Source: Erythrobacteraceae bacterium Alg239-R51 (GTDB lineage Bacteria; Pseudomonadota; Alphaproteobacteria; Sphingomonadales; Sphingomonadaceae). Taken from it: DNA of 64,000 nucleotides. Under the pieces are notes generated by a model. It worked only from the letters and a program-made list of their open reading frames with translations, was not told the DNA's origin and searched no databases. The DNA lies in the NCBI GenBank assembly GCA_947331495.1, contig CAMZOI010000001.1, positions 806,001-870,000 of the forward strand, read 5' to 3'. How positions within the stretch are numbered: position 1 is the first letter of the stretch; every line of letters begins with the position of its first letter. Below, piece by piece: positions 1-64,000 of the stretch. The position numbers and the translations under genes are program-made.

Positions 1-42
1 AGCGGCGATACCGCGGCAAGCGAGGACGAGGGCGAAAGTTGA
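1..42 (+). CDS. 3' end of an unidentified gene
   Basis: Frame 1 from the window edge is open for 13 codons (ending in an acidic, Ser/Glu-rich tail, SEDEGES) before a TGA. Acidic low-complexity tails are common at protein C-termini, and the following minus-strand gene ends 24 bases later, so a convergent gene end is plausible. The family cannot be told from so few residues, and the frame could be open by chance. Confidence 0.35.
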   Translation, partial: SGDTAASEDEGES

Positions 43-66
43 GCCTTTCGCCCCGCCCGGACCAGC

Positions 67-1182
67 CTATTCCGCTGCCTCGACCTCGTCCGCCTCGGCC
101 ATGGTTGGGTAATCGATGTAGCCTTCGGGGCCTGGCATGTACCAGGTTTTAGGCGCATCGACATTCGGTGCGAGCTGCGCGCCGATCCTGAACCGCTCCG
201 GCAGGTCGGGATTCGATATGAAATCGCGTCCCCAGCTAACTGCATCGCACCGCCCCGACTCGATGTCGGCCGCCGCGCCTTCGGGCGAATAGTCGCTGTT
301 AAGCACGAGCGCGCCCGAATATCGCTGGCGGATAAGCGGGCTCTGCTTGGGAACTTCGGTGCTGCCGAACGTCCCTTCCGGCCCCGGTTCGCGCAGTTCG
401 AGGAACGCCAAGCCAAGCTCTTCGATCACCTTGGCCGCCGCGCCGAACGTCGCGGGGGGATCGCTGTCGTCGCAGCCTTGGGTTTCGCCATTGGGCGACA
501 GGCGTACGCCGACACGGTCTGCCCCCCATACGCCAACCAGTGCATTCAACACTTCACGAAGAAAACGGGTACGGTTTTCGGGGCTTCCGCCGTATTCGTC
601 ATCGCGCAGATTTGTGCCGTCGCGCAAGAACTGGTCTACCAGGTAACCATTCGCGCCGTGCAATTGCACACCGTCGAAACCGGCCTTCTTTGCATTTTCG
701 GCTGCGTGGCGATAATCATCCACCACCCGGGTTATCTCGTCTTTACCCAGCGCGCGAGCCGGCTGATAATCCTTGCGTCCTTCGAAAGTGTGCGCGTGAC
801 CTGGCGCGCAGGTTGCACTGGCCGATACGGGCGGCTTACCGTCGAGAAAATCGGGATGCACCAGCCGCCCCATGTGCCATAGCTGAAGGACGATAAGCCC
901 GTCCTCTTCGTGCACGCCCTGCGTGACCGGTTTCCAGCCCTCGACTTGTTCCTCACTCCAGATGCCGGGTGCGGCAGGCCAGCCGAGCCCTTCGACGCTG
1001 ATCCCGGTTGCTTCGCTGATAATCAGGCCCGCGCCAGCCCGCTGACGGTAATACGTCGCCATCATCTCGTTCGGTACCGAACCCGGCTGGCTCGAACGAC
1101 CTCTCGTGAGCGGGGCCATGAAGATTCGGTTGCGCGCTTCAAGCGAACCCATGGTTAGCGGTTCGAACAATTTTGCGTGCAT
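67..1182 (-). CDS. alkene reductase, old yellow enzyme family (NemA-like)
   Basis: A 371-residue FMN-dependent NADPH oxidoreductase of the OYE/N-ethylmaleimide reductase family, which reduces activated C=C bonds or nitro-compounds in the cytoplasm. One TIM barrel fills the protein. The N-terminal stretch (LFEPLTMGSLEARNRIFMAP), the LQLWHMGR segment near residues 99-106 and the substrate-binding His-x-x-Asn (HGAN, 175-178) followed by the DEYGGSPENRTRF signature are all present. I chose the ATG at 1182 because the family consensus starts there and an AAGGA Shine-Dalgarno lies just upstream; the longer open frame upstream has no family resemblance. It is divergent from the EamA gene with a 54-base gap that must hold both promoters. 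The natural substrate cannot be inferred. Confidence 0.93.
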   Translation of the reverse strand: MHAKLFEPLTMGSLEARNRIFMAPLTRGRSSQPGSVPNEMMATYYRQRAGAGLIISEATGISVEGLGWPAAPGIWSEEQVEGWKPVTQGVHEEDGLIVLQLWHMGRLVHPDFLDGKPPVSASATCAPGHAHTFEGRKDYQPARALGKDEITRVVDDYRHAAENAKKAGFDGVQLHGANGYLVDQFLRDGTNLRDDEYGGSPENRTRFLREVLNALVGVWGADRVGVRLSPNGETQGCDDSDPPATFGAAAKVIEELGLAFLELREPGPEGTFGSTEVPKQSPLIRQRYSGALVLNSDYSPEGAAADIESGRCDAVSWGRDFISNPDLPERFRIGAQLAPNVDAPKTWYMPGPEGYIDYPTMAEADEVEAAE

Positions 1183-1236
1183 GGTGGGCCATTCCTTTTT
1201 GCTGGCAGGATATGGACGAAGAGCTAGGGGCGGGGG

Positions 1237-2154
1237 ATGAACGGCGCAACCGCACCGGCGGACAAGAATGGCTATCAGGCCAGTGCGTGGCACTTTGCTG
1301 CGCTGCTCGGCGGGAATACAGCGCTTGCCTTGGGGCCGTGGCTGGTGCGGCTGTCCGATACGGGGCCGGTTTCGGCTGCGTTCTGGCGGCTGTTCCTGCC
1401 GATCCCGGTCATCGCATACCTTGCGTGGAAGGGAAGATCTTCGGGGCCGATCGACCGCAAACTCATGTTGCTGGTTCTTGCGGCCGGCGTTTTCTTCGCA
1501 TTCGATCTTGCCAGCTGGCACATCGGGATCGAGCGTACGCGGTTGGGCAATGCCGTGCTGTTTGGCAATTCGGGTAGCTTGATCCTGATGCTGTGGGGTC
1601 TTGTGGTGTTACGACAGGCACCCTCGCGGCGCGAAGCGTTGGGGGTCCTTGCCGCGCTTGCAGGCGCGGCGATCCTCTTGGGACGGAGTCTGGATATTTC
1701 CACGGCAACGTTTGTCGGCGACCTCTTTTGCCTGCTGGCGGGACTGTTCTACGCCTTCTATCTTCTGCCTGCCCAACGGGCACGATCGGCGCTAGGGCAA
1801 TGGAGCGTATTGCTGCTCGTCTGCCTCGCAGCCTCTCCCTTATTGCTTGGGATGGCGTTCGTTCTGGGCGAACCAGTCTGGCCAGGCGCGGCTGGGTGGA
1901 CGCCAGTAGTATTGCTCGCCCTCTCGAGCCAGATCATCGGTCAGGGGCTGCTCGTCTTCTCGCTGAAGCATTTTTCGCCACTTATAATCGGCATGGCCTT
2001 GCTGACCCAACCGGCGATTGCCGCGACTGTCGGCTGGCTGGTGTTTGCCGAGGTCCTGCTGCCGCCCGATATTCTGGGGATGGTACTGGTGGCTGCGGCG
2101 CTGGTATTGGCCCGGAGCGTCAGTCGACCGATTTCGAATCCATCACCTTCCTGA
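1237..2154 (+). CDS. EamA/DMT-family transporter
   Basis: A 305-residue inner-membrane protein with about ten hydrophobic helices arranged as two EamA repeats, the standard architecture of drug/metabolite exporters (RhaT/YdcZ type). Hallmarks are the first-helix region (AFWRLFLPIPVIAYLAWKG) and the second-repeat segment (LSSQIIGQGLLVFSLKHFSP), typical of sphingomonad members. The start is the ATG preceded by a purine-rich GGGGCGGGG stretch. Its last 35 bases overlap the 3' end of the oppositely oriented DUF2254 gene. The substrate is unknown; amino acids or metabolites are typical for the family. Confidence 0.88.
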   Translation: MNGATAPADKNGYQASAWHFAALLGGNTALALGPWLVRLSDTGPVSAAFWRLFLPIPVIAYLAWKGRSSGPIDRKLMLLVLAAGVFFAFDLASWHIGIERTRLGNAVLFGNSGSLILMLWGLVVLRQAPSRREALGVLAALAGAAILLGRSLDISTATFVGDLFCLLAGLFYAFYLLPAQRARSALGQWSVLLLVCLAASPLLLGMAFVLGEPVWPGAAGWTPVVLLALSSQIIGQGLLVFSLKHFSPLIIGMALLTQPAIAATVGWLVFAEVLLPPDILGMVLVAAALVLARSVSRPISNPSPS

Positions 2155-3427
2155 AACTCTGATATCGAGCTTCCACCGATTCCAGATCGGGTCCGGTCAG
2201 ATGCTTGCGCGCCTGCCGTGCGAGCTGCTCGCCTTCCCGTTCAAGCGCGACCAGCCGAGACTCATCGTTCAGCAGGCTCGCGGCGTTGGCGATCGTGTCG
2301 AAGGTTACACGGGCGGCGGTGGGACTTGTCGCGACTGCCGAGCGCATCGCGCCAAAACCTCGATTCACGAAGTGATTGAAATCATCATCCAGCAGAACCA
2401 ACCGGTCTCCGTCTGCATCTTTTGCCTCGCCGAAAGCGCGGGTCAGATCGCGATAACCCAGTTCGGCGGTTGCCGCGCCGAGCCAGTGAATCGAGGTAAT
2501 CGCAGTGAACGGATCGTTGATACCGGGAGATAGCGCTCGAAGTCCTATTTCGACCAATTCGTCGATCAGGAAATGCAGATCTTGCGCAGGCGTCCGCATG
2601 CCGCCGAGCGTGAAACAATCACGCACCTTGTCGTCGTGGAGATCTTCGAGGTCTTCGTCATCATCGGTCCAGAAGACGATCGGTACGCCGGGATGCACGA
2701 AATCGCCCGTGCGCACTCCCAACGTGATGTGGTCTTTTTCATCACGTGCGATCTTTTCTAGCTTTTCAAAGTCTATCCTTTGAACATAGCCAGTATTCCG
2801 GGCTGTTACCGGGCGACCCTTGGGCGGCTGGGTTTCTTGCGCGCCGCTGTTCTTCTTTGGAAAGTTTTTCTCGATATCGCCGATAAGCCGCTGCCCTATC
2901 CCCTTCAGGACCGAATTGATCCGAATCGAAGCCGGAATATGATTGAGGAAGAACACGAGGACTGCGATCGATATGGCCATCAGCAGATAGGCTACCAGCA
3001 AAGACAATTGGGGCACGAAGGCCATGGCATTCGCGCCCTCGACCCGCACCACCCGCAAGACCGTAAGTGCATAAACAAATGTTGCGATGAAAGTAGCCAG
3101 GCTGAGCTGGTTCCCCTTGTCTTCCATGAAGTTGGTCAGCAAGCGCGGACCGTAATTCCCGCTGGCATAAGCCACGGCTGCGATGGTGATAGAGAAAACG
3201 GTTGAGGCTACTCCGATCATCGAGGCGGCGATGACATTGAGCATGTTGGATGCGCCGTCGGGCCGGGCGGGGCGGATGTAATCAAACGAGACGACCGTCT
3301 CTCCCCAGCCAATTCGATCCAGATATATTGTCCAAAGGGCTAGCAGCAGCGCTAGGATCGAGAACAAGGCCGGATAGAACCAGTAGTTGGCATTGATCCT
3401 TTGCCAGAAATTACGCAGCCAACCCAT
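2120..3427 (-). CDS. DUF2254 family membrane protein
   Basis: A 435-residue predicted inner-membrane protein. The N-terminal half contains four strong membrane helices (approximately residues 18-38, 62-88, 108-128 and 142-165); the C-terminal half is soluble, with the ISPGIND-type segment (LSPGINDPFTAITSIHWLG) that is typical of DUF2254. Function is uncharacterised in the family. No close partner gene is apparent: nadA follows upstream on the same strand about 200 bases away. The stop codon lies inside the 3' end of the convergent transporter gene. Confidence 0.85.
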   Translation of the reverse strand: MGWLRNFWQRINANYWFYPALFSILALLLALWTIYLDRIGWGETVVSFDYIRPARPDGASNMLNVIAASMIGVASTVFSITIAAVAYASGNYGPRLLTNFMEDKGNQLSLATFIATFVYALTVLRVVRVEGANAMAFVPQLSLLVAYLLMAISIAVLVFFLNHIPASIRINSVLKGIGQRLIGDIEKNFPKKNSGAQETQPPKGRPVTARNTGYVQRIDFEKLEKIARDEKDHITLGVRTGDFVHPGVPIVFWTDDDEDLEDLHDDKVRDCFTLGGMRTPAQDLHFLIDELVEIGLRALSPGINDPFTAITSIHWLGAATAELGYRDLTRAFGEAKDADGDRLVLLDDDFNHFVNRGFGAMRSAVATSPTAARVTFDTIANAASLLNDESRLVALEREGEQLARQARKHLTGPDLESVEARYQSFRKVMDSKSVD

Positions 3428-3624
3428 CAGGCCACTCCTTTTCGGTCTGCAAAGAGGAAAAGGGTACAGACCCTTCGGGATGCACGTGGAAGTGTCAGTG
3501 CCGATCTACCTGAACATGCAGGCATTTCCGTTCCCCCTCACTTGGTCGTCGTCAACGCGACAGCATATGTGGTGGCGAGCCGATGACCTGGTTGCGCAAA
3601 GCTCAATATCGCAGAGCAGCGATA

Positions 3625-4611
3625 TCAAACCTTACCAAGGTCGCCTTTGCCAATCGTACCGCTCGCCATTTCCAGCATCCGGTCAAGACTCTGCTTGGCC
3701 TTCAGGCGCAGCCCTTCCTCGATCTCGATACGCGGTTCGAGATCGCGCAGGCAGGCATATAGCTTTTCCATCGTGTTGAGCGCCATGTATGGGCAGATAT
3801 TGCAGCTGCAATTGCCGTCCGCGCCCGGCGCACCGATGAAGGTCTTGTCCGGAATCGCCTTCTCCATCTGATGAATGATGTGCGGCTCGGTCGCCACGAT
3901 CAGCGTGTCGCCTTCGAAAGTCTTGGCGTATTGCAGGATACCGCTTGTCGAACCGACATAGTCCGCATGATCGATGATCGTCGGGGGGCATTCCGGATGC
4001 GCGACGACGGGCGCGCCAGGGTGCTGTTGTTGCAGCTTAAGCAATTCGGTTTCGCTGAAGGCTTCGTGCACGATGCATACGCCCGGCCACAAAAGCATCT
4101 CGCGGTTAAACTTGCGTGACAGATAGCCGCCCAAATGCCGGTCTGGCCCGAAGATGATCTTCTGGTCCTCGGGGATCTGGCTGATGATCGTCTCGGCGCT
4201 CGAGCTGGTGACAATCACATCGCTGAGCGCTTTAACTTCGGTCGAACAGTTGATGTAGGTCAGCGCGATATGGTCGGGATGCTTTTCGCGAAAGGCTTTG
4301 AATTTCTCGGGCGGACAGCTGTCTTCCAGGCTGCACCCGGCATCCATGTCGGGCAGGACAACAATCTTTTCAGGCGACAGAATCTTGGCCGTATCGGCCA
4401 TGAACTTGACCCCGCAAAAGGCAATGACGTCAGCATCGGTGTCCGCTGCCTTGCGCGAAAGCTCGAGACTGTCGCCGACGAAATCGGCCAGGTCCTGGAT
4501 GTCGGGTGTCTGATAATAGTGTGCCAGAATAATCGCATTCTTTTCCTCGCGGAGGCGATTGATTTCTTCGAGCAAGTCATTGCCGGTGGGTAGGCTGATT
4601 TCGGCCGTCAT
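3625..4611 (-). CDS. nadA: quinolinate synthase NadA
   Basis: A [4Fe-4S] enzyme that condenses iminoaspartate with dihydroxyacetone phosphate to quinolinate in de novo NAD synthesis. The 328-residue product carries the family hallmarks: AHYYQTPDIQDLADFVGDS near the start, the FCGVKFMA segment, AGCSLEDSCP (candidate cluster Cys93), HPECPP (Cys208) and a CSCNICPYM cluster near 268-273. I use the ATG at 4611; an in-frame TTG nine codons upstream would add MDHIRRDVR, which is not family-like. nadB and nadC, the usual partners, are not nearby. A short palindrome (ATATCGC / GCGATAT, 3606-3625) lies directly at the 3' end without a T-run. Confidence 0.96.
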   Translation of the reverse strand: MTAEISLPTGNDLLEEINRLREEKNAIILAHYYQTPDIQDLADFVGDSLELSRKAADTDADVIAFCGVKFMADTAKILSPEKIVVLPDMDAGCSLEDSCPPEKFKAFREKHPDHIALTYINCSTEVKALSDVIVTSSSAETIISQIPEDQKIIFGPDRHLGGYLSRKFNREMLLWPGVCIVHEAFSETELLKLQQQHPGAPVVAHPECPPTIIDHADYVGSTSGILQYAKTFEGDTLIVATEPHIIHQMEKAIPDKTFIGAPGADGNCSCNICPYMALNTMEKLYACLRDLEPRIEIEEGLRLKAKQSLDRMLEMASGTIGKGDLGKV

Positions 4612-4763
4612 GCGAACATCCCGTCTGATATGGTCCAAGCGTTAGAGAAGAAACGGGCGGGAATGGCAGTGCGTTCCGCGCTTTTCAGCCTGTAGCAGGC
4701 AAAAGTCTGATCGCGTAGTCGCGAACGCATACTATCCGTTGCAGCGCCTTTTTACGCTCATAA

Positions 4764-5648
4764 TTAAGTGGCTCTCGAGACTGTTTCCCATAGTTCGCCC
4801 GAGCGTGTCACAAGTCCGCGACGTTCCAGATCGATAAGGTGTGCAGTGACTGACATCTTCGCTGCGCCGTGAAGTTTCTCGTCCAGGCCCTTGTACATTT
4901 TGGGGACGAACTCTTCCGCCCTGTGCGGGTCGTCATGAAGGTGGCGCAGGATCTGGTTTTCACGCTGGCGACGATGACCCATCATTCCGCGCACGAGCTG
5001 GCGCGGCTTGTCGATCGCTTCGCCATGAGCTGGATAGTAGACCCGGTCTTCACGGGCATGAAGCTTGTCGAGGCTGCGCATGTAATCGCCCATATCGCCA
5101 TCGGGAGGTACGACGACGCTGGTCGACCAGCCCATGACATGATCTCCGGTAAACAACGCCCCGCTTTCACCAAGTGCATAGCACAGGTGGTTCGAAACGT
5201 GGCCTGGCGTGGCGACGGCGGTAAGCGTCCATCCGGGCCCGTTCATCGCTTCGCCATCTTCGAGCACCCTGTCCGGTTCATATCCGCGATCAAACGAGGC
5301 ATCGGCGCGCGGGCCGGTATCGTCCAATACCAAGGGCGCACAACCGATGATCGGGGCCCCGGTACGCGCGGCCAGCGGTTTCGCAGCTGGTGAATGGTCC
5401 CGGTGCGTGTGCGTGCACATGATCGCGCAAACATGCTCATCGCCGATCGCGGCATCGAGGGCGAGGACGTGGTCATCCTGTGCGGGCCCCGGATCGATCA
5501 CCGCACAACCATCGCCCAATCCCACGATATATGTCTGTGTGCCGGTGAAAGTGTAGGGTGACGGATTGGGCGCGAGTACACGCCGCACCAGCGGTTCGAG
5601 CTGCTGCGCTTCGCCGGTCGGCCAGGGTTTGGGTGGCGGTCCTGCCAT
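4764..5648 (-). CDS. MBL-fold metallo-hydrolase, LACTB2/glyoxalase II-like
   Basis: A 294-residue metallo-beta-lactamase-fold hydrolase. The dinuclear metal motif is HTHRDH at about residues 80-85, followed by ATPGHVSNH and FTGDHVMGW segments that supply the remaining ligands. The C-terminal ~60 residues look like the winged-helix tail seen in LACTB2-type members (LIDLERRGLVTRSGELWE). I take the ATG at 5648 because upstream in-frame sequence is not family-like and runs into the divergent glpK gene. Substrate (thioester, nucleic acid or other) cannot be stated. The 63-base gap to glpK must contain both promoters. Confidence 0.85.
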   Translation of the reverse strand: MAGPPPKPWPTGEAQQLEPLVRRVLAPNPSPYTFTGTQTYIVGLGDGCAVIDPGPAQDDHVLALDAAIGDEHVCAIMCTHTHRDHSPAAKPLAARTGAPIIGCAPLVLDDTGPRADASFDRGYEPDRVLEDGEAMNGPGWTLTAVATPGHVSNHLCYALGESGALFTGDHVMGWSTSVVVPPDGDMGDYMRSLDKLHAREDRVYYPAHGEAIDKPRQLVRGMMGHRRQRENQILRHLHDDPHRAEEFVPKMYKGLDEKLHGAAKMSVTAHLIDLERRGLVTRSGELWETVSRAT

Positions 5649-5711
5649 GGGCTTGCATATGGGGACGCGACTGGCGCATGTCACGCCCCAGCCAATCGCA
5701 AGGGAGAAAGC

Positions 5712-7175
<1,464 letters not shown>

Positions 7176-7634
7176 TCAAATGGCTGCAAATGCGGCTTCA
7201 AGCCTTCCGTGAAGCAAGTGAACCGGCGTTCCTTGGTGTTCTTTCTGCGCCTGCCACTTCTGGTCCAGCCGCGCTACCCGGGCATGAAGTTCCTCAGTTT
7301 CGCGAATCAGGGCGCGGGTTTCCGGCTCGAGCCGCTCGAGATGGTCAGGATCCGATGATTGCTCTTCAGGCAGTGCGCCGAAGCGTTCAAGCTGGGTAAG
7401 GGTCAGTTTGCCGGAGTGAAATGCGCGCTGGTTCAACAGCCAGGCGAGTACGTGCATTACCCGCGTGGTAGTGCGCAGCCCTTCGATCGAAAGGGCGACC
7501 CGTGTCAGATCGCTACTACCGCCCAAGGCGTCATTGAAACGCAAGTCGAAGGCTGCTCGCGCATCATCCGCCAGGACGAGCGCTTCGGCGTAGAGGCTTT
7601 CGATAATCTCTTCGTTGATATCGCGGGACTGCAT
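7176..7634 (-). CDS. DUF1465 / RcdA-like protein (regulator of CtrA degradation)
   Basis: A 152-residue mostly alpha-helical protein matching the DUF1465 family, whose Caulobacter member RcdA is an adaptor that helps ClpXP degrade the cell-cycle regulator CtrA. The recognisable core is FNDALGGSSDLTRVALSIEG followed by RVMHVLAWLLNQRAF, then a helical, charged C-terminus. Function by homology only. No strong Shine-Dalgarno precedes the ATG. The gene stands alone, but clpX, clpP and chpT, which act in the same circuit, are in this window at 56.7-63.9 kb. Confidence 0.82.
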   Translation of the reverse strand: MQSRDINEEIIESLYAEALVLADDARAAFDLRFNDALGGSSDLTRVALSIEGLRTTTRVMHVLAWLLNQRAFHSGKLTLTQLERFGALPEEQSSDPDHLERLEPETRALIRETEELHARVARLDQKWQAQKEHQGTPVHLLHGRLEAAFAAI

Positions 7635-7728
7635 GATTTGTTACGATTAGGCGTTCTTGCGTGACCTATCCAGCTCGTTAACCACGGCTGTGCCTATGCG
7701 ATACGCTGCATACCGTATGATGATAAAA

Positions 7729-7938
7729 TCACGCGATGATGTCGGGCAAAAGAGTGTCTTCGATCGCGGCAATCCGGTCTTTTAGCTGGAGTCTGCGCTT
7801 TTTCAGTCGAGCGATCTGCAACTGGTCCACGAAGCCGCGTTCCTTGCCGGATTCGGTCAATGCGTCGATCGCGACGTCAAGATCGCGATGCTCGCTGCGG
7901 AGCGCTTCCAACCGCTTGCGCAACTCCTGTTCGTTCAC
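7729..7938 (-). CDS. YdcH/DUF465 family small protein
   Basis: A 69-residue helical protein of the DUF465 (YdcH) type: an N-terminal helix (LRKRLEALRSEHRDLDVAIDAL) and a basic second helix (LQIARLKKRRLQLKDRIAAIE). I start at the GTG at 7938 because a GGAAGG Shine-Dalgarno sits at good spacing and the resulting length fits the family; longer versions add about 50 non-homologous residues. Function is unknown in the family. It is transcribed away from a second, related small gene at 8092. Confidence 0.75.
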   Translation of the reverse strand: MNEQELRKRLEALRSEHRDLDVAIDALTESGKERGFVDQLQIARLKKRRLQLKDRIAAIEDTLLPDIIA

Positions 7939-8091
7939 GCCCGTCCTTCCCGTATCTCGGTTCGTCGCATGCCCCCCGATCCGGCCTTTGTAAATCGGCT
8001 TTGCTGTGCTTTTATCCATGACCAGCGGCCAGTGTCGCAAGGCACGAGTCGCTCCACGGGGTCGCGTACAACCCATAAAGGAGACAGATCG

Positions 8092-8247
8092 ATGCAATCA
8101 TCCCATGTCGATGCGCTGAAAGCCAAACATGCCGGTCTGGAGGCACGACTGCACGATGAACAGACCCGCCCTGCGCCCGATATTGCGATGATCCAGAAAT
8201 TGAAGAAGCAGAAGCTGCTGATAAAGGAAGAACTTACGGCTTCCTGA
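8092..8247 (+). CDS. YdcH/DUF465 family small protein, second copy
   Basis: A 51-residue protein whose C-terminal half (MIQKLKKQKLLIKEEL) has the basic heptad-like helix of DUF465/YdcH proteins; the N-terminal half (VDALKAKHAGLEARLHDEQ) resembles the same family. A clear AAAGGAGACA Shine-Dalgarno precedes the ATG by a suitable distance. It is divergent from the other DUF465 gene (start-to-start about 150 bases), suggesting an old tandem/inverted duplication. Cytoplasmic, coiled-coil-like; function unknown. Confidence 0.75.
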   Translation: MQSSHVDALKAKHAGLEARLHDEQTRPAPDIAMIQKLKKQKLLIKEELTAS

Positions 8248-8318
8248 CCTGCTTTCGATCGAAGCGGGACCTTGCGTTCCGCTTCCGCATCGCCTCGAAC
8301 TTGCTATAGGCTGAAGTC

Positions 8319-10589
8319 ATGTCAGCCGTTTCCTCCGCCCGCCAGATCCTCACCCGTCTGCACGAGGTCATGGCTGGACGAACTCACGCGCAACACAAGC
8401 TCGACCGCGTGGTCGAGATTATCGCGGAGAGCCTCGATAGCGAAGTCTGCTCGATATATCTCCTGCGCGAAGGGGCGTTGGAACTCTACGCCACGCAGGG
8501 TCTGAATCCGGACGCGGTCCATGTCACCAGATTGGGATTGGGCGAAGGACTGACCGGGACTATTGCTGCGAATATCGAAACCCTGAATCTGGCCGAGGCG
8601 AAGGCCCATCCGGATTTTCTCTACCGTCCTGAAACCGGCGAGGAACGGTTCCACTCCTTTGCCGGGGTTCCGATCGTCTATCGCGAGCGCGCAGTCGGCG
8701 TATTGTGTGTCCAGCATATCGATCCACGCCGTTACGAGGAAGTGGAGGTCGAAGCGCTTCAGACGACGGCGATGATCCTTTCGGAGCTTATTGCTCACAA
8801 GGAACTCGTCGACGACGAGGAACAGATCGATTTGGAGGAAGCGCGCAGCGAAAGCGACGTGCTGGACGGGCTGACACTGGTCAAGGGCCTGGCCTTCGGA
8901 CACGCTGTACTGCACCAGCCGCGCGTCGAGATCGACCAGGTGGTTGCCGAGGATATCGAGGCGGAGCGCCAACGGGTCTACCGCGCGTTCGACAAGATGC
9001 GCGACCAGATCGACGCGATGGGTAAGGAACCTGAGTTCGGCAAGGGTGGCGAACACGTCGAAGTGCTCGAGACGTACAAGATGTTCGCCTATGACGAAGG
9101 CTGGAGCCGCCGGATCAACGAGGCAATCGATAGTGGATTGACAGCAGAGGCTGCCATCGAACGGGTTCAGCAGCGCACGAGAATGCGGATGCGCGAGATC
9201 GACGATCCGCTTCTGCAGGACCGGATGCACGACCTTGAGGACTTGTCGAACCGACTTCTCAGGATCGTATCGGGCCAATTGCAGACGGCCGCGACGCAGG
9301 GTTTGCGACGCGACACGATCCTGGTCGCGCGCAATCTGGGACCGGCGGAACTGCTCGAGTACGATCGGCGCCGGCTCAAAGGCGTCGTGCTGGAGGAGGG
9401 TTCACTCACAGCGCATGTGGTCATCGTCGCGCGGGCCATGGGCGTGCCCGTACTGGGGCGGGTAGGCGGTCTGCGCAGCAAGATCAGCGAGGGGGACGAA
9501 ATTCTCCTCGATGCCGACAAGGGCTCGGTAACTCTACGACCCTCGGCCTCGTTGCTCGAAGCCTTTGACGTGCGGTTCGCAAAATCTCGCGAGAAGCAGG
9601 CAGCTTACGCCGAATTGCGGGACGTCGAGCCTTTCACTCGCGACGGTACGAGGATCGCGGTGATGATGAATGCCGGTCTGCGTGACGATATGAGCGCGCT
9701 GGCCATGACCGGTGCGGACGGCGTTGGTCTTTTTCGTACCGAGTTCCAGTTTTTGATTTCTTCCACTTTGCCGCAGCGCGATCGCCAGACCCGGCTTTAT
9801 CGGGACGTTCTCGAAGCGGCGGGCAACAAACCGGTGATATTTCGGACGGTCGATATCGGAGGGGACAAGGCCGTACCCTACCTCAACAACGGGTTGGGCG
9901 AGCGTGAGGAGAACCCGGCAATGGGTTGGCGTGCGCTTCGCCTTTCCCTGGAACGCGAGGGGCTGCTCAAGGCGCAGGCAAGAGCATTGCTCGAGGCTGC
10001 AGCCGGGCGAACGCTCAACGTGATGTTTCCCATGGTATCCGAACCCTGGGAATTCGATGCAGCACGAAAAGTCTTTGAAGATCAGCTGGGTTTTCTGCGC
10101 GATCGCCGAAAACTCGTGCCGGAAACGATCGAATATGGCTGCATGCTCGAAGTTCCGGCACTGGCCGAGATGATCGACCAGCTGGCCCCCAAATTGTCCT
10201 TTATCTCGGTTGGAACGAACGATCTGACGCAGTTCCTGTTTGCGGCGGACCGGGCCAATCCCAAGCTCGCCGCGCGTTACGATTGGCTCAGCCCGGCCAT
10301 CTTGCGGTTCTTGGCAAGGATCGCCCGTGACGTCGTCAGCCATCCGGTGCGCCTTGGTATTTGCGGGGAGATGGGTGGCCGCAGGCTGGAGGCCCTGGCC
10401 TTGCTGGGCATCGGCTATCGTCGTCTGTCGATAAGTCCCGCTGCGGTAGGGCCGATCAAGGAACTCGTCCGCAAGGTCGATTTACAGGAGATTACCAAAC
10501 AGATGACCATGTGGCTCGCCACTCCGCCACCGGATTTGCGTGCAGCTTTGCAGGACTGGGCTACGGAACAGAATATCGAGCTCGACTGA
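8319..10589 (+). CDS. ptsP: phosphoenolpyruvate-protein phosphotransferase PtsP (EI-Ntr)
   Basis: Enzyme I of the nitrogen PTS: takes phosphate from PEP and passes it to NPr, a regulatory rather than sugar-transport relay. The 756-residue chain has an N-terminal GAF domain (about 1-165), a helical NPr-binding PEP-utiliser N domain (about 180-310), the phosphohistidine swivelling domain with GSLTAHVVIVARAMG (His366 the likely phospho-acceptor) and a C-terminal PEP-binding TIM barrel (GADGVGLFRTEFQFL, MFPMVSEPWEF, ISVGTNDLTQF, LGICGEMGG). The GAF domain distinguishes it from sugar-PTS enzyme I. The common alphaproteobacterial neighbours lysC and prfA are absent here; a DUF465 gene precedes it. 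Confidence 0.95.
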   Translation: MSAVSSARQILTRLHEVMAGRTHAQHKLDRVVEIIAESLDSEVCSIYLLREGALELYATQGLNPDAVHVTRLGLGEGLTGTIAANIETLNLAEAKAHPDFLYRPETGEERFHSFAGVPIVYRERAVGVLCVQHIDPRRYEEVEVEALQTTAMILSELIAHKELVDDEEQIDLEEARSESDVLDGLTLVKGLAFGHAVLHQPRVEIDQVVAEDIEAERQRVYRAFDKMRDQIDAMGKEPEFGKGGEHVEVLETYKMFAYDEGWSRRINEAIDSGLTAEAAIERVQQRTRMRMREIDDPLLQDRMHDLEDLSNRLLRIVSGQLQTAATQGLRRDTILVARNLGPAELLEYDRRRLKGVVLEEGSLTAHVVIVARAMGVPVLGRVGGLRSKISEGDEILLDADKGSVTLRPSASLLEAFDVRFAKSREKQAAYAELRDVEPFTRDGTRIAVMMNAGLRDDMSALAMTGADGVGLFRTEFQFLISSTLPQRDRQTRLYRDVLEAAGNKPVIFRTVDIGGDKAVPYLNNGLGEREENPAMGWRALRLSLEREGLLKAQARALLEAAAGRTLNVMFPMVSEPWEFDAARKVFEDQLGFLRDRRKLVPETIEYGCMLEVPALAEMIDQLAPKLSFISVGTNDLTQFLFAADRANPKLAARYDWLSPAILRFLARIARDVVSHPVRLGICGEMGGRRLEALALLGIGYRRLSISPAAVGPIKELVRKVDLQEITKQMTMWLATPPPDLRAALQDWATEQNIELD

Positions 10590-10649
10590 TTTCATCGCAT
10601 TTGTCGCGCTGTTCGTCTGCGCCCTGACTATGTGGTATCATGGTCTCGC

Positions 10650-10678
10650 TTGACAGCAGGTATCGCTACTCGCTTCAC
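10650..10678 (+). promoter_or_regulatory. possible sigma70-type promoter before the RodZ-like gene
   Basis: A perfect TTGACA hexamer at 10650-10655 lies 76 bases before the start codon; the corresponding -10 position (10673-10678, CTTCAC) is a poor match, so only the -35 element supports the call. Confidence 0.25.
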
Positions 10679-10730
10679 ATGCGCAGCATGAGGGCGGGCA
10701 TTTTCGCAAGACCGATTAACCGGGGATCGC

Positions 10731-11567
10731 ATGAAGGACGACGAAATCGTTGACGAAACGCCTATCGAAACCGGCGGCGTTGGTGAACGCCTGCGCAAAG
10801 CGCGCGAGGATCAGGGCCTAGAACTGAGCCAGGTCGCTGCCGAAACTCGGATTCCGCACCGCCATCTTGAGACCATCGAGGAAGGACGGTTCACCGATCT
10901 TCCTGCCCGGACCTATGCGGTCGGCTTCACGCGGACCTATGCGCGGATGCTTGGCCTCGACGAAAAGGCGATCGTCGATGACGTTCGCGCGGAACTGGCA
11001 TCGGAAGAAGACGCCGGACGCGCGACCCCGGCGAAGTTCGAGCCAGGCGATCCGGCGCGCGTGCCCGGACGTGGTCTGGCGTTGTTCGCGCTTCTGGCGG
11101 CTATTCTGCTTCTGGGCGGCATCTATGCCTTCTATCGCAGCTATTTCGCGCCGGGTCTTGGTCCGGCGCCGCTTAGCGGCGAAAGCGAGCAAGTGGCGAC
11201 AACGCAGGACGAGAATGCTGCGCCCGCGCAACAGCAGGTGGCCGCAGCGCCAAGTGGGCCGGTCGTGTTCACCAGCGAAATGGACGGCACCTGGGTGAAG
11301 TTCTACGATGCCGAAGGCGAACGCTTGTACGAAGCGCAAATGGACGAGGGCGATACATTTACCGTTCCGGCCGATGCGCAGGGGCCGCAAGTATGGACCG
11401 GGCGACCATACGCGCTGTCAATCACGATTGGCGGAGAAGACGTTCCCAAGCTATCGGAGGAAGACGAGATCATAAGAGACGTGCCTGTTACCGCAGAAGC
11501 ATTGCTGGCTCGCTCTCAGACTTCCGCGACATCCACGCCGACGCCACCCGCCACGCCTGCGACCTGA
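10731..11567 (+). CDS. RodZ-like helix-turn-helix / DUF4115 membrane protein
   Basis: A 278-residue bitopic membrane protein. Residues about 16-85 form a Cro/C1-type HTH (VGERLRKAREDQGLELSQVA ... IPHRHLETIEEGRF), followed by a linker, one membrane helix (about 115-137) and a periplasmic domain of DUF4115 type with FTSEMDGTWVKFYDAEG. This is the layout of RodZ, the MreB-linked cell-shape factor, although MreB genes are not nearby. It precedes ybgF in the same direction with 91 bases between. The C-terminal tail is Thr/Pro/Ala-rich. Confidence 0.82.
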   Translation: MKDDEIVDETPIETGGVGERLRKAREDQGLELSQVAAETRIPHRHLETIEEGRFTDLPARTYAVGFTRTYARMLGLDEKAIVDDVRAELASEEDAGRATPAKFEPGDPARVPGRGLALFALLAAILLLGGIYAFYRSYFAPGLGPAPLSGESEQVATTQDENAAPAQQQVAAAPSGPVVFTSEMDGTWVKFYDAEGERLYEAQMDEGDTFTVPADAQGPQVWTGRPYALSITIGGEDVPKLSEEDEIIRDVPVTAEALLARSQTSATSTPTPPATPAT

Positions 11568-11658
11568 ACCTGTTGCGCGAAGGGGAAAACGCCCTTCATG
11601 ACCTCGACAGTTTTGCGGGTGTAGGGCAGTTTGCCGCTAAGAATACAAACGAGGAACC

Positions 11659-12582
11659 ATGCCGATCATGATCGGAAAAACCGTCCGCACTCTTTCGATT
11701 GCCGGCGCCGCCTTCGCGGTGCTCGCCACTGCCACCCCGGCCTTGCCGCAGGATACCGACGCGGAAACCCGTATCCGTCGTCTGGAGGCTGAAGTGCGGG
11801 CTTTGCAGCGCCGGGTTTTTCCTGGCGGTGACGGGCGTTATTTCGAACCCGAGATCACCGCCCAACCTACGGCGAGGCCCACGGTCGACACGTCTTCCAC
11901 CACGGCCGTGACGGACATCCTTGCCCGGCTGGATGCACTCGAGGCGCAGTTGCAAAACCAGACCGCGCAGATTGAAGAAAATTCCAACGCGCTTCGATTG
12001 TTGTCCGAACGTCTGCAGGCGATAGAGACGGACCCAATTGCGTCGGCACAGCCCGTCGATTCGGGCTCTTCTTCCTCGTCTGCGAGTACAAACGCCCGAC
12101 CTGCCCTAACTCAGGCGACAGCATCGGAACGTCCGGGTCCTAGCGACGAGCGCCTGGCTGCAGTTCGAGAAATTGCCAAACCGCAGACCGACGATCCGGG
12201 TGACGACGAATACTCTTATGGCTTCCGACTCTGGGATGCAGGCTTCTATCCCGAAGCGCAGCAACAATTGACCATGTTCGTCGAGGAATATCCCGGCCAC
12301 TGGCGAGTAACCTACGGGCGGAACCTGCTTGGTCGTACTTATCTTGACGACGGTATGGCGCGTGAGGCCGCGCCGTGGTTCTTGAAGAACTATCAGGACG
12401 ACAGAACCGGCGCCCGGGCAGGGGACAGCTTGCTCTATCTCGCCAAATCGATGATCGCGCTCGACGACACGAACCGCGCTTGCATCGCGTTGGCCGAATT
12501 TTCCGAGACTTATCCAGCGCTCGCTTCCGGGCGCCTGCGAAGCGAATACGATGCCGCTCGCAGCGAGGTGAGTTGCAATTGA
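11659..12582 (+). CDS. ybgF: tol-pal system protein YbgF/CpoB-like
   Basis: A 307-residue periplasmic protein: signal peptide (ending near AVLATATPALPQ), a coiled-coil trimerisation region (about 30-125, LRRLEAEVRALQRR-like heptads), a Ser/Ala-rich linker, and C-terminal tetratricopeptide repeats beginning around FRLWDAGFYPEAQQQL. In other bacteria CpoB coordinates peptidoglycan synthesis with Tol-mediated outer-membrane constriction. The ybgF-tilS order seen here is what remains of the frequent alphaproteobacterial pal-ybgF-tilS-ftsH order; pal and ftsH are not adjacent in this genome. Confidence 0.85.
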   Translation: MPIMIGKTVRTLSIAGAAFAVLATATPALPQDTDAETRIRRLEAEVRALQRRVFPGGDGRYFEPEITAQPTARPTVDTSSTTAVTDILARLDALEAQLQNQTAQIEENSNALRLLSERLQAIETDPIASAQPVDSGSSSSSASTNARPALTQATASERPGPSDERLAAVREIAKPQTDDPGDDEYSYGFRLWDAGFYPEAQQQLTMFVEEYPGHWRVTYGRNLLGRTYLDDGMAREAAPWFLKNYQDDRTGARAGDSLLYLAKSMIALDDTNRACIALAEFSETYPALASGRLRSEYDAARSEVSCN

Positions 12583-12586
12583 CAGG

Positions 12587-13540
12587 GTGGTCGATCGGGG
12601 CAGCCTAGAGCGGTTCCGCTCGGACCTCGACCGGGTCTGGCCCGATTGGCGTCATGCCGATGCGACATTGGGATTGGCTGTATCGGGCGGCCCCGACAGC
12701 CTTGCGCTTCTCATCCTCGCTCACGCCGTTCTTAAAGGACGTATCGAAGTCGCGACAGTCGACCATCAACTGAGGGCGGAGAGCGGAGATGAGGCCAAAT
12801 ATGTAGCGCGGCTGTGCACAAGCCTGCAGATACCGGTAAACGTTCTTGTTGTCGATCTGGCGGCTGGCAACTTGCAGGCTGAAGCGCGAAAAGCCCGCTA
12901 TCAAGCTCTTGCAAAATGGGCCCGAAACCGAGCCGGTGCCGTGGCCACGGCGCATCATGCAGACGATCAGGTCGAAACGCTCCTGATGCGGCTCAACCGC
13001 GGAGCAGGAATTTCTGGTCTATCCGGCATTCGCGAGCGGTCATGGATTCCCGGTTCCGAAGTCGCACTGGTCAGACCGTTATTGAACTGGCGTAGGCATG
13101 AATTGGAAGCGCTCGTCTCTGCGTCTGGATCGATCCCCGTGCGCGATCCGAGCAATGTCGACATGTCGTTTGATCGTGCGCGGCTCAGGTCGCAGATCGC
13201 TGATGCCGACTGGCTTAACACCGAAGGTATCGTGCGATCCGCAAGGCATCTCGCAGAAGCGGAGGAGGAGATCGCGCGTCTGTGTTCGATGGAAAGGCGT
13301 CGCGCTGTCCATTCTTCGAAGGAGCGAACGATCTACACGCCGCAAGCCAGCACGTTCATCCAGAAGCGCGTCGTGCAGATGATCTTCGCCGAACGTCACA
13401 AAGAAGTCAGTCTCTCTCAAGTGGCTGAACTTGTCGCGAAATTGCAGCGGTCCGAAAACGCCAATCTCGCCGGAGTTCTTGTTTCGCCGAAGAACGGCTC
13501 GTGGACGTTCGAAGCCGAGCCACCCCGGCAAGCCGGTTGA
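12587..13540 (+). CDS. tilS: tRNA(Ile)-lysidine synthase TilS
   Basis: Attaches lysine to C34 of the CAU-anticodon isoleucine tRNA, an essential ATP-dependent step. The PP-loop motif AVSGGPDSLALL is at residues 31-42, followed by ATVDHQLRAESGDEA, THHADDQVETLLMRLNRGAG and PLLNWRRHELEAL, all standard. At 317 residues it lacks the C-terminal domain of the E. coli enzyme, as is common in alphaproteobacteria. The GTG start lies four bases after the ybgF stop, so translation is probably coupled. Its stop is six bases from that of the convergent L,D-transpeptidase gene. Confidence 0.93.
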   Translation: MVDRGSLERFRSDLDRVWPDWRHADATLGLAVSGGPDSLALLILAHAVLKGRIEVATVDHQLRAESGDEAKYVARLCTSLQIPVNVLVVDLAAGNLQAEARKARYQALAKWARNRAGAVATAHHADDQVETLLMRLNRGAGISGLSGIRERSWIPGSEVALVRPLLNWRRHELEALVSASGSIPVRDPSNVDMSFDRARLRSQIADADWLNTEGIVRSARHLAEAEEEIARLCSMERRRAVHSSKERTIYTPQASTFIQKRVVQMIFAERHKEVSLSQVAELVAKLQRSENANLAGVLVSPKNGSWTFEAEPPRQAG

Positions 13541-13546
13541 CGGAAA

Positions 13547-14197
13547 TCAGATCAGGCTGTCGCCGACGCCAATTCGCTTTCCGTCGGTGATGACTACGCG
13601 GTCACCTTCTTCGACAATCGCGAACAGGCGGCTGGCCAACTCGTCAGGCACGCCGATGCAACCATGGCTTGCATATCCGTTTTCAACTTCGCTTCCCCCA
13701 TGGATCGCAACTCCGTCACGGGTCAGGAACATGCTCCAGGGCATCGGCGCGTTGCCGTATTTCTCCGAGACGTTATGGCGTTGCTTCCACAGAATGGGAA
13801 ATGTGCCTGTCGGCGTCGGATGTTCGTCCGTTCCGAGCATCACCGCTGCAGCCCCGATCTCATAGCCGTCCTGGAACACAGAGATGACGCGGGCTTCAAG
13901 ATCGACCGTGACCAGCAATGGTCCATCGGGAATGCCTTTGTCGTCCCAGTGCCATTCGCCGTATTTGATCGGTCCATCGATCGGCAATACGCGACGCACG
14001 GTGAAGGGGCGTTCGACGTCGGCCTCTGCCTTTGCCAGCAGCGCGGCGTCCGGGACAAAAGCAGGTTGTATGCTGGCCTCGGCGGCCATGATTTGCCCAT
14101 TGTTGTCGGCATTCACAGCCCCGCCGATCGCGATGCCGGCAAGAATCAGGACAGCAACCGAAGTCGCGCCGCCGATCCATTTTAAAGTCGCATTCAT
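13547..14197 (-). CDS. L,D-transpeptidase, YkuD domain
   Basis: An exported cell-wall enzyme that forms 3-3 peptidoglycan cross-links or attaches proteins to peptidoglycan. An N-terminal membrane/signal helix (about residues 6-28, ATSVAVLILAGIAIGGAV) precedes a YkuD domain containing the diagnostic HGGSEVENGYASHGCIGVP motif with catalytic Cys in SHGC. Two start codons are possible: ATG 14197 (used here) and ATG 14215; neither has a convincing Shine-Dalgarno. The 216-residue product has no LysM or other binding module. Confidence 0.88.
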   Translation of the reverse strand: MNATLKWIGGATSVAVLILAGIAIGGAVNADNNGQIMAAEASIQPAFVPDAALLAKAEADVERPFTVRRVLPIDGPIKYGEWHWDDKGIPDGPLLVTVDLEARVISVFQDGYEIGAAAVMLGTDEHPTPTGTFPILWKQRHNVSEKYGNAPMPWSMFLTRDGVAIHGGSEVENGYASHGCIGVPDELASRLFAIVEEGDRVVITDGKRIGVGDSLI

Positions 14198-14280
14198 ACA
14201 TTGGATATGCACCATGTCGGTGCATTTTTCCAGTGTTTTGGCGATCAAGGTCCGGTCGGCAAACGCATTCTGAACGGAGC

Positions 14281-14901
14281 CTAGGCTCTTAAAGTAGCGG
14301 CCTTGCGTGCCAGATGTTCGACTTTTGATTCATCCACCGGGCCGCGCGGTGCGACCCAACTTCCCCCGACGCAAAGCACGGGATCGAACGCGAGCCAGTC
14401 CGAGGCATTATCCGGGGTTATTCCTCCGGTAGGACAGAACCGGCATTGCGAGAAAGGCGCGGCGAGGGCCTTCAGCGCGGGTAGCCCGCCGGCAGCCATT
14501 GCAGGAAAAAATTTGAAGTGCGTCAGGCCCATTTCCAACCCGCGCATGATATCGCCAGCATTGGCGATCCCGGGCAGGAAGGGAATTTTCTCACGAACGG
14601 CTGTCTTCCCCAGCGTTTCGGTCAGGCCGGGAGAAACTATGAACTCGCTTCCCGCGCTGATTGCATCGGACAAATCCTGCTGGTTGATGACGGTACCTGC
14701 ACCAACGATGGCACCTTCGACCTTCTTCATGGCGCGGATCGCATCGAGCGCGACCGGTGTGCGCAAAGTGACTTCAAGGACCCGCAATCCACCTGCCACG
14801 AGTGCACGCGCGAGCGGTAGGGCATGTTCGATGTCGTCCACCACGATGACCGGTATGACCGGAGCGACCGCCATCAGCCTAGCGATGCTCTCGGTCGTCA
14901 T
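14281..14901 (-). CDS. eda: 2-dehydro-3-deoxy-phosphogluconate aldolase Eda
   Basis: Last enzyme of the Entner-Doudoroff route, splitting KDPG to pyruvate and glyceraldehyde 3-phosphate. In the 206-residue protein Glu43 (EVTLRT) and the Schiff-base Lys130 (THFKFFPA) align with the catalytic Glu45 and Lys133 known in E. coli Eda; GAGTV and PTGGI phosphate-binding segments are present. The ATG overlaps the TGA of glk (ATGA), showing coupled translation. It is the final gene of the zwf-edd-glk-eda operon. Confidence 0.96.
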
Positions 14902-15866
14902 GCGTGCTCTTTCGCAAAGGCTGCTGCGGCGCCGAGCAGCCCCGGTTGCGGATGTGTGATCAGCTTGACGGGGACCGTTGCCATAAGGCTGGCAAATCGT
15001 CCCTTGGCACAAAAACGCTCGGCAAAGCCCGATTTCGGTAAGTAATCGCGCAGACGATATCCCAACCCTCCCGCAATGACTACTCCGCCGAAACCGCCTT
15101 GGGCAAGCGCATAGTCACCCGCCACGCTGCCAAGCGAAAGACAGAACCGATCGACCGCCGCAGTCGCGAGACTGTCGTCGTTCTGCATGCCACGGGTCCA
15201 GAGTGAAACGTCGTCCTCATCGCCGGTCACATGGTTTCCCATCGCCGCCAGCGTCTCGTAGATATCGACTATAGCCGGCCCGGACACCACGCGCTCGACC
15301 GATACACGCGTGTAGCGCTTGCGAAGCCGGGTGAGGATAGCGTCTTCTATGGCGTCAAGCGGCGCGAAGTCGATATGGCCGCCCTCGGTTGCCTGCACGC
15401 GGTAACGCTCAGCGGATCGCCAGAGATGAGCGACGCCAAGCCCGGTTCCAGGGCCAAGAACGGTGATCGTGCCGTCACGGGCGAGCGGCTGGTCGGGTCC
15501 GGTTATGTGATCGAACTGGTCTTCTGACGCGCGCGCCACCGCGTGCGCCACGGCTTCGAAATCGTTGACGATGGTAAGTTTCTCGATCTCGAGGGTCGTT
15601 TTTACAAGCGCTGGCCGAATGATCCAAGGGTTGTTGGTGAACTTGATGATTTCGCGGCCGGTCGTTCCCGCGATCGCCATGGCAATACGCGGCGGAAGCG
15701 GACTCCCCCGTCGCTCGCGAAAACCCTGCCACGCGGCCTGAAAGCTCGGATGATGTTCGGTATGCATCGTTTCAACTTCGCCAAGCGTGACCGAGCCGTC
15801 CTGGCCTAGTGTGGCGATAGCGAACCGGGCATGGGTGCCGCCGATATCGACGCTGACCAGATCCAT
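14898..15866 (-). CDS. glk: glucokinase Glk
   Basis: ATP-dependent glucose phosphorylation, ROK-unrelated bacterial glucokinase family (322 residues). Hallmarks are the [11 protein letters not shown] phosphate loop at the N-terminus, [24 protein letters not shown] and EGGHIDFAP. Starting at ATG 15866 leaves a two-base gap after the edd stop; a GTG two codons earlier would instead overlap that stop. Either way edd, glk and eda are translationally coupled. Supplies glucose 6-phosphate for the adjacent Zwf step, implying that glucose enters unphosphorylated. Confidence 0.96.
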
Positions 15867-15868
15867 GG

Positions 15869-17686
15869 TCACAAACCAGCCATGGCCAGCATGGCAGAGG
15901 CGCCTTCTTCGGCGCCATCGGCTCTGTCGCGGAACATGGCGAAGAATTCGCGACCCATGCCCTTTTCTGATGCGGGGTGGGCAGCCGGATCGCGGCTTTC
16001 AAGATCTGCTTCGGCGCAGAGTACACCGGTTTCGGCGCAGACTTTCACCACGTCACCGTCGCGCAGCCGGGAAAGCGGGCCGTCGCCGAGCGCTTCGGGC
16101 GTACAATGTATAGCGGCGGGTACCTTGCCGCTTGCGCCGCTCATGCGCCCGTCTGTAACCAGCGCGACGCGATAACCCCGGTCTTGCAGAACACCGAGCG
16201 CGGGTGTGAGCTTGTGCAGTTCGGGCATACCATTGGCGCGTGGCCCCTGATACCGCACGACGACCACCACGTCGCGGTCGAGCTCGCCCTTTCCGAAAGC
16301 CTCGGTCACCGCATGCTGGGTCTCGAAAATCCGGCAGGGGGCTTCGATAGTCCAGCGCTCGCGTTCCACCGCCGAGGACTTGAAGCAGGCACGACCCAGA
16401 TTGCCTTCGACCAACCGCATTCCGCCATCGGACTGGAACGGGTCGGAGGCAGGACGAAGCATCTCGGGATCCCCGCTCGGCCCGGGATCGCGCCAGACCA
16501 GGGCGTCGTCGTCCATTCCCGGTTCGTTTCGATAGGCTTCAAAACCAGCGTCCCAGACGGTGAGAATATCGTCATGCACCAGGCCTTCATCGAGAAGTGC
16601 GCCGATCACAAAGCCCATGCCGCCTGCATCATGGAAATGATTTACGTCACCCGAACCGTTGGGATAGACGCGCGCCACAAGTGGAATGGCTCGCGAAAGC
16701 TCGGCCAGATCTGTCCAGTCGAACCGAATCCCCGCGGCTCGTGCTATCGCTGGAATATGGATCGCGTGATTGGTCGAGCCTCCCGTAGCCAGCAGACCAA
16801 TCGCAGCGTTGATAATTGCTTTTTCGTCGACAACCTCGGCGAGAGGACGATAATCTTCCCCGGCTTTTCCGATTGCCGCGAGCCGATGCGTCGCTGCACG
16901 CGACAACTCCTGTCGAAGCCTGGCACCCGGGGGAACGAACGCTGCGCCGGGAACATGCAGTCCCATCATCTCCATCATCATCTGGTTGGAATTGGCCGTG
17001 CCGTAAAAGGTGCAGGTGCCTGGCGAATGATAGCTTGCACTTTCGCTCTCGAGCAGTTCGTCGCGACCCACCTTGCCTTCGGCGTAAAGTTGGCGGACGC
17101 GCTGTTTTTCCTTGTTGGAGATACCTGTTCCCATAGGACCTGAAGGCACGAATACCGCCGGAAGGTGTCCGAAACGCAGCGCACCCATCAGCAGACCGGG
17201 CACGATCTTGTCGCATATGCCGAGCAAGGCGACACCGTCGAATGTCGCATGACTGAGGGCAATTATAGTTGAAAGTGCGATGGTATCGCGGCTGAACAGT
17301 GACAGTTCCATTCCGTCCTGGCCCTGTGTCACACCATCGCACATCGCCGGCGTTCCCCCCGCGACCTGAGCAGTGGCGCCTGCTTCACGCGCCCAGATTT
17401 TCATTCGTTCCGGATAGCGATGGTATGGCTGATGCGCGCTCAACATGTCGTTATAGGCGGTGACGATCGCGAGATTCGGGCCGCGAGCATCCTTGATCGC
17501 TCGCTGGTCTTCTTCCGCCCCGGCAAAAGCATGGGCCAGGTTCGAACAGGACAAGGAGTGCCGGTCGACCTGCCGCTCGCCCTCGCGCTTCATGAGATCG
17601 AGATAGGCTGCCCGACTGCTTTGCGAATTGTCGATCACGCGCTGTGTTACGTGTTGGATCGTGTCGTTGAGCGGTTTAGTCGTCAT
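15869..17686 (-). CDS. edd: phosphogluconate dehydratase Edd
   Basis: The [4Fe-4S] dehydratase that converts 6-phosphogluconate to KDPG, defining the Entner-Doudoroff pathway. The 605-residue chain is full length for the IlvD/Edd family, with [29 protein letters not shown] and [12 protein letters not shown] containing the expected cysteines, and [15 protein letters not shown] near the C-terminus. Its start overlaps the zwf stop by 11 bases. A pgl gene, often found between zwf and edd, is missing. Confidence 0.97.
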
Positions 17687-19115
17687 GCCAGGTTACTCCG
17701 TCGCGTTCGGCCAGCGCGATGGCCGCGCTCGGACCCCAGGTGCCCGCGCCATAGCTTTTGGGCTTCAGTTCGTTCTCGGCCCAAAGCCCACGGATGTGGT
17801 CGATCCATTCCCATTGTGCCTCGACCTCGTCACGGCGAACGAACAGGGTCTGATCGCCTTCAATCAAGTCCAACAGCAATCGTTCGTATGCGATTCGCCG
17901 CACGACATCGGTAAAGGCATCAGGCATCGCAATGTCTAACGGTACGGGACGCAAACGCAGGCCTTCGCGTCCCAGTCCTGGAACCTTGGCCATCATTGTC
18001 AGCTGAATGTTCTCTTCAGGCTGGATGCCGATGACCAGCCGGTTGGGCTGAGTCCGTGCGCCGCGGCCGGCGAAGATAGAATGCGGAATGCAGCGGAACT
18101 GGACCACGATCTCGGTAACACGTTCGGGCAGGCGCTTGCCATGACGCAAGTAGAACGGCACGCCGTGCCAGCGCCAATTGTCGACGTGTGCTTTCATCGC
18201 GACGAAGGTCTCGGTGTCGCTGTCCTTGCCCAGTTCCTCGTCGTAGCCAGAGACGCTTTTACCCTCGACGGCGCCGGCGCGATACTGGCCAGTCACGACC
18301 TCGTCTTCTTTCATGGGCCGTAGAGCGCGAAGGACCTTGACCTTTTCGTCGCGCACGGCAGTGGCCTCGAAGCTGGTAGGCGGTTCCATCGCGACCAGCG
18401 CGAGCAGTTGGAGCATGTGATTCTGCACCATGTCGCGCAGCGCGCCGCTATCGTCGTAGTAAGCAACACGTGATTCGAGCCCGACTGTTTCTGCGACGGT
18501 AATCTGGATATGCTCGACGTAATTCGAGTTCCAGACCGGCTCCAGCAGGACGTTCGCGAAGCGCAATGCCAACAGGTTCTGTACGGTTTCCTTGCCAAGA
18601 TAATGGTCGATGCGGAAAATTCGATTCTCGGAAAATGCCTTCGCAACTGCGTCGTTGATTTCTTGACTGCTTGTCAAATCAAAGCCCAGCGGTTTTTCCA
18701 GCCCGATGCGAACATTGCCTTGGGTAAGCCCTGCTGTCTGCAGACCTTCAATGGTTGGTTCGAACAAGCCTGGTGCGGTCGAAAGAAAAATGGCCAGGCC
18801 GCTGTAGTCGCCTACCTTGCGCGCAAGTTGGTCGTAACCCTCCGGCGTGGTGGCATCGACCGACACGTATGTCAGGCGATTGAGGAAGTCCGCCATCGGC
18901 CCGCGCCTGTTCTTCGGAAGGTACCGCTCTAAAGCCGCACGTGCGAACTGGCGAAATTCGCTCGTGCTCATTTCGGACCGCGCCGTGGCAACAATCTTCA
19001 GATTCGAAGCTAGAAAACCGTCGGCATGCAAGGCACACAACGAAGGTAACAACATGCGTTGCGACAAGTCACCCGTTGCTCCGAAGAGCAAGAGCCGGTC
19101 GGCGGTAAAGTTCAT
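17676..19115 (-). CDS. zwf: glucose-6-phosphate 1-dehydrogenase Zwf
   Basis: Oxidises glucose 6-phosphate to 6-phosphogluconolactone with NAD(P)+. The 479-residue protein carries the N-terminal nucleotide-binding [15 protein letters not shown] and the catalytic [21 protein letters not shown] region (split by the word limit: [12 protein letters not shown] then NLLALRFAN). The ATG at 19115 is preferred because homologues begin just before the GATGDLS loop and an ACGGGGCGGA Shine-Dalgarno precedes it. First gene of zwf-edd-glk-eda, with a likely promoter about 40-65 bases upstream. Confidence 0.96.
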
Positions 19116-19152
19116 ATTATCCGCCCCGTGATGATTTTGGCTCCAGTCACTA

Positions 19153-19181
19153 ATAACCAATCAATCCTGTGATCATGTCAA
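19153..19181 (-). promoter_or_regulatory. candidate promoter of the Entner-Doudoroff operon
   Basis: On the minus strand a perfect TTGACA (19181-19176) is followed after 17 bases by GGTTAT (19158-19153), a half-matching -10. The position fits transcription starting about 30 bases before the zwf ATG. Confidence 0.4.
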
Positions 19182-19193
19182 ATGGTCGCCAAA

Positions 19194-19991
19194 CTAGTCT
19201 TTGGTAACCTTGACCGAGCTACTTTCGAACTGAGTTTGTCCAAAGCTGGTTAGAAAACTTACATCGGCCGCATCGCGTCCGACGCCAATTTTGACGGTAT
19301 CTTCCGGATTTGCCATTCCGGTTGCATCGACGAGCTGCCAGGTCCCGCCTCCGTCCGTCTCCGGATCGTTCAGAAAAACCTCGGCCACCGCGTGAAAATC
19401 AGGCGGCTCTACCCCGGGTGAGTAACAGGCAACGTACCGCGCCGGAATCGTGCTGGCGCGCGCAAGGGTAATTAGGACATGAGCATAATCGCGACATATG
19501 CCGCGCCTGGCGATGAACGTGTCGGATGCATTGGTTTCCGAACCCGAACTTCCCGGCACATATGAAAAATTAGTCGCCATCCAGTCCCTGATGGCTGCGA
19601 TCCGCTCGCCACCTTCCGTCCCGGCAAATTCGGCTTCGACAAACGGTTGAAAGCGGTCCGCCGGGCAGTACCGGCTATCGAAGAGGTATTGCACCGCTTC
19701 ACCTGGCATCACGTGGGGTGACAACATTCTCAAACGCGCGATGTCGGCAAGCTGGCGTTGCAAATCAACCTGCGCCTCATAAGCAACTTCGAACCTGCCT
19801 TCAGCCCGGATCCATATCCTCTCACCGATGCCGTCCTGCGCCGGGACGCGGGCGCAGTGTTGAGCATCGGACATCGTCGTTTTGCAACTTCGTACAATCT
19901 GTTCTGGAATGGCCGCAGCTTCGAACTGCAGCAGAACGTCGGTCGGCGAGGCGAGGGAAAAAACAAAGCGGGTGTCGATCGAAATGGTCAT
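19194..19991 (-). CDS. transglutaminase-like cysteine protease family protein
   Basis: A 265-residue cytoplasmic-looking protein. The first ~120 residues resemble the N-terminal beta domain common in bacterial transglutaminase-like proteins; the catalytic core has the ordered triad Cys in GICRDYAHVLI, His in DFHAVAEVFLND and Asp in WQLVDATG. Such proteins may cleave or ligate peptides, but substrates are rarely known. Start choice is uncertain: ATG 19991 is used; an in-frame TTG at 20036 is nearer to the upstream terminator. It is the first ordinary gene downstream, on the same strand, of the Trp-rich mini-ORF and its terminator, so any attenuation there would act on this gene. Confidence 0.82.
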   Translation of the reverse strand: MTISIDTRFVFSLASPTDVLLQFEAAAIPEQIVRSCKTTMSDAQHCARVPAQDGIGERIWIRAEGRFEVAYEAQVDLQRQLADIARLRMLSPHVMPGEAVQYLFDSRYCPADRFQPFVEAEFAGTEGGERIAAIRDWMATNFSYVPGSSGSETNASDTFIARRGICRDYAHVLITLARASTIPARYVACYSPGVEPPDFHAVAEVFLNDPETDGGGTWQLVDATGMANPEDTVKIGVGRDAADVSFLTSFGQTQFESSSVKVTKD

Positions 19992-20072
19992 ATGCGCAGG
20001 CAACGCCGCATTCGGTCCTTCGTTTCGAGCCACCAATATGAAGAGCGGCTTTCGGGAGAATGCTGCGCAACG

Positions 20073-20096
20073 AAAAAGGGCCCCAAAAAGGGGCCC
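20073..20096 (-). terminator. intrinsic terminator after the Trp-rich mini-ORF
   Basis: Minus-strand RNA forms a 7-bp all-GC stem (GGGCCCC / GGGGCCC, 20096-20090 with 20084-20078) around a five-U loop and is followed by five U residues (20077-20073). It lies 28 bases after the stop codon of the mini-ORF and before the transglutaminase-like gene. Confidence 0.85.
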
Positions 20097-20118
20097 TCAA
20101 TTCATTGATTAGGTTGGC

Positions 20119-20131
20119 AGGGCCTCAGCCC
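20119..20131 (-). promoter_or_regulatory. candidate attenuator segments 1 and 2 (alternative pairing)
   Basis: GGGC at 20131-20128 (last codons of the mini-ORF) can pair with GCCC at 20123-20120 around a four-base loop. The overlapping GGCCCT at 20124-20119 is instead complementary over six bases to AGGGCC at 20097-20092, which is the 5' arm of the terminator. The two pairings are mutually exclusive, as in leader-peptide attenuators. The complementarity is seen; the regulatory meaning is inference and short GC words could pair by chance. Confidence 0.4.
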
Positions 20132-20157
20132 AGCATCCATTTCCAAAAGCTCCACAT
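20125..20157 (-). CDS. Trp-rich decapeptide ORF (possible leader peptide)
   Basis: An ATG-initiated 11-codon frame encodes MWSFWKWMLG with three UGG codons in ten. A perfect AGGAGG Shine-Dalgarno (20170-20165) is spaced seven bases before the ATG, better than most genes in this window. A second in-frame ATG two codons upstream is too close to the Shine-Dalgarno to be used. A strong terminator follows 28 bases after the stop. The frame begins about 60 bases after the stop of the EAL-domain gene on the same strand. It could be a leader peptide sensing charged tRNA-Trp, or a free-standing amphipathic micropeptide. I do not recognise the peptide from any named family. Confidence 0.6.
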   Translation of the reverse strand: MWSFWKWMLG

Positions 20158-20165
20158 GGTCATTC

Positions 20166-20184
20166 CTCCTGTTGAGTTCAGGAG
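20166..20184 (-). promoter_or_regulatory. hairpin overlapping the mini-ORF ribosome-binding site
   Basis: Minus-strand RNA CTCCTG (20184-20179) pairs perfectly with CAGGAG (20171-20166) around a seven-base loop, burying most of the AGGAGG Shine-Dalgarno. Six base pairs is a modest stem, so it would tune rather than abolish initiation. Confidence 0.45.
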
Positions 20185-20217
20185 TAACCATTCATTAACC
20201 ATGATTGTTTGTAAAGT

Positions 20218-22608
20218 CTAAACTATGTTCGCCACTGCTTCCTCCGGTCGCTTAACCTGAAATTCCAACAGGTTGGACAGAGAAATAGGTCGTGAAAAAG
20301 CGTATCCCTGGACCTGCTGACAGCCAAGCTTCCTGAGAATCGGTACGTCTGCCAGGTCTTCGAGGCCTTCGGCGACTACCGTAATTTGCGAGCTAGTACC
20401 GATCAGCGCCATGCTCTCGACGATGGTCCGGGCCTTTTCGTTCGTTCGAATGTCCGCCACGAACATTCGATCGATCTTCAACTCGTCGAACGGAAGTTCG
20501 TAAAGAGTCTCGAAATTCGCGGCACCCACTCCGAAGTCGTCAATGGATACCTTGACACCCATCTGCTTTAATTCGGCTAGAATTGTGGCGGCGGTCGAAA
20601 AATCGGCGATGCGGGCAGTCTCAGTGATCTCGAGCGTCAATGATCGTGCATCGAATTTGGTAGCCTGCAGGACATTGCGCACGATCCCGACAATACGCAT
20701 GTCTCTGAGCAAAGTAGCGGAAATGTTCACGGCCATCGTTAGGTGTGCGCCCCGGAAATGCAGCAATTGCCCTGCCGAACAGGCGCTTTGCAGAACATAG
20801 CGTGTGAGGTGTTCCATCCTTCCAGCCTTTTCGCACTGCTGGATGAAATGGATGGGCGAAATAAAGCCGCGTGAGGGATCATGCCAGCGAACGAGCGCTT
20901 CAACCCCGGTCGTCTCATTGGTCTGTAGGTCAATCTTCGGCTGATAGACGCAATATATTTCGCCTGCCTCCATCGCTTCATCGATACGCGCTCGGAGAGA
21001 CAAGTCCCAGAGCAATTCGTGCTGCGATCCAACGTCGGCTACGACGATCGGACGAGACGCTTCGCTCGTTTCTTCGGCGGCGGCAACAGCGGAGGCTACC
21101 CGAGCGGAGACATCTTCTCCGAGTGCACTGATACCGAAAGTAATTCCAACATCGATTGAGTAGTCTGCCACTTGGACCGGCGCGGCGAAGATAGCTCTTA
21201 AACCCTCCAAATGCTCCTTAACCGCATCGGTTTGATCGGTCGGAGTATGCCATGCGATGTGGTGTCCTTCGCAATAGACCGTAAGTTCCGATTCGGTTGC
21301 CCTTAGGCGATCGACGAGCTTTAGAACGTATTGCCGTCTATCCTGCCCCGGTAGCGATTTCAAAACTCGCTCGTAATTCTGAACTTTTGCAACGATTATA
21401 TGGCCATGAACAACCTTACTTTTCGCAAGGCGATGCTCCAGTGCGCGAAGTGTCGGTAGACCGGTATCTTGGTTCACAAGCTGGACGTTGTGTCTCCAGC
21501 GACTGCGAGAACGGAACAGGGCAAAAAAGGAAAGCATGGCAAAAGGGTAAGATAATTCAATTCGCCCGCCCCAGACCGAGCTAGCTGTGAATATTACCAG
21601 CAATGTTAACGGAATAACCGCATAGCCAAAGTGTCTAGTTCGGTTTGAAGAAGTTAGTATTATTACCAAAATCAGTAAAAGGGAGGCCGTGATAATTATA
21701 TAGCCGCCAGAAACCGAAACCGTCTTTCCAGACTTCAACGTTTCGCCAGCATAAATTGGAATATAGCTTTTCGGAACTTCTCGACGACCCGGAACGGCTT
21801 GAGTCGCACCAGAAACCGTCGAAGTATGACCGATAACAACGGTCTTTCCGGAGAAGTCTATTGTCGTGTTCTGCGCGCCAGGTGCGTCTGGTGCCAGTGC
21901 CGAGAGCGGAACGTAGGGAATGCGATCGGCTGGAAAACCATAGTCGATTGGGAATGGATCAGAACTACGTCGATCAATCCCCGCCAAAGCGCTGCTGAAT
22001 GAGCGCACCCCGTCTTTTCCGATCGAGTGCAAGAATCGGTCATGCCAAGAGAGGCCGAAAAGTTGGGTGAAAGTTTCATCATGCGCTACGCGGCTAGCAT
22101 CGCGTCCTATTTCCGGGTGAGTGGTCCTAAGTTCAAGTTCTCCCCGGTCATCGAGTGACAAACGATCAACAAGCGCGATGCGAAACCCAAGGTCCGAAAT
22201 GGCGTTCGCCAAGGCTCGGTCGGCGCCGGCGTTTTCCGACAGACCGAAGGGAATATCGAGATAAACCTTTCCAACCCCCAAGCGGTCTAACTCACGAAGT
22301 GCAGAAGCTAGTTCAAGCCTTTGCTCGACGGAGGTCGGTTCGTCCAACTTATCGCTTGAACCGACGAAAACGATTTCGCCGGAAGGGTTTCTGTCGGCCA
22401 AGTTCGCCTGAAAAATCCAGGCGGTTTGATCGAATGGCTCGAGCAACAGCGCAGCAAAGAGCAAGAAGGCAATTCCGGCTGACCACAGGACGTGACGTAG
22501 CCGCTCGACAACGTGCGCGCTTTTGCGCCCGTCGCGCGCAAGCCGCGTTCCCAGCCAATTGCCGATATTCGAGGCGCGTTCGTCACCCATCGAACGCCTT
22601 ATGGACAT
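20218..22608 (-). CDS. CHASE2 / degenerate GGDEF / EAL signalling protein
   Basis: A 796-residue membrane protein likely to hydrolyse cyclic-di-GMP. A first helix (about 40-58) leads into a periplasmic CHASE2 sensor (to about 290), followed by three membrane helices (about 302-320, 328-345, 352-366). The GGDEF-like domain (about 372-510) is degenerate: GHHIA occupies the place of GGDEF at 448-452, so diguanylate cyclase activity is unlikely. The EAL domain (about 535-785) retains the motif Glu570-Ala-Leu, Asn628, Glu660/Glu663, Asp690-Asp691, Lys711, Glu747 and Gln767, consistent with an active phosphodiesterase. An alternative start is ATG 22590. Base composition is AT-richer than in neighbouring genes, including several ATT/AAT codons in the membrane part. 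The sensed signal is unknown. Confidence 0.88.
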   Translation of the reverse strand: MSIRRSMGDERASNIGNWLGTRLARDGRKSAHVVERLRHVLWSAGIAFLLFAALLLEPFDQTAWIFQANLADRNPSGEIVFVGSSDKLDEPTSVEQRLELASALRELDRLGVGKVYLDIPFGLSENAGADRALANAISDLGFRIALVDRLSLDDRGELELRTTHPEIGRDASRVAHDETFTQLFGLSWHDRFLHSIGKDGVRSFSSALAGIDRRSSDPFPIDYGFPADRIPYVPLSALAPDAPGAQNTTIDFSGKTVVIGHTSTVSGATQAVPGRREVPKSYIPIYAGETLKSGKTVSVSGGYIIITASLLLILVIILTSSNRTRHFGYAVIPLTLLVIFTASSVWGGRIELSYPFAMLSFFALFRSRSRWRHNVQLVNQDTGLPTLRALEHRLAKSKVVHGHIIVAKVQNYERVLKSLPGQDRRQYVLKLVDRLRATESELTVYCEGHHIAWHTPTDQTDAVKEHLEGLRAIFAAPVQVADYSIDVGITFGISALGEDVSARVASAVAAAEETSEASRPIVVADVGSQHELLWDLSLRARIDEAMEAGEIYCVYQPKIDLQTNETTGVEALVRWHDPSRGFISPIHFIQQCEKAGRMEHLTRYVLQSACSAGQLLHFRGAHLTMAVNISATLLRDMRIVGIVRNVLQATKFDARSLTLEITETARIADFSTAATILAELKQMGVKVSIDDFGVGAANFETLYELPFDELKIDRMFVADIRTNEKARTIVESMALIGTSSQITVVAEGLEDLADVPILRKLGCQQVQGYAFSRPISLSNLLEFQVKRPEEAVANIV

Positions 22609-22843
22609 CTTAAGTTTAAGAAAGGTTTGATGCTCGTGCGAACTTATGCATCGAAGTCACGCAAGCCGTGCTTTTCGTTGGTTAATTCCACCTAAGAGAA
22701 AATGCTTATCGAATTTTTGGCGGGACAGACTTGTCTCAACCGCAAGCTTTCGAAATTCAGTCTGCGATCAGTCTGTTGCGGTTTTACGCAAGGGTTCCAG
22801 GATGGGGTTAACGGGTATCAATCCGTCGCCGGATCGGGTTGGG

Positions 22844-24214
22844 TCACCCAGGCGCCCCGAAAAGGTCGTGCGCGTCGCTGTCCTCTATCGCGACGTTCAC
22901 TATGTCGCCTGATGCGAGCCTCGATGACACGTTGCGCAAGTAGACGGCGCCATCAATTTCGGGAGCATCGGCCTGACTGCGCCCGGTTGCGCCAACATCG
23001 CCATCTTCGTCGGGCTCGCCGACCTCGTCTATTATGACCGGAATGGTCTTACCTACCTTGGCGGCGAGCTTTTCTGCACTGATCTGTTCGGTGACCTGCA
23101 TGAGCCGGGCGTAGCGTTCCTCCTTGACCTCTTCCGGCACGGCTTCGGGCAGGGCGTTCGCCTGAGCGCCTTCGACCGGTTCGAAGCGAAATGCGCCGAC
23201 CCGGTCGAGCCGAGCTTCTTCCAGCCAGTCGAGAAGGTAGCGGAAATCCTCTTCGGTCTCGCCGGGAAATCCGACAACGAAACTCGAGCGAACGGCAATC
23301 TCTGGGCAGATTTCGCGCCAACCCTTCAAACGATGGAGGACCTTCGCCTCGTTCGCCGGCCGCTTCATTGCGCGAAGCACTTTAGGTGAAGCATGCTGGA
23401 AGGGAATGTCGAGATAGGGCGTCAGCAATCCGTCGGCCATTAACGGGATGACCGCGTCCACATGCGGGTAAGGATAAACATAATGCAACCGCACCCAAGG
23501 AGGGGTACCGTCGCCAATGTCCAATTGACCGAGCTCCCGAACCAGGTCAGTCATGTGCGCGCGGACCGGACGCCCTTTCCACGTTCTTTCTTCATGTCTC
23601 GTATCGACCCCATAGGCCGAAGTGTCCTGACTAATGACCAGCAATTCCCTGGTTCCCGCGGCAACGAGTTTTTCGGCCTCGCGCAGCACCGCGTCGATGC
23701 GCCTGCTGACCAATTTACCGCGCAAATCAGGTATGATGCAAAAAGCGCAGGAGTGATTGCAGCCTTCGGATATCTTCAGATAACTGTAATGCCGCGGTGT
23801 CAGTTTCACATCCGGCTGAGGGATGAGATCGACGAAGGGACCCTGAGAGGGGGGAGCAGCGTCGTGAACTGCGTCGACCACGTCTTCGTACTGATGCGCG
23901 CCGGTAATCGCCAGCACTTGCGGAAAGCGCGCCCGGATCGTCTCCGCTTCCTCGCCCATGCAGCCGGTAACAATCACCCGCCCGTTCTCCGCGATCGCCT
24001 CGCCAATCGCCTCGAGGCTTTCCTCCTTGGCAGAATCAAGGAAGCCGCACGTGTTGACCAGCACCACGTCTGCGCCGGCATAGTCAGGACTCATCGCGTA
24101 CCCATCCGCGCGCAGGCGCGTCAGTATTCTCTCGGAATCGACCAGCGCCTTGGGGCAGCCGAGGGAAACCATGCCGACCTTCTTCTGGTCGGGTAATGTC
24201 ATAGTGGAGTTCAT
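22844..24214 (-). CDS. rimO: ribosomal protein uS12 methylthiotransferase RimO
   Basis: Radical-SAM enzyme that methylthiolates a conserved Asp of ribosomal protein S12. The 456-residue chain shows the UPF0004 domain cysteines ([12 protein letters not shown] Cys20, NTCGFLDSA Cys56, TGCMGEE Cys85) for one Fe-S cluster, the radical-SAM motif [12 protein letters not shown] (Cys152, 156, 159) for the second, and a C-terminal TRAM domain. I use the ATG at 24214, which gives the family-like N-terminus [20 protein letters not shown]; a further ATG lies four codons on. Divergent from a small membrane protein gene with a 50-base gap. Confidence 0.96.
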
Positions 24215-24264
24215 GATTGTGCGCGCCCTTACACCATCCGGTCCTTTTGCGCTAGAAGCCATCC

Positions 24265-24633
24265 ATGGGACCGGTTGATTGGATTGCGGTATTTGTGGCT
24301 TGGGCGGTTGCAGCTCTTGTCGGCATCGCATTTTATGGAAGCCGCGCCATGCCGGGCGATAACTTGGCGCACCACGCGTTTGCCGCTCTGCTTCTGTTGG
24401 TGAGTTCGGCAATGGTCGGCCACATGTTGGCGCGGGTGGGGACCGACACTCTTTCTACGAAGCCCTGGCTCTACTTCATGATGTCGGGTGGACTGGCTTT
24501 GACCTTCATCGGTCCGGCGCTGGTCATAACTACGGTGCGCCGTAAGGAGCCGTTGGGGAGGGCGGCTTTCGACTGGCTCGCGTGGTTGATGACTTACCTG
24601 GCCATGGGGACGGCATTCTGGGCGCTCAGTTAA
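24265..24633 (+). CDS. small integral membrane protein, unknown function
   Basis: A 122-residue hydrophobic protein with about four predicted membrane helices (roughly 4-24, 38-58, 68-90, 102-120). The short loops carry few charges; HH at the second helix start ([10 protein letters not shown]) is the only notable polar feature. I do not recognise a named family. Its length, codon use and clean divergent position beside rimO support a real gene. It ends 15 bases before the stop of the convergent K+ channel gene. Confidence 0.7.
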
Positions 24634-24648
24634 GCTTGTATCCCTGCA

Positions 24649-25770
24649 TCAGTTTCGCGCCACAGCGAAATCGTTGACGTGTCCGTCGCCCTTCTCTTCG
24701 CCGCTGACCGTTGGAATGATCTCTACGATGACGTCTCCCGGCTTGAGGCTCTGGCATTCGTCCTCCCAGAATCCGAGTGCCTTGCCGTTCCGATAAACGC
24801 GTAGCCCGCGTCCGCCCGTTGTCAGTTCGGAAATACTGCACCCGCATTCCTCTTCGGTAACTTCGCGCTCGACCAGCTGGACCCGTCCCGAAACGGAGGC
24901 GAGGTCGGAAAGGTATTCCGCGATATGCGCGCCTTTTGCGCTTCCGGCCAGCAGCAGGCCGGTGAAGCGGACAGGATTGATGACGTTATTTGCGCCTGCC
25001 TGTCGCGCGAGGGATTCGTTGTCGTCGGCCCGGACAACGGCGCTGATCGGGACATGTGGCGCAAGTGCGCGTACGGTCAATGTTATCAGGATCGTGGTGT
25101 CATCGCGACCTGCCGACACCAAGACATTCTGAGCCTGGTCAATGCGGACAGCGTTCAGGGTCTGGTCGCGCGTGGCATCCGCAGCCATGATGTTGCACCC
25201 GAGCGCTTCGGCCTCTGCAAGACGTTCCTCGCTCGGATCTATGACGACGATGCAACTGGGATCGGTTCCGCGTTCAATGAGTTCGCTCACGGCTTCCGAA
25301 CCGGAAATACCATAGCCCAGCACGACGATATGTTCCGAAAGCTGTTCCTGAATACGGGCCATGCGCCACTTCTCCCAGCTGCGTTTGATGATGAAATTAT
25401 AGGCGGTGCCTACGAAAATGAAGAACACAGCGAAGCGGATCGGGGTGACGATCACTGCTTCGACCAGGCGCGCCCGGTCGGAAATCGGCGCGATGTCGCC
25501 GAAACCGGTCGTGGTTATCGATATCATCGTGAAATAGATCACGTCGAGGAAGCTGACTTCGCCGTCGAGATTGTCGACCAGGCCCTCCCGGTCCCACCAG
25601 TGGACCATGACCACAATAAAAATCAGGAAGATGGCGAGGCCGAGACGAATGCCGAGGTCGCCCCAGACGGGCAGTCTCACCGCACGACGCAACGGCTGGA
25701 AACGCGGACCGCGATACCTTTGCGACTTGCCACTGGCGGCGATGCGATCGACTTGTTTGTCGCTGCTCAT
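24649..25770 (-). CDS. two-helix potassium channel with RCK/TrkA domains
   Basis: A 373-residue inner-membrane ion channel subunit. After a basic N-terminus come one helix (about 38-58), a pore loop with filter TTTGFGD (86-92) and a second helix (about 105-127), the Kch/MthK-like 2-TM plan. The C-terminal half has a TrkA-N/RCK nucleotide-binding fold beginning VVLGYGISGSEAV (149-161) and a TrkA-C domain around residues 290-355. GFG in place of the usual GYG is a known variant among K+ channels. Likely gated by a cytosolic ligand through the RCK ring. Upstream of surE's 3' end; no transport partners nearby. Confidence 0.88.
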   Translation of the reverse strand: MSSDKQVDRIAASGKSQRYRGPRFQPLRRAVRLPVWGDLGIRLGLAIFLIFIVVMVHWWDREGLVDNLDGEVSFLDVIYFTMISITTTGFGDIAPISDRARLVEAVIVTPIRFAVFFIFVGTAYNFIIKRSWEKWRMARIQEQLSEHIVVLGYGISGSEAVSELIERGTDPSCIVVIDPSEERLAEAEALGCNIMAADATRDQTLNAVRIDQAQNVLVSAGRDDTTILITLTVRALAPHVPISAVVRADDNESLARQAGANNVINPVRFTGLLLAGSAKGAHIAEYLSDLASVSGRVQLVEREVTEEECGCSISELTTGGRGLRVYRNGKALGFWEDECQSLKPGDVIVEIIPTVSGEEKGDGHVNDFAVARN

Positions 25771-25822
25771 GTGCGGTCTAGGTGCGCGGGATGGGGCAAG
25801 GCGTCAATAGCACTCCGTCATC

Positions 25823-26587
25823 TCAATCAACGTACCTGTCCGCCAGCGCTCCAAGCGAGGAATGATGGGTAAGATCGAGCTGGAGCGGCGTGACCGAAAT
25901 GTAGCCCTCGTCGATTGCTTCGAGATCGGTTCCGTGATCGAGAGTGTGTTCGATCGCCTCCAGACCGAACCAGTAATATTTGAACCCGCGCGGATCGCGC
26001 CCTTCTACGACCGTGCCCCGTGAATAGTCGTGAAATCCCTGTCTGACCGCCCGAACGCCCTGTATTTCAGAAGGTCGCAAGGGAGGGAAGTTGACGTTTA
26101 CCAGAGTTCGCTTGGGCAGGGGCGTGTCTAGCAATGGTGCCAGAACCCTGGCGCCCCATTCGATCGCCGGCCCGAAAGGAGCCTCGTCGGCTGTTCCGTC
26201 CTTCGAATAGACCTGGCTTAGCGCGATCGAGCGGACCCCTGCCAGGGCCCCTTCGATCGCCGCGGACACGGTGCCCGAATAGGTTATGTCATCGGCCAGA
26301 TTCGCCCCGCGGTTTACTCCGGACAGGATTACATCCGGCGTGCCATCCATCACCCTGCGCAATCCCATCGTTACCGCGTCGGTCGGCGTGCCGGTGACCG
26401 AAAAGCGACGCTCGCCATGTTTGCGCAGACGCACCGGGCGGGTGAGGGTGAGCGCGTGGCCCATGCCGGACTGTTCTTCGTCCGGCGCGCAGATCCATAT
26501 ATCGTCACTGAATTGCCGCGCGATTTTCTCGAGCACTTTAAGGCCGGGGGCGCGAATACCGTCATCATTGGTCAGGAGAATACGCAT
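25823..26587 (-). CDS. surE: 5'/3'-nucleotidase SurE
   Basis: Metal-dependent nucleoside monophosphate phosphatase of stationary-phase survival type. The 254-residue protein opens with [11 protein letters not shown] (metal-binding Asp8-Asp9), then APDEEQSGMGHALT, TPTDAVTMGL and the SGVNRGANLADDITYSGTV core. The start is fixed by the family N-terminus; its ATG overlaps the serS stop by one base (TGATG), so the pair is translated together. serS-surE is a common alphaproteobacterial order; the frequent third gene pcm is absent. Confidence 0.96.
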   Translation of the reverse strand: MRILLTNDDGIRAPGLKVLEKIARQFSDDIWICAPDEEQSGMGHALTLTRPVRLRKHGERRFSVTGTPTDAVTMGLRRVMDGTPDVILSGVNRGANLADDITYSGTVSAAIEGALAGVRSIALSQVYSKDGTADEAPFGPAIEWGARVLAPLLDTPLPKRTLVNVNFPPLRPSEIQGVRAVRQGFHDYSRGTVVEGRDPRGFKYYWFGLEAIEHTLDHGTDLEAIDEGYISVTPLQLDLTHHSSLGALADRYVD

Positions 26588-27993
26588 CAGCCCAGACGCT
26601 CCAGCCTGGTGACGCCGCCCATGTAGCGGTGAAGAACTTCGGGAATATCGACACTCCCATCTTCGTTCTGGTAATTTTCCAGCACCGCCACCAAGGTCCT
26701 CCCAACAGCGAGGCCAGAGCCGTTCAGCGTATGAACGAACGCGGTTCTTTTCTCGCCGTCGGGACGGTAGCGCGTGTCCATTCTCCTCGCCTGGAAATCG
26801 CCCGTATTCGAGCAGGAGGAGATTTCCCGCCAGGCGTTTTGACCGGGCAGCCAGACCTCGAGGTCGTAGGTCTTGCGAGCGCCGAATCCCATGTCGCCAA
26901 CGCAAAGCAGCATCCGGCGATAGGGAAGTCCGAGCGCTTCGAGAATACCTTCTGCGCACTTGGTCATGCGCTCGTGCTCCGCTTCGCTGTCTTCGGGACG
27001 GCAGATGCTCACCAGCTCGACCTTCTCGAACTGGTGCTGGCGGATAAAGCCGCGCGTATCGCGCCCCGCGGCCCCCGCTTCGCTGCGGAAGCACAGCGTA
27101 TGTGCGGTCAAGCGCACCGGCTCGGACAAGTCATCGAGGATTTCGTCTGCAACCGAGGCGGTGAGGCTTACTTCCGAGGTAGGGACGAGCCAGCGTCGAT
27201 TTTTTTTGTTTTCAATCACCCCCAACCTGACTTTCTCTCGAATTAAATCGCGCTGAAGTTCAGATCGGCTTCCGACAGGCATAATTTCGTTAACAATCTC
27301 GTCGAACGACTCCCAGTCAATGCCAACACTGGTGGAGAAGCTGTCCTCGGCGAATTTGGGGAGCTTGTCGGTGCCGTACATGGCTTCGTCGTTCACAAGT
27401 ACCGGCGGGTTGCATTCGGTGTAGCCGTTCTCTTCTGTCTGTTGATCGAGCATGAACTGTGCCAGCGCTCGGTGGAGACGGGCGATGTCGCCGCGAAGGA
27501 ATGTGAACCTTGCGCCCGAAAGCTTGGTCCCTGTCTTGAAATCCATCCCTAGCGCCGGGCCAAGGTCGGGGTGTTCCTGCGGTTCGAAGTCGAACTCACG
27601 TTTCTCACCGCAACGCGCGACTTCCACATTGTCGTTTTCGTCCGCACCTTCGGGCACATCTTCGGCCGCGACGTTCGGTAGCCCGGCCAGGATCGCTTCC
27701 AGTTCTTCGTCCGCTACCCGCTCCGCCTCTTCCCACTCCGGCATGGACGCCTTTATCTCGGCAACTTCAGCCTTGAGCGCTTCGGCCCTTGCCGTGTCGC
27801 CCCGGCTCATCGCCTGACCAATGGCTTTCGAAGCCTCGTTGCGCTGGCTTTGCGCCTGCTGGATTTTCGTGGTGGCCTCGCGTTTGCGCGCATCGAGCGC
27901 CACAATACGGTCGGCAACTGACCCTGCGCCACGTCTGCGCATGGCAGCATCGAACTGGTCCGGGTTCGCTCGGATGAAAACGATGTCGTGCAT
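26587..27993 (-). CDS. serS: seryl-tRNA synthetase SerS with an internal insertion
   Basis: Charges tRNA-Ser. The N-terminal helical tRNA-binding arm (to about residue 110) and the class II catalytic core are present: motif 2 region [24 protein letters not shown] (read in two parts, [17 protein letters not shown] then FIRQHQF) and motif 3 near [20 protein letters not shown]. At 468 residues it is about 40 longer than usual. The excess lies between FAEDSFST and [11 protein letters not shown], where homologues have only a few residues; this block (27193-27333) is near 45% GC by hand count and contains an eight-A run, unlike the rest of the gene. It remains in frame, so the enzyme is probably functional. 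Confidence 0.95.
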
Positions 27994-28041
27994 GATGGCG
28001 CGCTATGCCGTCTCGTCGCGCGCTTGACCAGAGTCTTGACC

Positions 28042-29415
28042 ATGCGCTCGGCACCTCTCAACGGCTTTTGCGTTAAGGTGCGACACAACAACTGCTTGAA
28101 GGGTAAAAGAGACTTGCAAGGCAATCCCATCGAGCCGCCCAGGCGGACCCGCTTTATCGATGTCGTCGACAAAACAATCCGCGTTGGGCGAAAGTTCGGA
28201 CTGATCGATCCAGCCCGGCTGGACAAGGAAGTTCTGCTCAATGAAGCGGTTGAGGCCACCGGTCTCGACGATTTCGGCGATCGCTGGTTTGAAGGTCCGT
28301 TCGAGGCGCTTCTCAGTAGTGTGAAGCACGAAGCACGGCTCAATGCGGCGGGCGATCTGTCGGCCATGAAACAATTTCATCATATCTTGCGCGACAGGCT
28401 GTATGCGCAGATGTGGTTCAAGCGTCATCCGGAAATCCTGGCGCGCCCGCTCAAGAATCCCGTGGTTATTGTCGGGCCCATGCGTTCGGGCACGACCCGG
28501 CTTCATCGTATGCTCGCCAGTGACCAGCGATTCGCTTATCTCCGGAGTTTCGAGACGATCAGTCCGGTACCGCGACCAGATTTTGAACAGGTTCTGGAAG
28601 GCGAAAAGGAAGATTTTCGCCCGAAACTGGCAGCGCGCATCATGAAGATTGCCAGACTGGCCAACCCGCGCACGCTCTCGATCCATCCCACCGGCCCCTA
28701 CGAGCCCGAAGAGGAGCTTGGCCTTCTGGTGTCAAGCATGTGGAGCATGAAGCACGATGCGCAGTGGCACGTCCCATCATATGCCAGATGGTGCGATGGC
28801 GTCAGTGCCGTGCCAGCCTATCGGCACATGGCCGATCTCCTTCGCCTCATCGGCTGGTCCCAGCAGGAAAGCTCGCTGCGACCCTGGATACTCAAGACGC
28901 CCCAGCACATGCTCGATTTGCCCGCCTTGCTGGAGGTCTTTCCGGACGCGCGGCTGATCTTTACGCATCGCGATCCTCAACAGGTGGTCGGCAGCGCCGC
29001 CTCGCTCGCGTGGAACCAGACGATCATCTATTCCGATGATGTCGATGTGGAGCGGACCGGACGCTTCTGGTTCGACAAGACAGCGCAGATGGTCGAGCGC
29101 ATGCGTGCGGCGCGCGACGCAATCCCGGAAGAACGAATGATCGATGTACAGTACGATGATATGGAAACCGACTGGCGTTCAACGATGGAACGGGTTTATC
29201 GATTTCTCGACCTCGACATGGCCCCGGCGCTTTCAGGAATGGAAGACTATCTGGCGCGTTCGGCTGAACTGAAGCGTACCCCGCACCAGTATAGCCTTGA
29301 AGAGTTCGGTCTTGCCAAAGATCAGGTATATGAGCGGTTCAGCGACTACATATCGACCTACCGCGTTCCAGTCGAAAACGGCATGACACCCCCGCGACAA
29401 CAGATGCGCAAATAG
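28042..29415 (+). CDS. sulfotransferase family protein
   Basis: A 457-residue cytoplasmic protein with the PAPS-binding 5'-phosphosulfate loop VIVGPMRSGTTRLHRML and the downstream FTHRDPQQVVGSAASL segment that binds the 3'-phosphate, both typical of the bacterial sulfotransferase-3 family. An N-terminal extension of about 130 residues precedes the loop. The acceptor is unknown. The start is uncertain: ATG 28042 is used, but later GTG/TTG codons near 28077-28112 are possible. It is divergent from serS (49-base gap) and convergent with the TonB receptor across a hairpin terminator. Confidence 0.8.
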   Translation: MRSAPLNGFCVKVRHNNCLKGKRDLQGNPIEPPRRTRFIDVVDKTIRVGRKFGLIDPARLDKEVLLNEAVEATGLDDFGDRWFEGPFEALLSSVKHEARLNAAGDLSAMKQFHHILRDRLYAQMWFKRHPEILARPLKNPVVIVGPMRSGTTRLHRMLASDQRFAYLRSFETISPVPRPDFEQVLEGEKEDFRPKLAARIMKIARLANPRTLSIHPTGPYEPEEELGLLVSSMWSMKHDAQWHVPSYARWCDGVSAVPAYRHMADLLRLIGWSQQESSLRPWILKTPQHMLDLPALLEVFPDARLIFTHRDPQQVVGSAASLAWNQTIIYSDDVDVERTGRFWFDKTAQMVERMRAARDAIPEERMIDVQYDDMETDWRSTMERVYRFLDLDMAPALSGMEDYLARSAELKRTPHQYSLEEFGLAKDQVYERFSDYISTYRVPVENGMTPPRQQMRK

Positions 29416-29445
29416 GAAGAGCCGGAAGCTAGTTCCGGCCCTTCT
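29415..29445. terminator. hairpin terminator between convergent genes
   Basis: A perfect 7-bp stem GCCGGAA / TTCCGGC (29421-29427, 29433-29439) with loop GCTAG is extended by further GGAAG / CTTCT-type pairing on both sides. It sits in the 49-base gap between the sulfotransferase stop and the TonB-receptor stop, so it can serve both strands. T-runs are weak. Confidence 0.6.
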
Positions 29446-29464
29446 AACATTATCAACCATCAGA

Positions 29465-31816
29465 TCAGAACTTCACTTCGCCGGTGATGAAGAAACGGCG
29501 CGGGTCACCGTAAAAGCCGGTAAGAGTGCCCTCGAGACCCAGTGTCGGGATGAAGGGCGCCGTTACGCCGTCTCCGGCGACGAAGTTGTACCCCGCGACG
29601 ATGTAGCGTTTGTCGAGCAAGTTCTTCGCATGGGCACCGATTGCGAAACGGTCGCTGTCATCGGTGTAGACGAGGCTCAGGTCCACGAGTGCATATCCGT
29701 CCTGGTCGAGAAAACGGTTCGAGACTTCGAACTGGTTCGTATCGGAACGCATGCTGACCGAACCTAGCAGATCGACGATGCCGCTCGCCACCGGAACGCC
29801 GAGATCGAAGCCCATATGTGCGGTAAATTCGGGCGTGTTCTGGAACGTGCGCTCGTCGGACACATCGACCCCATTCACGAAATACTCGTTGAAATCTGCA
29901 CTGATGTAGCCGAGCGCACCGTTGATCGAGAAACGGCTGCCGGGACCAGCGAAATCACGACCCGCCAAGGCGTTGAATTCGAATTCCAGACCGTCGATAT
30001 CCGCGCTCGCCGCATTGGTCGTAACACCGATAAAGGTGTCGAAAACGCCGTCACCATCGGTATCCAGACCTTGCGAGCCCGGAATCTGAATGTCCGTATA
30101 GTTGCCCTTGAACGCAGCAATCGCGAGGTTGAGCCGGTTGTCGAGCACGCTTGCCTTCCAGCCCAGTTCGTAGCTGTCGACTGTCTCGGGCGCGAAGCGC
30201 AGGAACTCGAACTCGTCGTCGAAATCGATATCGCCATCGCCGTCCAGGTCTGGCGCCTGGCTGGTCTGACCGCGCGGATCGAAACCACCGCCCTTGAACC
30301 CTTTCGAGTAGGTGAAGTAGATGTTGTGGTTACGCGTTGGCTTGAAGCTGATCGACGCGCGGGGTGTAAATTCCTCGAAAGTTTCGCTGCCTTCGAAATC
30401 GCTTGTCACCGCGAACGGGACGCCGGCACCATCGAAGAGGTCGGAGAACCCGCCAGCGAACGAGGTCCGTAACACACGGCTGGTGCGTTCATCTGATGTG
30501 TAGCGCCCACCGAGAGACAGACTGAGCTGATCGGTAATGTCGTAGGTGAAATCTCCGAAGACAGACCAGGTCTTGGTGCCGACATCGCCCAGCGTCTGCG
30601 CATTAAGGCCCGGGACGCCGATAAGGTCGCCTGTAGTGAACAGTGCGACATCAAACGCGGTGAAGGCACTGGCGTCGAGATAGTATGCCCCGAGCACGCC
30701 CGACAACCGGTTGCCTTCATAGAGCAACTGCAATTCTTGGCTGAACTGGTCGTTCTCGTAAATTGCAGGCACGTCGACGTCCGCTGCGGGCAGACTGTCG
30801 AAATCGATCGGGCTCGTCGACTGGTCTTCGCGATAGCCGGTAATCGACTTGAGGGTCAGAGTGTCGCTGACCTCATAGGCGATCGACAACCCTCCACCAT
30901 AGGCCTCGACCTCCTGGTCGGCGATATTCAAACCGGCGCGAGTGTCGAAAGGATCATCAAGCACCGGGGCACCGGTGAGAAGGCTTGGAATTAGGCGGGC
31001 ACCTTGGCGTGCCTCACTGTCGTCTTTAACGTAGTCACCCGACAGGCGGACAAAGAGCGGCCCGCTGTCGAACTCGACCGTGCCACGCGCGGCCCAGATG
31101 TCCTTGTTGTAGTTTTCCGTTCCAAGCGTGAGATTGTCGCCGAATCCGCCGCGCGAGAGGCGCGCGCCGCTTGCGCCGATGCGCAGATTATCACTGACCG
31201 GTGTCGAAGCGGACACGATCAGGTCAGCCTGATCGTAGGAGCCGTATGTTCCGCGCACCTTGACCCTCGTTTCGTCGGGAAGGCGGGCGGTAACGTATTT
31301 GATGGCGCCACCAATGGTGTTGCGGCCGTAGAGCGTTCCCTGAGGCCCACGCAAGATCTCGATCCGTTCGACATCGTAGACATCAAGGACGGCAGCCTGC
31401 GGGCGGTTGAGATAGACGTCATCCACATAGAGGCCGACACCGGCTTCGAACCCGGCGACCGGATCTTGCTGGCCAACCCCGCGAATGAAAGCCGTGAGCG
31501 TCGTATTCGTGCCGCGGCTGACCTCGAGGGTCAGGTTGGGAACTTCAGCCTGTATCTGGGTAAGATCCTGCGTGCCCCCACGGATCAGCTCCTCTCCCGA
31601 CAGCGCGGTAACGGAGATTGGGACATCGATTATCCGCTCCTCGCGCCGCCGAGCAGTGACGACGATGATCCCGTCATCGGCCGGATAGGCATCTTCGTTG
31701 AGGATCGTGTCCGAGTCGATATCCTGGCTGGACTGCGCCTGTGCAGGTGCCGCTGTCAAAGCTGCGACGGCGACGCCTGACAGAAGACTGGCGGTTGTAA
31801 TTTTGACTACGCTCAT
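29465..31816 (-). CDS. TonB-dependent outer-membrane receptor
   Basis: A 783-residue outer-membrane transporter. A signal peptide (cleavage near AAPAQAQS) is followed by a TonB-box-like GIIVVTARRREERIIDVPIS, a plug domain (about 60-170, with VERIEILRGPQGTLYGRNT and IGGAIKYVT) and a 22-strand-type barrel ending in the terminal aromatic GEVKF. The plug signature is that of sphingomonad receptors for catabolic substrates rather than classic siderophore receptors. Divergent from a TetR regulator with a palindrome between them that overlaps its predicted promoter, so repression by that regulator is likely. Confidence 0.94.
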   Translation of the reverse strand: MSVVKITTASLLSGVAVAALTAAPAQAQSSQDIDSDTILNEDAYPADDGIIVVTARRREERIIDVPISVTALSGEELIRGGTQDLTQIQAEVPNLTLEVSRGTNTTLTAFIRGVGQQDPVAGFEAGVGLYVDDVYLNRPQAAVLDVYDVERIEILRGPQGTLYGRNTIGGAIKYVTARLPDETRVKVRGTYGSYDQADLIVSASTPVSDNLRIGASGARLSRGGFGDNLTLGTENYNKDIWAARGTVEFDSGPLFVRLSGDYVKDDSEARQGARLIPSLLTGAPVLDDPFDTRAGLNIADQEVEAYGGGLSIAYEVSDTLTLKSITGYREDQSTSPIDFDSLPAADVDVPAIYENDQFSQELQLLYEGNRLSGVLGAYYLDASAFTAFDVALFTTGDLIGVPGLNAQTLGDVGTKTWSVFGDFTYDITDQLSLSLGGRYTSDERTSRVLRTSFAGGFSDLFDGAGVPFAVTSDFEGSETFEEFTPRASISFKPTRNHNIYFTYSKGFKGGGFDPRGQTSQAPDLDGDGDIDFDDEFEFLRFAPETVDSYELGWKASVLDNRLNLAIAAFKGNYTDIQIPGSQGLDTDGDGVFDTFIGVTTNAASADIDGLEFEFNALAGRDFAGPGSRFSINGALGYISADFNEYFVNGVDVSDERTFQNTPEFTAHMGFDLGVPVASGIVDLLGSVSMRSDTNQFEVSNRFLDQDGYALVDLSLVYTDDSDRFAIGAHAKNLLDKRYIVAGYNFVAGDGVTAPFIPTLGLEGTLTGFYGDPRRFFITGEVKF

Positions 31817-31853
31817 GATCGGCGAACTCCCTCCCGAATTGTCCTACCACGAA

Positions 31854-31882
31854 GCGATACTGAAACCTGAACCACCTTTCAA
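31854..31882 (-). promoter_or_regulatory. candidate promoter of the TonB receptor gene
   Basis: Minus-strand TTGAAA (31882-31877) and TATCGC (31859-31854) are separated by 17 bases. The -35 element lies inside the right half of the palindrome 31863-31886. Confidence 0.4.
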
Positions 31883-31886
31883 GTTT
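31863..31886. promoter_or_regulatory. palindrome, likely TetR-family operator
   Basis: AAACCTGAA and TTCAAGTTT are inverted copies with one mismatch, separated by six bases. The site is centred between the divergent TonB-receptor and TetR genes and overlaps the receptor's -35 box. Position and symmetry suggest the operator bound by the adjacent regulator. Confidence 0.5.
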
Positions 31887-31942
31887 ATTGTTGCAAGCGA
31901 GAAGGGCGATGGTAGGTTGCCCCCGGCTTGGGAGACGGGGCG

Positions 31943-32551
31943 ATGGGCGTATCACATACGGTTCCGGACAAAACGCCGCGTACAGAACGCGGTCGTAAGA
32001 CCTTGCGAAAGCTGCTCGATGCGGCGGCTGCAGAGTTCGCCGACCACGGTTTTCACGAAGCGTCGATAAGCACGATCACCCGTCGCGCGGGCGTCGCACT
32101 CGGTACGTTCTACACCTATTTCGATAGCAAGGACGCCATCTTCCGGGCGCTGGTGACCGATATGAGCGATTCTGTCGGTCACGCCGCCCGGCAGGCGATC
32201 GCGCCAGGAATGGACGCTCTGAAGGTCGAACGCGCGGCCCTGCAAGCGTTCTTGACCTTCGCGGCCGAGCACAAGGAGCTCTACCGGATCATCGACGAGG
32301 CCGAATTCGTCGATCCGGAAAGCTATCGCGCGCATTACGAACGGATCGCTCGGCGTATTGCCGAGCGGTTGAAAGAGGGCGGCGAAGCAGGACAGCTCCG
32401 CGGCGAATTGGGGGAGATCGAAGCGTGGGCCTTGATGGGGATGAACGTATTTCTCGGACTGCGCTTTGCGATATGGGCAACGGACGGTGATCCCGACGCC
32501 GAAGAAATCTCCGGTCGCGCCAACCTGTTCCTCGAACGAGGTCTCACCTGA
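31943..32551 (+). CDS. TetR/AcrR family transcriptional regulator
   Basis: A 202-residue DNA-binding repressor. The N-terminal HTH is standard (RGRKTLRKLLDAAAAEFADH ... SISTITRRAGVALGTFYTYF), followed by an all-helical ligand domain containing FLTFAAEHKELYRIIDEAEF, similar to regulators of fatty-acid or xenobiotic catabolism. The ATG at 31943 is preferred to an in-frame TTG 15 bases earlier; GGGAGACGGGG serves as Shine-Dalgarno. Probably autoregulated and controlling the divergent receptor gene through the intervening palindrome. Confidence 0.92.
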   Translation: MGVSHTVPDKTPRTERGRKTLRKLLDAAAAEFADHGFHEASISTITRRAGVALGTFYTYFDSKDAIFRALVTDMSDSVGHAARQAIAPGMDALKVERAALQAFLTFAAEHKELYRIIDEAEFVDPESYRAHYERIARRIAERLKEGGEAGQLRGELGEIEAWALMGMNVFLGLRFAIWATDGDPDAEEISGRANLFLERGLT

Positions 32552-32611
32552 ATCGTGTCATCTTGGAACTTCCAGCCAATTGTCCGGTTGGTTTTCCAAA
32601 GGAGATTTTAC

Positions 32612-32878
32612 ATGATCGGCAAGATTATCGGAGCATTCGTAGGCGATAAAATCGCGAAGCAGACCAAGGGCGTCAGCGGCCCGGCCGGTGCCGCCTTGGG
32701 CGTACTAGGCACGACGTTGATCCGTCGCTTGAGCATCCCTGCCATGGTTGCCCTCGGAGCCGGTGGATATCTGGCGAAAAAGTACATGGACAAGAACGAC
32801 GATACTCGACCGGCCGAAGGCCAGCCTCCGGTGACGCCGAGGACGGTGGGTACGTCCAACACATCCGCAGCAGCCTGA
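32612..32878 (+). CDS. small Gly/Ala-rich membrane-associated protein
   Basis: An 88-residue protein with an alternating Gly/Ala pattern (IGKIIGAFVGDKIAKQ, GPAGAALGVLGTT) and one hydrophobic stretch (about 43-60, IPAMVALGAGGYLAKK) before a charged, Pro/Thr-rich tail. An AAAGGAGATTTT Shine-Dalgarno supports the ATG. I do not recognise a named family; glycine-zipper-like membrane association is suggested by composition only. A strong terminator follows 28 bases after the stop. Confidence 0.7.
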   Translation: MIGKIIGAFVGDKIAKQTKGVSGPAGAALGVLGTTLIRRLSIPAMVALGAGGYLAKKYMDKNDDTRPAEGQPPVTPRTVGTSNTSAAA

Positions 32879-32905
32879 GGTTTTCAAGAACCGATGGGTT
32901 TGAAG

Positions 32906-32934
32906 GGCCCGCCGGAAGTTCCGGCGGGCCTTTT
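32906..32934 (+). terminator. intrinsic terminator
   Basis: Perfect 10-bp GC-rich stem GGCCCGCCGG / CCGGCGGGCC (32906-32915, 32921-32930) with a five-base loop, followed by TTTT. Ends the transcript of the 88-residue protein gene and possibly tetR. Confidence 0.92.
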
Positions 32935-33118
32935 CTGTGTGCTCGGAAAACTTCATCGGCGCTGCCGAGACTTGTCATGCTTGCCGCCCGCCCAGGTTTG
33001 CATGGCGATCAAGTCGCTTGATGAGTTGCGCCTTCGTCCGGGCGAGGTTTGTCGTACCTGGCGTGCTTTTGGAACTAGTGCGAGCTTCCGGTAACGGCCT
33101 TCATCCGCGAGGAGTGGC

Positions 33119-33448
33119 TTGCTTTCAACTCCGCTGACAAGGCGTATCGGCCCCCGCGTCACTTTGACTGATAGCAATTACCAGGGTGCGTATTTCGCCG
33201 TCCGCCCGGAAGATGCTCTTGCATCCGGAATTGCTGCGTATGATTCAAATGGCGGCGTGCAGGCTGTCGGCGCGACAGCAGGTTATCTGCGCCAATTGAC
33301 ACCACGCTGGGGCTTCTACAGTTACGCCAAATACGACCGCCTTGTAGGTGAACCGGCGGACTCGCCGTTGGTTGAACGCTTCGGCGAAGTCGATCAGTTC
33401 TCCGGTGGAGTTGCGCTAACTTATACGTTCGGAAAACAGGGCAGGTAA
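33119..33448 (+). pseudogene. C-terminal remnant of a MipA/OmpV family outer-membrane protein
   Basis: About 90 codons read as the end of a MipA/OmpV beta-barrel: YQGAYFAVRPEDALASGIAA, then TAGYLRQLTPRWGFYSYAKY and YDRLVGEPADSPLVE, ending in the aromatic strand GGVALTYTFGKQG. Full members are about 250-280 residues, so roughly two thirds are missing. The sequence between the preceding terminator and this frame (32935-33118) shows no MipA-like coding and no good start; the open frame begins with a TTG without Shine-Dalgarno. Best read as a 5'-deleted gene. A real short gene is unlikely because a barrel cannot form from this part. Confidence 0.75.
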
Positions 33449-33485
33449 CGAGACACAGGATGGAGGGACTCGAAAATAAAAGCTC

Positions 33486-35093
33486 ATGATCATCCTACGT
33501 ATCATTCTCGCCGCCTTTCTCATCTTCACGCTGCCTGTTTATTCGCCAACTGCCGAAGCGCAATCGCTGCCCATTTCAGAGCCGACTGCCGACGCGGATG
33601 ACCCCTTGGAAGATCCTTTGGGCAGGGAGACCCCGCGTTCCACCGTGACCGGACTGCTCCAGGCACTGGCCGATGGCGATTATAACCGTGCGGCCAATTA
33701 CTTTGCGGATCCGGACGTTGAGGTTGCGGTAGCAAAAGGCACCGAAAGCGCTCAAGCGGCCCTCGCTCGAAAACTTCAGCTTGCGCTTGACCGTGGCGGC
33801 ACGCTGAAGCCCTTTGCGGCCTTGTCGAATGATCCGGCCGGAACCTTGAATGACGGATTGCCCGCGAATTTGGAGCAGATCGGAAGCCTGGGCCAGGAAG
33901 AAGAAGCAACACCGATCCTGCTCGAGCAGGTCACGGTTGAGGATGGACAAAACCAATGGCGCATCGCTTCGCAAACCGCGCAGGCGATCACGGAGTTCGT
34001 CCCGCCAGAAGCGGTAGCCGAGGCGGAGGAGGCTGACGAAGTCTCAGTCGCGGGAGCACCATGGAGCGACTGGCTGTTGCTGATCGCCATAGCAATTGTG
34101 GCGTTCGTCTTCTTCCGGGTGGCGTCGGGATTGCTGCTCAAGCTCCTGCGAAAATTCGTTACCGATTATGAGGCAAATCCAGTCTACCGCTTCATCCACG
34201 CGGCCCTGCCACCGCTTTCACTTTATCTCGTTGTAGTGACATTTTACCTGGTTTCTTCCGATCTCCAGGTATCCATCGTCGCGCGGCAAACCCTGCTGCG
34301 CTATGCAGGAATAGTCGCATGGATCGCTCTTGCGTGGTTTGCCCTTCGGCTGATCGATGCGATTGCACGTGTGCTGACCGGCCGGATGCATCGTGCGGAA
34401 CGCCGTCAGGCAGCAACGATCGTCACGTTCATCCGCCGGGGTGCGAAGATAGCGCTGCTGGTCATCGCGTTTATCGCCGTACTCGATACGATCGGTCTCG
34501 ACGTTACGACTGGTATCGCCGCGCTGGGTATCGGCGGTCTGGCCCTTGCGCTCGGTGCGCAAAAGACGATCGAGAACCTCGTCGGATCGGTGACGCTGAT
34601 CGCCGATCGACCAGTACAGGTCGGTGATTTTGCAAAGATTGGCGATGTGATTGGAACTGTGGAAGATATCGGCATGCGTTCGACGCTCGTTCGCACCAAC
34701 AACCGCACATTGGTTTCGATCCCCAACGGCAATCTGGCGTCCGAGCGGATCGAGAATTACGCCGTGCGCGACCGGTTCCTGTTTCACCAGACGCTCGGCG
34801 TCACCTACGATACCACGGCCGATCAGATCGAGCGCTTGCTAACCGAATTGCGCGCCATTCTCCACGACGATGAAAACATCATCGACGAAGATGCGCGGGT
34901 TCGCTTTCATGCATTTGGTGACAGTTCGCTGCACATCGAATTCTTCCTCTACTTCCGCACCCGCTCCTTTCCTGAATCGCTCGAGATGCAGGAAGTATTG
35001 CTGTTTTCCATCATGCGAAAGCTGGACGAGCTTGGCATTGGCATCGCCTTTCCGACCCGCACGGTCATGCTGCGGGACGAGCGAGCGGATTGA
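33486..35093 (+). CDS. MscS-family mechanosensitive channel
   Basis: A 535-residue membrane protein. It begins with a signal peptide (IILAAFLIFTLPVYSPTAEA), a periplasmic region to about residue 190, then membrane helices (about 195-215, 240-262, 275-295, 325-345). The pore helix is the Gly/Ala-rich GIAALGIGGLALALGAQKTI, followed by the MscS beta domain (GSVTLIADRPVQVGDF, DIGMRSTLVRTNNRTLVSIP) and the alpha/beta cytoplasmic domain. Likely a tension-gated osmotic relief valve. It lies just downstream of the mipA remnant; a GGAGGG sequence is 15-20 bases ahead of the ATG. Confidence 0.92.
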   Translation: MIILRIILAAFLIFTLPVYSPTAEAQSLPISEPTADADDPLEDPLGRETPRSTVTGLLQALADGDYNRAANYFADPDVEVAVAKGTESAQAALARKLQLALDRGGTLKPFAALSNDPAGTLNDGLPANLEQIGSLGQEEEATPILLEQVTVEDGQNQWRIASQTAQAITEFVPPEAVAEAEEADEVSVAGAPWSDWLLLIAIAIVAFVFFRVASGLLLKLLRKFVTDYEANPVYRFIHAALPPLSLYLVVVTFYLVSSDLQVSIVARQTLLRYAGIVAWIALAWFALRLIDAIARVLTGRMHRAERRQAATIVTFIRRGAKIALLVIAFIAVLDTIGLDVTTGIAALGIGGLALALGAQKTIENLVGSVTLIADRPVQVGDFAKIGDVIGTVEDIGMRSTLVRTNNRTLVSIPNGNLASERIENYAVRDRFLFHQTLGVTYDTTADQIERLLTELRAILHDDENIIDEDARVRFHAFGDSSLHIEFFLYFRTRSFPESLEMQEVLLFSIMRKLDELGIGIAFPTRTVMLRDERAD

Positions 35094-35399
35094 CGGCGTC
35101 AGCGGAGTTGCTCGTATCCAGGGAAGGCGTCCAAGCACCCGCGCATGAGCAGTGTCGAACTGCTGCGCTATCGCATTGATTCTTTAGCAATGTTTTTTTG
35201 CTGCTTTGAAAAGCCGAGCGGTACATGGATCTGCAAAACAACATACAGCAAGCGCACCGCCGAATGTACTTCACCAGTTTTGCCGCCGGCAATCAGGTCA
35301 CGGTGGTGCGGAGGCGAATTCCTGGAGGGTGCGCCGAACAAGGTTGCCGGCGCAACCGATCTTCCCACCTATTCAATTAACGGTAAGTCATTAAGAAGA
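35094..35399. other. 306-base intergenic region beside tRNA-Val
   Basis: No convincing gene. A plus-strand frame (ATG 35225 to TAA 35380, 51 codons) begins MDLQNNIQQAHRRMYFTSFA and ends in a basic, Cys/Arg-rich stretch; only a weak GAGCGG precedes it and I recognise no family. Composition is lower in GC than the flanks, with a T-run (35190-35196). Position next to a tRNA gene is compatible with a decayed insertion, but no direct repeats of the tRNA 3' end were seen. Confidence 0.3.
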
Positions 35400-35474
35400 T
35401 GGTGGGCGCGGCAAGGATTGAACTTGCGACCCCACCCGTGTGAAGGGTGTGCTCTACCACTGAGCTACGCGCCC
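35400..35474 (-). tRNA. tRNA-Val (anticodon CAC)
   Basis: Minus-strand cloverleaf: acceptor GGGCGCG / CGCGCCC, D arm GCTCAGTGGTAGAGC, anticodon stem CACCC / GGGTG with loop TTCACAC giving anticodon CAC, and T arm GCAAGTTCAATCCTTGC. Discriminator A and an encoded CCA end the gene. Confidence 0.97.
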
Positions 35475-35545
35475 GTACCGATGCGTATCAAGCGCCGGAC
35501 AGGGGCGCGCCTTTACGCAGGGAATCGGTGTAAGGCAAGCATCCG

Positions 35546-37426
35546 CTAGCGCGCAAAAAGGGAAACCAGCGTCGAAAGCCAGCCATGCGAAAGCGTGGAG
35601 GGTTGCCTCCCGAGGCTTTGTGACGGACATTCAAGACAGTACGCCTGCGCGCCGCTACGGGACAGCAAACCGCCAAGCTCTGTCTCTACGCGCTCCAGAG
35701 CGTGGCGACGATCGCCGGCGATGAGCGCCACGATGTCGCGCCCCTGAGCGGCGTCGCTATCATCGACGAACAATTGACGCAGTAAGGTATCGTAGGTGGA
35801 ATCTTCGCTGCCGAGGTAACGGGCGTGCCATTCGTCATCGGCGAGATCGGCCTGTGCCGCCGCCCATGCGAGCGCTTCGGGTAAGCCGCCATATTCGTCA
35901 ACCAGATCGAGTTGCCGGGCCGTCCCCCCGTCCCAGACGCGGCCCTGGCCCAACCGGTCAGCCTGTGCACGCGTCAGGCCGCGGGCTTCTGATACGCGCG
36001 TGAGAAAATCTTCGTACCCATTTTCGATTACCGATTGCAGGATTGCATCCACTTCTGGCGTAAAGCCCGCGATCGGATCGGGTTGCCCGGACAATGGGGT
36101 GGTGCGCACGCCATCGCTCGTCACCCCAACGCTGGCAGCCGCTTCCTCGAACGTCGGAATGACCGCGAAAATGCCAATCGAACCGGTAATGGTTTCCGGT
36201 TCGGCGAATATCCGGTCCGCGGGTGTCGAGACCCAGTATCCGCCACTCGCGGCGACATTTGCCATCGATACGACGATCGGAATGTCGTTGGCCTTGTGGC
36301 GCAGGATCGCCTCGCGAATGACCTCGCTCGCCATGACCGATCCACCGGGTGAATCGACGCGTACGACAAGCGCAGCGAGTTCATCGTCGAGCGCGTCGTC
36401 GAGCAGGTCAGCAATACGATCACCGCCGGCGGTGCCCGGGCCTGCGTCACCGTCAACGATGTCGCCCGCCACGGTCACGACGCCGATCGTCTTGCCGGGA
36501 AGTGCGCGCGGATTGTCGGCGAGCCAGGCGGACAATTCAGTATGCGGATAGGGATTGGGGCCTTCCCCGAAATCGTCTTCGCCGACCAGTTCCACCACGC
36601 GCGCCTCGAAGTCGGTCCGCGAGCCAAGTTTGTCGACAAGTCCCGCCTGCAGTGCCGCCTGGGCGAGATCACCTTGTGTCGAAGCCACCCATTCGTCCGG
36701 GTCTCCGGTCACTCGATCGATATCGAACGAGGGGCGGGCGCGCTTGATATTTGCGCGGTACTCTTCCCACAACACATCATACAGCGCTTGCGCATTCTCG
36801 CGCGCAGGCGCGGACATGCCGGTATTGGTAAACGGTTCGACCGCGCTCTTGTATTCGCCGACCTTGTAGACACGCGCGTTTACGTTGAGCCGCTCGAGCA
36901 ATCCTGCAAAGTAGAGGCGTTCGCCGCCGGGTCCGGTCAGAACCGCACCGCCCAGCGGATTCACCCACACTTCGCTGCTGTGCGCGGCAAGCATCATCGC
37001 ATCGTCCGCATAGGCAGTGGCGTAAGTCAACACGGGTTTCTCAGCTGCGCGCACCCGATCGAGCGCTTCGCCGATATCCTGCATATGGACCTGACCGCCG
37101 CCCAAAAACCGGTCGAGATCGAGCACGACTGCGGTTATCCGATCGTCGCTGGCTGCTGCGTCAAGCGCATGGACGATATCGCGCACCTCATATTCCGCAA
37201 TCGGAGCCGAGCCCATGATGAGCGCCTCGAATGGATCGATCCGGCTTTTCTCTTCGACGATCACGCCGTTGAGATCGAGCAGCAAGGCACCATCGCGAAC
37301 CGCCGCAGGACTTGGTCGAGCGGTCAGGACCGCGAAGAGCAGCGAAAAGAACAGCAGCATGAAGACCAGCACCAAGCCATCCTTGATGCCGACCAGCAAC
37401 CGCCAGACCTTGCCCGCAAAGTGCAT
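35546..37426 (-). CDS. sppA: signal peptide peptidase SppA, 67K type
   Basis: Inner-membrane serine protease that degrades cleaved signal peptides. The 626-residue chain has one N-terminal membrane helix (about 14-36) and tandem protease-like domains. The Ser-Lys dyad is visible: Lys193 in KVGEYKSAVEPF of the first domain and Ser394 in SMANVAASGGYWV of the second; SPGGSVMASEVI is also typical. Length matches the E. coli-type duplicated enzyme rather than the short SppA. Divergent from pyrB. Confidence 0.94.
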   Translation of the reverse strand: MHFAGKVWRLLVGIKDGLVLVFMLLFFSLLFAVLTARPSPAAVRDGALLLDLNGVIVEEKSRIDPFEALIMGSAPIAEYEVRDIVHALDAAASDDRITAVVLDLDRFLGGGQVHMQDIGEALDRVRAAEKPVLTYATAYADDAMMLAAHSSEVWVNPLGGAVLTGPGGERLYFAGLLERLNVNARVYKVGEYKSAVEPFTNTGMSAPARENAQALYDVLWEEYRANIKRARPSFDIDRVTGDPDEWVASTQGDLAQAALQAGLVDKLGSRTDFEARVVELVGEDDFGEGPNPYPHTELSAWLADNPRALPGKTIGVVTVAGDIVDGDAGPGTAGGDRIADLLDDALDDELAALVVRVDSPGGSVMASEVIREAILRHKANDIPIVVSMANVAASGGYWVSTPADRIFAEPETITGSIGIFAVIPTFEEAAASVGVTSDGVRTTPLSGQPDPIAGFTPEVDAILQSVIENGYEDFLTRVSEARGLTRAQADRLGQGRVWDGGTARQLDLVDEYGGLPEALAWAAAQADLADDEWHARYLGSEDSTYDTLLRQLFVDDSDAAQGRDIVALIAGDRRHALERVETELGGLLSRSGAQAYCLECPSQSLGRQPSTLSHGWLSTLVSLFAR

Positions 37427-37529
37427 TGACCAAACCTCCTAATCGCTCGGCAGATAGGCGACCGGTCAGGCAGTTTCCAGCGATAAGCGCTTGAGCGGGA
37501 CATATGCCTCGACTAAAGGCATGGCTTTA

Positions 37530-38555
37530 ATGGCATCGATGCAAACTCAGCCCTCTGCGGCCCGCTATCCAGCGGGTGCGCTGGCCTTCCCGCACCGCGA
37601 CCTGATCGGCATTGGCCAGTTGCAGCGACACGAAATCCTGTTCCTGCTCGACGAAGCAGAGCAATGGGTCGTCTTGAACCGGCAGACGAACAAGCGAGAA
37701 GACCTGCTCGGTGGGCTGACCATCATCAATGCGTTCTTCGAAAATTCGACGCGCACGCTGCTGAGCTTCGAGATCGCAGGCAAGCGTTTGGGCGCAGATG
37801 TCGTCAACATGCACGCTGCGCAGTCCAGCGTGAAGAAGGGCGAGACGCTGATTGACACGGCGATCACCCTGAATGCGATGCGTGCCGATGCAATCGTCAT
37901 CCGCCACGGGTCGAGCGGAGCGACACAGCTGATCGCCGACAAGGTCGATTGCCCGGTGCTGAATGCTGGCGACGGCCAACACGAGCATCCGACGCAGGCG
38001 CTGCTCGACGCGCTCGCGTTGCGGCATTCGCTGCAAGAGCGGGGTGAGAAAGCGACCGATTTCACCGGTCTCAAGATCGTGATCTGCGGGGACATTAAGC
38101 ATAGCCGGGTCGCGCGTTCGAACCTGCTTTGCCTTCAGGCCCTTGGCGCCACCGTACGCTTGTGCGCACCGCCTGCCCTGATGCCGGATGGCATCGAAGC
38201 GATGGGCGCCGAGGTCTTCCACGATTTTGACAGAGCGCTTCAAGGTGCGGATGTCGTCATGATGCTGCGCCTGCAATCGGAGCGGATGAACGGTCAGTTC
38301 ATTCCTTCGGAACGCGAATATCACCACCTTTACGGACTGACGCGAAAGCGGTTCGAAAATGCAGCGGCCGATGCTCTGGTAATGCATCCGGGTCCCATGA
38401 ACCGCGGCGTTGAGATCGACAGCGAAGTGGCGGACATGATCGATCGTTCGATCATCACCCGCCAGGTCGAGATGGGCGTTGCGATCCGCATGGCCGCGCT
38501 GGACGTGCTGACGCGGCGTACGCGCGGTGTCGATGGCTGGGAAAACGCACGGTGA
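37530..38555 (+). CDS. pyrB: aspartate carbamoyltransferase catalytic subunit PyrB
   Basis: First committed step of pyrimidine synthesis: carbamoyl phosphate plus aspartate. The 341-residue protein contains the carbamoyl-phosphate loop [12 protein letters not shown] (Ser73-Thr-Arg-Thr), [34 protein letters not shown] and a C-terminal [12 protein letters not shown]. Three nearby ATGs are possible (37521, 37530, 37539); 37530 has AAAGG at suitable spacing. No pyrI regulatory subunit follows; instead the stop overlaps the start of a dihydroorotase-like gene, the arrangement where an inactive PyrC-like subunit stabilises PyrB. Confidence 0.95.
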
Positions 38556-39784
38556 AGCAAAGCCGAGCCCTGACGATCGCGAACGGCCAGCTCGTAACCG
38601 CGCAAGGCATGCGCCGTGGCGCGGTGCGGTTGGTCGATGGTCGCGTTGCGGAAATGGGCGATATCCGTCCGAGCGAAGGGGATCAGGTCCACGATGCCAA
38701 AGGCATGGTCGTGGCCCCGGGACTTGTCGATCTGGGCGTATTCGCAATCGATAAACCTGCCTTTCACTTTGGCGGCATCACTAGGGCAGCGTTGATGCCC
38801 GACCAGGCGCCGCCGCTCGACCTGCCCAGCCGGGTTGCGCACGTATCCAAGAGCGGCAAGCCTGATTTCTGGGTCCACCCTCTTGCGGCGGGGACCCGCG
38901 GCCTGATTGGGCGAGAAATTGCGGAGATCGCGCTCATGTGCGAGGCCGGGGCCAAGGGTATCGCGACCGGTCGTGCTTGGGTTGCAGATGCGGGCGTCAT
39001 GCTGCGCTTGCTGCAATATGCGGCCATGCTCGACCTGCCAGTCGTGGCGCATGCTGAAGATGCCGCTCTGGTGGGGGGAGCGGTGGCGACATCCGGCGAG
39101 ATCGCCACCCGGCGAGGCCTGCCGAGCGCTCCTGCTGAAGCGGAGGCGATTGCCTTGGCCCGCGATATTGCCCTGGCGGAAATGGCGCGCGCGCGGATCC
39201 ATTTCCGGCAGGTGACGACGCGTCGCGGACTGGATCTGGTCCGCGATGCGAAATCGCGTGGCGTTTCGGTCACGGCAGGAGTCACGCCCGCGCATTTCAT
39301 GCTCTCCGATCTCGCAACGGTCGATTTTCGTACCTTTGCGCGCCTGTCGCCCCCCTTGAGGTGCGAGGAAGACCGGCAAGCGGTGCGCAACGCCATTGCC
39401 GACGGCACGATCGATGTGATCTCCAGCGGTCATGATCCTCGCGGGCCTGAAGATAAGCGCTTGCCTTTTTCCGATGCCGAGCCGGGCATGGCCGGGGCCG
39501 AGACGCTTCTCGCGATGGTTCTGACACTCGTGCGTGACGAACTCATCGATCTTCCGCGTGCTTTCGACCTCGTTTCGACAACCCCTGCGCGCATTCTGGG
39601 TGTCGAAGCTGGCAGGCTGACCAGAGGTCTGGAAGCGGATATCGCGCTTGTCGATCCTGACAAGCCATGGGTAGTCCAAAGCGAAAGAATGGAAGCCACT
39701 GCGGGCAATACGCCGTTCGATGGTCAGCCAACTCAAGGCCGGGTCGTGGCGCTTTTCAAGGGTGGTGTGCGGATCGACCGTTGA
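38552..39784 (+). CDS. dihydroorotase-like protein, probably non-catalytic (PyrC')
   Basis: A 410-residue amidohydrolase-fold protein overlapping pyrB by four bases (GTGA). Active dihydroorotases have an Asp-x-His-x-His metal motif after the first strand; here the segment reads [15 protein letters not shown], with both histidines missing. The TDHAPH segment is also altered to [12 protein letters not shown], while AHAED and [10 protein letters not shown] are kept. This pattern matches the inactive PyrC' proteins that assemble with class A PyrB dodecamers. The true dihydroorotase would then be encoded elsewhere. It may alternatively retain an altered catalytic function. Confidence 0.88.
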
Positions 39785-39787
39785 TCG

Positions 39788-39822
39788 AAAAAAGCCCCGT
39801 CCGGATCGCACCGGACGAGGCC
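39788..39822 (-). terminator. terminator between pyrC' and the SPOR lipoprotein gene
   Basis: Stem CGTCCGG / CCGGACG (39798-39804, 39811-39817), extended by GCC / GGC across a one-base bulge on each side. On the minus strand it is followed by six T (39793-39788), ending the parA-RHH-SPOR transcript. The plus-strand side has only a weak CTTC tail but may also help end pyrB-pyrC'. Confidence 0.8.
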
Positions 39823-39845
39823 TTCAGTTTGGATGGATCGCGCGT

Positions 39846-41159
39846 TTACCGCGCTGCGACCCGTACGTCTTCTTTAACGGGCCCTAGCGACCCAGGCAGG
39901 GTGCGGTTCGAGGCATAGGCCATACAACCGCCGCCCTTGCGCTCGACCTGACGGCACATTGCTGCGGCAGAAGCCCTTGCATAACCTGTTGCGGCCACGC
40001 GGTAGTAAATCTTGCCATTGACGCGCGCTTTTGTGATTATCCGTTCGGCATTGACTAGGTCGGGATAGCGCGCCTGGAAGATCTTCCAGGCGTCTTGCGC
40101 TTCGGCCTGCGAAGAGAACGATCCCAGCTGAATACTGTAGCCACCGGTGGTCGGGGACGTCTCGGGCCGGGCTGCCACAGCAGCTTTGACCGGAGATTGG
40201 CGGCTTTCGACGCGCGCGTTCGTGCGTTGCGGGACAGTCTGGGCAACTTCGCGTGAGACGAACCGGATTGCCCCGCCCTCGGGCGCTTCGGTCAAGGCGG
40301 CCTCGTCGCGGTCATCGATCTGCGTTGTGCTCTTAACCGGCGGAAGTTCCTTCGCGAGTGCGAAATCGCTGTTCGGCTGTTCGGCGACAGGTTCTTCCTG
40401 TGTCTCGGCCGCCATCATCTCGACGCTCGGGTGATTGACCAATGCAAGATGCGCCGGCTGGCCCGGATCGGCGGCGATTTGCACCCCGAGCAGACTTGCG
40501 ACACGCAGCGAAAACTGTTCGGGCGCAATCATCGCGGCCCATTCGCTCAGCCGCCGACCGACCTGGTCGGCGGGAACGTCTTCGGCGACCATCAGGCGCG
40601 CGGCCTTCCAATTGCCCAGCATTGCATAGGAATAGGCAAGGTTCTGCCGTACCTTTGCGGTGTTCTGGCCGCTGCGCAACGCATTGCCGAGTACGTGGAC
40701 GCCCTCTTCCGGCCGGCCCGCCAGCGCGATGGCAAGACCGAAATCCGCCCGATTAATCGCATTTTCAAAGCGGCGCAGGGTCTCGATCGCTTCAGCTTGT
40801 TTACCCGATGCGGCTTGCGCCAGGGCAAAGCTGATTACAGTGCGAGATGCGGTATCGCCGAGTTCCACAGCTTCGGCTAAGGTGGTGGCGGCCGACTGGA
40901 AACGGCCTTCCTGAAGGTAGGCGTTGCCTAGCAGGGTGCGGGTATAGGCATCGCGCGGCGCGGCCAGTACAGCAGCCTCGGCGTGATCGACAGCCTTCGA
41001 GGCCTTGCCCTTCGCCAGGGCGGCTCCGGCTTTTTCCGCCGAATAGGCGTGGGGCGGGGCGACCTTTCCCGTGCATCCCGACAGCGCCGTGGTGGCCAAA
41101 GCCGTCGTTACGGCAAACTGGACAAGCCGGTTCGTTCTGGCGTTCGTCTGGATACCCAT
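39846..41159 (-). CDS. TPR / SPOR-domain lipoprotein
   Basis: A 437-residue predicted outer-membrane lipoprotein: signal peptide with lipobox TALSGC, tetratricopeptide repeats (about 35-200), a low-complexity linker, and a C-terminal SPOR domain (about 345-415, YSIQLGSFSSQAEAQDAWKI) that binds denuded septal glycan. The ATG at 41159 has a good AAAGGGGAA Shine-Dalgarno. It is the last gene of a unit that begins with parA and a ribbon-helix-helix protein. This context suggests coupling between a ParA positioning system and the cell wall or septum; the function is not known. Confidence 0.85.
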   Translation of the reverse strand: MGIQTNARTNRLVQFAVTTALATTALSGCTGKVAPPHAYSAEKAGAALAKGKASKAVDHAEAAVLAAPRDAYTRTLLGNAYLQEGRFQSAATTLAEAVELGDTASRTVISFALAQAASGKQAEAIETLRRFENAINRADFGLAIALAGRPEEGVHVLGNALRSGQNTAKVRQNLAYSYAMLGNWKAARLMVAEDVPADQVGRRLSEWAAMIAPEQFSLRVASLLGVQIAADPGQPAHLALVNHPSVEMMAAETQEEPVAEQPNSDFALAKELPPVKSTTQIDDRDEAALTEAPEGGAIRFVSREVAQTVPQRTNARVESRQSPVKAAVAARPETSPTTGGYSIQLGSFSSQAEAQDAWKIFQARYPDLVNAERIITKARVNGKIYYRVAATGYARASAAAMCRQVERKGGGCMAYASNRTLPGSLGPVKEDVRVAAR

Positions 41160-41197
41160 GTTATTCCCCTTTGGCGACGATCCCACGTCGCTCAACT

Positions 41198-41707
41198 CTA
41201 TTGTTCGCTCCGCTGCACTTGGGCAGCGAGGCTTGCGATTTCCGGCATTTCCGCGAGCAGCGCGTCGAGCGCATCGGTTACCAATTGCTGCGCGCTGCGA
41301 TTGCGCACCGTACAGGCAAGGCGCAGCTTGAGGTGGCGTTCTTGATCGAGGCGCAGGGTGAAAGCCGCGCGCTTGCCCTGGTTCGACGCGGATGTTCGCT
41401 CCGGCGGTTTGCTCGGTGTAGCCGGTTTGTCGAGATGCGCCTGTATGCGCGAGAGCGATTCACGAACCTGGTTCGGCGCCTGGCGTTCTTTCAAGGCTTG
41501 CGGCGCGATCGCCACCACTTTCCGGGATACCGCCTTGGCGGGCAGCTCGTCGCCCATGTCGTTCCAACCCAAATCTTCCAGATTGGCGGCTGCTTCCTTA
41601 CCATCGATCGGCCCTCGCATGCCCGACTGGGGCCGCATGGCCGGCTTCGCGCCGCCCTTGCGTGCGAGCAGGGTCGAGGACAAAGAAGCGAAATTGGCGT
41701 CAGACAT
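41198..41707 (-). CDS. ParA-associated protein with ribbon-helix-helix-like C-terminus
   Basis: A 169-residue protein directly downstream of parA (24-base gap) on the same strand. The first ~100 residues are Ala/Gly/Pro-rich with a conserved-looking LEDLGWNDMGDELP patch. The C-terminus (KRAAFTLRLDQERHLKLRLA, then NRSAQQLVTDALDALLAEMP) has the beta-strand plus two-helix plan of RHH DNA-binding proteins such as ParG. Candidate ParA partner or cargo/DNA adaptor. GGAGAC precedes the ATG. I do not recognise a named family for the whole protein. Confidence 0.75.
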   Translation of the reverse strand: MSDANFASLSSTLLARKGGAKPAMRPQSGMRGPIDGKEAAANLEDLGWNDMGDELPAKAVSRKVVAIAPQALKERQAPNQVRESLSRIQAHLDKPATPSKPPERTSASNQGKRAAFTLRLDQERHLKLRLACTVRNRSAQQLVTDALDALLAEMPEIASLAAQVQRSEQ

Positions 41708-41731
41708 TGCGCAGTCTCCGCCTGCAAACCG

Positions 41732-42448
41732 TTACTGTGCGACCCGGCGACCGAAGCCACCGGTCGGACGATGGACACCGGGCATCGCAGATTGCGAATT
41801 GGGTGCGGCGAAGACCGTCCGGCGGAAATTCTTCTCCAGCCGGTCGGCGATGTATTTCCAGAGCGCGGTGACTTCGGCGGCAGAGCGGCTGCCCGGATCG
41901 ACTTCCATGACCGTGCGACCATCGATCATCGACGCGGCAAAGTCGGTGCGGTGATGGAGAGTGATCGGCGCGACCGTACCGTGCTGCGATAGCGCGACGG
42001 CTGCCTCGGAGGTGATCTTGGCCTTGGGCGTGGCCCCGTTGACGACGAAGACAAGCGGCTTTCCGGCGCGTTCGCACAGGTCGACCGTTGCCCCGACGGC
42101 TCGCAGATCGTGCGGGCTGGGCCGGGTCGGTACCACGATCAGCTCGGCTACCGAAATTACTGACTGAATGGCCATGGTAATCGCAGGCGGGGTGTCGATG
42201 ACCGCCAGTTTGAAGCCCTGCGACCGCAAGACCGCCAAGTCGTTGGCAAGCCGCGCCACGGTCGTTTGCGCAAATGCGGGAAATTCGGCTTCGCGCTCGT
42301 TCCACCAATCGGCCAGCGAACCTTGCGGGTCGATATCGATGAGCACGACCGGGCCGGCGCCCGCGCGCTGAGCCTGAACGGCCATATGTCCGGAGAGCGT
42401 GGTCTTGCCCGATCCGCCCTTTTGCGATGCCAATGCCAGTACACGCAA
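41732..42448 (-). CDS. ParA-family ATPase
   Basis: A 238-residue deviant-Walker ATPase: ALASQKGGSGKTTLSGHMA near the N-terminus, DIDPQGSLADWW (Walker A'), VIDTPPAIT (Walker B) and VVPTRPSPHDLRA. I start at TTG 42448 because a GGGGGAC Shine-Dalgarno stands seven bases upstream and the P-loop then falls at residues 9-16, as in typical ParA; an ATG at 42520 adds 24 unlike residues and has no Shine-Dalgarno. It is not next to parB or gid genes, so it is an orphan ParA that may position a cellular structure rather than the chromosome. Its partner is probably the adjacent RHH-like protein. Confidence 0.88.
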   Translation of the reverse strand: MRVLALASQKGGSGKTTLSGHMAVQAQRAGAGPVVLIDIDPQGSLADWWNEREAEFPAFAQTTVARLANDLAVLRSQGFKLAVIDTPPAITMAIQSVISVAELIVVPTRPSPHDLRAVGATVDLCERAGKPLVFVVNGATPKAKITSEAAVALSQHGTVAPITLHHRTDFAASMIDGRTVMEVDPGSRSAAEVTALWKYIADRLEKNFRRTVFAAPNSQSAMPGVHRPTGGFGRRVAQ

Positions 42449-42676
42449 GACTTGGTCCCCCTGGTTTGCGCCCGTCTCAAGTTCTTTACTTGCTGCAACA
42501 GTGTGCAGCGGTCTTGGCATGGCAATCGCAGACTACCCCTAATTTAGAGTTAATCGGCGACGCTTTTCAGCGCCCGTGAAGAAGCGGTCGCAACACCACA
42601 TTTCGCTAACACGCGGTTTACTATAGAACGTCGTGCAACTGGCGCCTTGACGCGCCGCCAGACAGGGGAGGTTCCG

Positions 42677-43651
42677 ATGGTTCTGACTTGCCGTGAGGCT
42701 GTGGTTGCTGCCGGCGTGATCGGTCTTTTTCTCACGCCAGCCGCGGCCATGGCAGACGTCAAGGCAGGGGTCGATGCCTGGTCGAGAGGAGAATATACTG
42801 CAGCCGTACGCACCTGGACCGAGCTAGCGGCACAAGGCGACCCCGATGCGCAGTTCAACATGGGCCAGGCCTATCGTCTCGGACGCGGCGTAGAAAGCGA
42901 TCTGGCGCAGGCCGAAGCGCTTTACGCAAAGGCGGCCGCTCAGGGGCATGTGAAGGCGGCCGACAATTACGGACTTCTCCTGTTCCAGAAGGGCGAGCGG
43001 GAGCAGGCGATGCCTTACCTGACATCTGCGGCGGGCCGCGGCGATCCGCGCGCGCAGTACATAATGGGTATCGCGCATTTCAACGGCGACCTTGTCGAGA
43101 AGGACTGGACGCGAGCCTATGCACTGTTGACTCTTTCAAAGGATACCGGCCTGCCACAGGCCCGCTCGGCGCTCACGCAGATGGACGAGTACGTGCCGAT
43201 CGATGATCGCCAGCAGGCGCAAACGCTCGCTGCCGTTCTCAAGGCCGAGGCAGAGGCGACGCGCGTGCGCAATCTTGTTGCAGTGAACCGGGCGCTTGGA
43301 GATGATCGCTCCGGCGTTAGCTCGACCGGATCGGAACTGGAAACGCTTCAAGAAGAGACGGGGGCAGCTTCGGCCAACCCAATATTCTCGCCACCCGTAA
43401 CGCTCACCCCTGCGCACGTGGCGTCCGGCCCATGGAAAGTGCAGTTGGGCGCGTTCGGCGTCGACGGCAATGCCGAACGACTCTGGGCCAGACTTGCAAT
43501 CCGACAGGAACTGGCGGGCAAAACCAGGTTGACCGAAAAGGATGGTCCCCTGACCGTTCTTTTCGCCCAGGGTTTCGCCACCCGGGCCGAGGCTCGAACA
43601 GCATGTGACGCCTTAAAAGCGAACGGCGATGATTGCCTCGTTACCCGTTGA
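42677..43651 (+). CDS. Sel1-repeat / SPOR-domain protein
   Basis: A 324-residue exported protein: signal peptide (cleavage near AAAMADV), Sel1-like repeats (about 30-150, with GDPDAQFNMGQAYRLGRGV and GDPRAQYIMGIAHFNGDLV) and a C-terminal SPOR domain (about 250-324, WKVQLGAFGVDGNAERLWAR). GGGGAGG precedes the ATG at 42677. It is divergent from the parA unit, whose last gene also encodes a SPOR protein, and so may share its function at the septum. The next gene, DUF418, begins 70 bases downstream. Confidence 0.85.
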   Translation: MVLTCREAVVAAGVIGLFLTPAAAMADVKAGVDAWSRGEYTAAVRTWTELAAQGDPDAQFNMGQAYRLGRGVESDLAQAEALYAKAAAQGHVKAADNYGLLLFQKGEREQAMPYLTSAAGRGDPRAQYIMGIAHFNGDLVEKDWTRAYALLTLSKDTGLPQARSALTQMDEYVPIDDRQQAQTLAAVLKAEAEATRVRNLVAVNRALGDDRSGVSSTGSELETLQEETGAASANPIFSPPVTLTPAHVASGPWKVQLGAFGVDGNAERLWARLAIRQELAGKTRLTEKDGPLTVLFAQGFATRAEARTACDALKANGDDCLVTR

Positions 43652-43721
43652 GGAAAACAACAATCGCCTCTTCCGCTTCAACGACGACCTGATAGTCCCC
43701 TGCGACCTAGGGGGAGGGTAC

Positions 43722-45002
43722 ATGAACGATATCGCAGCAACCGAAACGCCGGACCAGCCACGGCCCGTTGCAGGCACGGGCAATCGGATCGCCAGCCTTG
43801 ATTTCATTCGGGGCATAGCAGTCATGGGCATACTTGCAGCGAATATCGTCGCGTTCGGTCAGCCGATGACCGCCTACATGTATCCCGGTGCCTTCACTGT
43901 CCCGCACAGCACGGCGGAGGACTGGATGTGGGTCGCACAATTCGTGGCCATCGACGGCAAGATGCGCGGGCTGTTCTCGCTGCTGTTCGGCGCCGGTCTG
44001 ATCCTGTTTCTTGAAAAAGCCTGGGCGAAAGGCGCGACCCGATGGCTGCAGGTCAAACGCCTATTCTGGCTTGGTCTGTTCGGCCTCGTGCATTATTTCC
44101 TGATCTGGCGCGGCGACATCTTGTTTCTCTACGCCTGTTCGGGCCTTGCCGCCTTGCTGTTCGTAAAGCTGTCGCCAAAGCGACAAGTGCTGCTTGGCCT
44201 GCTCGGTTATTTCGGCGGCGTGCTGCTTTACGTCGGGCTTGTCGGATTTCTGCCGCTGGTCGCCGACAACGATGCCGGCATCACATCGCAACCGGGCATG
44301 GCGGAAATGGTGGAGGGTCTGGAAGCCTCGAAACAGGAAGACCTGGCCGACGGGCGATACGAAACGCAGCTTATTGCGGAAGGAAGGCACGGCGAATGGG
44401 TAGGGCACAATGTCGCGGTCCACGGTCCCGACCTCGGTTTCACCCTGTTGATGTTCTGGTTCGAAACGCTGCCCTTGATGCTGATCGGCATGGCTCTTTA
44501 CCGCCTTGGCATGTTCGATGGCAGGATGCATCACGGGCGCCAGAGGAAATGGGGGGCCGGGCTGCTCATCGCAGGCGTTCTTCTCACGATCCCTATCGCC
44601 ATGTGGGTTAAAGCCGGGGGTCTCACATTTTATGGAACGCTCGCGGCGATGAGCGGATGGAGCATGTCGCCGCGCCTGTTCATGATCCTCGGCCTGGCAA
44701 GCCTGTTGGCAATGTGGGGCAACAAGGCGAACGGATGGCTTGCCGAACGCGTCTCGGCCGCAGGCCGCGCGGCGTTCACCAACTACCTTGGCACCTCGAT
44801 ATTGATGATGCTGGTCTTCCATGGCTGGGGTGGCGGATTGTTCGGGCAATTGGGACGCAGTGAACTTTATCTCGTGGCGATCATGACCTGTGCGGCGATG
44901 TTGGCGTGGTCGAAACCTTGGCTCGAACATTATCGTTACGGTCCGCTCGAATGGCTCTGGCGCTGTCTGACCTACGGGAAGCGCTTCGCGCTGAAGCGCT
45001 GA
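43722..45002 (+). CDS. DUF418 family membrane protein
   Basis: A 426-residue polytopic inner-membrane protein with about eight to ten helices. It matches DUF418/YeiB-like proteins: the opening segment RIASLDFIRGIAVMGILAAN, FSLLFGAGLILFLEKA and, near the C-terminus, GRAAFTNYLGTSILMMLVF are characteristic. Function is unproven. ATG 43722 is supported by a GGGGGAGGG Shine-Dalgarno and by the family-like N-terminus. Confidence 0.88.
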   Translation: MNDIAATETPDQPRPVAGTGNRIASLDFIRGIAVMGILAANIVAFGQPMTAYMYPGAFTVPHSTAEDWMWVAQFVAIDGKMRGLFSLLFGAGLILFLEKAWAKGATRWLQVKRLFWLGLFGLVHYFLIWRGDILFLYACSGLAALLFVKLSPKRQVLLGLLGYFGGVLLYVGLVGFLPLVADNDAGITSQPGMAEMVEGLEASKQEDLADGRYETQLIAEGRHGEWVGHNVAVHGPDLGFTLLMFWFETLPLMLIGMALYRLGMFDGRMHHGRQRKWGAGLLIAGVLLTIPIAMWVKAGGLTFYGTLAAMSGWSMSPRLFMILGLASLLAMWGNKANGWLAERVSAAGRAAFTNYLGTSILMMLVFHGWGGGLFGQLGRSELYLVAIMTCAAMLAWSKPWLEHYRYGPLEWLWRCLTYGKRFALKR

Positions 45003-45042
45003 CGCACGGGGTTGCTATTGCGAAACACTCGCACTAGAAATG

Positions 45043-45065
45043 CTCCTGCGAATCAATCGCAGGAG
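45043..45065 (+). promoter_or_regulatory. perfect palindrome at the bfd ribosome-binding site
   Basis: CTCCTGCGA and TCGCAGGAG are perfect 9-base inverted repeats with a five-base loop, and the right arm includes most of the AGGAGG Shine-Dalgarno of bfd. As DNA, its core TGCGAATCAATCGCA differs at one position from the TGCGAATnATTCGCA form of a Fur-type box; as RNA it would hide the ribosome-binding site. Which mode is used cannot be told from sequence. Confidence 0.6.
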
Positions 45066-45075
45066 GTTTACCAGC

Positions 45076-45267
45076 GTGTATATCTGCATCTGCAACGCCA
45101 TCAGAGAGAACGAACTGCGTCGGGTCGCGCGGCACGTTTCTGGGGATGCAGAAGCCTGTTATGCTGCACTGGGCAAGCGGCCAAATTGCGGATCATGCCT
45201 GGACGACGCCGAGGACGTTCTTTTCGAAGAACGTGAACTTGGCTTTCAGTCCGCTGCCGCGGCCTGA
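45076..45267 (+). CDS. bfd: bacterioferritin-associated ferredoxin Bfd
   Basis: A 63-residue [2Fe-2S] protein that reduces the iron core of bacterioferritin so that iron can be released. Cys4, Cys6, Cys38 and Cys41 (VYICICN and RPNCGSC) occupy exactly the cluster positions known in E. coli Bfd. The start is GTG, fixed by AGGAGG at ideal spacing and by the conserved N-terminus. The bfr gene follows in the same direction after 135 bases. A palindrome overlapping the Shine-Dalgarno suggests iron control. Confidence 0.94.
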   Translation: MYICICNAIRENELRRVARHVSGDAEACYAALGKRPNCGSCLDDAEDVLFEERELGFQSAAAA

Positions 45268-45402
45268 CTGGACGATACTGATTAGCTCTCGCAACTGGCG
45301 GAAATCCGCCGGTTTATTGTGTTTCTCCTTGCATTTTGCAGATCTGCGGGCGCATAGCGACGTAGTCTGAACACGTAATCAGTAACTGTCGGGAGATCCG
45401 CC

Positions 45403-45894
45403 GTGAAGGGCGATGACAAGGTTATAGAGTTCCTCAACAAGGCGCTCACCAACGAACTCACCGCGATCAACCAGTACTGGCTGCATTACCGCGTACTGGC
45501 GGATTGGGGCGTTACGAGATTGGCCGAGTACGAGCGGCATGAATCCATCGACGAGATGAAACATGCCGATCTGCTTGCCGAGCGTATCCTGTTCCTGAGC
45601 GGACTTCCAAACTTCCAGGCTATCCACAAATTAAAGGTGGGCGAAACGGTCGAGGAAATTCTCCGGGCCGATCTGGCCATGGAGATGGAGGCTATCCCGT
45701 TGTTGAAGGAGGCAGCAGATTACTGTCAGGAAGTCCGCGATTTTACCAGTGGACAGCTCTTCGAAAGCATTCTTGCCAGCGAAGAAGAACACGTCGATTT
45801 CCTTGAAACGCAGTTCGACATGATCGCCCGAATGGGTCTGGAAAACTACGTGCAACTCAACAGCAAACCCGCAGGCGAGGGCGAAGCCGGCTAA
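45403..45894 (+). CDS. bfr: bacterioferritin Bfr
   Basis: Heme-containing iron-storage ferritin subunit, 163 residues, that assembles into a 24-mer. Ferroxidase residues Glu18, Glu51 and His54 and the heme ligand Met52 (IDEMKHAD) sit at the positions known from E. coli Bfr; EEEHVDFLETQ supplies the later ferroxidase ligands. The start is GTG with a GGGAGA Shine-Dalgarno. A weak GGCGG / CCGCC hairpin lies between bfd and bfr (45297-45310). Its last four bases overlap the convergent small gene. Confidence 0.96.
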   Translation: MKGDDKVIEFLNKALTNELTAINQYWLHYRVLADWGVTRLAEYERHESIDEMKHADLLAERILFLSGLPNFQAIHKLKVGETVEEILRADLAMEMEAIPLLKEAADYCQEVRDFTSGQLFESILASEEEHVDFLETQFDMIARMGLENYVQLNSKPAGEGEAG

Positions 45895-46097
45895 CCGACT
45901 TGCCAGAACGCGGCATGATTGCCGCCATGTTTCGTTAGGCGCGCCAGGATATGGTCACCGTTGCGGAATATCGCGCGACCATGACTGACATTTATGTCCG
46001 CTACGGTCAGCGCATTCGCAATACTTGGCGTATCCAGCTCGATCTCTCCGGCACCGTCTTTTCCGAGGGGTTGAAGGCAAACCTTTATGCGGGACAT
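45891..46097 (-). CDS. small protein of unknown function beside bfr
   Basis: A 68-residue protein (MSRIKVCLQPLGKDGAGEIE ... GNHAAFWQVG) of mixed beta-type pattern without signal peptide or membrane helix. An AAGGAGAGG Shine-Dalgarno precedes the ATG at 46097. Its stop overlaps the bfr stop by four bases in convergent orientation. No family recognised. Confidence 0.6.
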   Translation of the reverse strand: MSRIKVCLQPLGKDGAGEIELDTPSIANALTVADINVSHGRAIFRNGDHILARLTKHGGNHAAFWQVG

Positions 46098-46214
46098 CGA
46101 CCTCTCCTTGTCGCCGGTCCCGGTATAACCCGGATACCCTGACTGCCGCATCAACAATTGATTGCTCTGCCGCAAAATCAGGTCAGCCTGTCGGCAGGCG
46201 TGCGAAACGAACGA

Positions 46215-46709
46215 CTACCTGCGGCGGTGCAGCTTTCTCATCCGTTCGCGGTTGCGCTTCGCCGCTGTTCGCGTCTCCATCACAAAACTTCCGAGCCCCG
46301 CGACGAGCAGGGCCATTGTAACGATCCAGGTAAAGGCAACAAGCGTGCCCAACGGGGTGGTGACGAAAGCACTTACGAACAACAACGCGATGACGATACT
46401 GATGGTAAGCGCCGAAGCCGTGCTGAGCATGACCGCCCTTTGCGCATGCGCGCGTCGTTTCTCCAACGCAGGCAGTTCGTCGAGCAGGTCTCCTGCGGTT
46501 TCAGATTCTTCCGCAGCAAGGATGCGTTCAATCCGATTGGCCACCCAGATCAGGCGGTTGGTCATCACGTTCATCACCGCACCGATCCCGGCAAGCAGGA
46601 AAGCGGGCGCAAGGCTCAGCTGGACGACGTTCTGCACCCGAACAGTGGAACTCGTCCGTTCGAGAAACTCTATCCCGGACATGGCGGTGGTCAGGTCGAA
46701 GGGCATCAT
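46215..46709 (-). CDS. DUF2721 family membrane protein
   Basis: A 164-residue protein with three membrane helices (about 28-50, 92-112, 118-140) and a charged coiled segment between (RIERILAAEESETAGDLLDE). It matches DUF2721 (VQNVVQLSLAPAFLLAGIGA, MNVMTNRLIWVANRIE). Function unknown. The first ATG overlaps the der stop (ATGA), so it is the second gene of a der operon. The tail is strongly basic (TAAKRNRERMRKLHRRR). Confidence 0.85.
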   Translation of the reverse strand: MMPFDLTTAMSGIEFLERTSSTVRVQNVVQLSLAPAFLLAGIGAVMNVMTNRLIWVANRIERILAAEESETAGDLLDELPALEKRRAHAQRAVMLSTASALTISIVIALLFVSAFVTTPLGTLVAFTWIVTMALLVAGLGSFVMETRTAAKRNRERMRKLHRRR

Positions 46710-48133
46710 CGGTCCCCGCTGTAATTGCCGCCGCCGCCCTTGTTCGCATTATAGGGGTTCTTCGGGCTCTTGAGCACCACGCGCACCGGCACCGCTTCGA
46801 AACCGAGCTTGGCGCGAATTCCGTTCACCAGATAACGTTCGTAGCTTTTGGGCAGGGATTCAAGCCGCGTTCCAAACACCACGAAGCGCGGCGGCCGTGT
46901 GCTTGCTTGTGTAATGTACCGGAGCTTGATCCTCCGGCCCTTGGGCGCGGGCGGTGGATTGGCCTCCAGTGCATCGTCGAACCAGCGATTGAGCGCCGCG
47001 GTAGACACGCGTTTCGACCACGCTTCGCGAAGGTCGAAGGCCGCGGCGATCATCGGATCAAGGCCCTTGCCGGTTTTTGCGCTCACCGCGAACACAGGCA
47101 AACCGCGCACTTGCGCCAATCCCTCGTTCAAAGCCTCGCGTATGCCGTTGAACAGTGATGACGGGTTTTCCGCGATGTCCCATTTGTTGATCGCGATCAT
47201 CAGCGCGCGCCCTTCTTCGAGGACGTGACTGGCGATCTTGAGATCCTGAACTTCCAGCCCGCGCGTCGCGTCGAGCAGAAGGATAACGACTTCTGCGAAA
47301 TCGACCGCGCGACGGGCATCGGCAACCGAGAGCCGCTCGAGCTTGTCGACCACCTGCGCCTTTTTTCGCATTCCGGCCGTGTCGATGAGGCGAATTTCTC
47401 GCATTTCTCCCGTTCCGGGATCGGGCCATCCATAGTCGATAGCGATCGAATCGCGTGTGATGCCAGCCTCGGGACCGGTAAGCAGGCGATCCTCGCCCAG
47501 CATGCGGTTTATCAATGTGGACTTGCCCGCATTGGGTCGCCCGACGATCGCAAGCTTGAGTGGTCCGGATAGCGGGTCTTCGTCGTCCTCGCCGGGTTGC
47601 GCGCTCTCGATCCCTTCGGCTTTCTCGCCGATGATCGGCCAGAGGTGATCGAACAGGTCCGCAGTGCCTTCGCCATGTTCGGCGGACACCGCAACGGGTT
47701 CACCGAAACCGAGCGAGAAGCTCTCATAGATACCGGCATCGCCTTGCGTGCCTTCGGCCTTGTTGGCGACGAGCACGACGGGCACTTCCTGGCCGCGAAG
47801 CCAACGGGCGATTTCCTCGTCCAGAGGCGTAATCCCGACACGCGAATCGAACACGAACATGGCCGCGTCGGCGCCTTCCATGCTGACTTCGGTCTGCTTG
47901 CGCATCCGGCCCGGCAGGCTCTCCGGGTCGTCATCTTCCCATCCGGCGGTGTCGACCACTCGAAATTCGAGACCTGCGATGTCGGCATCGCCGAAACGCC
48001 GATCGCGCGTGACGCCGGGTTGATCGTCCACCAGCGCCAGTCGCTTGCCGACGAGCCGGTTGAACAGCGTCGATTTCCCGACGTTGGGGCGACCGATAAT
48101 GATCACGGTGGGCTTGCCGGAAGGTAATGACAT
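46706..48133 (-). CDS. der: ribosome biogenesis GTPase Der (EngA)
   Basis: Essential double-GTPase needed for 50S subunit maturation. The 475-residue chain has two G domains: the first P-loop IGRPNVGKSTLFNRL (about 13-27) with DTAGWE, and the second AIVGRPNAGKSTLINRM with DTAGMRKKAQVVDKLERLS. A C-terminal KH-like domain follows, ending in a basic/Gly-rich tail. I use the ATG at 48133 (MSLPSGKPTVIIIGRPN). Followed by a translationally coupled DUF2721 gene. Confidence 0.97.
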   Translation of the reverse strand: MSLPSGKPTVIIIGRPNVGKSTLFNRLVGKRLALVDDQPGVTRDRRFGDADIAGLEFRVVDTAGWEDDDPESLPGRMRKQTEVSMEGADAAMFVFDSRVGITPLDEEIARWLRGQEVPVVLVANKAEGTQGDAGIYESFSLGFGEPVAVSAEHGEGTADLFDHLWPIIGEKAEGIESAQPGEDDEDPLSGPLKLAIVGRPNAGKSTLINRMLGEDRLLTGPEAGITRDSIAIDYGWPDPGTGEMREIRLIDTAGMRKKAQVVDKLERLSVADARRAVDFAEVVILLLDATRGLEVQDLKIASHVLEEGRALMIAINKWDIAENPSSLFNGIREALNEGLAQVRGLPVFAVSAKTGKGLDPMIAAAFDLREAWSKRVSTAALNRWFDDALEANPPPAPKGRRIKLRYITQASTRPPRFVVFGTRLESLPKSYERYLVNGIRAKLGFEAVPVRVVLKSPKNPYNANKGGGGNYSGDR

Positions 48134-48221
48134 GATGGCGCGCAAGTGGCCCCTGTCGCCGCGCTTTGCAAGAAGAACGCCCTTAGGACAGTGTTAACCA
48201 TCGCCACATAGGCTAGGTCGC

Positions 48222-48779
48222 ATGAAGCCGACGATCGCAGCTATCGTGTTACTTGGATCTGCCATACCGGCAGCGGCCGGGGCATCGGACGAACTCGATC
48301 CCTATTTGCAATGCGTGCCCTATGCCCGCGAAGTGTCCGGGATCGAGATTTATGGGGATGCGCATACCTGGTGGGATCAGTCTCGGAAGCGGTTCGCCAT
48401 TGGTAGCAGTCCGCGTCTCGGGGCGGTCATGGTTTTCCGCCCACACAGCTTCATGCGGCAGGGGCATATGGCAACGGTCAGCCAGTTGATCGATTCCCGC
48501 TCGGTACGCCTCGACCATGCCAATTGGTCACCGATCGACGGACGACGCGGCCAGATTGAGAAAGATGTTCTGGCGGTCGATGTCTCGCCAGGTAACGATT
48601 GGAGCCGCGTGCGGGTCTGGTACGCTCCGCTTGGCGGACTGGGGAAAACTGCGTGGCCGGTCGAAGGGTTTATCTACTCTTCACACGCTTCACCAGCATC
48701 AACGCGTATCGCTAGCATTGGGAAACGAAAGCAGATGTCGCGCCAGTTCCTAAGCGCTTTTGCAGACTACGCTGACTGA
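48222..48779 (+). CDS. CHAP-domain exported amidase/peptidase
   Basis: A 185-residue secreted protein: signal peptide (cleavage near AAAGA), then a CHAP domain with catalytic Cys31 (YLQCVPYAREVSG), His82 (RQGHMATVSQLI) and an Asn/Asp region HANWSPIDG. Such domains cleave peptidoglycan peptides. Similar single-domain CHAP proteins are common in sphingomonads. The last 13 bases overlap the convergent DUF3297 gene. Confidence 0.85.
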   Translation: MKPTIAAIVLLGSAIPAAAGASDELDPYLQCVPYAREVSGIEIYGDAHTWWDQSRKRFAIGSSPRLGAVMVFRPHSFMRQGHMATVSQLIDSRSVRLDHANWSPIDGRRGQIEKDVLAVDVSPGNDWSRVRVWYAPLGGLGKTAWPVEGFIYSSHASPASTRIASIGKRKQMSRQFLSAFADYAD

Positions 48780-49060
48780 TCGGCGCTTGCGATCGGCGGA
48801 TCGTCACCCAGATCTTCGTACCACGCCTCGACCGGACCGGTGAGTTTCAGGGTGAGGGGCTGGCCATTCCGGTCCACGGTCTTGCCGGCCTGAACCCGAA
48901 CCCACCCTTCCGAGATCGAATATTCCTCGATATCCGTGCGTTGCTTGCCCTTGAAACGGATGCCTACGCCTCGTTGCAGAACCTTCACATCGAAGTGTTC
49001 GCTTTTCGGATTTACCGACAGACGTTTGGGCGGGGTATCGGGCTGGTTATCTTCGCTCAT
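48767..49060 (-). CDS. DUF3297 family protein
   Basis: A 97-residue soluble beta-rich protein matching DUF3297 (PPKRLSVNPKSEHFDVKVLQ, RGVGIRFKGKQRTDIEEYSI, EGWVRVQAG). Function unknown. It is the last of three small minus-strand genes (49542-48767) spaced 11 and 39 bases apart, probably one transcript. Only a weak Shine-Dalgarno is visible. Confidence 0.85.
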   Translation of the reverse strand: MSEDNQPDTPPKRLSVNPKSEHFDVKVLQRGVGIRFKGKQRTDIEEYSISEGWVRVQAGKTVDRNGQPLTLKLTGPVEAWYEDLGDDPPIASADQSA

Positions 49061-49099
49061 GAACCGGCCCGATAATCAGGCCGGGCTTGGCTCGCAAGC

Positions 49100-49279
49100 T
49101 CAATCGGGGGGCGGGGGTGTTTCGAGTGGCGAACGATCGGGGCGGTCGTAATCGGGCTGAACCGGCTCGATCTCGTCTGGTTGCCGATTTGGCGTTTCAT
49201 TGGGTGGGTTGCCCGGCGGTACCCCGTTCGGAGCACCCGGATCGATCGTATCGGGATTGGGGTCGGGTTGCGTGGCCAT
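49100..49279 (-). CDS. short Pro/Asp-rich protein
   Basis: A 59-residue, low-complexity protein rich in Pro, Asp and Asn (MATQPDPNPDTIDPGAP ... LETPPPPD), predicted disordered. A GAAGGAATACCC sequence gives a good Shine-Dalgarno at ATG 49279. Its spacing between two other small genes supports a real operon member. No family recognised. Confidence 0.55.
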   Translation of the reverse strand: MATQPDPNPDTIDPGAPNGVPPGNPPNETPNRQPDEIEPVQPDYDRPDRSPLETPPPPD

Positions 49280-49290
49280 TGGGTATTCCT

Positions 49291-49542
49291 TCAATCGGGG
49301 GGCAGTATGGTTTCGGACTTCATGGTGTCGAGCGCATTTTCACCCTGGCCATCACGCCCGCCATCCTGGGCGGCGCTCATCGCCCGTTCGACAGCGATGT
49401 CGTCGGGCGCGGTCTGACCTTTCAGTACCTCGCCTTCACGTTCGCCTTCCGCCTCCATCTCGGACGCGGGCTTGGGTTTTGCGTCCGGATCGATCGGCGC
49501 GGGCGTGTCTTCGGGTGTCTTCGGCTTGTCGTAGTCGGTCAT
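49291..49542 (-). CDS. short acidic, disordered protein
   Basis: An 83-residue Glu/Asp/Pro-rich protein (MTDYDKPKTPEDTPAPIDPD, then EGEREGEVLKGQTAPDDIAV). A helical patch near IAVERAMSAAQDGG is the only structured-looking part. No Shine-Dalgarno is evident at ATG 49542, so the start is uncertain. It stands 11 bases upstream of the next small gene on the same strand. Confidence 0.5.
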   Translation of the reverse strand: MTDYDKPKTPEDTPAPIDPDAKPKPASEMEAEGEREGEVLKGQTAPDDIAVERAMSAAQDGGRDGQGENALDTMKSETILPPD

Positions 49543-49674
49543 GGGAAGGAAACGGTTCAATGCACTCGCACGTTCCGACACTTGTCGCCGCGCTTGCGCA
49601 TTTCGCCGCACCGCTCTAGAGGCACGCGCCTACATGCGTAGCGTTCGCGCCAACGCGCAGCTTCGTTCGGGTAT

Positions 49675-49759
49675 GCGGGCGTGGCGGAACTGGTAGACGC
49701 GCTGGTTTTAGGTACCAGTATCGAAAGATGTGGGGGTTCGAGTCCCTTCGCCCGCACCA
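49675..49759 (+). tRNA. tRNA-Leu (anticodon UAG)
   Basis: Acceptor GCGGGCG / CGCCCGC, D arm with GGCGGAACTGGTAGACGC, anticodon stem CTGGT / ACCAG with loop TTTAGGT (anticodon TAG), a long class II variable arm and T arm GGGGTTCGAGTCCCT. An encoded CCA ends the 85-base gene. It lies 64 bases before tig. Confidence 0.97.
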
Positions 49760-49823
49760 GTGACGCCGCCGCGCGCAGGCCTCTTGCGCAATTCAGCTTA
49801 CTGGAAAGTCACGAGTTTCATCC

Positions 49824-51404
49824 ATGCAGATCAAAGAGACCGAAAACGAGGGCCTTAAGCGCGCCTATGCCGTCACCATTCCTGCCAAGGAAATCGACGA
49901 GCGGATCAACGACGAAGTCAAGAAGATCGCCCCGCAGGTGAAGATGCCCGGGTTCCGACCCGGCAAGGTTCCTGCCAATCTGGTGCGCAAGATGCACGGC
50001 GATCAGCTTCACGCCCAGACCATCAACGACATGATCCGGGAATCGGTCGACAAGGTGATGGCTGAAAACAAGCTGCGCCCGGCCATGCAACCGAAAGTCG
50101 AACTCGGCACCGGTTACGAGCAGGGCGAGGATGCCAAGCTTGACGTCGAACTGGAAGTGCTGCCCGATGTGGACGCGCCCAAAGTGGACGGGATCGAGCT
50201 GGAAAGATTGACGGTCCCCGTAACCGATGAGCAGGTCGACGAAGCGCTGCAACGCATCGCGGACCAGAACAAAAGCTACAAGGACGCGGCCAAGACCAAG
50301 AAGGCGGGCGAGGGCGACCAGCTGATTATCGACTTTGTCGGCCGCGTCGACGGGGAAGAGTTTGAAGGCGGAAAGGCCGAGAACACCCCTCTGGTTATCG
50401 GATCGGGCCAGTTCATTCCCGGCTTCGAAGACCAGTTGACCGGTGTGAAGACCGGCGATGAAAAGACGATCGAGGTATCATTCCCCGACGATTACCAGGC
50501 CAAGCACCTCGCGGGCAAAAAGGCGGAATTCGACGTCAAGGTCCAGCAGGTGAAGGTGCCCACCGAAACCAAGGCGGACGATGAGTTCGCCAAGAACCTC
50601 GGTCTTGAAAACCTCGACAAGCTCAAGGAACTGCTGCGCGGCCAGCTCGAGCAGGAAACCAACGGCCTGACTCGCACGCAGATGAAGCGCCAGCTGCTCG
50701 ACAAGCTGGCTGCCGGTCACGATTTTCCTGTGCCGCAGGGCATGGTCGACGCCGAATTCGAACAGATCTGGGCGCAGCTCCAGCAGGAAGCCGCACGGGC
50801 CGAAGATCCCGACGCGATGCGCAAGGAGATGGAAGACGAGAAGGACGATTATCGTCGTATCGCCGAACGTCGCGTCCGCCTTGGTCTGTTGCTGTCCGAA
50901 ATCGGCCAGAAAAACGGTGTCGAGGTTACCGGCAACGAAATGAACATGCTTATCCAACAGGCGGCACAGCAATATCGCGCCGAAGATCGCGATCGGTTCA
51001 TGCAATACATCCAGCAGGAGCCGATGGCGGCAGCTCAGCTGCGTGCTCCGCTTTACGAAGACAAGGTCGTCGATTTCCTCTTCGACAAGGCCCAAGTCAC
51101 CGATCGCGAAGTGACGCGCGAGGAACTTGAGGCGGCTATCGAAGCCGACGAGGAAGCCGAACAGGAAAAGCCAAAGAAGAAGGCGGCAGCGAAGAAGAAG
51201 CCAGCGGCCAAGAAGGCCGATGAGAGCAAGCCCGCTGCCAAAAAAGCCGATACCGGCGAGGAGGCTGAGGCGAAGAAAGCTCCGGCAAAGAAGTCGACCG
51301 CCAAGAAGGATACCGCCGAGAAGAAGCCTGAGCCCAAGAAATCCGCCGCTAAGAAGGCGCCAGCCAAGAAGGCACCGGCCAAGAAGACTGCCGCGAAGAA
51401 ATAA
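49824..51404 (+). CDS. tig: trigger factor with a Lys/Ala-rich C-terminal tail
   Basis: Ribosome-bound chaperone and peptidyl-prolyl isomerase. The 526-residue chain has the ribosome-docking signature GFRPGKVP (about 43-50), an FKBP-type PPIase domain (about 160-245, IIDFVGRVDGEEFEGG, GSGQFIPGFEDQL) and the helical substrate-cradle domain to about 435. Beyond the normal family length is a 78-residue tail (449-526) of repeated AKK/APAKK units containing about 30 Lys and 23 Ala, resembling histone H1/AlgP-like tails. An intrinsic terminator follows. clpP and clpX, which often follow tig, lie 5 kb downstream with other genes between. Confidence 0.96.
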   Translation: MQIKETENEGLKRAYAVTIPAKEIDERINDEVKKIAPQVKMPGFRPGKVPANLVRKMHGDQLHAQTINDMIRESVDKVMAENKLRPAMQPKVELGTGYEQGEDAKLDVELEVLPDVDAPKVDGIELERLTVPVTDEQVDEALQRIADQNKSYKDAAKTKKAGEGDQLIIDFVGRVDGEEFEGGKAENTPLVIGSGQFIPGFEDQLTGVKTGDEKTIEVSFPDDYQAKHLAGKKAEFDVKVQQVKVPTETKADDEFAKNLGLENLDKLKELLRGQLEQETNGLTRTQMKRQLLDKLAAGHDFPVPQGMVDAEFEQIWAQLQQEAARAEDPDAMRKEMEDEKDDYRRIAERRVRLGLLLSEIGQKNGVEVTGNEMNMLIQQAAQQYRAEDRDRFMQYIQQEPMAAAQLRAPLYEDKVVDFLFDKAQVTDREVTREELEAAIEADEEAEQEKPKKKAAAKKKPAAKKADESKPAAKKADTGEEAEAKKAPAKKSTAKKDTAEKKPEPKKSAAKKAPAKKAPAKKTAAKK

Positions 51405-51428
51405 GCTCTTTCACCGAGTTGAAACTGG

Positions 51429-51459
51429 GGCGACGGGAGCGATCCTGTCGCCTTTTTCT
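51429..51459 (+). terminator. intrinsic terminator of tig
   Basis: Stem GGCGAC / GTCGCC (51429-51434, 51447-51452), extended inward by three further pairs around a six-base loop, followed by TTTTTCTT. It lies in the 62 bases between the tig stop and the convergent antiporter stop. Confidence 0.85.
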
Positions 51460-51466
51460 TGCCGGA

Positions 51467-52840
51467 CTATTTCGGCCCGTCCGGTGTTCCCTCGACTATG
51501 ATCGGGCGGCCTTCAGGGGTGTGTGACAGCATCGATTCGTCGGTTCCGGCATGAATATGCGCCCTGCGTTTTTCGGCGAGTACGATGAACGGTCCCGAAA
51601 CAATTCCATGCACCACGATGGAGGCCAGGATGGCGAAGCTGGTTACCGCCCATAACTCGTCGATCTGGCCGAAATCCGCGTGGTTCTGGCCATAGGCAAG
51701 GTAATAGATCGAACCCATCCCGCGCACGCCGAGAAAGGCTATCGCAAGCGTGCCGACCATCGGCAGGTTGGACTTCGCCTCGGCTATGAACCCGGCAACA
51801 GGGCGGATCATGAAGATCAGCGCCAGGCCGACCAACGCGCCGGGCCAGGTCAGCGCTTCCAGTACTCCGCTCGCCAGCATCGCGCCGAAGCCGAACAGAA
51901 CCGCGACAAGCACGATTTGCTCGATCTGGTCGATGAAATGGTGGCTGATCTTGTGATAGCGGCTGCGGTTCTCGCGTTGACGGGCGGTGACCGCGCCAAC
52001 GAAGACGGCAAGGAACCCGTAACCCTCGACCAGTTCTGCCAGGCCATAGGCGAGCAGCAAGGTGCCCAGTACGATAAGCCCCTCGCTGGTCGAATATTTC
52101 GGAGCGTCCGCGCCCTCTTCTTCCGATTTCTCGATTTCCTCGATCGGTGCATCTGCCTCGCGCTCGAAAACGTACCACGCCCCCAGGCGCCCTACCGCCC
52201 AGCCTACGGCACACCCGCCCAGCACGCGCCAGCCGAGGTCGAACATCGCCCATTCCAAGGTCCAGTCACCCAATGCGGTCATCCCGACGGCGGCTATTGC
52301 GAGATAGGTGAAAGGAAATGCGAGGCCATCGTTCAGTCCGGCCTCGACTGTCAGACTGAAGCGCACGTCGTGGCGTTTGTTCTCACCGGGCGGTCCGACC
52401 TGGACACTGCGCGCAAGGACCGGGTCGGTGGGGGCCAGCGCGGCTCCCAGAAGGATTGCCGAGGCGGGCGCAAGTCCAAGTGCCCACCAGCCAAGCAGCG
52501 CGACCGAGGCGATGGTCAAGGGCATGGCTACGACCAGAAGCGGCCAGATCTGCCGCCAGTTTGCCCAGCTGACCGGACGATCAATCGCTATTCCCGCCGC
52601 CATAAGCGACGCGATCACGATGAATTCGGTGGTGTATTCCAGCGTGATCGCGTCGAAACCGTCATTCGTCGGGTTGAAGTTCGGCAAACCGATCGGCAGC
52701 GACCAGATGGCAAAGCCGGCCGCCACGTAGATGATCGGCAGTGACAACCAGAAACGGGCAAGCCAGCGTTCCAAAGTAACCGCCAGCATCAATCCGATGC
52801 CGAAAATGACGAACATGAAAATGCGTGGGTCGAAATCCAT
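51467..52840 (-). CDS. cation/proton antiporter (CPA1/NhaP type)
   Basis: A 457-residue inner-membrane exchanger with about 12 helices. The core ALAPTDPVLARSVQVGPPG and TVEAGLNDGLAFPFTYLA carry the Asp-containing motifs of Na+/H+ or K+/H+ antiporters, and an acidic insertion (IEEIEKSEEEGADAP) lies near the middle. I start at ATG 52840, five bases after the amidase stop, so both genes are likely co-transcribed. Ion specificity is not evident. Confidence 0.88.
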   Translation of the reverse strand: MDFDPRIFMFVIFGIGLMLAVTLERWLARFWLSLPIIYVAAGFAIWSLPIGLPNFNPTNDGFDAITLEYTTEFIVIASLMAAGIAIDRPVSWANWRQIWPLLVVAMPLTIASVALLGWWALGLAPASAILLGAALAPTDPVLARSVQVGPPGENKRHDVRFSLTVEAGLNDGLAFPFTYLAIAAVGMTALGDWTLEWAMFDLGWRVLGGCAVGWAVGRLGAWYVFEREADAPIEEIEKSEEEGADAPKYSTSEGLIVLGTLLLAYGLAELVEGYGFLAVFVGAVTARQRENRSRYHKISHHFIDQIEQIVLVAVLFGFGAMLASGVLEALTWPGALVGLALIFMIRPVAGFIAEAKSNLPMVGTLAIAFLGVRGMGSIYYLAYGQNHADFGQIDELWAVTSFAILASIVVHGIVSGPFIVLAEKRRAHIHAGTDESMLSHTPEGRPIIVEGTPDGPK

Positions 52841-52845
52841 ATCCG

Positions 52846-54357
52846 TCAGTCTTTGGCGATCGGTTGCGGTTCCCACTGCTTAAAATTCGGCCGCGATAGC
52901 ACAGCAGTTCTGACGCGTTCGTAGGCGGCCCCTGCCTTCAGGACATCGTGATCGGCCCATTTCGCGCCGATGAAGGACAGACCTACGGGCAGCCCTTCGA
53001 TATGACCCATCGGTACCGTCAGGTGTGGATAGCCTGCGATCGCCGCAGGAGCACCAAAGCCGATGCTGCCGTTGAAATTGTCTCCGTTGACAAGGTCGCT
53101 CGTCCAGGCAGGTCCGCGTGTCGGGACAGTCAGGAATTCGACATCGTACCTGTTCAGAAGAGAATCGATGGTTTCCCTGCCGGCGATCCGGACCGCGTTC
53201 TCGCGCGCCGCTTCATAGGCTTCACGATCGGTCGTTTCTTCGGCGAGCTCGAACAGGTCCTGCCCGAACCACCGCATTTCGACATCGGCATTCGTCTTGT
53301 TGAAGGCAATCAGGTCGGCAAGGCTGCGGGGCATGGCTTCGCCCGGCAGGCTGCGCAGATATTTGCCTATCTCCTCGCGCAGTTCGAACATCAGCACGGT
53401 GAAGCTGTCGCCGTACATTTCGCCATTGGGTTCGAACTCGATTTCGACCAGCTCCGCGCCCGCACGTTCCAGATCGGCAAGCGCGGTATCGAAGACCTCG
53501 ACAAGATCGGCCCGGTCGCCGACCTGCGAGCGCATCACACCGATCCGCACGCCGTCGAGCGAAGCGTTAGCGAGCCCTTCGGTATAGCTGACGGGACGGT
53601 CGGGCGCGGTAAGGGTGACTTCATCCAGCGGGTCTTCCCCGGCGATCGCGGTAAGCAGCAGCGCAGCGTCCTCGACGCTGGCTGCCATCGGGCCAGGTGT
53701 ATCCTGCGTACTGGAAATCGGCACGACGTGCGTACGGCTTACCAACCCCACGCTGGGCTTGAAGCCCACCACGCCGTTGACCGAGGCGGGGCAGGTAATC
53801 GATCCGTTGGTCTCGGTCCCGATGGCCGCCCAGGCGAAATTGGCAACAACCGCTACCGCGCTGCCCGAGGACGAGCCGCACGCATTGCGGTCGATAGCAT
53901 GTGGATTTCGCGTCAGGCCTCCAATCGCGCTCCAGCCACTGGTCGAGTTGCGGTCGCGGATATTGGCCCATTCGGACAGGTTCGCCTTACCCAGCACAAC
54001 GCCGCCGGCACGGCGAAGGTTGGCAATCAGCGGTGCATCGCGACCGGTCCGATTATCGGCCAGTGCAAGGCTGCCTGCAGTGGTCGGCCATTCCCGGGTT
54101 TCGATGTTGTCCTTTACCAGCACAGTGCGCCCGCCCAGCGGACCGGTCGCGGCGCGCGATTTTGCAACTGCATCGTCATCGTAAACGATTACCGCGTTCA
54201 ACTGCGGCCCGGCATCGTCCCGTTCGCGAATGTTTTTAATCCGCTGCTCGGTGGCCATCCAGGGAATGATCGAAACATCCATGACCGAAGGGTCGGGCGG
54301 CGTCGCCGTTGCACAAGCAGCTAGGGGCAGAGCGAACAGGGACGCGATCGACTTCAT
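52846..54357 (-). CDS. amidase-signature lipoprotein
   Basis: A 503-residue amidase-signature (Ser-cisSer-Lys) hydrolase. The N-terminus is a lipoprotein signal with lipobox LPLAAC, placing it in the periplasm. The catalytic Lys is in VLVKDNIET; the Gly/Ser-rich core is NACGSSSGSAVAVV and GTETNGSITCPASVNGV with the nucleophile region. Similar enzymes (for example peptide amidases) deamidate C-terminal amides, but the substrate here is unknown. It precedes an antiporter gene by five bases. ATG 54357 is used; an in-frame GTG lies nine bases upstream. Confidence 0.9.
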   Translation of the reverse strand: MKSIASLFALPLAACATATPPDPSVMDVSIIPWMATEQRIKNIRERDDAGPQLNAVIVYDDDAVAKSRAATGPLGGRTVLVKDNIETREWPTTAGSLALADNRTGRDAPLIANLRRAGGVVLGKANLSEWANIRDRNSTSGWSAIGGLTRNPHAIDRNACGSSSGSAVAVVANFAWAAIGTETNGSITCPASVNGVVGFKPSVGLVSRTHVVPISSTQDTPGPMAASVEDAALLLTAIAGEDPLDEVTLTAPDRPVSYTEGLANASLDGVRIGVMRSQVGDRADLVEVFDTALADLERAGAELVEIEFEPNGEMYGDSFTVLMFELREEIGKYLRSLPGEAMPRSLADLIAFNKTNADVEMRWFGQDLFELAEETTDREAYEAARENAVRIAGRETIDSLLNRYDVEFLTVPTRGPAWTSDLVNGDNFNGSIGFGAPAAIAGYPHLTVPMGHIEGLPVGLSFIGAKWADHDVLKAGAAYERVRTAVLSRPNFKQWEPQPIAKD

Positions 54358-54398
54358 TACTCTCACAGTGGCACCCGCCCCTGTGAATGCAAGCGCGA

Positions 54399-56510
54399 TC
54401 AGAAATTCCCGCTGACGGAGAAGCGGAAGATCGGGCCTATCCGGCGGTCGAACGATTCGATGAAAGCGATCTGTGCGTCCGGGCGGGAGCCGGCAAAAAC
54501 GGTGCGCTCGAACTGCTGTGTCGCGCCAATTATGTTGGCCACGCGTGCGTTTACGGTCAGGCCGTAGATGTCCTTGTGTTCGACAAAGACATCCACGAAA
54601 GCCGGACCTTCGACCTCACGGCCGATCTCGAACAGGCGCGAATAGGGGGCGTTGTCGATGGTGAACAGGCTTGCGCCGTAGGCCCAGTCGCTCGACGGAA
54701 TATCGTGGCGAAAATCGATGTCGAGCAGATCGACAGTATCGTTGGAGAACGGCCGCGGAGCGCCTGTGAACGGATCGACCACGCTCATCCAGCGCTTGAC
54801 GCCGCGAAAATCGAACTGTGCGCCGCGCCAGCCGATCGGGTCCATTTTGAGGAGGCCGCCGAACTCCAGATGAGTGCGCTGAGCGGAGCCGATATTGCCA
54901 CGCGCCTCCCCGCCGGTGGGTAGCGGAAAGAAGTCGACGAAATCCTCGAACCAGGCGTGCCTTAGTTCCAGCGTCGCCGAACCCCACGCCCCAAAACCCT
55001 TATTGACCTCGATATCCACGCGCCAGCTCTGATCCGGCTGGAGATTGGCGTTGCCCCTGTTCTGGTTGTCGTCCGTCAAAGCCACACTGGCGAGGAAATC
55101 GCCGAAGGAAAGCTGGCCCACCTCCCGGCTGATCTCGATCGAGGTGTCGAAATCGTCTGCGAGGCGCCAGGCAAGCGAGGCGCTGCCCTTCGGCCGCTGG
55201 AATGTCCTTGCATTCGCGGCCACACCGGTCTTTTCGATCTTCGAATACTCGCCTCCGACCGTGCTCTGTAACGCCAGCGCATCGGTGAGCTGCTTGCTGA
55301 AACTGATAGTCGACTCGTATCGGTCCTCGCTCACGCCGCCCGTGCCTGCGGGGAAGGGGATCGATATGAACTCATCGTTCGCATCGAGCCTGAACAGGCC
55401 GGAAATACGGTCGAGCCGATTGAACGCCGCCTCACCTGAAACCTGCCAGTCCGCTTCGAACATCCGCCAGCGATATTCGAAGCGCCCGATCCGCTCGCCC
55501 TCGCCACTGGTCCGGGCGAACCGAGTACCAATACTGGGCGTAACGTCGTCGAAACTGTCGATCACCGTGCTGGTACGGTTGTCGCGCTCGAACCGTTCGA
55601 GGCCGATCAGTTTCAAAGTACCGGGCCCCAAGGGGAATTCCACATCTCCGCCGATTTCGTATTCGGGACCGTTCTCGTCGACGCGGGCGAAACGCAGCCG
55701 CCTCGGCCCGGCGATCGGCAATGCGTTTTCCGGCTCGTCCCGATAGAAAAAGTCCTCACCATAGCTCAGATTGAGGTTCGCGATAACTGCGTCGGAAGGT
55801 CGCCAGGTGAAGTTAGTCGCCAGCTTGGGGTTGTCGAAGCCGCCCGAAAAACTGCTTTCCTGCGTTTCAATCAATGCGCCCAGCCTGTCGGTGATGATGA
55901 TCGGGCCGTCCGCCCCGAAGCGGTCGTTATCATTGTCGAGCGAGACCGTGTATTTCAGATTGCCGGTGCTGCCGGTCAGCGAGACCTCTCCGCCGTAAAG
56001 CTGGGCGCTGGTATTGTACGTTCGAAAGCCCGTGCGCCAGCGGAACTGGCCGGACGTGCCGGAACTCGCGACCACCACATTGGCGACCTGGCCGGTAAGG
56101 CCGGGGATATCGAGCGTGGTTCCGTCGACGATCTCGATACGGACCACGTCGCCCACCGGGATACGCTGAAGCTGGGTCGCGATGCTGTCGGACTTGCTGG
56201 AGAAGCGCGCGCCGTTGACCAGAACGTTCGCACTTGCCTGGCCCAGTCCGCGCTGGCCGTCATTGCCACCGGTAATGGTGAAGCCGGGTATCTGCGCCAC
56301 CATCTCCAGCGCGTTGCGCGGCGCGTATTGCGCGAAATAGGCAGGTTCGTAAACCTGGCCTCGAGCGGCAGGCGCGGCATCGTCGGCATCGGCAGCGGGT
56401 TCAATCTCCTGCGCTTCGTCCTGCGCCAGCGCGGAAACGCTCGACAGCAGGAAACCGATGGCGAGAACGCTGGCCGATACGGACGGGTGGTAAGCTCTTG
56501 ATCGCTTCAT
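54399..56510 (-). CDS. TonB-dependent-receptor-like outer-membrane protein
   Basis: A 703-residue outer-membrane protein: signal peptide (cleavage near VSALAQD), acidic linker, plug domain (about 50-150: NALEMVAQIPGFTITGGNDG, QASANVLVNGARFSSKSDSI, IPVGDVVRIEIVDGTTLDIP) and a barrel ending in an aromatic strand (FRFSVSGNF). The plug belongs to the sphingomonad sub-family of short-plug receptors; no clear TonB box is visible in the linker. Upstream of the amidase-antiporter pair on the same strand (41-base gap), so the three may act together on a peptide-like substrate. Confidence 0.88.
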   Translation of the reverse strand: MKRSRAYHPSVSASVLAIGFLLSSVSALAQDEAQEIEPAADADDAAPAARGQVYEPAYFAQYAPRNALEMVAQIPGFTITGGNDGQRGLGQASANVLVNGARFSSKSDSIATQLQRIPVGDVVRIEIVDGTTLDIPGLTGQVANVVVASSGTSGQFRWRTGFRTYNTSAQLYGGEVSLTGSTGNLKYTVSLDNDNDRFGADGPIIITDRLGALIETQESSFSGGFDNPKLATNFTWRPSDAVIANLNLSYGEDFFYRDEPENALPIAGPRRLRFARVDENGPEYEIGGDVEFPLGPGTLKLIGLERFERDNRTSTVIDSFDDVTPSIGTRFARTSGEGERIGRFEYRWRMFEADWQVSGEAAFNRLDRISGLFRLDANDEFISIPFPAGTGGVSEDRYESTISFSKQLTDALALQSTVGGEYSKIEKTGVAANARTFQRPKGSASLAWRLADDFDTSIEISREVGQLSFGDFLASVALTDDNQNRGNANLQPDQSWRVDIEVNKGFGAWGSATLELRHAWFEDFVDFFPLPTGGEARGNIGSAQRTHLEFGGLLKMDPIGWRGAQFDFRGVKRWMSVVDPFTGAPRPFSNDTVDLLDIDFRHDIPSSDWAYGASLFTIDNAPYSRLFEIGREVEGPAFVDVFVEHKDIYGLTVNARVANIIGATQQFERTVFAGSRPDAQIAFIESFDRRIGPIFRFSVSGNF

Positions 56511-56622
56511 CGACTACGCCCGTAAACGAGTTGGCTCAACGATGCATCGTCTATCGACCGGTTGGTAATCATGACCGATGAATGACACTGAAAGGTTTTC
56601 CGGTGCAATGGAAGTTAACGCC

Positions 56623-56653
56623 CTTGAACATCGCGCGTTCCGTCGCGACATAG
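56623..56653 (+). promoter_or_regulatory. possible sigma32-type promoter of clpP
   Basis: CTTGAA (56623-56628) is followed 17 bases later by a CGACATAG stretch (56646-56653) that partly resembles the heat-shock -10 consensus CCCCATnT. Location 30-60 bases before the clpP start and the known heat-control of clpP make this plausible; the -10 match is imperfect. Confidence 0.35.
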
Positions 56654-56679
56654 GCGCGGCTATTTCACAAGAGGACTTT

Positions 56680-57375
56680 ATGATCGACCTGTTCGGAACC
56701 GACGCGCATGCCAGCCAGGGCCAGTTTACTCGCGATCCCGTCACGGGCGCGCTGGTGCCGGTGGTGGTCGAACAGACCAGCCGGGGCGAACGCAGCTTCG
56801 ACATTTTCAGCCGCCTGCTGCGCGAACGCATCGTGTTCGTCACCGGTCAGGTCGAAGATGGGATGGCCTCGCTGATCACCGCGCAGCTGCTGTTCCTCGA
56901 AAGCGAAAACCCGTCCAAGCCGATCAGCATGTATATCAACTCGCCCGGCGGCGTGGTGACCGCCGGGATGGCTATCCACGACACCATGCAGTATATCAAG
57001 CCGCGCGTATCTACCGTGTGCATCGGCCAGGCCGCCTCGATGGGCAGCTTCTTGCTCGCGGCAGGCGAACCGGGCATGCGCATCGCGCTCCCCAATGCGC
57101 GAATCATGGTTCACCAGCCTTCGGGCGGGGCGCGCGGCATGGCCTCCGATATCGAGATCCAGGCACGTGAAATCCTGCGGATTCGCCAGCGGATGAACGA
57201 CCTTTACGTGAAGTATACCGGCAAGAGCCTGTCCGACATCGAAAAAGCGATGGACCGCGACACCTTCCTCGAGGCGGATGAGGCGATGAAGTTCGGTATC
57301 GTAGACAAGGTCTTCGAAACCCGTCCTGAAAACGAGGGCGACGACGCCGAAGGCTCCGGTGGCGCGCCGGAGTGA
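56680..57375 (+). CDS. clpP: ATP-dependent Clp protease proteolytic subunit ClpP
   Basis: Serine protease of the barrel-shaped ClpXP/ClpAP complexes. In the 231-residue protein the catalytic triad is Ser120 ([11 protein letters not shown]), His145 ([13 protein letters not shown]) and Asp194 ([12 protein letters not shown]). An AAGAGGAC Shine-Dalgarno selects the ATG at 56680; an upstream in-frame ATG at 56578 adds unlike sequence. The C-terminus has an acidic, Gly-rich extension ([14 protein letters not shown]). clpX follows on the same strand after 182 bases. Confidence 0.97.
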
Positions 57376-57436
57376 TCGGGCACGCAGACCTGTCGCGTGA
57401 CGGGACTGTTGCGCAATAGTCGTAGGGCTTTGGCAA

Positions 57437-57462
57437 CCTTGCCGCTTCAGCTTGCGGCAAGG
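57437..57462 (+). promoter_or_regulatory. stable hairpin in the clpP-clpX spacer
   Basis: CCTTGCCGC and GCGGCAAGG (57437-57445, 57454-57462) form a perfect 9-bp stem around an eight-base loop. No T-run follows, so it is not a classic terminator; it may stabilise clpP mRNA or act as a processing or pausing signal. Role unknown. Confidence 0.45.
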
Positions 57463-57557
57463 GCTATGCGCTATGTATGTTATTGACCCATGACCTGTGG
57501 CCCCTAGAGTCGGCGAACCTTTTCCGGTTTCGGGGTCGTGGGAAAGACGATTAGGAT

Positions 57558-58829
57558 ATGACTGAATTGAGCGGTAACGATAGCAAGAGCACGCTGTATT
57601 GCAGCTTCTGCGGGAAATCCCAGCACGAGGTACGCAAGCTGATCGCGGGTCCGACCGTGTTCATCTGCGACGAATGCGTCGAGTTGTGCAACGACATCAT
57701 TCGTGAAGAAACCAAGGCCGGCATCGCCGGCAAGAAGGAAGGCGACGTTCCGACGCCTGCCGAAATCTTCGCCACGCTCAACGATTACGTGATCGGCCAG
57801 GATCGGGCCAAGCGCGTGCTCTCGGTCGCCGTCCACAACCACTACAAGCGGTTGAAGCACGCCGGCAAGGCAGGCGATGTCGAACTCGCCAAGTCCAATA
57901 TACTGCTCGTCGGCCCCACCGGTTGTGGCAAGACGTTGCTCGCCCAGACGCTGGCGCGCACCTTCGACGTGCCGTTCACAATGGCCGACGCGACCACCCT
58001 GACCGAAGCCGGTTACGTGGGCGAGGATGTCGAGAACATCATTCTCAAGCTCCTGCAATCGTCTGACTACAACGTCGAGAAGGCGCAGCATGGCATCGTC
58101 TACATTGACGAGATCGACAAGATTACTCGCAAGGCGGAAAACCCCTCGATCACCCGTGACGTATCGGGCGAGGGTGTGCAGCAGGCATTGCTGAAGCTGA
58201 TGGAAGGGACCACGGCCTCAGTGCCGCCGCAGGGCGGGCGCAAGCATCCCCAGCAGGAATTCCTGCAGGTCGACACCACGAACATCCTGTTCATCTGCGG
58301 CGGTGCCTTTGCCGGGCTCGACAAGATCATTGCCGATCGCCTTCAGAAGCGCAGCATCGGCTTCGGCGCACATGTTGCCGATCCCGACAAGCGCCGGGTC
58401 GGCGAATTGCTCGAAAAGAGCGAGCCCGAAGATTTGCTCAAGTTCGGCCTGATCCCCGAATTCGTCGGCCGTCTGCCGGTCATCGCAACCTTGCGCGATC
58501 TCGATGTCGGCGCACTGGTGACGATTCTGACCGAACCGAAGAACGCGCTGGTCAAGCAATACGCCAAGATGTTCGAACTCGAGGATGTCGAACTGACTTT
58601 CAACGAGGAAGCGCTCAAGGCTATCGCCGACCGCGCGATCGAGCGCAAGACCGGTGCCCGGGGCCTTCGCTCGATAGTCGAAGGCATCCTGCTAGACACG
58701 ATGTTCGATCTGCCCGACATGGATGGCGTGTCCGAGATCGTGATCGACAAGGATGTCGTCGAAGGCAAGAAGGAACCTGTCAGGGTCCATGGCGGCGAAA
58801 AGGGTGGCGAGAAGGAAGAAGCGGCCTAA
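57558..58829 (+). CDS. clpX: ATP-dependent Clp protease ATP-binding subunit ClpX
   Basis: AAA+ unfoldase that feeds substrates to ClpP. The 423-residue protein has the N-terminal zinc-binding domain (Cys15, Cys18, Cys37, Cys40), Walker A GPTGCGKT, Walker [10 protein letters not shown], the [20 protein letters not shown] segment and the IGF-type loop SIGFGAH that docks on ClpP. In Caulobacter this protease degrades CtrA with adaptors such as RcdA. The C-terminus is short and charged ([13 protein letters not shown]). Confidence 0.98.
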
Positions 58830-59009
58830 CGGTCGCGGTCTCGGCGGCGCCATATTCTGGCGCGCTGCGCTTTCTCGTCTCTCACTGCAAAACGGTCACG
58901 CTGCCATTGGCGGAGCTAGTATCGGGTCGTTGATCGGTCTTGTGGTCGCTTGGGCAGTCTTTCGGGATCCCCGCCGGATCGAACGGGTCCAGTCGACACG
59001 GTTTAGAAT

Positions 59010-59924
59010 CTAGCAAGCCGCCGCGCATCCCCGTTCGCGCTCTATCTGGATAGTTACATGACCGATGCGGTGATGGTGTTCCAGATCGTGCGCAATCTGG
59101 CTCAGGAACGCGTCGCCCGGATGTCCGGCCGGCATGATCAGATGGGCGGTCAAGGCGGTTTCGGTCGTGCTCATCGGCCAGATATGGAGGTCGTGGACCT
59201 CTTCCACACCTGGCTGCTCTAGCAGATAGTTGCGCACCTCTGTTTCCGAAACGCCTTTGGGTACCGCAAGCATGCTCATGGCGACGCTGTCCCTGAGCAA
59301 ACCCCACGTCCCCCAGGCGATGACCAGCACGATGACGAGGCTTACGGCCGGATCGATCCACAGCGCGCCGGTCCACAGGATGGCGAGACCGGCGATAACC
59401 ACGCCCAGGCTCACCAGCGCATCCGCCGCCATGTGCAGGAAGGCGCCACGGATATTGATATCGTCCTGCCCGCGCAGGAAAAGCGCCGCGGTCCCCGCGT
59501 TGATCAGTATGCCGACGCCCGCGACCATGGCCATGGTCTCGCCTTCGACCGGTGCCGGCTCGACCATGCGATGAAGCGTCTCGTATAGAATTGCGCCAAT
59601 CGCAATTAACAGCAGGCCTGCGTTGGCCAGCGCCGCCAGGATGGTCGAACTCTTGAAGCCATAGGTAAAGCGCTCGGTCGGGGCCCTCTTTGCGGCAACA
59701 CTTGCTGCCCAGGCCAGGATCAGGGCGAGCACGTCGGAAAGGTTGTGCCCCGCATCGGCGATCAACGCCATCGAGCCCGAAATCCATCCGTAAACCGCTT
59801 CGACAATCACGAAACCGGTATTGAGGACAATCCCGATCAGGAACGCCCGGCCAAAATCCTTAGGCGCATGAGCATGCGCGCCGCCTTGCGAGGAATCGTG
59901 CGTGTGACTGTGTCCTGCACCCAT
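59010..59924 (-). CDS. cation diffusion facilitator (CzcD/ZitB-like)
   Basis: A 304-residue inner-membrane metal exporter (Zn2+, Co2+ or Cd2+ out, H+ in) with six helices. A His-rich N-terminus (GAGHSHTHDSSQGGAHAHAP) precedes helix 1; metal-site motifs are DAGHNLSDV in helix 2 and HMAADALVSLG in helix 5. A cytoplasmic C-terminal domain ends with TIQIERERGCAAAC. It begins five bases after the mtgA stop, so the two are probably co-transcribed. Confidence 0.93.
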   Translation of the reverse strand: MGAGHSHTHDSSQGGAHAHAPKDFGRAFLIGIVLNTGFVIVEAVYGWISGSMALIADAGHNLSDVLALILAWAASVAAKRAPTERFTYGFKSSTILAALANAGLLLIAIGAILYETLHRMVEPAPVEGETMAMVAGVGILINAGTAALFLRGQDDINIRGAFLHMAADALVSLGVVIAGLAILWTGALWIDPAVSLVIVLVIAWGTWGLLRDSVAMSMLAVPKGVSETEVRNYLLEQPGVEEVHDLHIWPMSTTETALTAHLIMPAGHPGDAFLSQIAHDLEHHHRIGHVTIQIERERGCAAAC

Positions 59925-59929
59925 GCCCG

Positions 59930-60598
59930 TTATTCGTAAACGCAGGCGTCGAGCCCGTCACGTCCCACGACCCCGATCCGCGCGGCAATCGTGTTGCCGT
60001 GCCTGCGCAGCCACCCGCCCGGATTGACGACCGATCGCTCCTTCGGAAGCGGCAAGGCCGCAGCCATCCGAGCGGCTTCTACCGGAGTCAGGGACCCGGC
60101 CGACTTGTCGAAATAGCGGCGCGCGCCAGCTTCCGCGCCATAGGTTCCAATGCCCGTTTCGGCGACGTTGAGATAAACTTCCATGATCCGCCGCTTTCCC
60201 CAGATCTGCTCGATCAGGAGCGTGAAATAGGCTTCGAGCCCCTTGCGGAAAAACCCGCCTCCCTGCCAGAGGAACACGTTCTTGGCGGTCTGCTGGCTGA
60301 TCGTCGACCCGCCGCGAATACGACCGCCCTGCGCATTGCGGCGCATCGCTTCCTCGATAGCCTCGCGGTCGAACCCGTCATGGGTGCAGAATTTCCCGTC
60401 CTCCGCCGCGATCACGGCCCGCACCATGCTCCGATCGATATTCGACAGGCTGGTCCAGTCCTTGGTGAACCCGTTGGCATCCATCAGCATGGTTGCGGTG
60501 ACCGGGACCGGGACGAATTTGAACAGCACGACAAGCGCGAGGCTGAGACCGATAAAGCCGATAACGATCTTCGCGATGAATCTCAGCAGCAAACCCAT
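59930..60598 (-). CDS. mtgA: monofunctional peptidoglycan glycosyltransferase MtgA
   Basis: A 222-residue membrane-anchored GT51 enzyme that polymerises lipid II into glycan strands. One N-terminal membrane helix (about 8-28) is followed by the GT51 motifs AAEDGKFCTHDGFD (catalytic Glu), RIRGGSTISQQTAKNVFL and RIMEVYLNVAETGIGTYGAE. No transpeptidase domain is present. The gene follows a terminator after rpoH and is followed by the CDF exporter gene. Confidence 0.95.
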   Translation of the reverse strand: MGLLLRFIAKIVIGFIGLSLALVVLFKFVPVPVTATMLMDANGFTKDWTSLSNIDRSMVRAVIAAEDGKFCTHDGFDREAIEEAMRRNAQGGRIRGGSTISQQTAKNVFLWQGGGFFRKGLEAYFTLLIEQIWGKRRIMEVYLNVAETGIGTYGAEAGARRYFDKSAGSLTPVEAARMAAALPLPKERSVVNPGGWLRRHGNTIAARIGVVGRDGLDACVYE

Positions 60599-60741
60599 CG
60601 AACGGCCTTAGCCGGAGTGGCGCGATAGACAAGCAACAGCATGCTTTCAAAGCGTCTGCGCATGCGGAAAACCGGTTCCGTTCCCGAGCATACCGCTACG
60701 GCGTGGCGCAAGGAAACCGGGCGCGGTCAGAGCGCGGATAC

Positions 60742-60778
60742 AAAAAGGGGCGGCGAGCACAGCCCACCGCCCCTTTTT
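60742..60778. terminator. bidirectional intrinsic terminator after rpoH
   Basis: AAAAAGGGGCGG (60742-60753) and CCGCCCCTTTTT (60767-60778) pair over 12 bases with a 13-base loop, so a U-run follows the stem on either strand. It lies 18 bases beyond the rpoH stop on the minus strand. Confidence 0.93.
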
Positions 60779-60795
60779 CAAACCTATCTGGCCGT

Positions 60796-61707
60796 TCAAG
60801 CCGCCACGGGCGATCCCAGCAGACGTTCACCGGCAATGGTCTTCATCGCCTTTTGCAGCTTTTCGAACGCCCGCACTTCGATCTGGCGGATACGCTCGCG
60901 GCTGACATCGTACACCTGGCTCAGTTCCTCGAGCGTTTGCGGATTGTCCGTCAGGCGGCGTTCGGTCAGGATATGCTTTTCGCGATCATTGAGATTGTCC
61001 ATCGCTTCCACGAGCATGTCGTGGCGCACTTCCTTTTCCTGCGCCTCGGCGACGGTTTCGTCCTGCAGCGGGCGATCGTCGGTGAGCCAGTCGAGCCATT
61101 CGCCCGAGCCTTCCTCGCCATTGCGCATCGTGACATTGAGCGAGCCATCGCCGCCCATCATCATGCGCCGGTTCATGTTGATGACTTCCTGCTCGGGCAC
61201 GCCGAGATCGGTGGCGATCTTGGCCACGTCGTCCGGGTGGAGGTCGCTGTCCTCGTAGGCCTCGAGCTGCTTTTTCATCCGGCGAAGGTTGAAGAACAGC
61301 TTCTTCTGCGCCGCCGTGGTGCCCATCTTCACGAGCGACCAGCTGCGCAGGATGAATTCCTGAATGCTCGCCTTGATCCACCACATCGCATAGGTCGCGA
61401 GCCGGAAGCCGCGATCGGCCTCGAACTTCTTTACACCCTGCATCAGCCCTACGTTTCCTTCGGAAATAAGGTCACTGACCGGCAGGCCGTAGCCGCGATA
61501 ACCCATGGCGATCTTCGCCACCAGTCGCAGATGCGAGGTCACCAGCTGCGCCGCGGCTTCGGGATCCTCGTGCTCTTCGTAACGCTTGGCGAGCATGTAT
61601 TCCTGCTCCTGCGTCAGCACGGGAAATTTCTTGATTTCGGAAAGATAGCGGTTGAGGCTCTGCTCCCCGCCAAGCGCCGGAACGCTTAAAGATTTGCTCT
61701 TGTTCAC
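60796..61707 (-). CDS. rpoH: RNA polymerase sigma factor RpoH (sigma-32)
   Basis: Heat-shock sigma factor. The 303-residue protein contains region 1.2/2.1 (LNRYLSEIKKFPVLTQEQEY), region 2.4 (LATYAMWWIKASIQEFILRS), the RpoH-box-like QKKLFFNLRRMKK and the region 4.2 HTH (LEELSQVYDVSRERIRQIEV). GTG 61707 is chosen because AAAGGTCAGGG gives a suitable Shine-Dalgarno and the length then fits the family. It stands between rluD and mtgA as a single gene with its own terminator. Confidence 0.95.
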   Translation of the reverse strand: MNKSKSLSVPALGGEQSLNRYLSEIKKFPVLTQEQEYMLAKRYEEHEDPEAAAQLVTSHLRLVAKIAMGYRGYGLPVSDLISEGNVGLMQGVKKFEADRGFRLATYAMWWIKASIQEFILRSWSLVKMGTTAAQKKLFFNLRRMKKQLEAYEDSDLHPDDVAKIATDLGVPEQEVINMNRRMMMGGDGSLNVTMRNGEEGSGEWLDWLTDDRPLQDETVAEAQEKEVRHDMLVEAMDNLNDREKHILTERRLTDNPQTLEELSQVYDVSRERIRQIEVRAFEKLQKAMKTIAGERLLGSPVAA

Positions 61708-61830
61708 TTCTACCCTGACCTTTCTCGCGTCGACCTCGCTTGCCGGACCCCTGGCGGGCATCCGGTCATTCGGGCCACTGTTTCGTGTATAGCAGGACGC
61801 GGCCGAACTTGCACTTGCGTTTCATCGATT

Positions 61831-62775
61831 TCAACGTGCGGTTTTGTCGATGAGTTCCCGCATATCGTCGGGCAATTCGGCTTGGAAATCCAAGCTTTCA
61901 CCGTTGATAGGATGGATGAATCCCAAACTGGCGGCGTGCAATGCCTGACGGCGGAAGGCCAGCTCGTCGAGCAACGGTCTGAGCGCTTTCGGCGTACGTC
62001 CATAGGCTGGATCCCCCAATAGCGGATGACCTATTGACGCACAGTGAACGCGCACCTGGTGCGTGCGCCCCGTTTCGAGCTTGCACTCTAAGATTGCCGC
62101 ATGGGCCAGGCGGCGCACGGTGCTGTAATGCGTTATGGCGTGCTTGCCGCGCGTGGAACGGTCCGGGAGGACCGCCATCTTCTTGCGGTCGCGGTCCGAC
62201 CTGCCGATGCGGCCGGACACCGTGCCTTGGGCGGGGTTGGGCTGACCTGCGCAGACCGCCAGGTATCGGCGATCTATCGAATGCTCCGCAAATTGCCGCG
62301 CAAGCCCCTCATGCGCGGCATCGTTCTTGGCGACCACCAGCAGGCCCGACGTATCCTTGTCGATCCGATGGACAATTCCGGGCCGCGCGACACCGTTGAT
62401 GGAGGACAGGCGCCCAGCACAGTGAAACAGCAGCGCGTTTACCAGCGTCCCGTCCGGATTTCCCGCGGCGGGATGCACGACCATCCCCGCCGGCTTGTTC
62501 ACCACCACGAGATGTTCGTCCTCGAAGACAATCTCGAGCGGGATATCCTGCGGTTGGGCGTGCGTCGTTTCGGGCGGGGGAAGGGCGATTGAAAAAGCGG
62601 TGCCTTGCTTGGCCTTGGCCGAACCGCTTTGCGCAGTGATCCCGCCGATCCGGACAACGCCATCGCCAATCAATCCCTTGATCCGTTCGCGCGACAGGCC
62701 CGTCGCCTCGGCCAGGGCCTTGTCGAGGCGTGCGCTGCTTGCCAGCGTTCCGGTAATGATTTCGCCATCAGCCAT
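61831..62775 (-). CDS. RluD-family ribosomal large subunit pseudouridine synthase
   Basis: A 314-residue enzyme that isomerises uridines in 23S rRNA (RluD/RluC group). It has an N-terminal S4 RNA-binding domain (RLDKALAEATGLSRERIKGL), the VVNKPAGMVVHPAAG segment, and the catalytic Asp in GIVHRIDKDTSGLLVVAKND; LETGRTHQVRVH completes the motif set. ATG 62775 gives a family-like N-terminus. Divergent from the JAMM peptidase gene across 16 bases, so promoters must overlap the coding starts. Confidence 0.93.
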   Translation of the reverse strand: MADGEIITGTLASSARLDKALAEATGLSRERIKGLIGDGVVRIGGITAQSGSAKAKQGTAFSIALPPPETTHAQPQDIPLEIVFEDEHLVVVNKPAGMVVHPAAGNPDGTLVNALLFHCAGRLSSINGVARPGIVHRIDKDTSGLLVVAKNDAAHEGLARQFAEHSIDRRYLAVCAGQPNPAQGTVSGRIGRSDRDRKKMAVLPDRSTRGKHAITHYSTVRRLAHAAILECKLETGRTHQVRVHCASIGHPLLGDPAYGRTPKALRPLLDELAFRRQALHAASLGFIHPINGESLDFQAELPDDMRELIDKTAR

Positions 62776-62791
62776 GCTAGAGCCATTACCG

Positions 62792-63187
62792 ATGATGATT
62801 GAACTCACAAGCGAGGTGAGAGAAGCCCTGCTTGCCCAGGCGGAGTTGGCGCACCCGCGCGAATGTTGCGGGATAATGCTCGGCCACGGCAACCGAATCG
62901 CCGAAATCGTGGCAACCGACAATGTGCATCCCGCTCCCGAAACGCATTTCGAGATCGATCCGCAGGCCCTTGTCGACTGCCACCGCGCAGCGCGGGGGGG
63001 CGGCCCCGAAATCCTGGGCTATTACCATTCGCACCCCAACGGTCTGGCGAGGCCTTCCGCGACGGATATGTCGATGGCGGCACCCGACGGGTCGATATGG
63101 GCCATCATCGCGGCAGGCCGAGTGTCGTTTTGGCGGATCGGGGATGCGGGGTTCGAAGCGCTTCCCTATGAGACGTGCGGGCGCTAA
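62792..63187 (+). CDS. JAMM/M67 family metallopeptidase
   Basis: A 131-residue stand-alone JAB1/MPN+ domain. All zinc-site residues are in place: Glu24 (HPRECCGIML), His79 and His81 (GYYHSHPNG) and Asp92 (SATD), which fits HxHx10D. Prokaryotic relatives remove C-terminal residues from ubiquitin-like sulfur carriers or process cysteine/thiocarboxylate intermediates; no such carrier gene is adjacent. Two ATGs (62792, 62795) are equally possible. It precedes chpT by 37 bases. Confidence 0.88.
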   Translation: MMIELTSEVREALLAQAELAHPRECCGIMLGHGNRIAEIVATDNVHPAPETHFEIDPQALVDCHRAARGGGPEILGYYHSHPNGLARPSATDMSMAAPDGSIWAIIAAGRVSFWRIGDAGFEALPYETCGR

Positions 63188-63224
63188 GGACCCTTGGTGT
63201 AAATCTTACCCTAAACGGACTTTC

Positions 63225-63884
63225 ATGAACGACCGTCAATCGATCGACCTCGCCGCGATGCTGTGTTCGCGCCTGTGCCACGATATGTTGAGCCCCGTTG
63301 GCGCGCTGTCCAACGGGCTTGAATTGCTGGCGATGGAAACCGACCCGGAAATGCGGGCGAATGTCGTGGAACTGCTCGAACAGAGCGCTTCGGTCAGCAC
63401 CAACAAGCTGAAATTCTTCCGCCTTGCATTCGGCGCGGCGGGCGGTTTCGGGGAACAGGTCGCTGTCGAGGAACCCAAGACGCTGATCGAAGCGCTTATT
63501 TCCGACAAGGGCAATATCTCGATCAACTGGGCATTCGCGGATCCGACCCTGGCGAAGCCGGCGGTCAAGGTTCTGCTCAACTTCGCCCAGCTGGGTATCG
63601 ATGCGCTGGTGCGCGGCGGCACGCTCGATATCGGCGCGGAAGTGCGTGATGGCGCGTGCGAGATCGTGGTTCGCGCCACGGGTCCGAAAGTGGCTTTCGA
63701 CGAAACCATCGGCAAGGCTCTCGATGGTTCGCTCGATCCCTCGCAGCTCTCCAGCCGCACGGCCGCGGCCTACATGATCAACCTGCTTGCCGAGGAAAAC
63801 GGCGGGGGGCTGCAATTTCACAAATCGGACGAAGCGCTGGTTCTGGGCGCGGTCCTGCCGCAGGGCGAAGGGATGATCGGTTGA
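63225..63884 (+). CDS. chpT: histidine phosphotransferase ChpT
   Basis: Phospho-relay protein that carries phosphate from CckA to CtrA and CpdR in alphaproteobacteria. The 219-residue chain opens with the dimerisation/phosphotransfer helix MLCSRLCHDMLSPVGALSNG in which His19 is the likely phospho-acceptor; the C-terminal half is a degenerate ATPase-like domain without nucleotide motifs. The start ATG is in ACTTTCATGAAC with a weak ACGGAC Shine-Dalgarno. Its stop overlaps the start of the next gene. Confidence 0.9.
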   Translation: MNDRQSIDLAAMLCSRLCHDMLSPVGALSNGLELLAMETDPEMRANVVELLEQSASVSTNKLKFFRLAFGAAGGFGEQVAVEEPKTLIEALISDKGNISINWAFADPTLAKPAVKVLLNFAQLGIDALVRGGTLDIGAEVRDGACEIVVRATGPKVAFDETIGKALDGSLDPSQLSSRTAAAYMINLLAEENGGGLQFHKSDEALVLGAVLPQGEGMIG

Positions 63885-64000
63885 GTTCGGACTTCGGAAA
63901 ACTGGGCGAAGGCTTGCCGATCAGCAAGGACGAGCTGGTCGATCGCGAGGTGCTCTCGCCCAACCATGACGAACGCACCCAGCCCATTTCCATGGTCGTC
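63881..64000 (+). CDS. N-acetylmuramoyl-L-alanine amidase, 5' part (AmpD-like)
   Basis: Forty codons are open to the window edge from a TTG that overlaps the chpT stop (TTGA). The segment VLSPNHDERTQPISMVV matches the start of the Amidase_2 domain in alphaproteobacterial AmpD/AmiD-type enzymes, which cleave the amide between MurNAc and L-Ala. An N-terminal extension (SSDFGKLGEGLPISKDELVD) precedes it; the start may instead be at a later codon. The catalytic residues lie outside the window. Confidence 0.65.
   Translation, partial: MSSDFGKLGEGLPISKDELVDREVLSPNHDERTQPISMVV

Follow-up and report, generated by a model that had tools for sequence, protein, structure and literature searches.

A short unit between the EAL and transglutaminase genes

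The window analysed here, the whole 64,000-nucleotide stretch of DNA from Erythrobacteraceae bacterium Alg239-R51, carries on its minus strand a gene for a protein with an EAL domain, followed at its 3′ end by a promoter-like block, a hairpin hiding a Shine-Dalgarno (SD) sequence, a ten-codon open reading frame (sORF), and an intrinsic terminator; a transglutaminase gene lies beyond (Table 1). On re-reading the minus strand we found that a first-pass annotation had placed the SD, the sORF, the pairing segments, and the terminator correctly, while overlooking the SD-hiding hairpin, the block, and the GAAAC-N16-CGTT motif.

Table 1. Features in and around the micropeptide unit, in order of transcription
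Feature	Position	Strand	Basis or remark
EAL gene, 796 aa: CHASE2-like part, TM helices (by eye), degenerate GGDEF, EAL	20218..22608	minus	upstream of the unit
Promoter-like block ATAGTTTAGACTTTACAAACAATCATGGTTAA	20195..20226	minus	contains the EAL stop codon, 20220-20218
SD-hiding hairpin: CTCCTG (20184-20179), AACTCAA, CAGGAG (20171-20166)	20166..20184	minus	
SD AGGAGG	20170-20165	minus	sequence; 7 bases from ATG
Micropeptide ORF ATGTGGAGCTTTTGGAAATGGATGCTGGGCTGA, MWSFWKWMLG and TGA	20157-20125	minus	sequence; amino-acid-level conservation in 85 relatives
Segments GGGC and GGCCCT	20131-20128 and 20124-20119	minus	sequence
Intrinsic terminator: AGGGCCCC (20097-20090), loop TTTTT, GGGGCCCT (20084-20077), T5	20073..20097	minus	
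GAAAC-N16-CGTT, EcfG-like motif before the transglutaminase gene	20002..20026	minus	outside the micropeptide unit

Outer pairs between 20191-20185 and 20162-20156 extend the SD hairpin into the start codon. If GGGC and GGCCCT are called segments 1 and 2, and the arms of the terminator segments 3 and 4, the minimum-energy fold of the region contains both 1:2 and 3:4, and the region is somewhat more stable than its shuffles (z = -2.3; 3 of 200 shuffles equally stable). The DNA pattern of the peptide, ATGTGGNNNTTYTGGNNNTGG, matches once in the window, never in 100 shuffles, and once in the whole genome. A search of the window against Rfam at gathering thresholds returned only two tRNAs, and our scan of the window found no terminator between the EAL gene and the sORF.

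Distribution and conservation of the unit

A sequence model of the block, SD, and core codons (R1) detected the unit in 54 of the 60 genus genomes searched (52 of 57 if only good ones are counted), each with a single copy. Across the order it matched 66 of 396 genomes, representing 15 of 84 genera as tallied; 2 of these 66 are chance matches (L110 and L114, which lie outside the family). Among 240 genomes of the class, the model search gave a sole strong match, in the genome analysed here, and 8 weak matches in 7 others (E = 0.0009-0.006). The DNA pattern matched 11 times in 298 family genomes, 8 times with identical architecture and 3 times by chance (L002, L005, and L011), and a scan of named genomes with the block returned 46 records, 43 of them with an sORF after the block (mostly Qipengyuania, Erythrobacter, and relatives) and 3 due to chance, with neither peptide nor EAL frame (L186, L204, and L221). 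An EAL frame of more than 600 aa precedes the sORF in 32 of the 43, the rest having too little upstream sequence or a shorter frame. At one locus (L098, genome G576) the whole unit occurs in tandem: the second copy stands about 190 nt after the first and has, by eye, its own block, hairpin, MRIWDWLFHRGTR, and terminator. A search of NCBIfam with a 23-aa member gave no match.

The peptides share a core, [FI]-W-x-W-[LFMI], which in 85 elements reads F, I, M, or L; W or Y; any residue; W or Y; and mostly L, F, M, or I. Each of the two core Trp positions is W in 83 elements and Y in 2, counts to be read knowing that the search model holds the Trp codons and so favours Trp-bearing relatives. Pairwise difference at the five core codons is 0.31, 0.12, and 0.40 at codon positions 1, 2, and 3, compared with 0.60-0.75, mostly 0.7, for the 15 bases after the stop codon; 84 of the 85 members are 10-20 aa long, and GGAG lies 6-9 nt before the ATG in 81 of 85. 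Substitutions do occur: the second Trp is Arg in L187, L203, and L207; L219 (MRDILNTIIGGSR) has no Trp; and the first Trp of the window's peptide is often F, G, or absent in relatives. WxW is present in 19 of 28 diverged sORFs and some Trp in 27. Judged by these comparisons, the amino acids of the sORF are under selection across relatives, and the sORF combines the open frame, SD, and amino-acid-level selection that define a small-protein gene.

RNAalifold recovered 6 pairs only from a 32-sequence alignment, all in the terminator, and missed the SD hairpin because indels shift the hairpin register; we therefore used per-sequence tests. With relatedness only partly controlled in these shuffle and swap statistics, the SD hairpin has a mean z of -2.5 in the 85 elements (z < -1 in 77, none > 1) and of -1.9 in 48 clade representatives (z < -1 in 36, < 0 in 44), and predicted SD access falls below the shuffled-upstream value in 37 of those 48. 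Against mononucleotide-shuffled upstream sequence, z remains below -1 in 104 of 113 elements when 28 distant ones (excluding L161) are added. The swap test gave -10.5 kcal/mol for own sequences vs -8.2 kcal/mol, with rank <0.05 in 23 of 85 and >0.5 in 21 of 85; when the exchange was confined to the sequence 3′ of the SD, the fold became worse in 86 of 113 elements, the count among the 28 distant ones being just 14. An inner GTTAA-like word shortened the upstream part in L014, L029, L118, L124, L127, and L128, which biases against the hairpin. Paired changes are seen in single cases: TGGGTC with GACCCA (L089), and AAACCTCC with GGAGGTTT (L119). A second hairpin, at the stop codon, has a mean z of -1.0 in the 85 elements (below -1 in 45) and swap ranks of <0.05 in 15 and >0.5 in 27; a terminator-like stem follows the stop by 4-47 nt in all 85, and its arms, the positive control for the swap test, had a mean rank of 0.08. 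Computation gave no hint of an RNA thermometer: predicted SD access in the 48 representatives hardly alters between 20 °C (0.289) and 42 °C (0.297).

Among the non-coding parts of the 32-sequence alignment the block is the best conserved, and ahead of the SD region no other stretch is conserved; TTTACAAACNNNNATGGTTAA has a single genomic match, the next best showing 3 mismatches, and TTGACA replaces TTTACA in the block of L116-L118. We infer that the block is a promoter, although a sigma-70 consensus scan of 19000-21000 found none and no conserved -10 element could be recognised within it. Measured in eight elements, TTTAC stands 42-50 nt upstream of the SD and GTTAA 26-34 nt upstream. If we assume the usual sigma-70 spacing, TTTACA as -35 would start the transcript about 9 nt before the window's SD, with the anti-SD arm mostly lost, and GTTAA as -10 would start it about 17 nt before, with the arm kept. 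With a shortened leader, predicted SD access rises to at least 0.4 in 5 of the 8 elements (all except L121, L131, and L134). An own-promoter RNA that had lost the anti-SD arm would be translatable, and RNA reading through from the EAL gene silent. A(T)GGTTAA (TTAACC(A)T on the other strand), resembling half of a CtrA site, is nearly invariant in the 32 sequences; the full site, given as TTAA-N7-TTAA in the accessible part of PMC9437464, is not conserved in that alignment.

The upstream EAL gene and its product

In 58 of 60 loci an EAL ortholog lies directly upstream on the same strand, the other two loci being chance matches, and in 49 of 57 the EAL stop codon falls 5-12 nt inside the matched block. 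As far as sequence comparison can define it, the conserved unit is block, SD hairpin, sORF, and terminator, tied to the 3′ end of the EAL gene. A search of 296 genomes with the EAL protein found 141 with E ≤ 1e-50, paralogues included. Of another 40 EAL loci, none of which the DNA model had picked up, 24 have a Trp-rich sORF with an SD (e.g. MAKRTKQPVRGFWDWLLGGGWSN) and 5 more a diverged sORF, so that sORFs, 11-32 aa long, stand behind 29 of the 40. The remaining 11 have no recognisable sORF: six fall in a single clade of paralogues, in one the place is taken by what looks by eye like a transposase ORF, and four (from genomes G041, G068, G076, and G023), called peptide-less by script, lie outside the trees. 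A TTG-start ORF far downstream of the EAL gene in L177 was set aside as chance.

The peptide-less EAL genes form a clade of 7 rows in a 78-row tree (support 99), the paralogue from the window's own genome among them, and of 11 rows representing 10 distinct genes when more rows are included (support 100/99); no recognisable peptide was found in any member. The own-genome paralogue (L251, contig 2 of G000, 1-4500) is a second EAL gene without a recognisable micropeptide. In another member, L252 (G324), a 22-aa basic ORF at about 3831 (MRKSNKRRQPANSKGLPLKKPN), with no aromatic residue and no good SD, is followed by a terminator-like stem and is possibly a remnant of a long form of the peptide.

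Six genomes of the genus lack the unit: in four, an EAL gene from a different clade is accompanied by a micropeptide of its own (MWEYFRTLFGAR, MSIWKWFGDLVSPR, MSIWKWVGNLVSPR, and MDYSFWGYFGKIFGSR), and two have the peptide-less clade only. In the genus members L116-L118, EAL gene and peptide are found together elsewhere in the genome, and the EAL gene clusters in the tree with a clade from other genera; together with the TTGACA variant, this suggests that the EAL-micropeptide pair was transferred as a unit. Some EAL genes before open micropeptide units are apparently shortened or broken: L094 fills 43% of the tree columns, and L106, in three pieces, was left out of the trees and of the column comparison below.

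The window's EAL protein matches Pfam EAL at 2.5e-63, and by eye we take it to have the usual EAL catalytic motifs and to lack the GGDEF motif in its GGDEF domain. CHASE2 (Pfam) was not detected in this protein; among six relatives scanned, five scored at E ≤ 0.001, three of them above the Pfam cut-off. An AlphaFold2 model (pLDDT 86.5) has membrane-type helices, by eye, at 301-318, 322-346, and 353-376, and, the N-terminus aside, its lowest confidence at 527-536. The best Foldseek matches were GGDEF-EAL enzymes such as DosP and PA0575, phosphodiesterases whose fold is shared by the C-terminal half of the protein; the N-terminal part had no match of its own among the best 50 listed.

At the GGDEF-EAL hinge, in that low-confidence stretch, all 74 peptide-bearing rows have Trp at residue 534, as does 1 of 11 peptide-less rows, a column picked post hoc as one of 7, with peptide-less rows that are a single clade and two pairs of identical genes (L240/L254 and L242/L257) each counted twice. 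Because the peptide-less genes form one clade, shared ancestry may account for the joint loss of hinge Trp and peptide, and we regard the association between Trp534 and the peptide as a lead only. At L234/L155 (G122; L234 did not enter the column comparison) what looks by eye like a transposase ORF occupies the micropeptide's place, and the EAL protein retains the hinge Trp.

Possible roles of the unit, and the downstream gene

The sORF is very probably a translated and selected micropeptide gene, and we put at roughly 0.6 the probability that it is an autonomous gene whose product works with the neighbouring phosphodiesterase. That the EAL protein is the peptide's functional partner seems to us an even bet; regulation of the EAL protein by the peptide would be the most economical reading, and their linkage may reflect shared transcription only. 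In the mechanism we favour, a promoter in the block would drive a separate micropeptide transcript; the SD hairpin would silence the peptide in transcripts that read on from the EAL gene, or gate it otherwise; and the Trp-rich peptide, without a signal peptide by eye, would sit at the inner membrane face and tune the phosphodiesterase, perhaps at the GGDEF-EAL hinge. Silencing of read-through RNA by the hairpin is a doubtful element of this scheme. An unlikely, more specific version would have a dedicated subunit of 10-32 residues dock at the Trp534 hinge and set enzyme activity, with only own-promoter RNA starting in the anti-SD arm being translated; enzyme and regulator would then be adjacent yet separately switched.

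Several other accounts draw on the same observations. The transcript could be a small regulatory RNA in which the ORF counts only through the remodelling of RNA by translation; the short terminated transcript predicted here, its conserved 5′ hairpin, and the modest stop-codon hairpin fit such an RNA, but the core holds amino acids rather than bases, and just past the stop, over 15 bases, divergence approaches that of random sequence, so that no seed region is visible there. We judge this account improbable, and one modelled on type I toxins, in which a membrane-active peptide would be encoded by an mRNA that hides its own SD and is countered by a putative antisense RNA, to be quite improbable: the SD-hiding hairpin and the Trp-rich composition agree with it, yet nearly all members are too short for the hydrophobic, membrane-spanning peptide of such toxins (diverged ones reach 32 aa), and the unit is single copy in the genome and fixed beside one gene. 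It is very unlikely that the unit is just a 3′ end element of the EAL mRNA, with a terminator and an ORF whose translation serves no purpose; the universal terminator-like stem, and the failure to find a terminator separating the window's EAL gene from its sORF, are what such an element predicts, but it would not account for the promoter-like block, the SD hairpin, the amino-acid selection in relatives, or the tandem duplication of the whole unit in L098. In many peptide-signal systems the sensor gene adjoins the peptide gene, as sensor and peptide genes do here, and CHASE2 scored in most of the relatives scanned; nevertheless, we consider it highly unlikely that the peptide is exported as a signal and sensed by the EAL protein through its periplasmic CHASE2-like domain, since we see no signal peptide by eye and the position that follows peptide presence most closely is a Trp in the cytoplasmic hinge.

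The first-pass annotation offered two readings of the locus, of which one has fared badly. It proposed an attenuator of the transglutaminase gene, in which a ribosome stalled at the UGG codons would cover segment 1 and favour 2:3 over the mutually exclusive 3:4, allowing read-through. The window sequence by itself is suggestive: 1:2 and 3:4 are in the predicted fold, 2:3 is possible, and the 2:3 duplex, at -13 kcal/mol, beats the segments of all other elements against the same arm (rank 0). However, 17 of 100 shuffles match that duplex, and in the 85 elements, all of which can form 3:4, 2:3 is no better than shuffles (mean z +0.06; z < -1 in 6, > 1 in 9) or swaps (mean rank 0.55). Among relatives the 2:3 pairing is not conserved, and Trp is not kept as a codon. 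The window ORF does have the three UGG codons of an amino-acid-operon leader, but relatives have Tyr, Arg, or no Trp in their place, so that Trp-tRNA sensing is not what is kept. Gene context is adverse too: the downstream gene in the window encodes a transglutaminase rather than an enzyme of amino acid biosynthesis; a transglutaminase gene follows in 17 of 22 genus loci but in only 4 of 36 non-genus loci (L101, L130, L132, and L135; L084 and L143 have less than 1 kb of downstream sequence); and among the 30 transglutaminase loci retrieved, 25 hold the micropeptide unit upstream and 5 have no peptide there, while an EcfG-like motif separates terminator and gene in 25. On these grounds we reject attenuation of the downstream gene, which is extremely unlikely. 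The other reading, in which the micropeptide gene stands alone and ends in a terminator of its own, finds support in the comparison of relatives, with the addition of a constant partner, the upstream EAL gene, that the annotation did not mention.

Small peptides, hidden SDs, and own terminators characterise type I toxin mRNAs, and trp-type attenuators have a very short Trp-containing leader ORF with a good SD and then an intrinsic terminator. The unit resembles the former in all three respects, and differs in that its peptides are mostly far shorter, no antisense unit is known, and its neighbour is constant. It likewise has the very short Trp-containing ORF, good SD, and subsequent intrinsic terminator of trp attenuators, as well as of peTrpL, the trans-acting leader peptide of Sinorhizobium meliloti (PMC7298713); unlike them, it has no conserved anti-terminator and neither trp nor any constant gene downstream, its Trp can be replaced by Tyr or Arg, and the gene to which it is tied lies upstream. 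Phage T4 gene e, whose translation start is occluded by a hairpin in RNA from upstream (according to the portion of PMC3014915 available to us), offers a parallel for a hairpin that covers both SD and start codon and is expected in RNA entering from upstream; the unit described here is chromosomal, not phage. We found no report of a paired micropeptide in the literature on GGDEF-EAL phosphodiesterases (e.g. DosP, PA0575), no paper in searches with six peptide cores, and no match for small protein combined with CHASE2, EAL, or Sphingomonas, or with c-di-GMP phosphodiesterase. The accessible portions of PMC9756655, PMC8116508, and PMC2877005 contain nothing on the micropeptide locus, and papers on CHASE2 with EAL were, in the parts available, cyanobacterial or general only.

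Ten-codon genes are absent from nearly all annotation, and here comparison alone reveals one under amino-acid-level selection across a family, with a fixed partner gene and a conserved hairpin covering the site where translation begins. Comparison can also make a textbook-looking attenuator in a single sequence vanish. The locus offers a direct and cheap test of whether micropeptides regulate c-di-GMP enzymes, for which the peptide-less paralogue clade is a natural negative control.

Beyond the terminator, the transglutaminase gene is followed in the window by zwf and, as we read the translations of 14281-19160 (minus strand), by edd, glk, and eda, presumably an Entner-Doudoroff operon; zwf is directly downstream of the unit in L123 and L136. 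The GAAAC-N16-CGTT motif, expected 0.66 times by chance in the whole window, resembles what we take to be the consensus for EcfG, the general stress sigma factor; 0.5% of shuffles contain such a motif, compared with the 25 of 30 loci given above, for which the scanned region cut off the window's own copy. The transglutaminase more likely starts at ATG 19991 than at TTG 20036, and it may belong to the general stress response.
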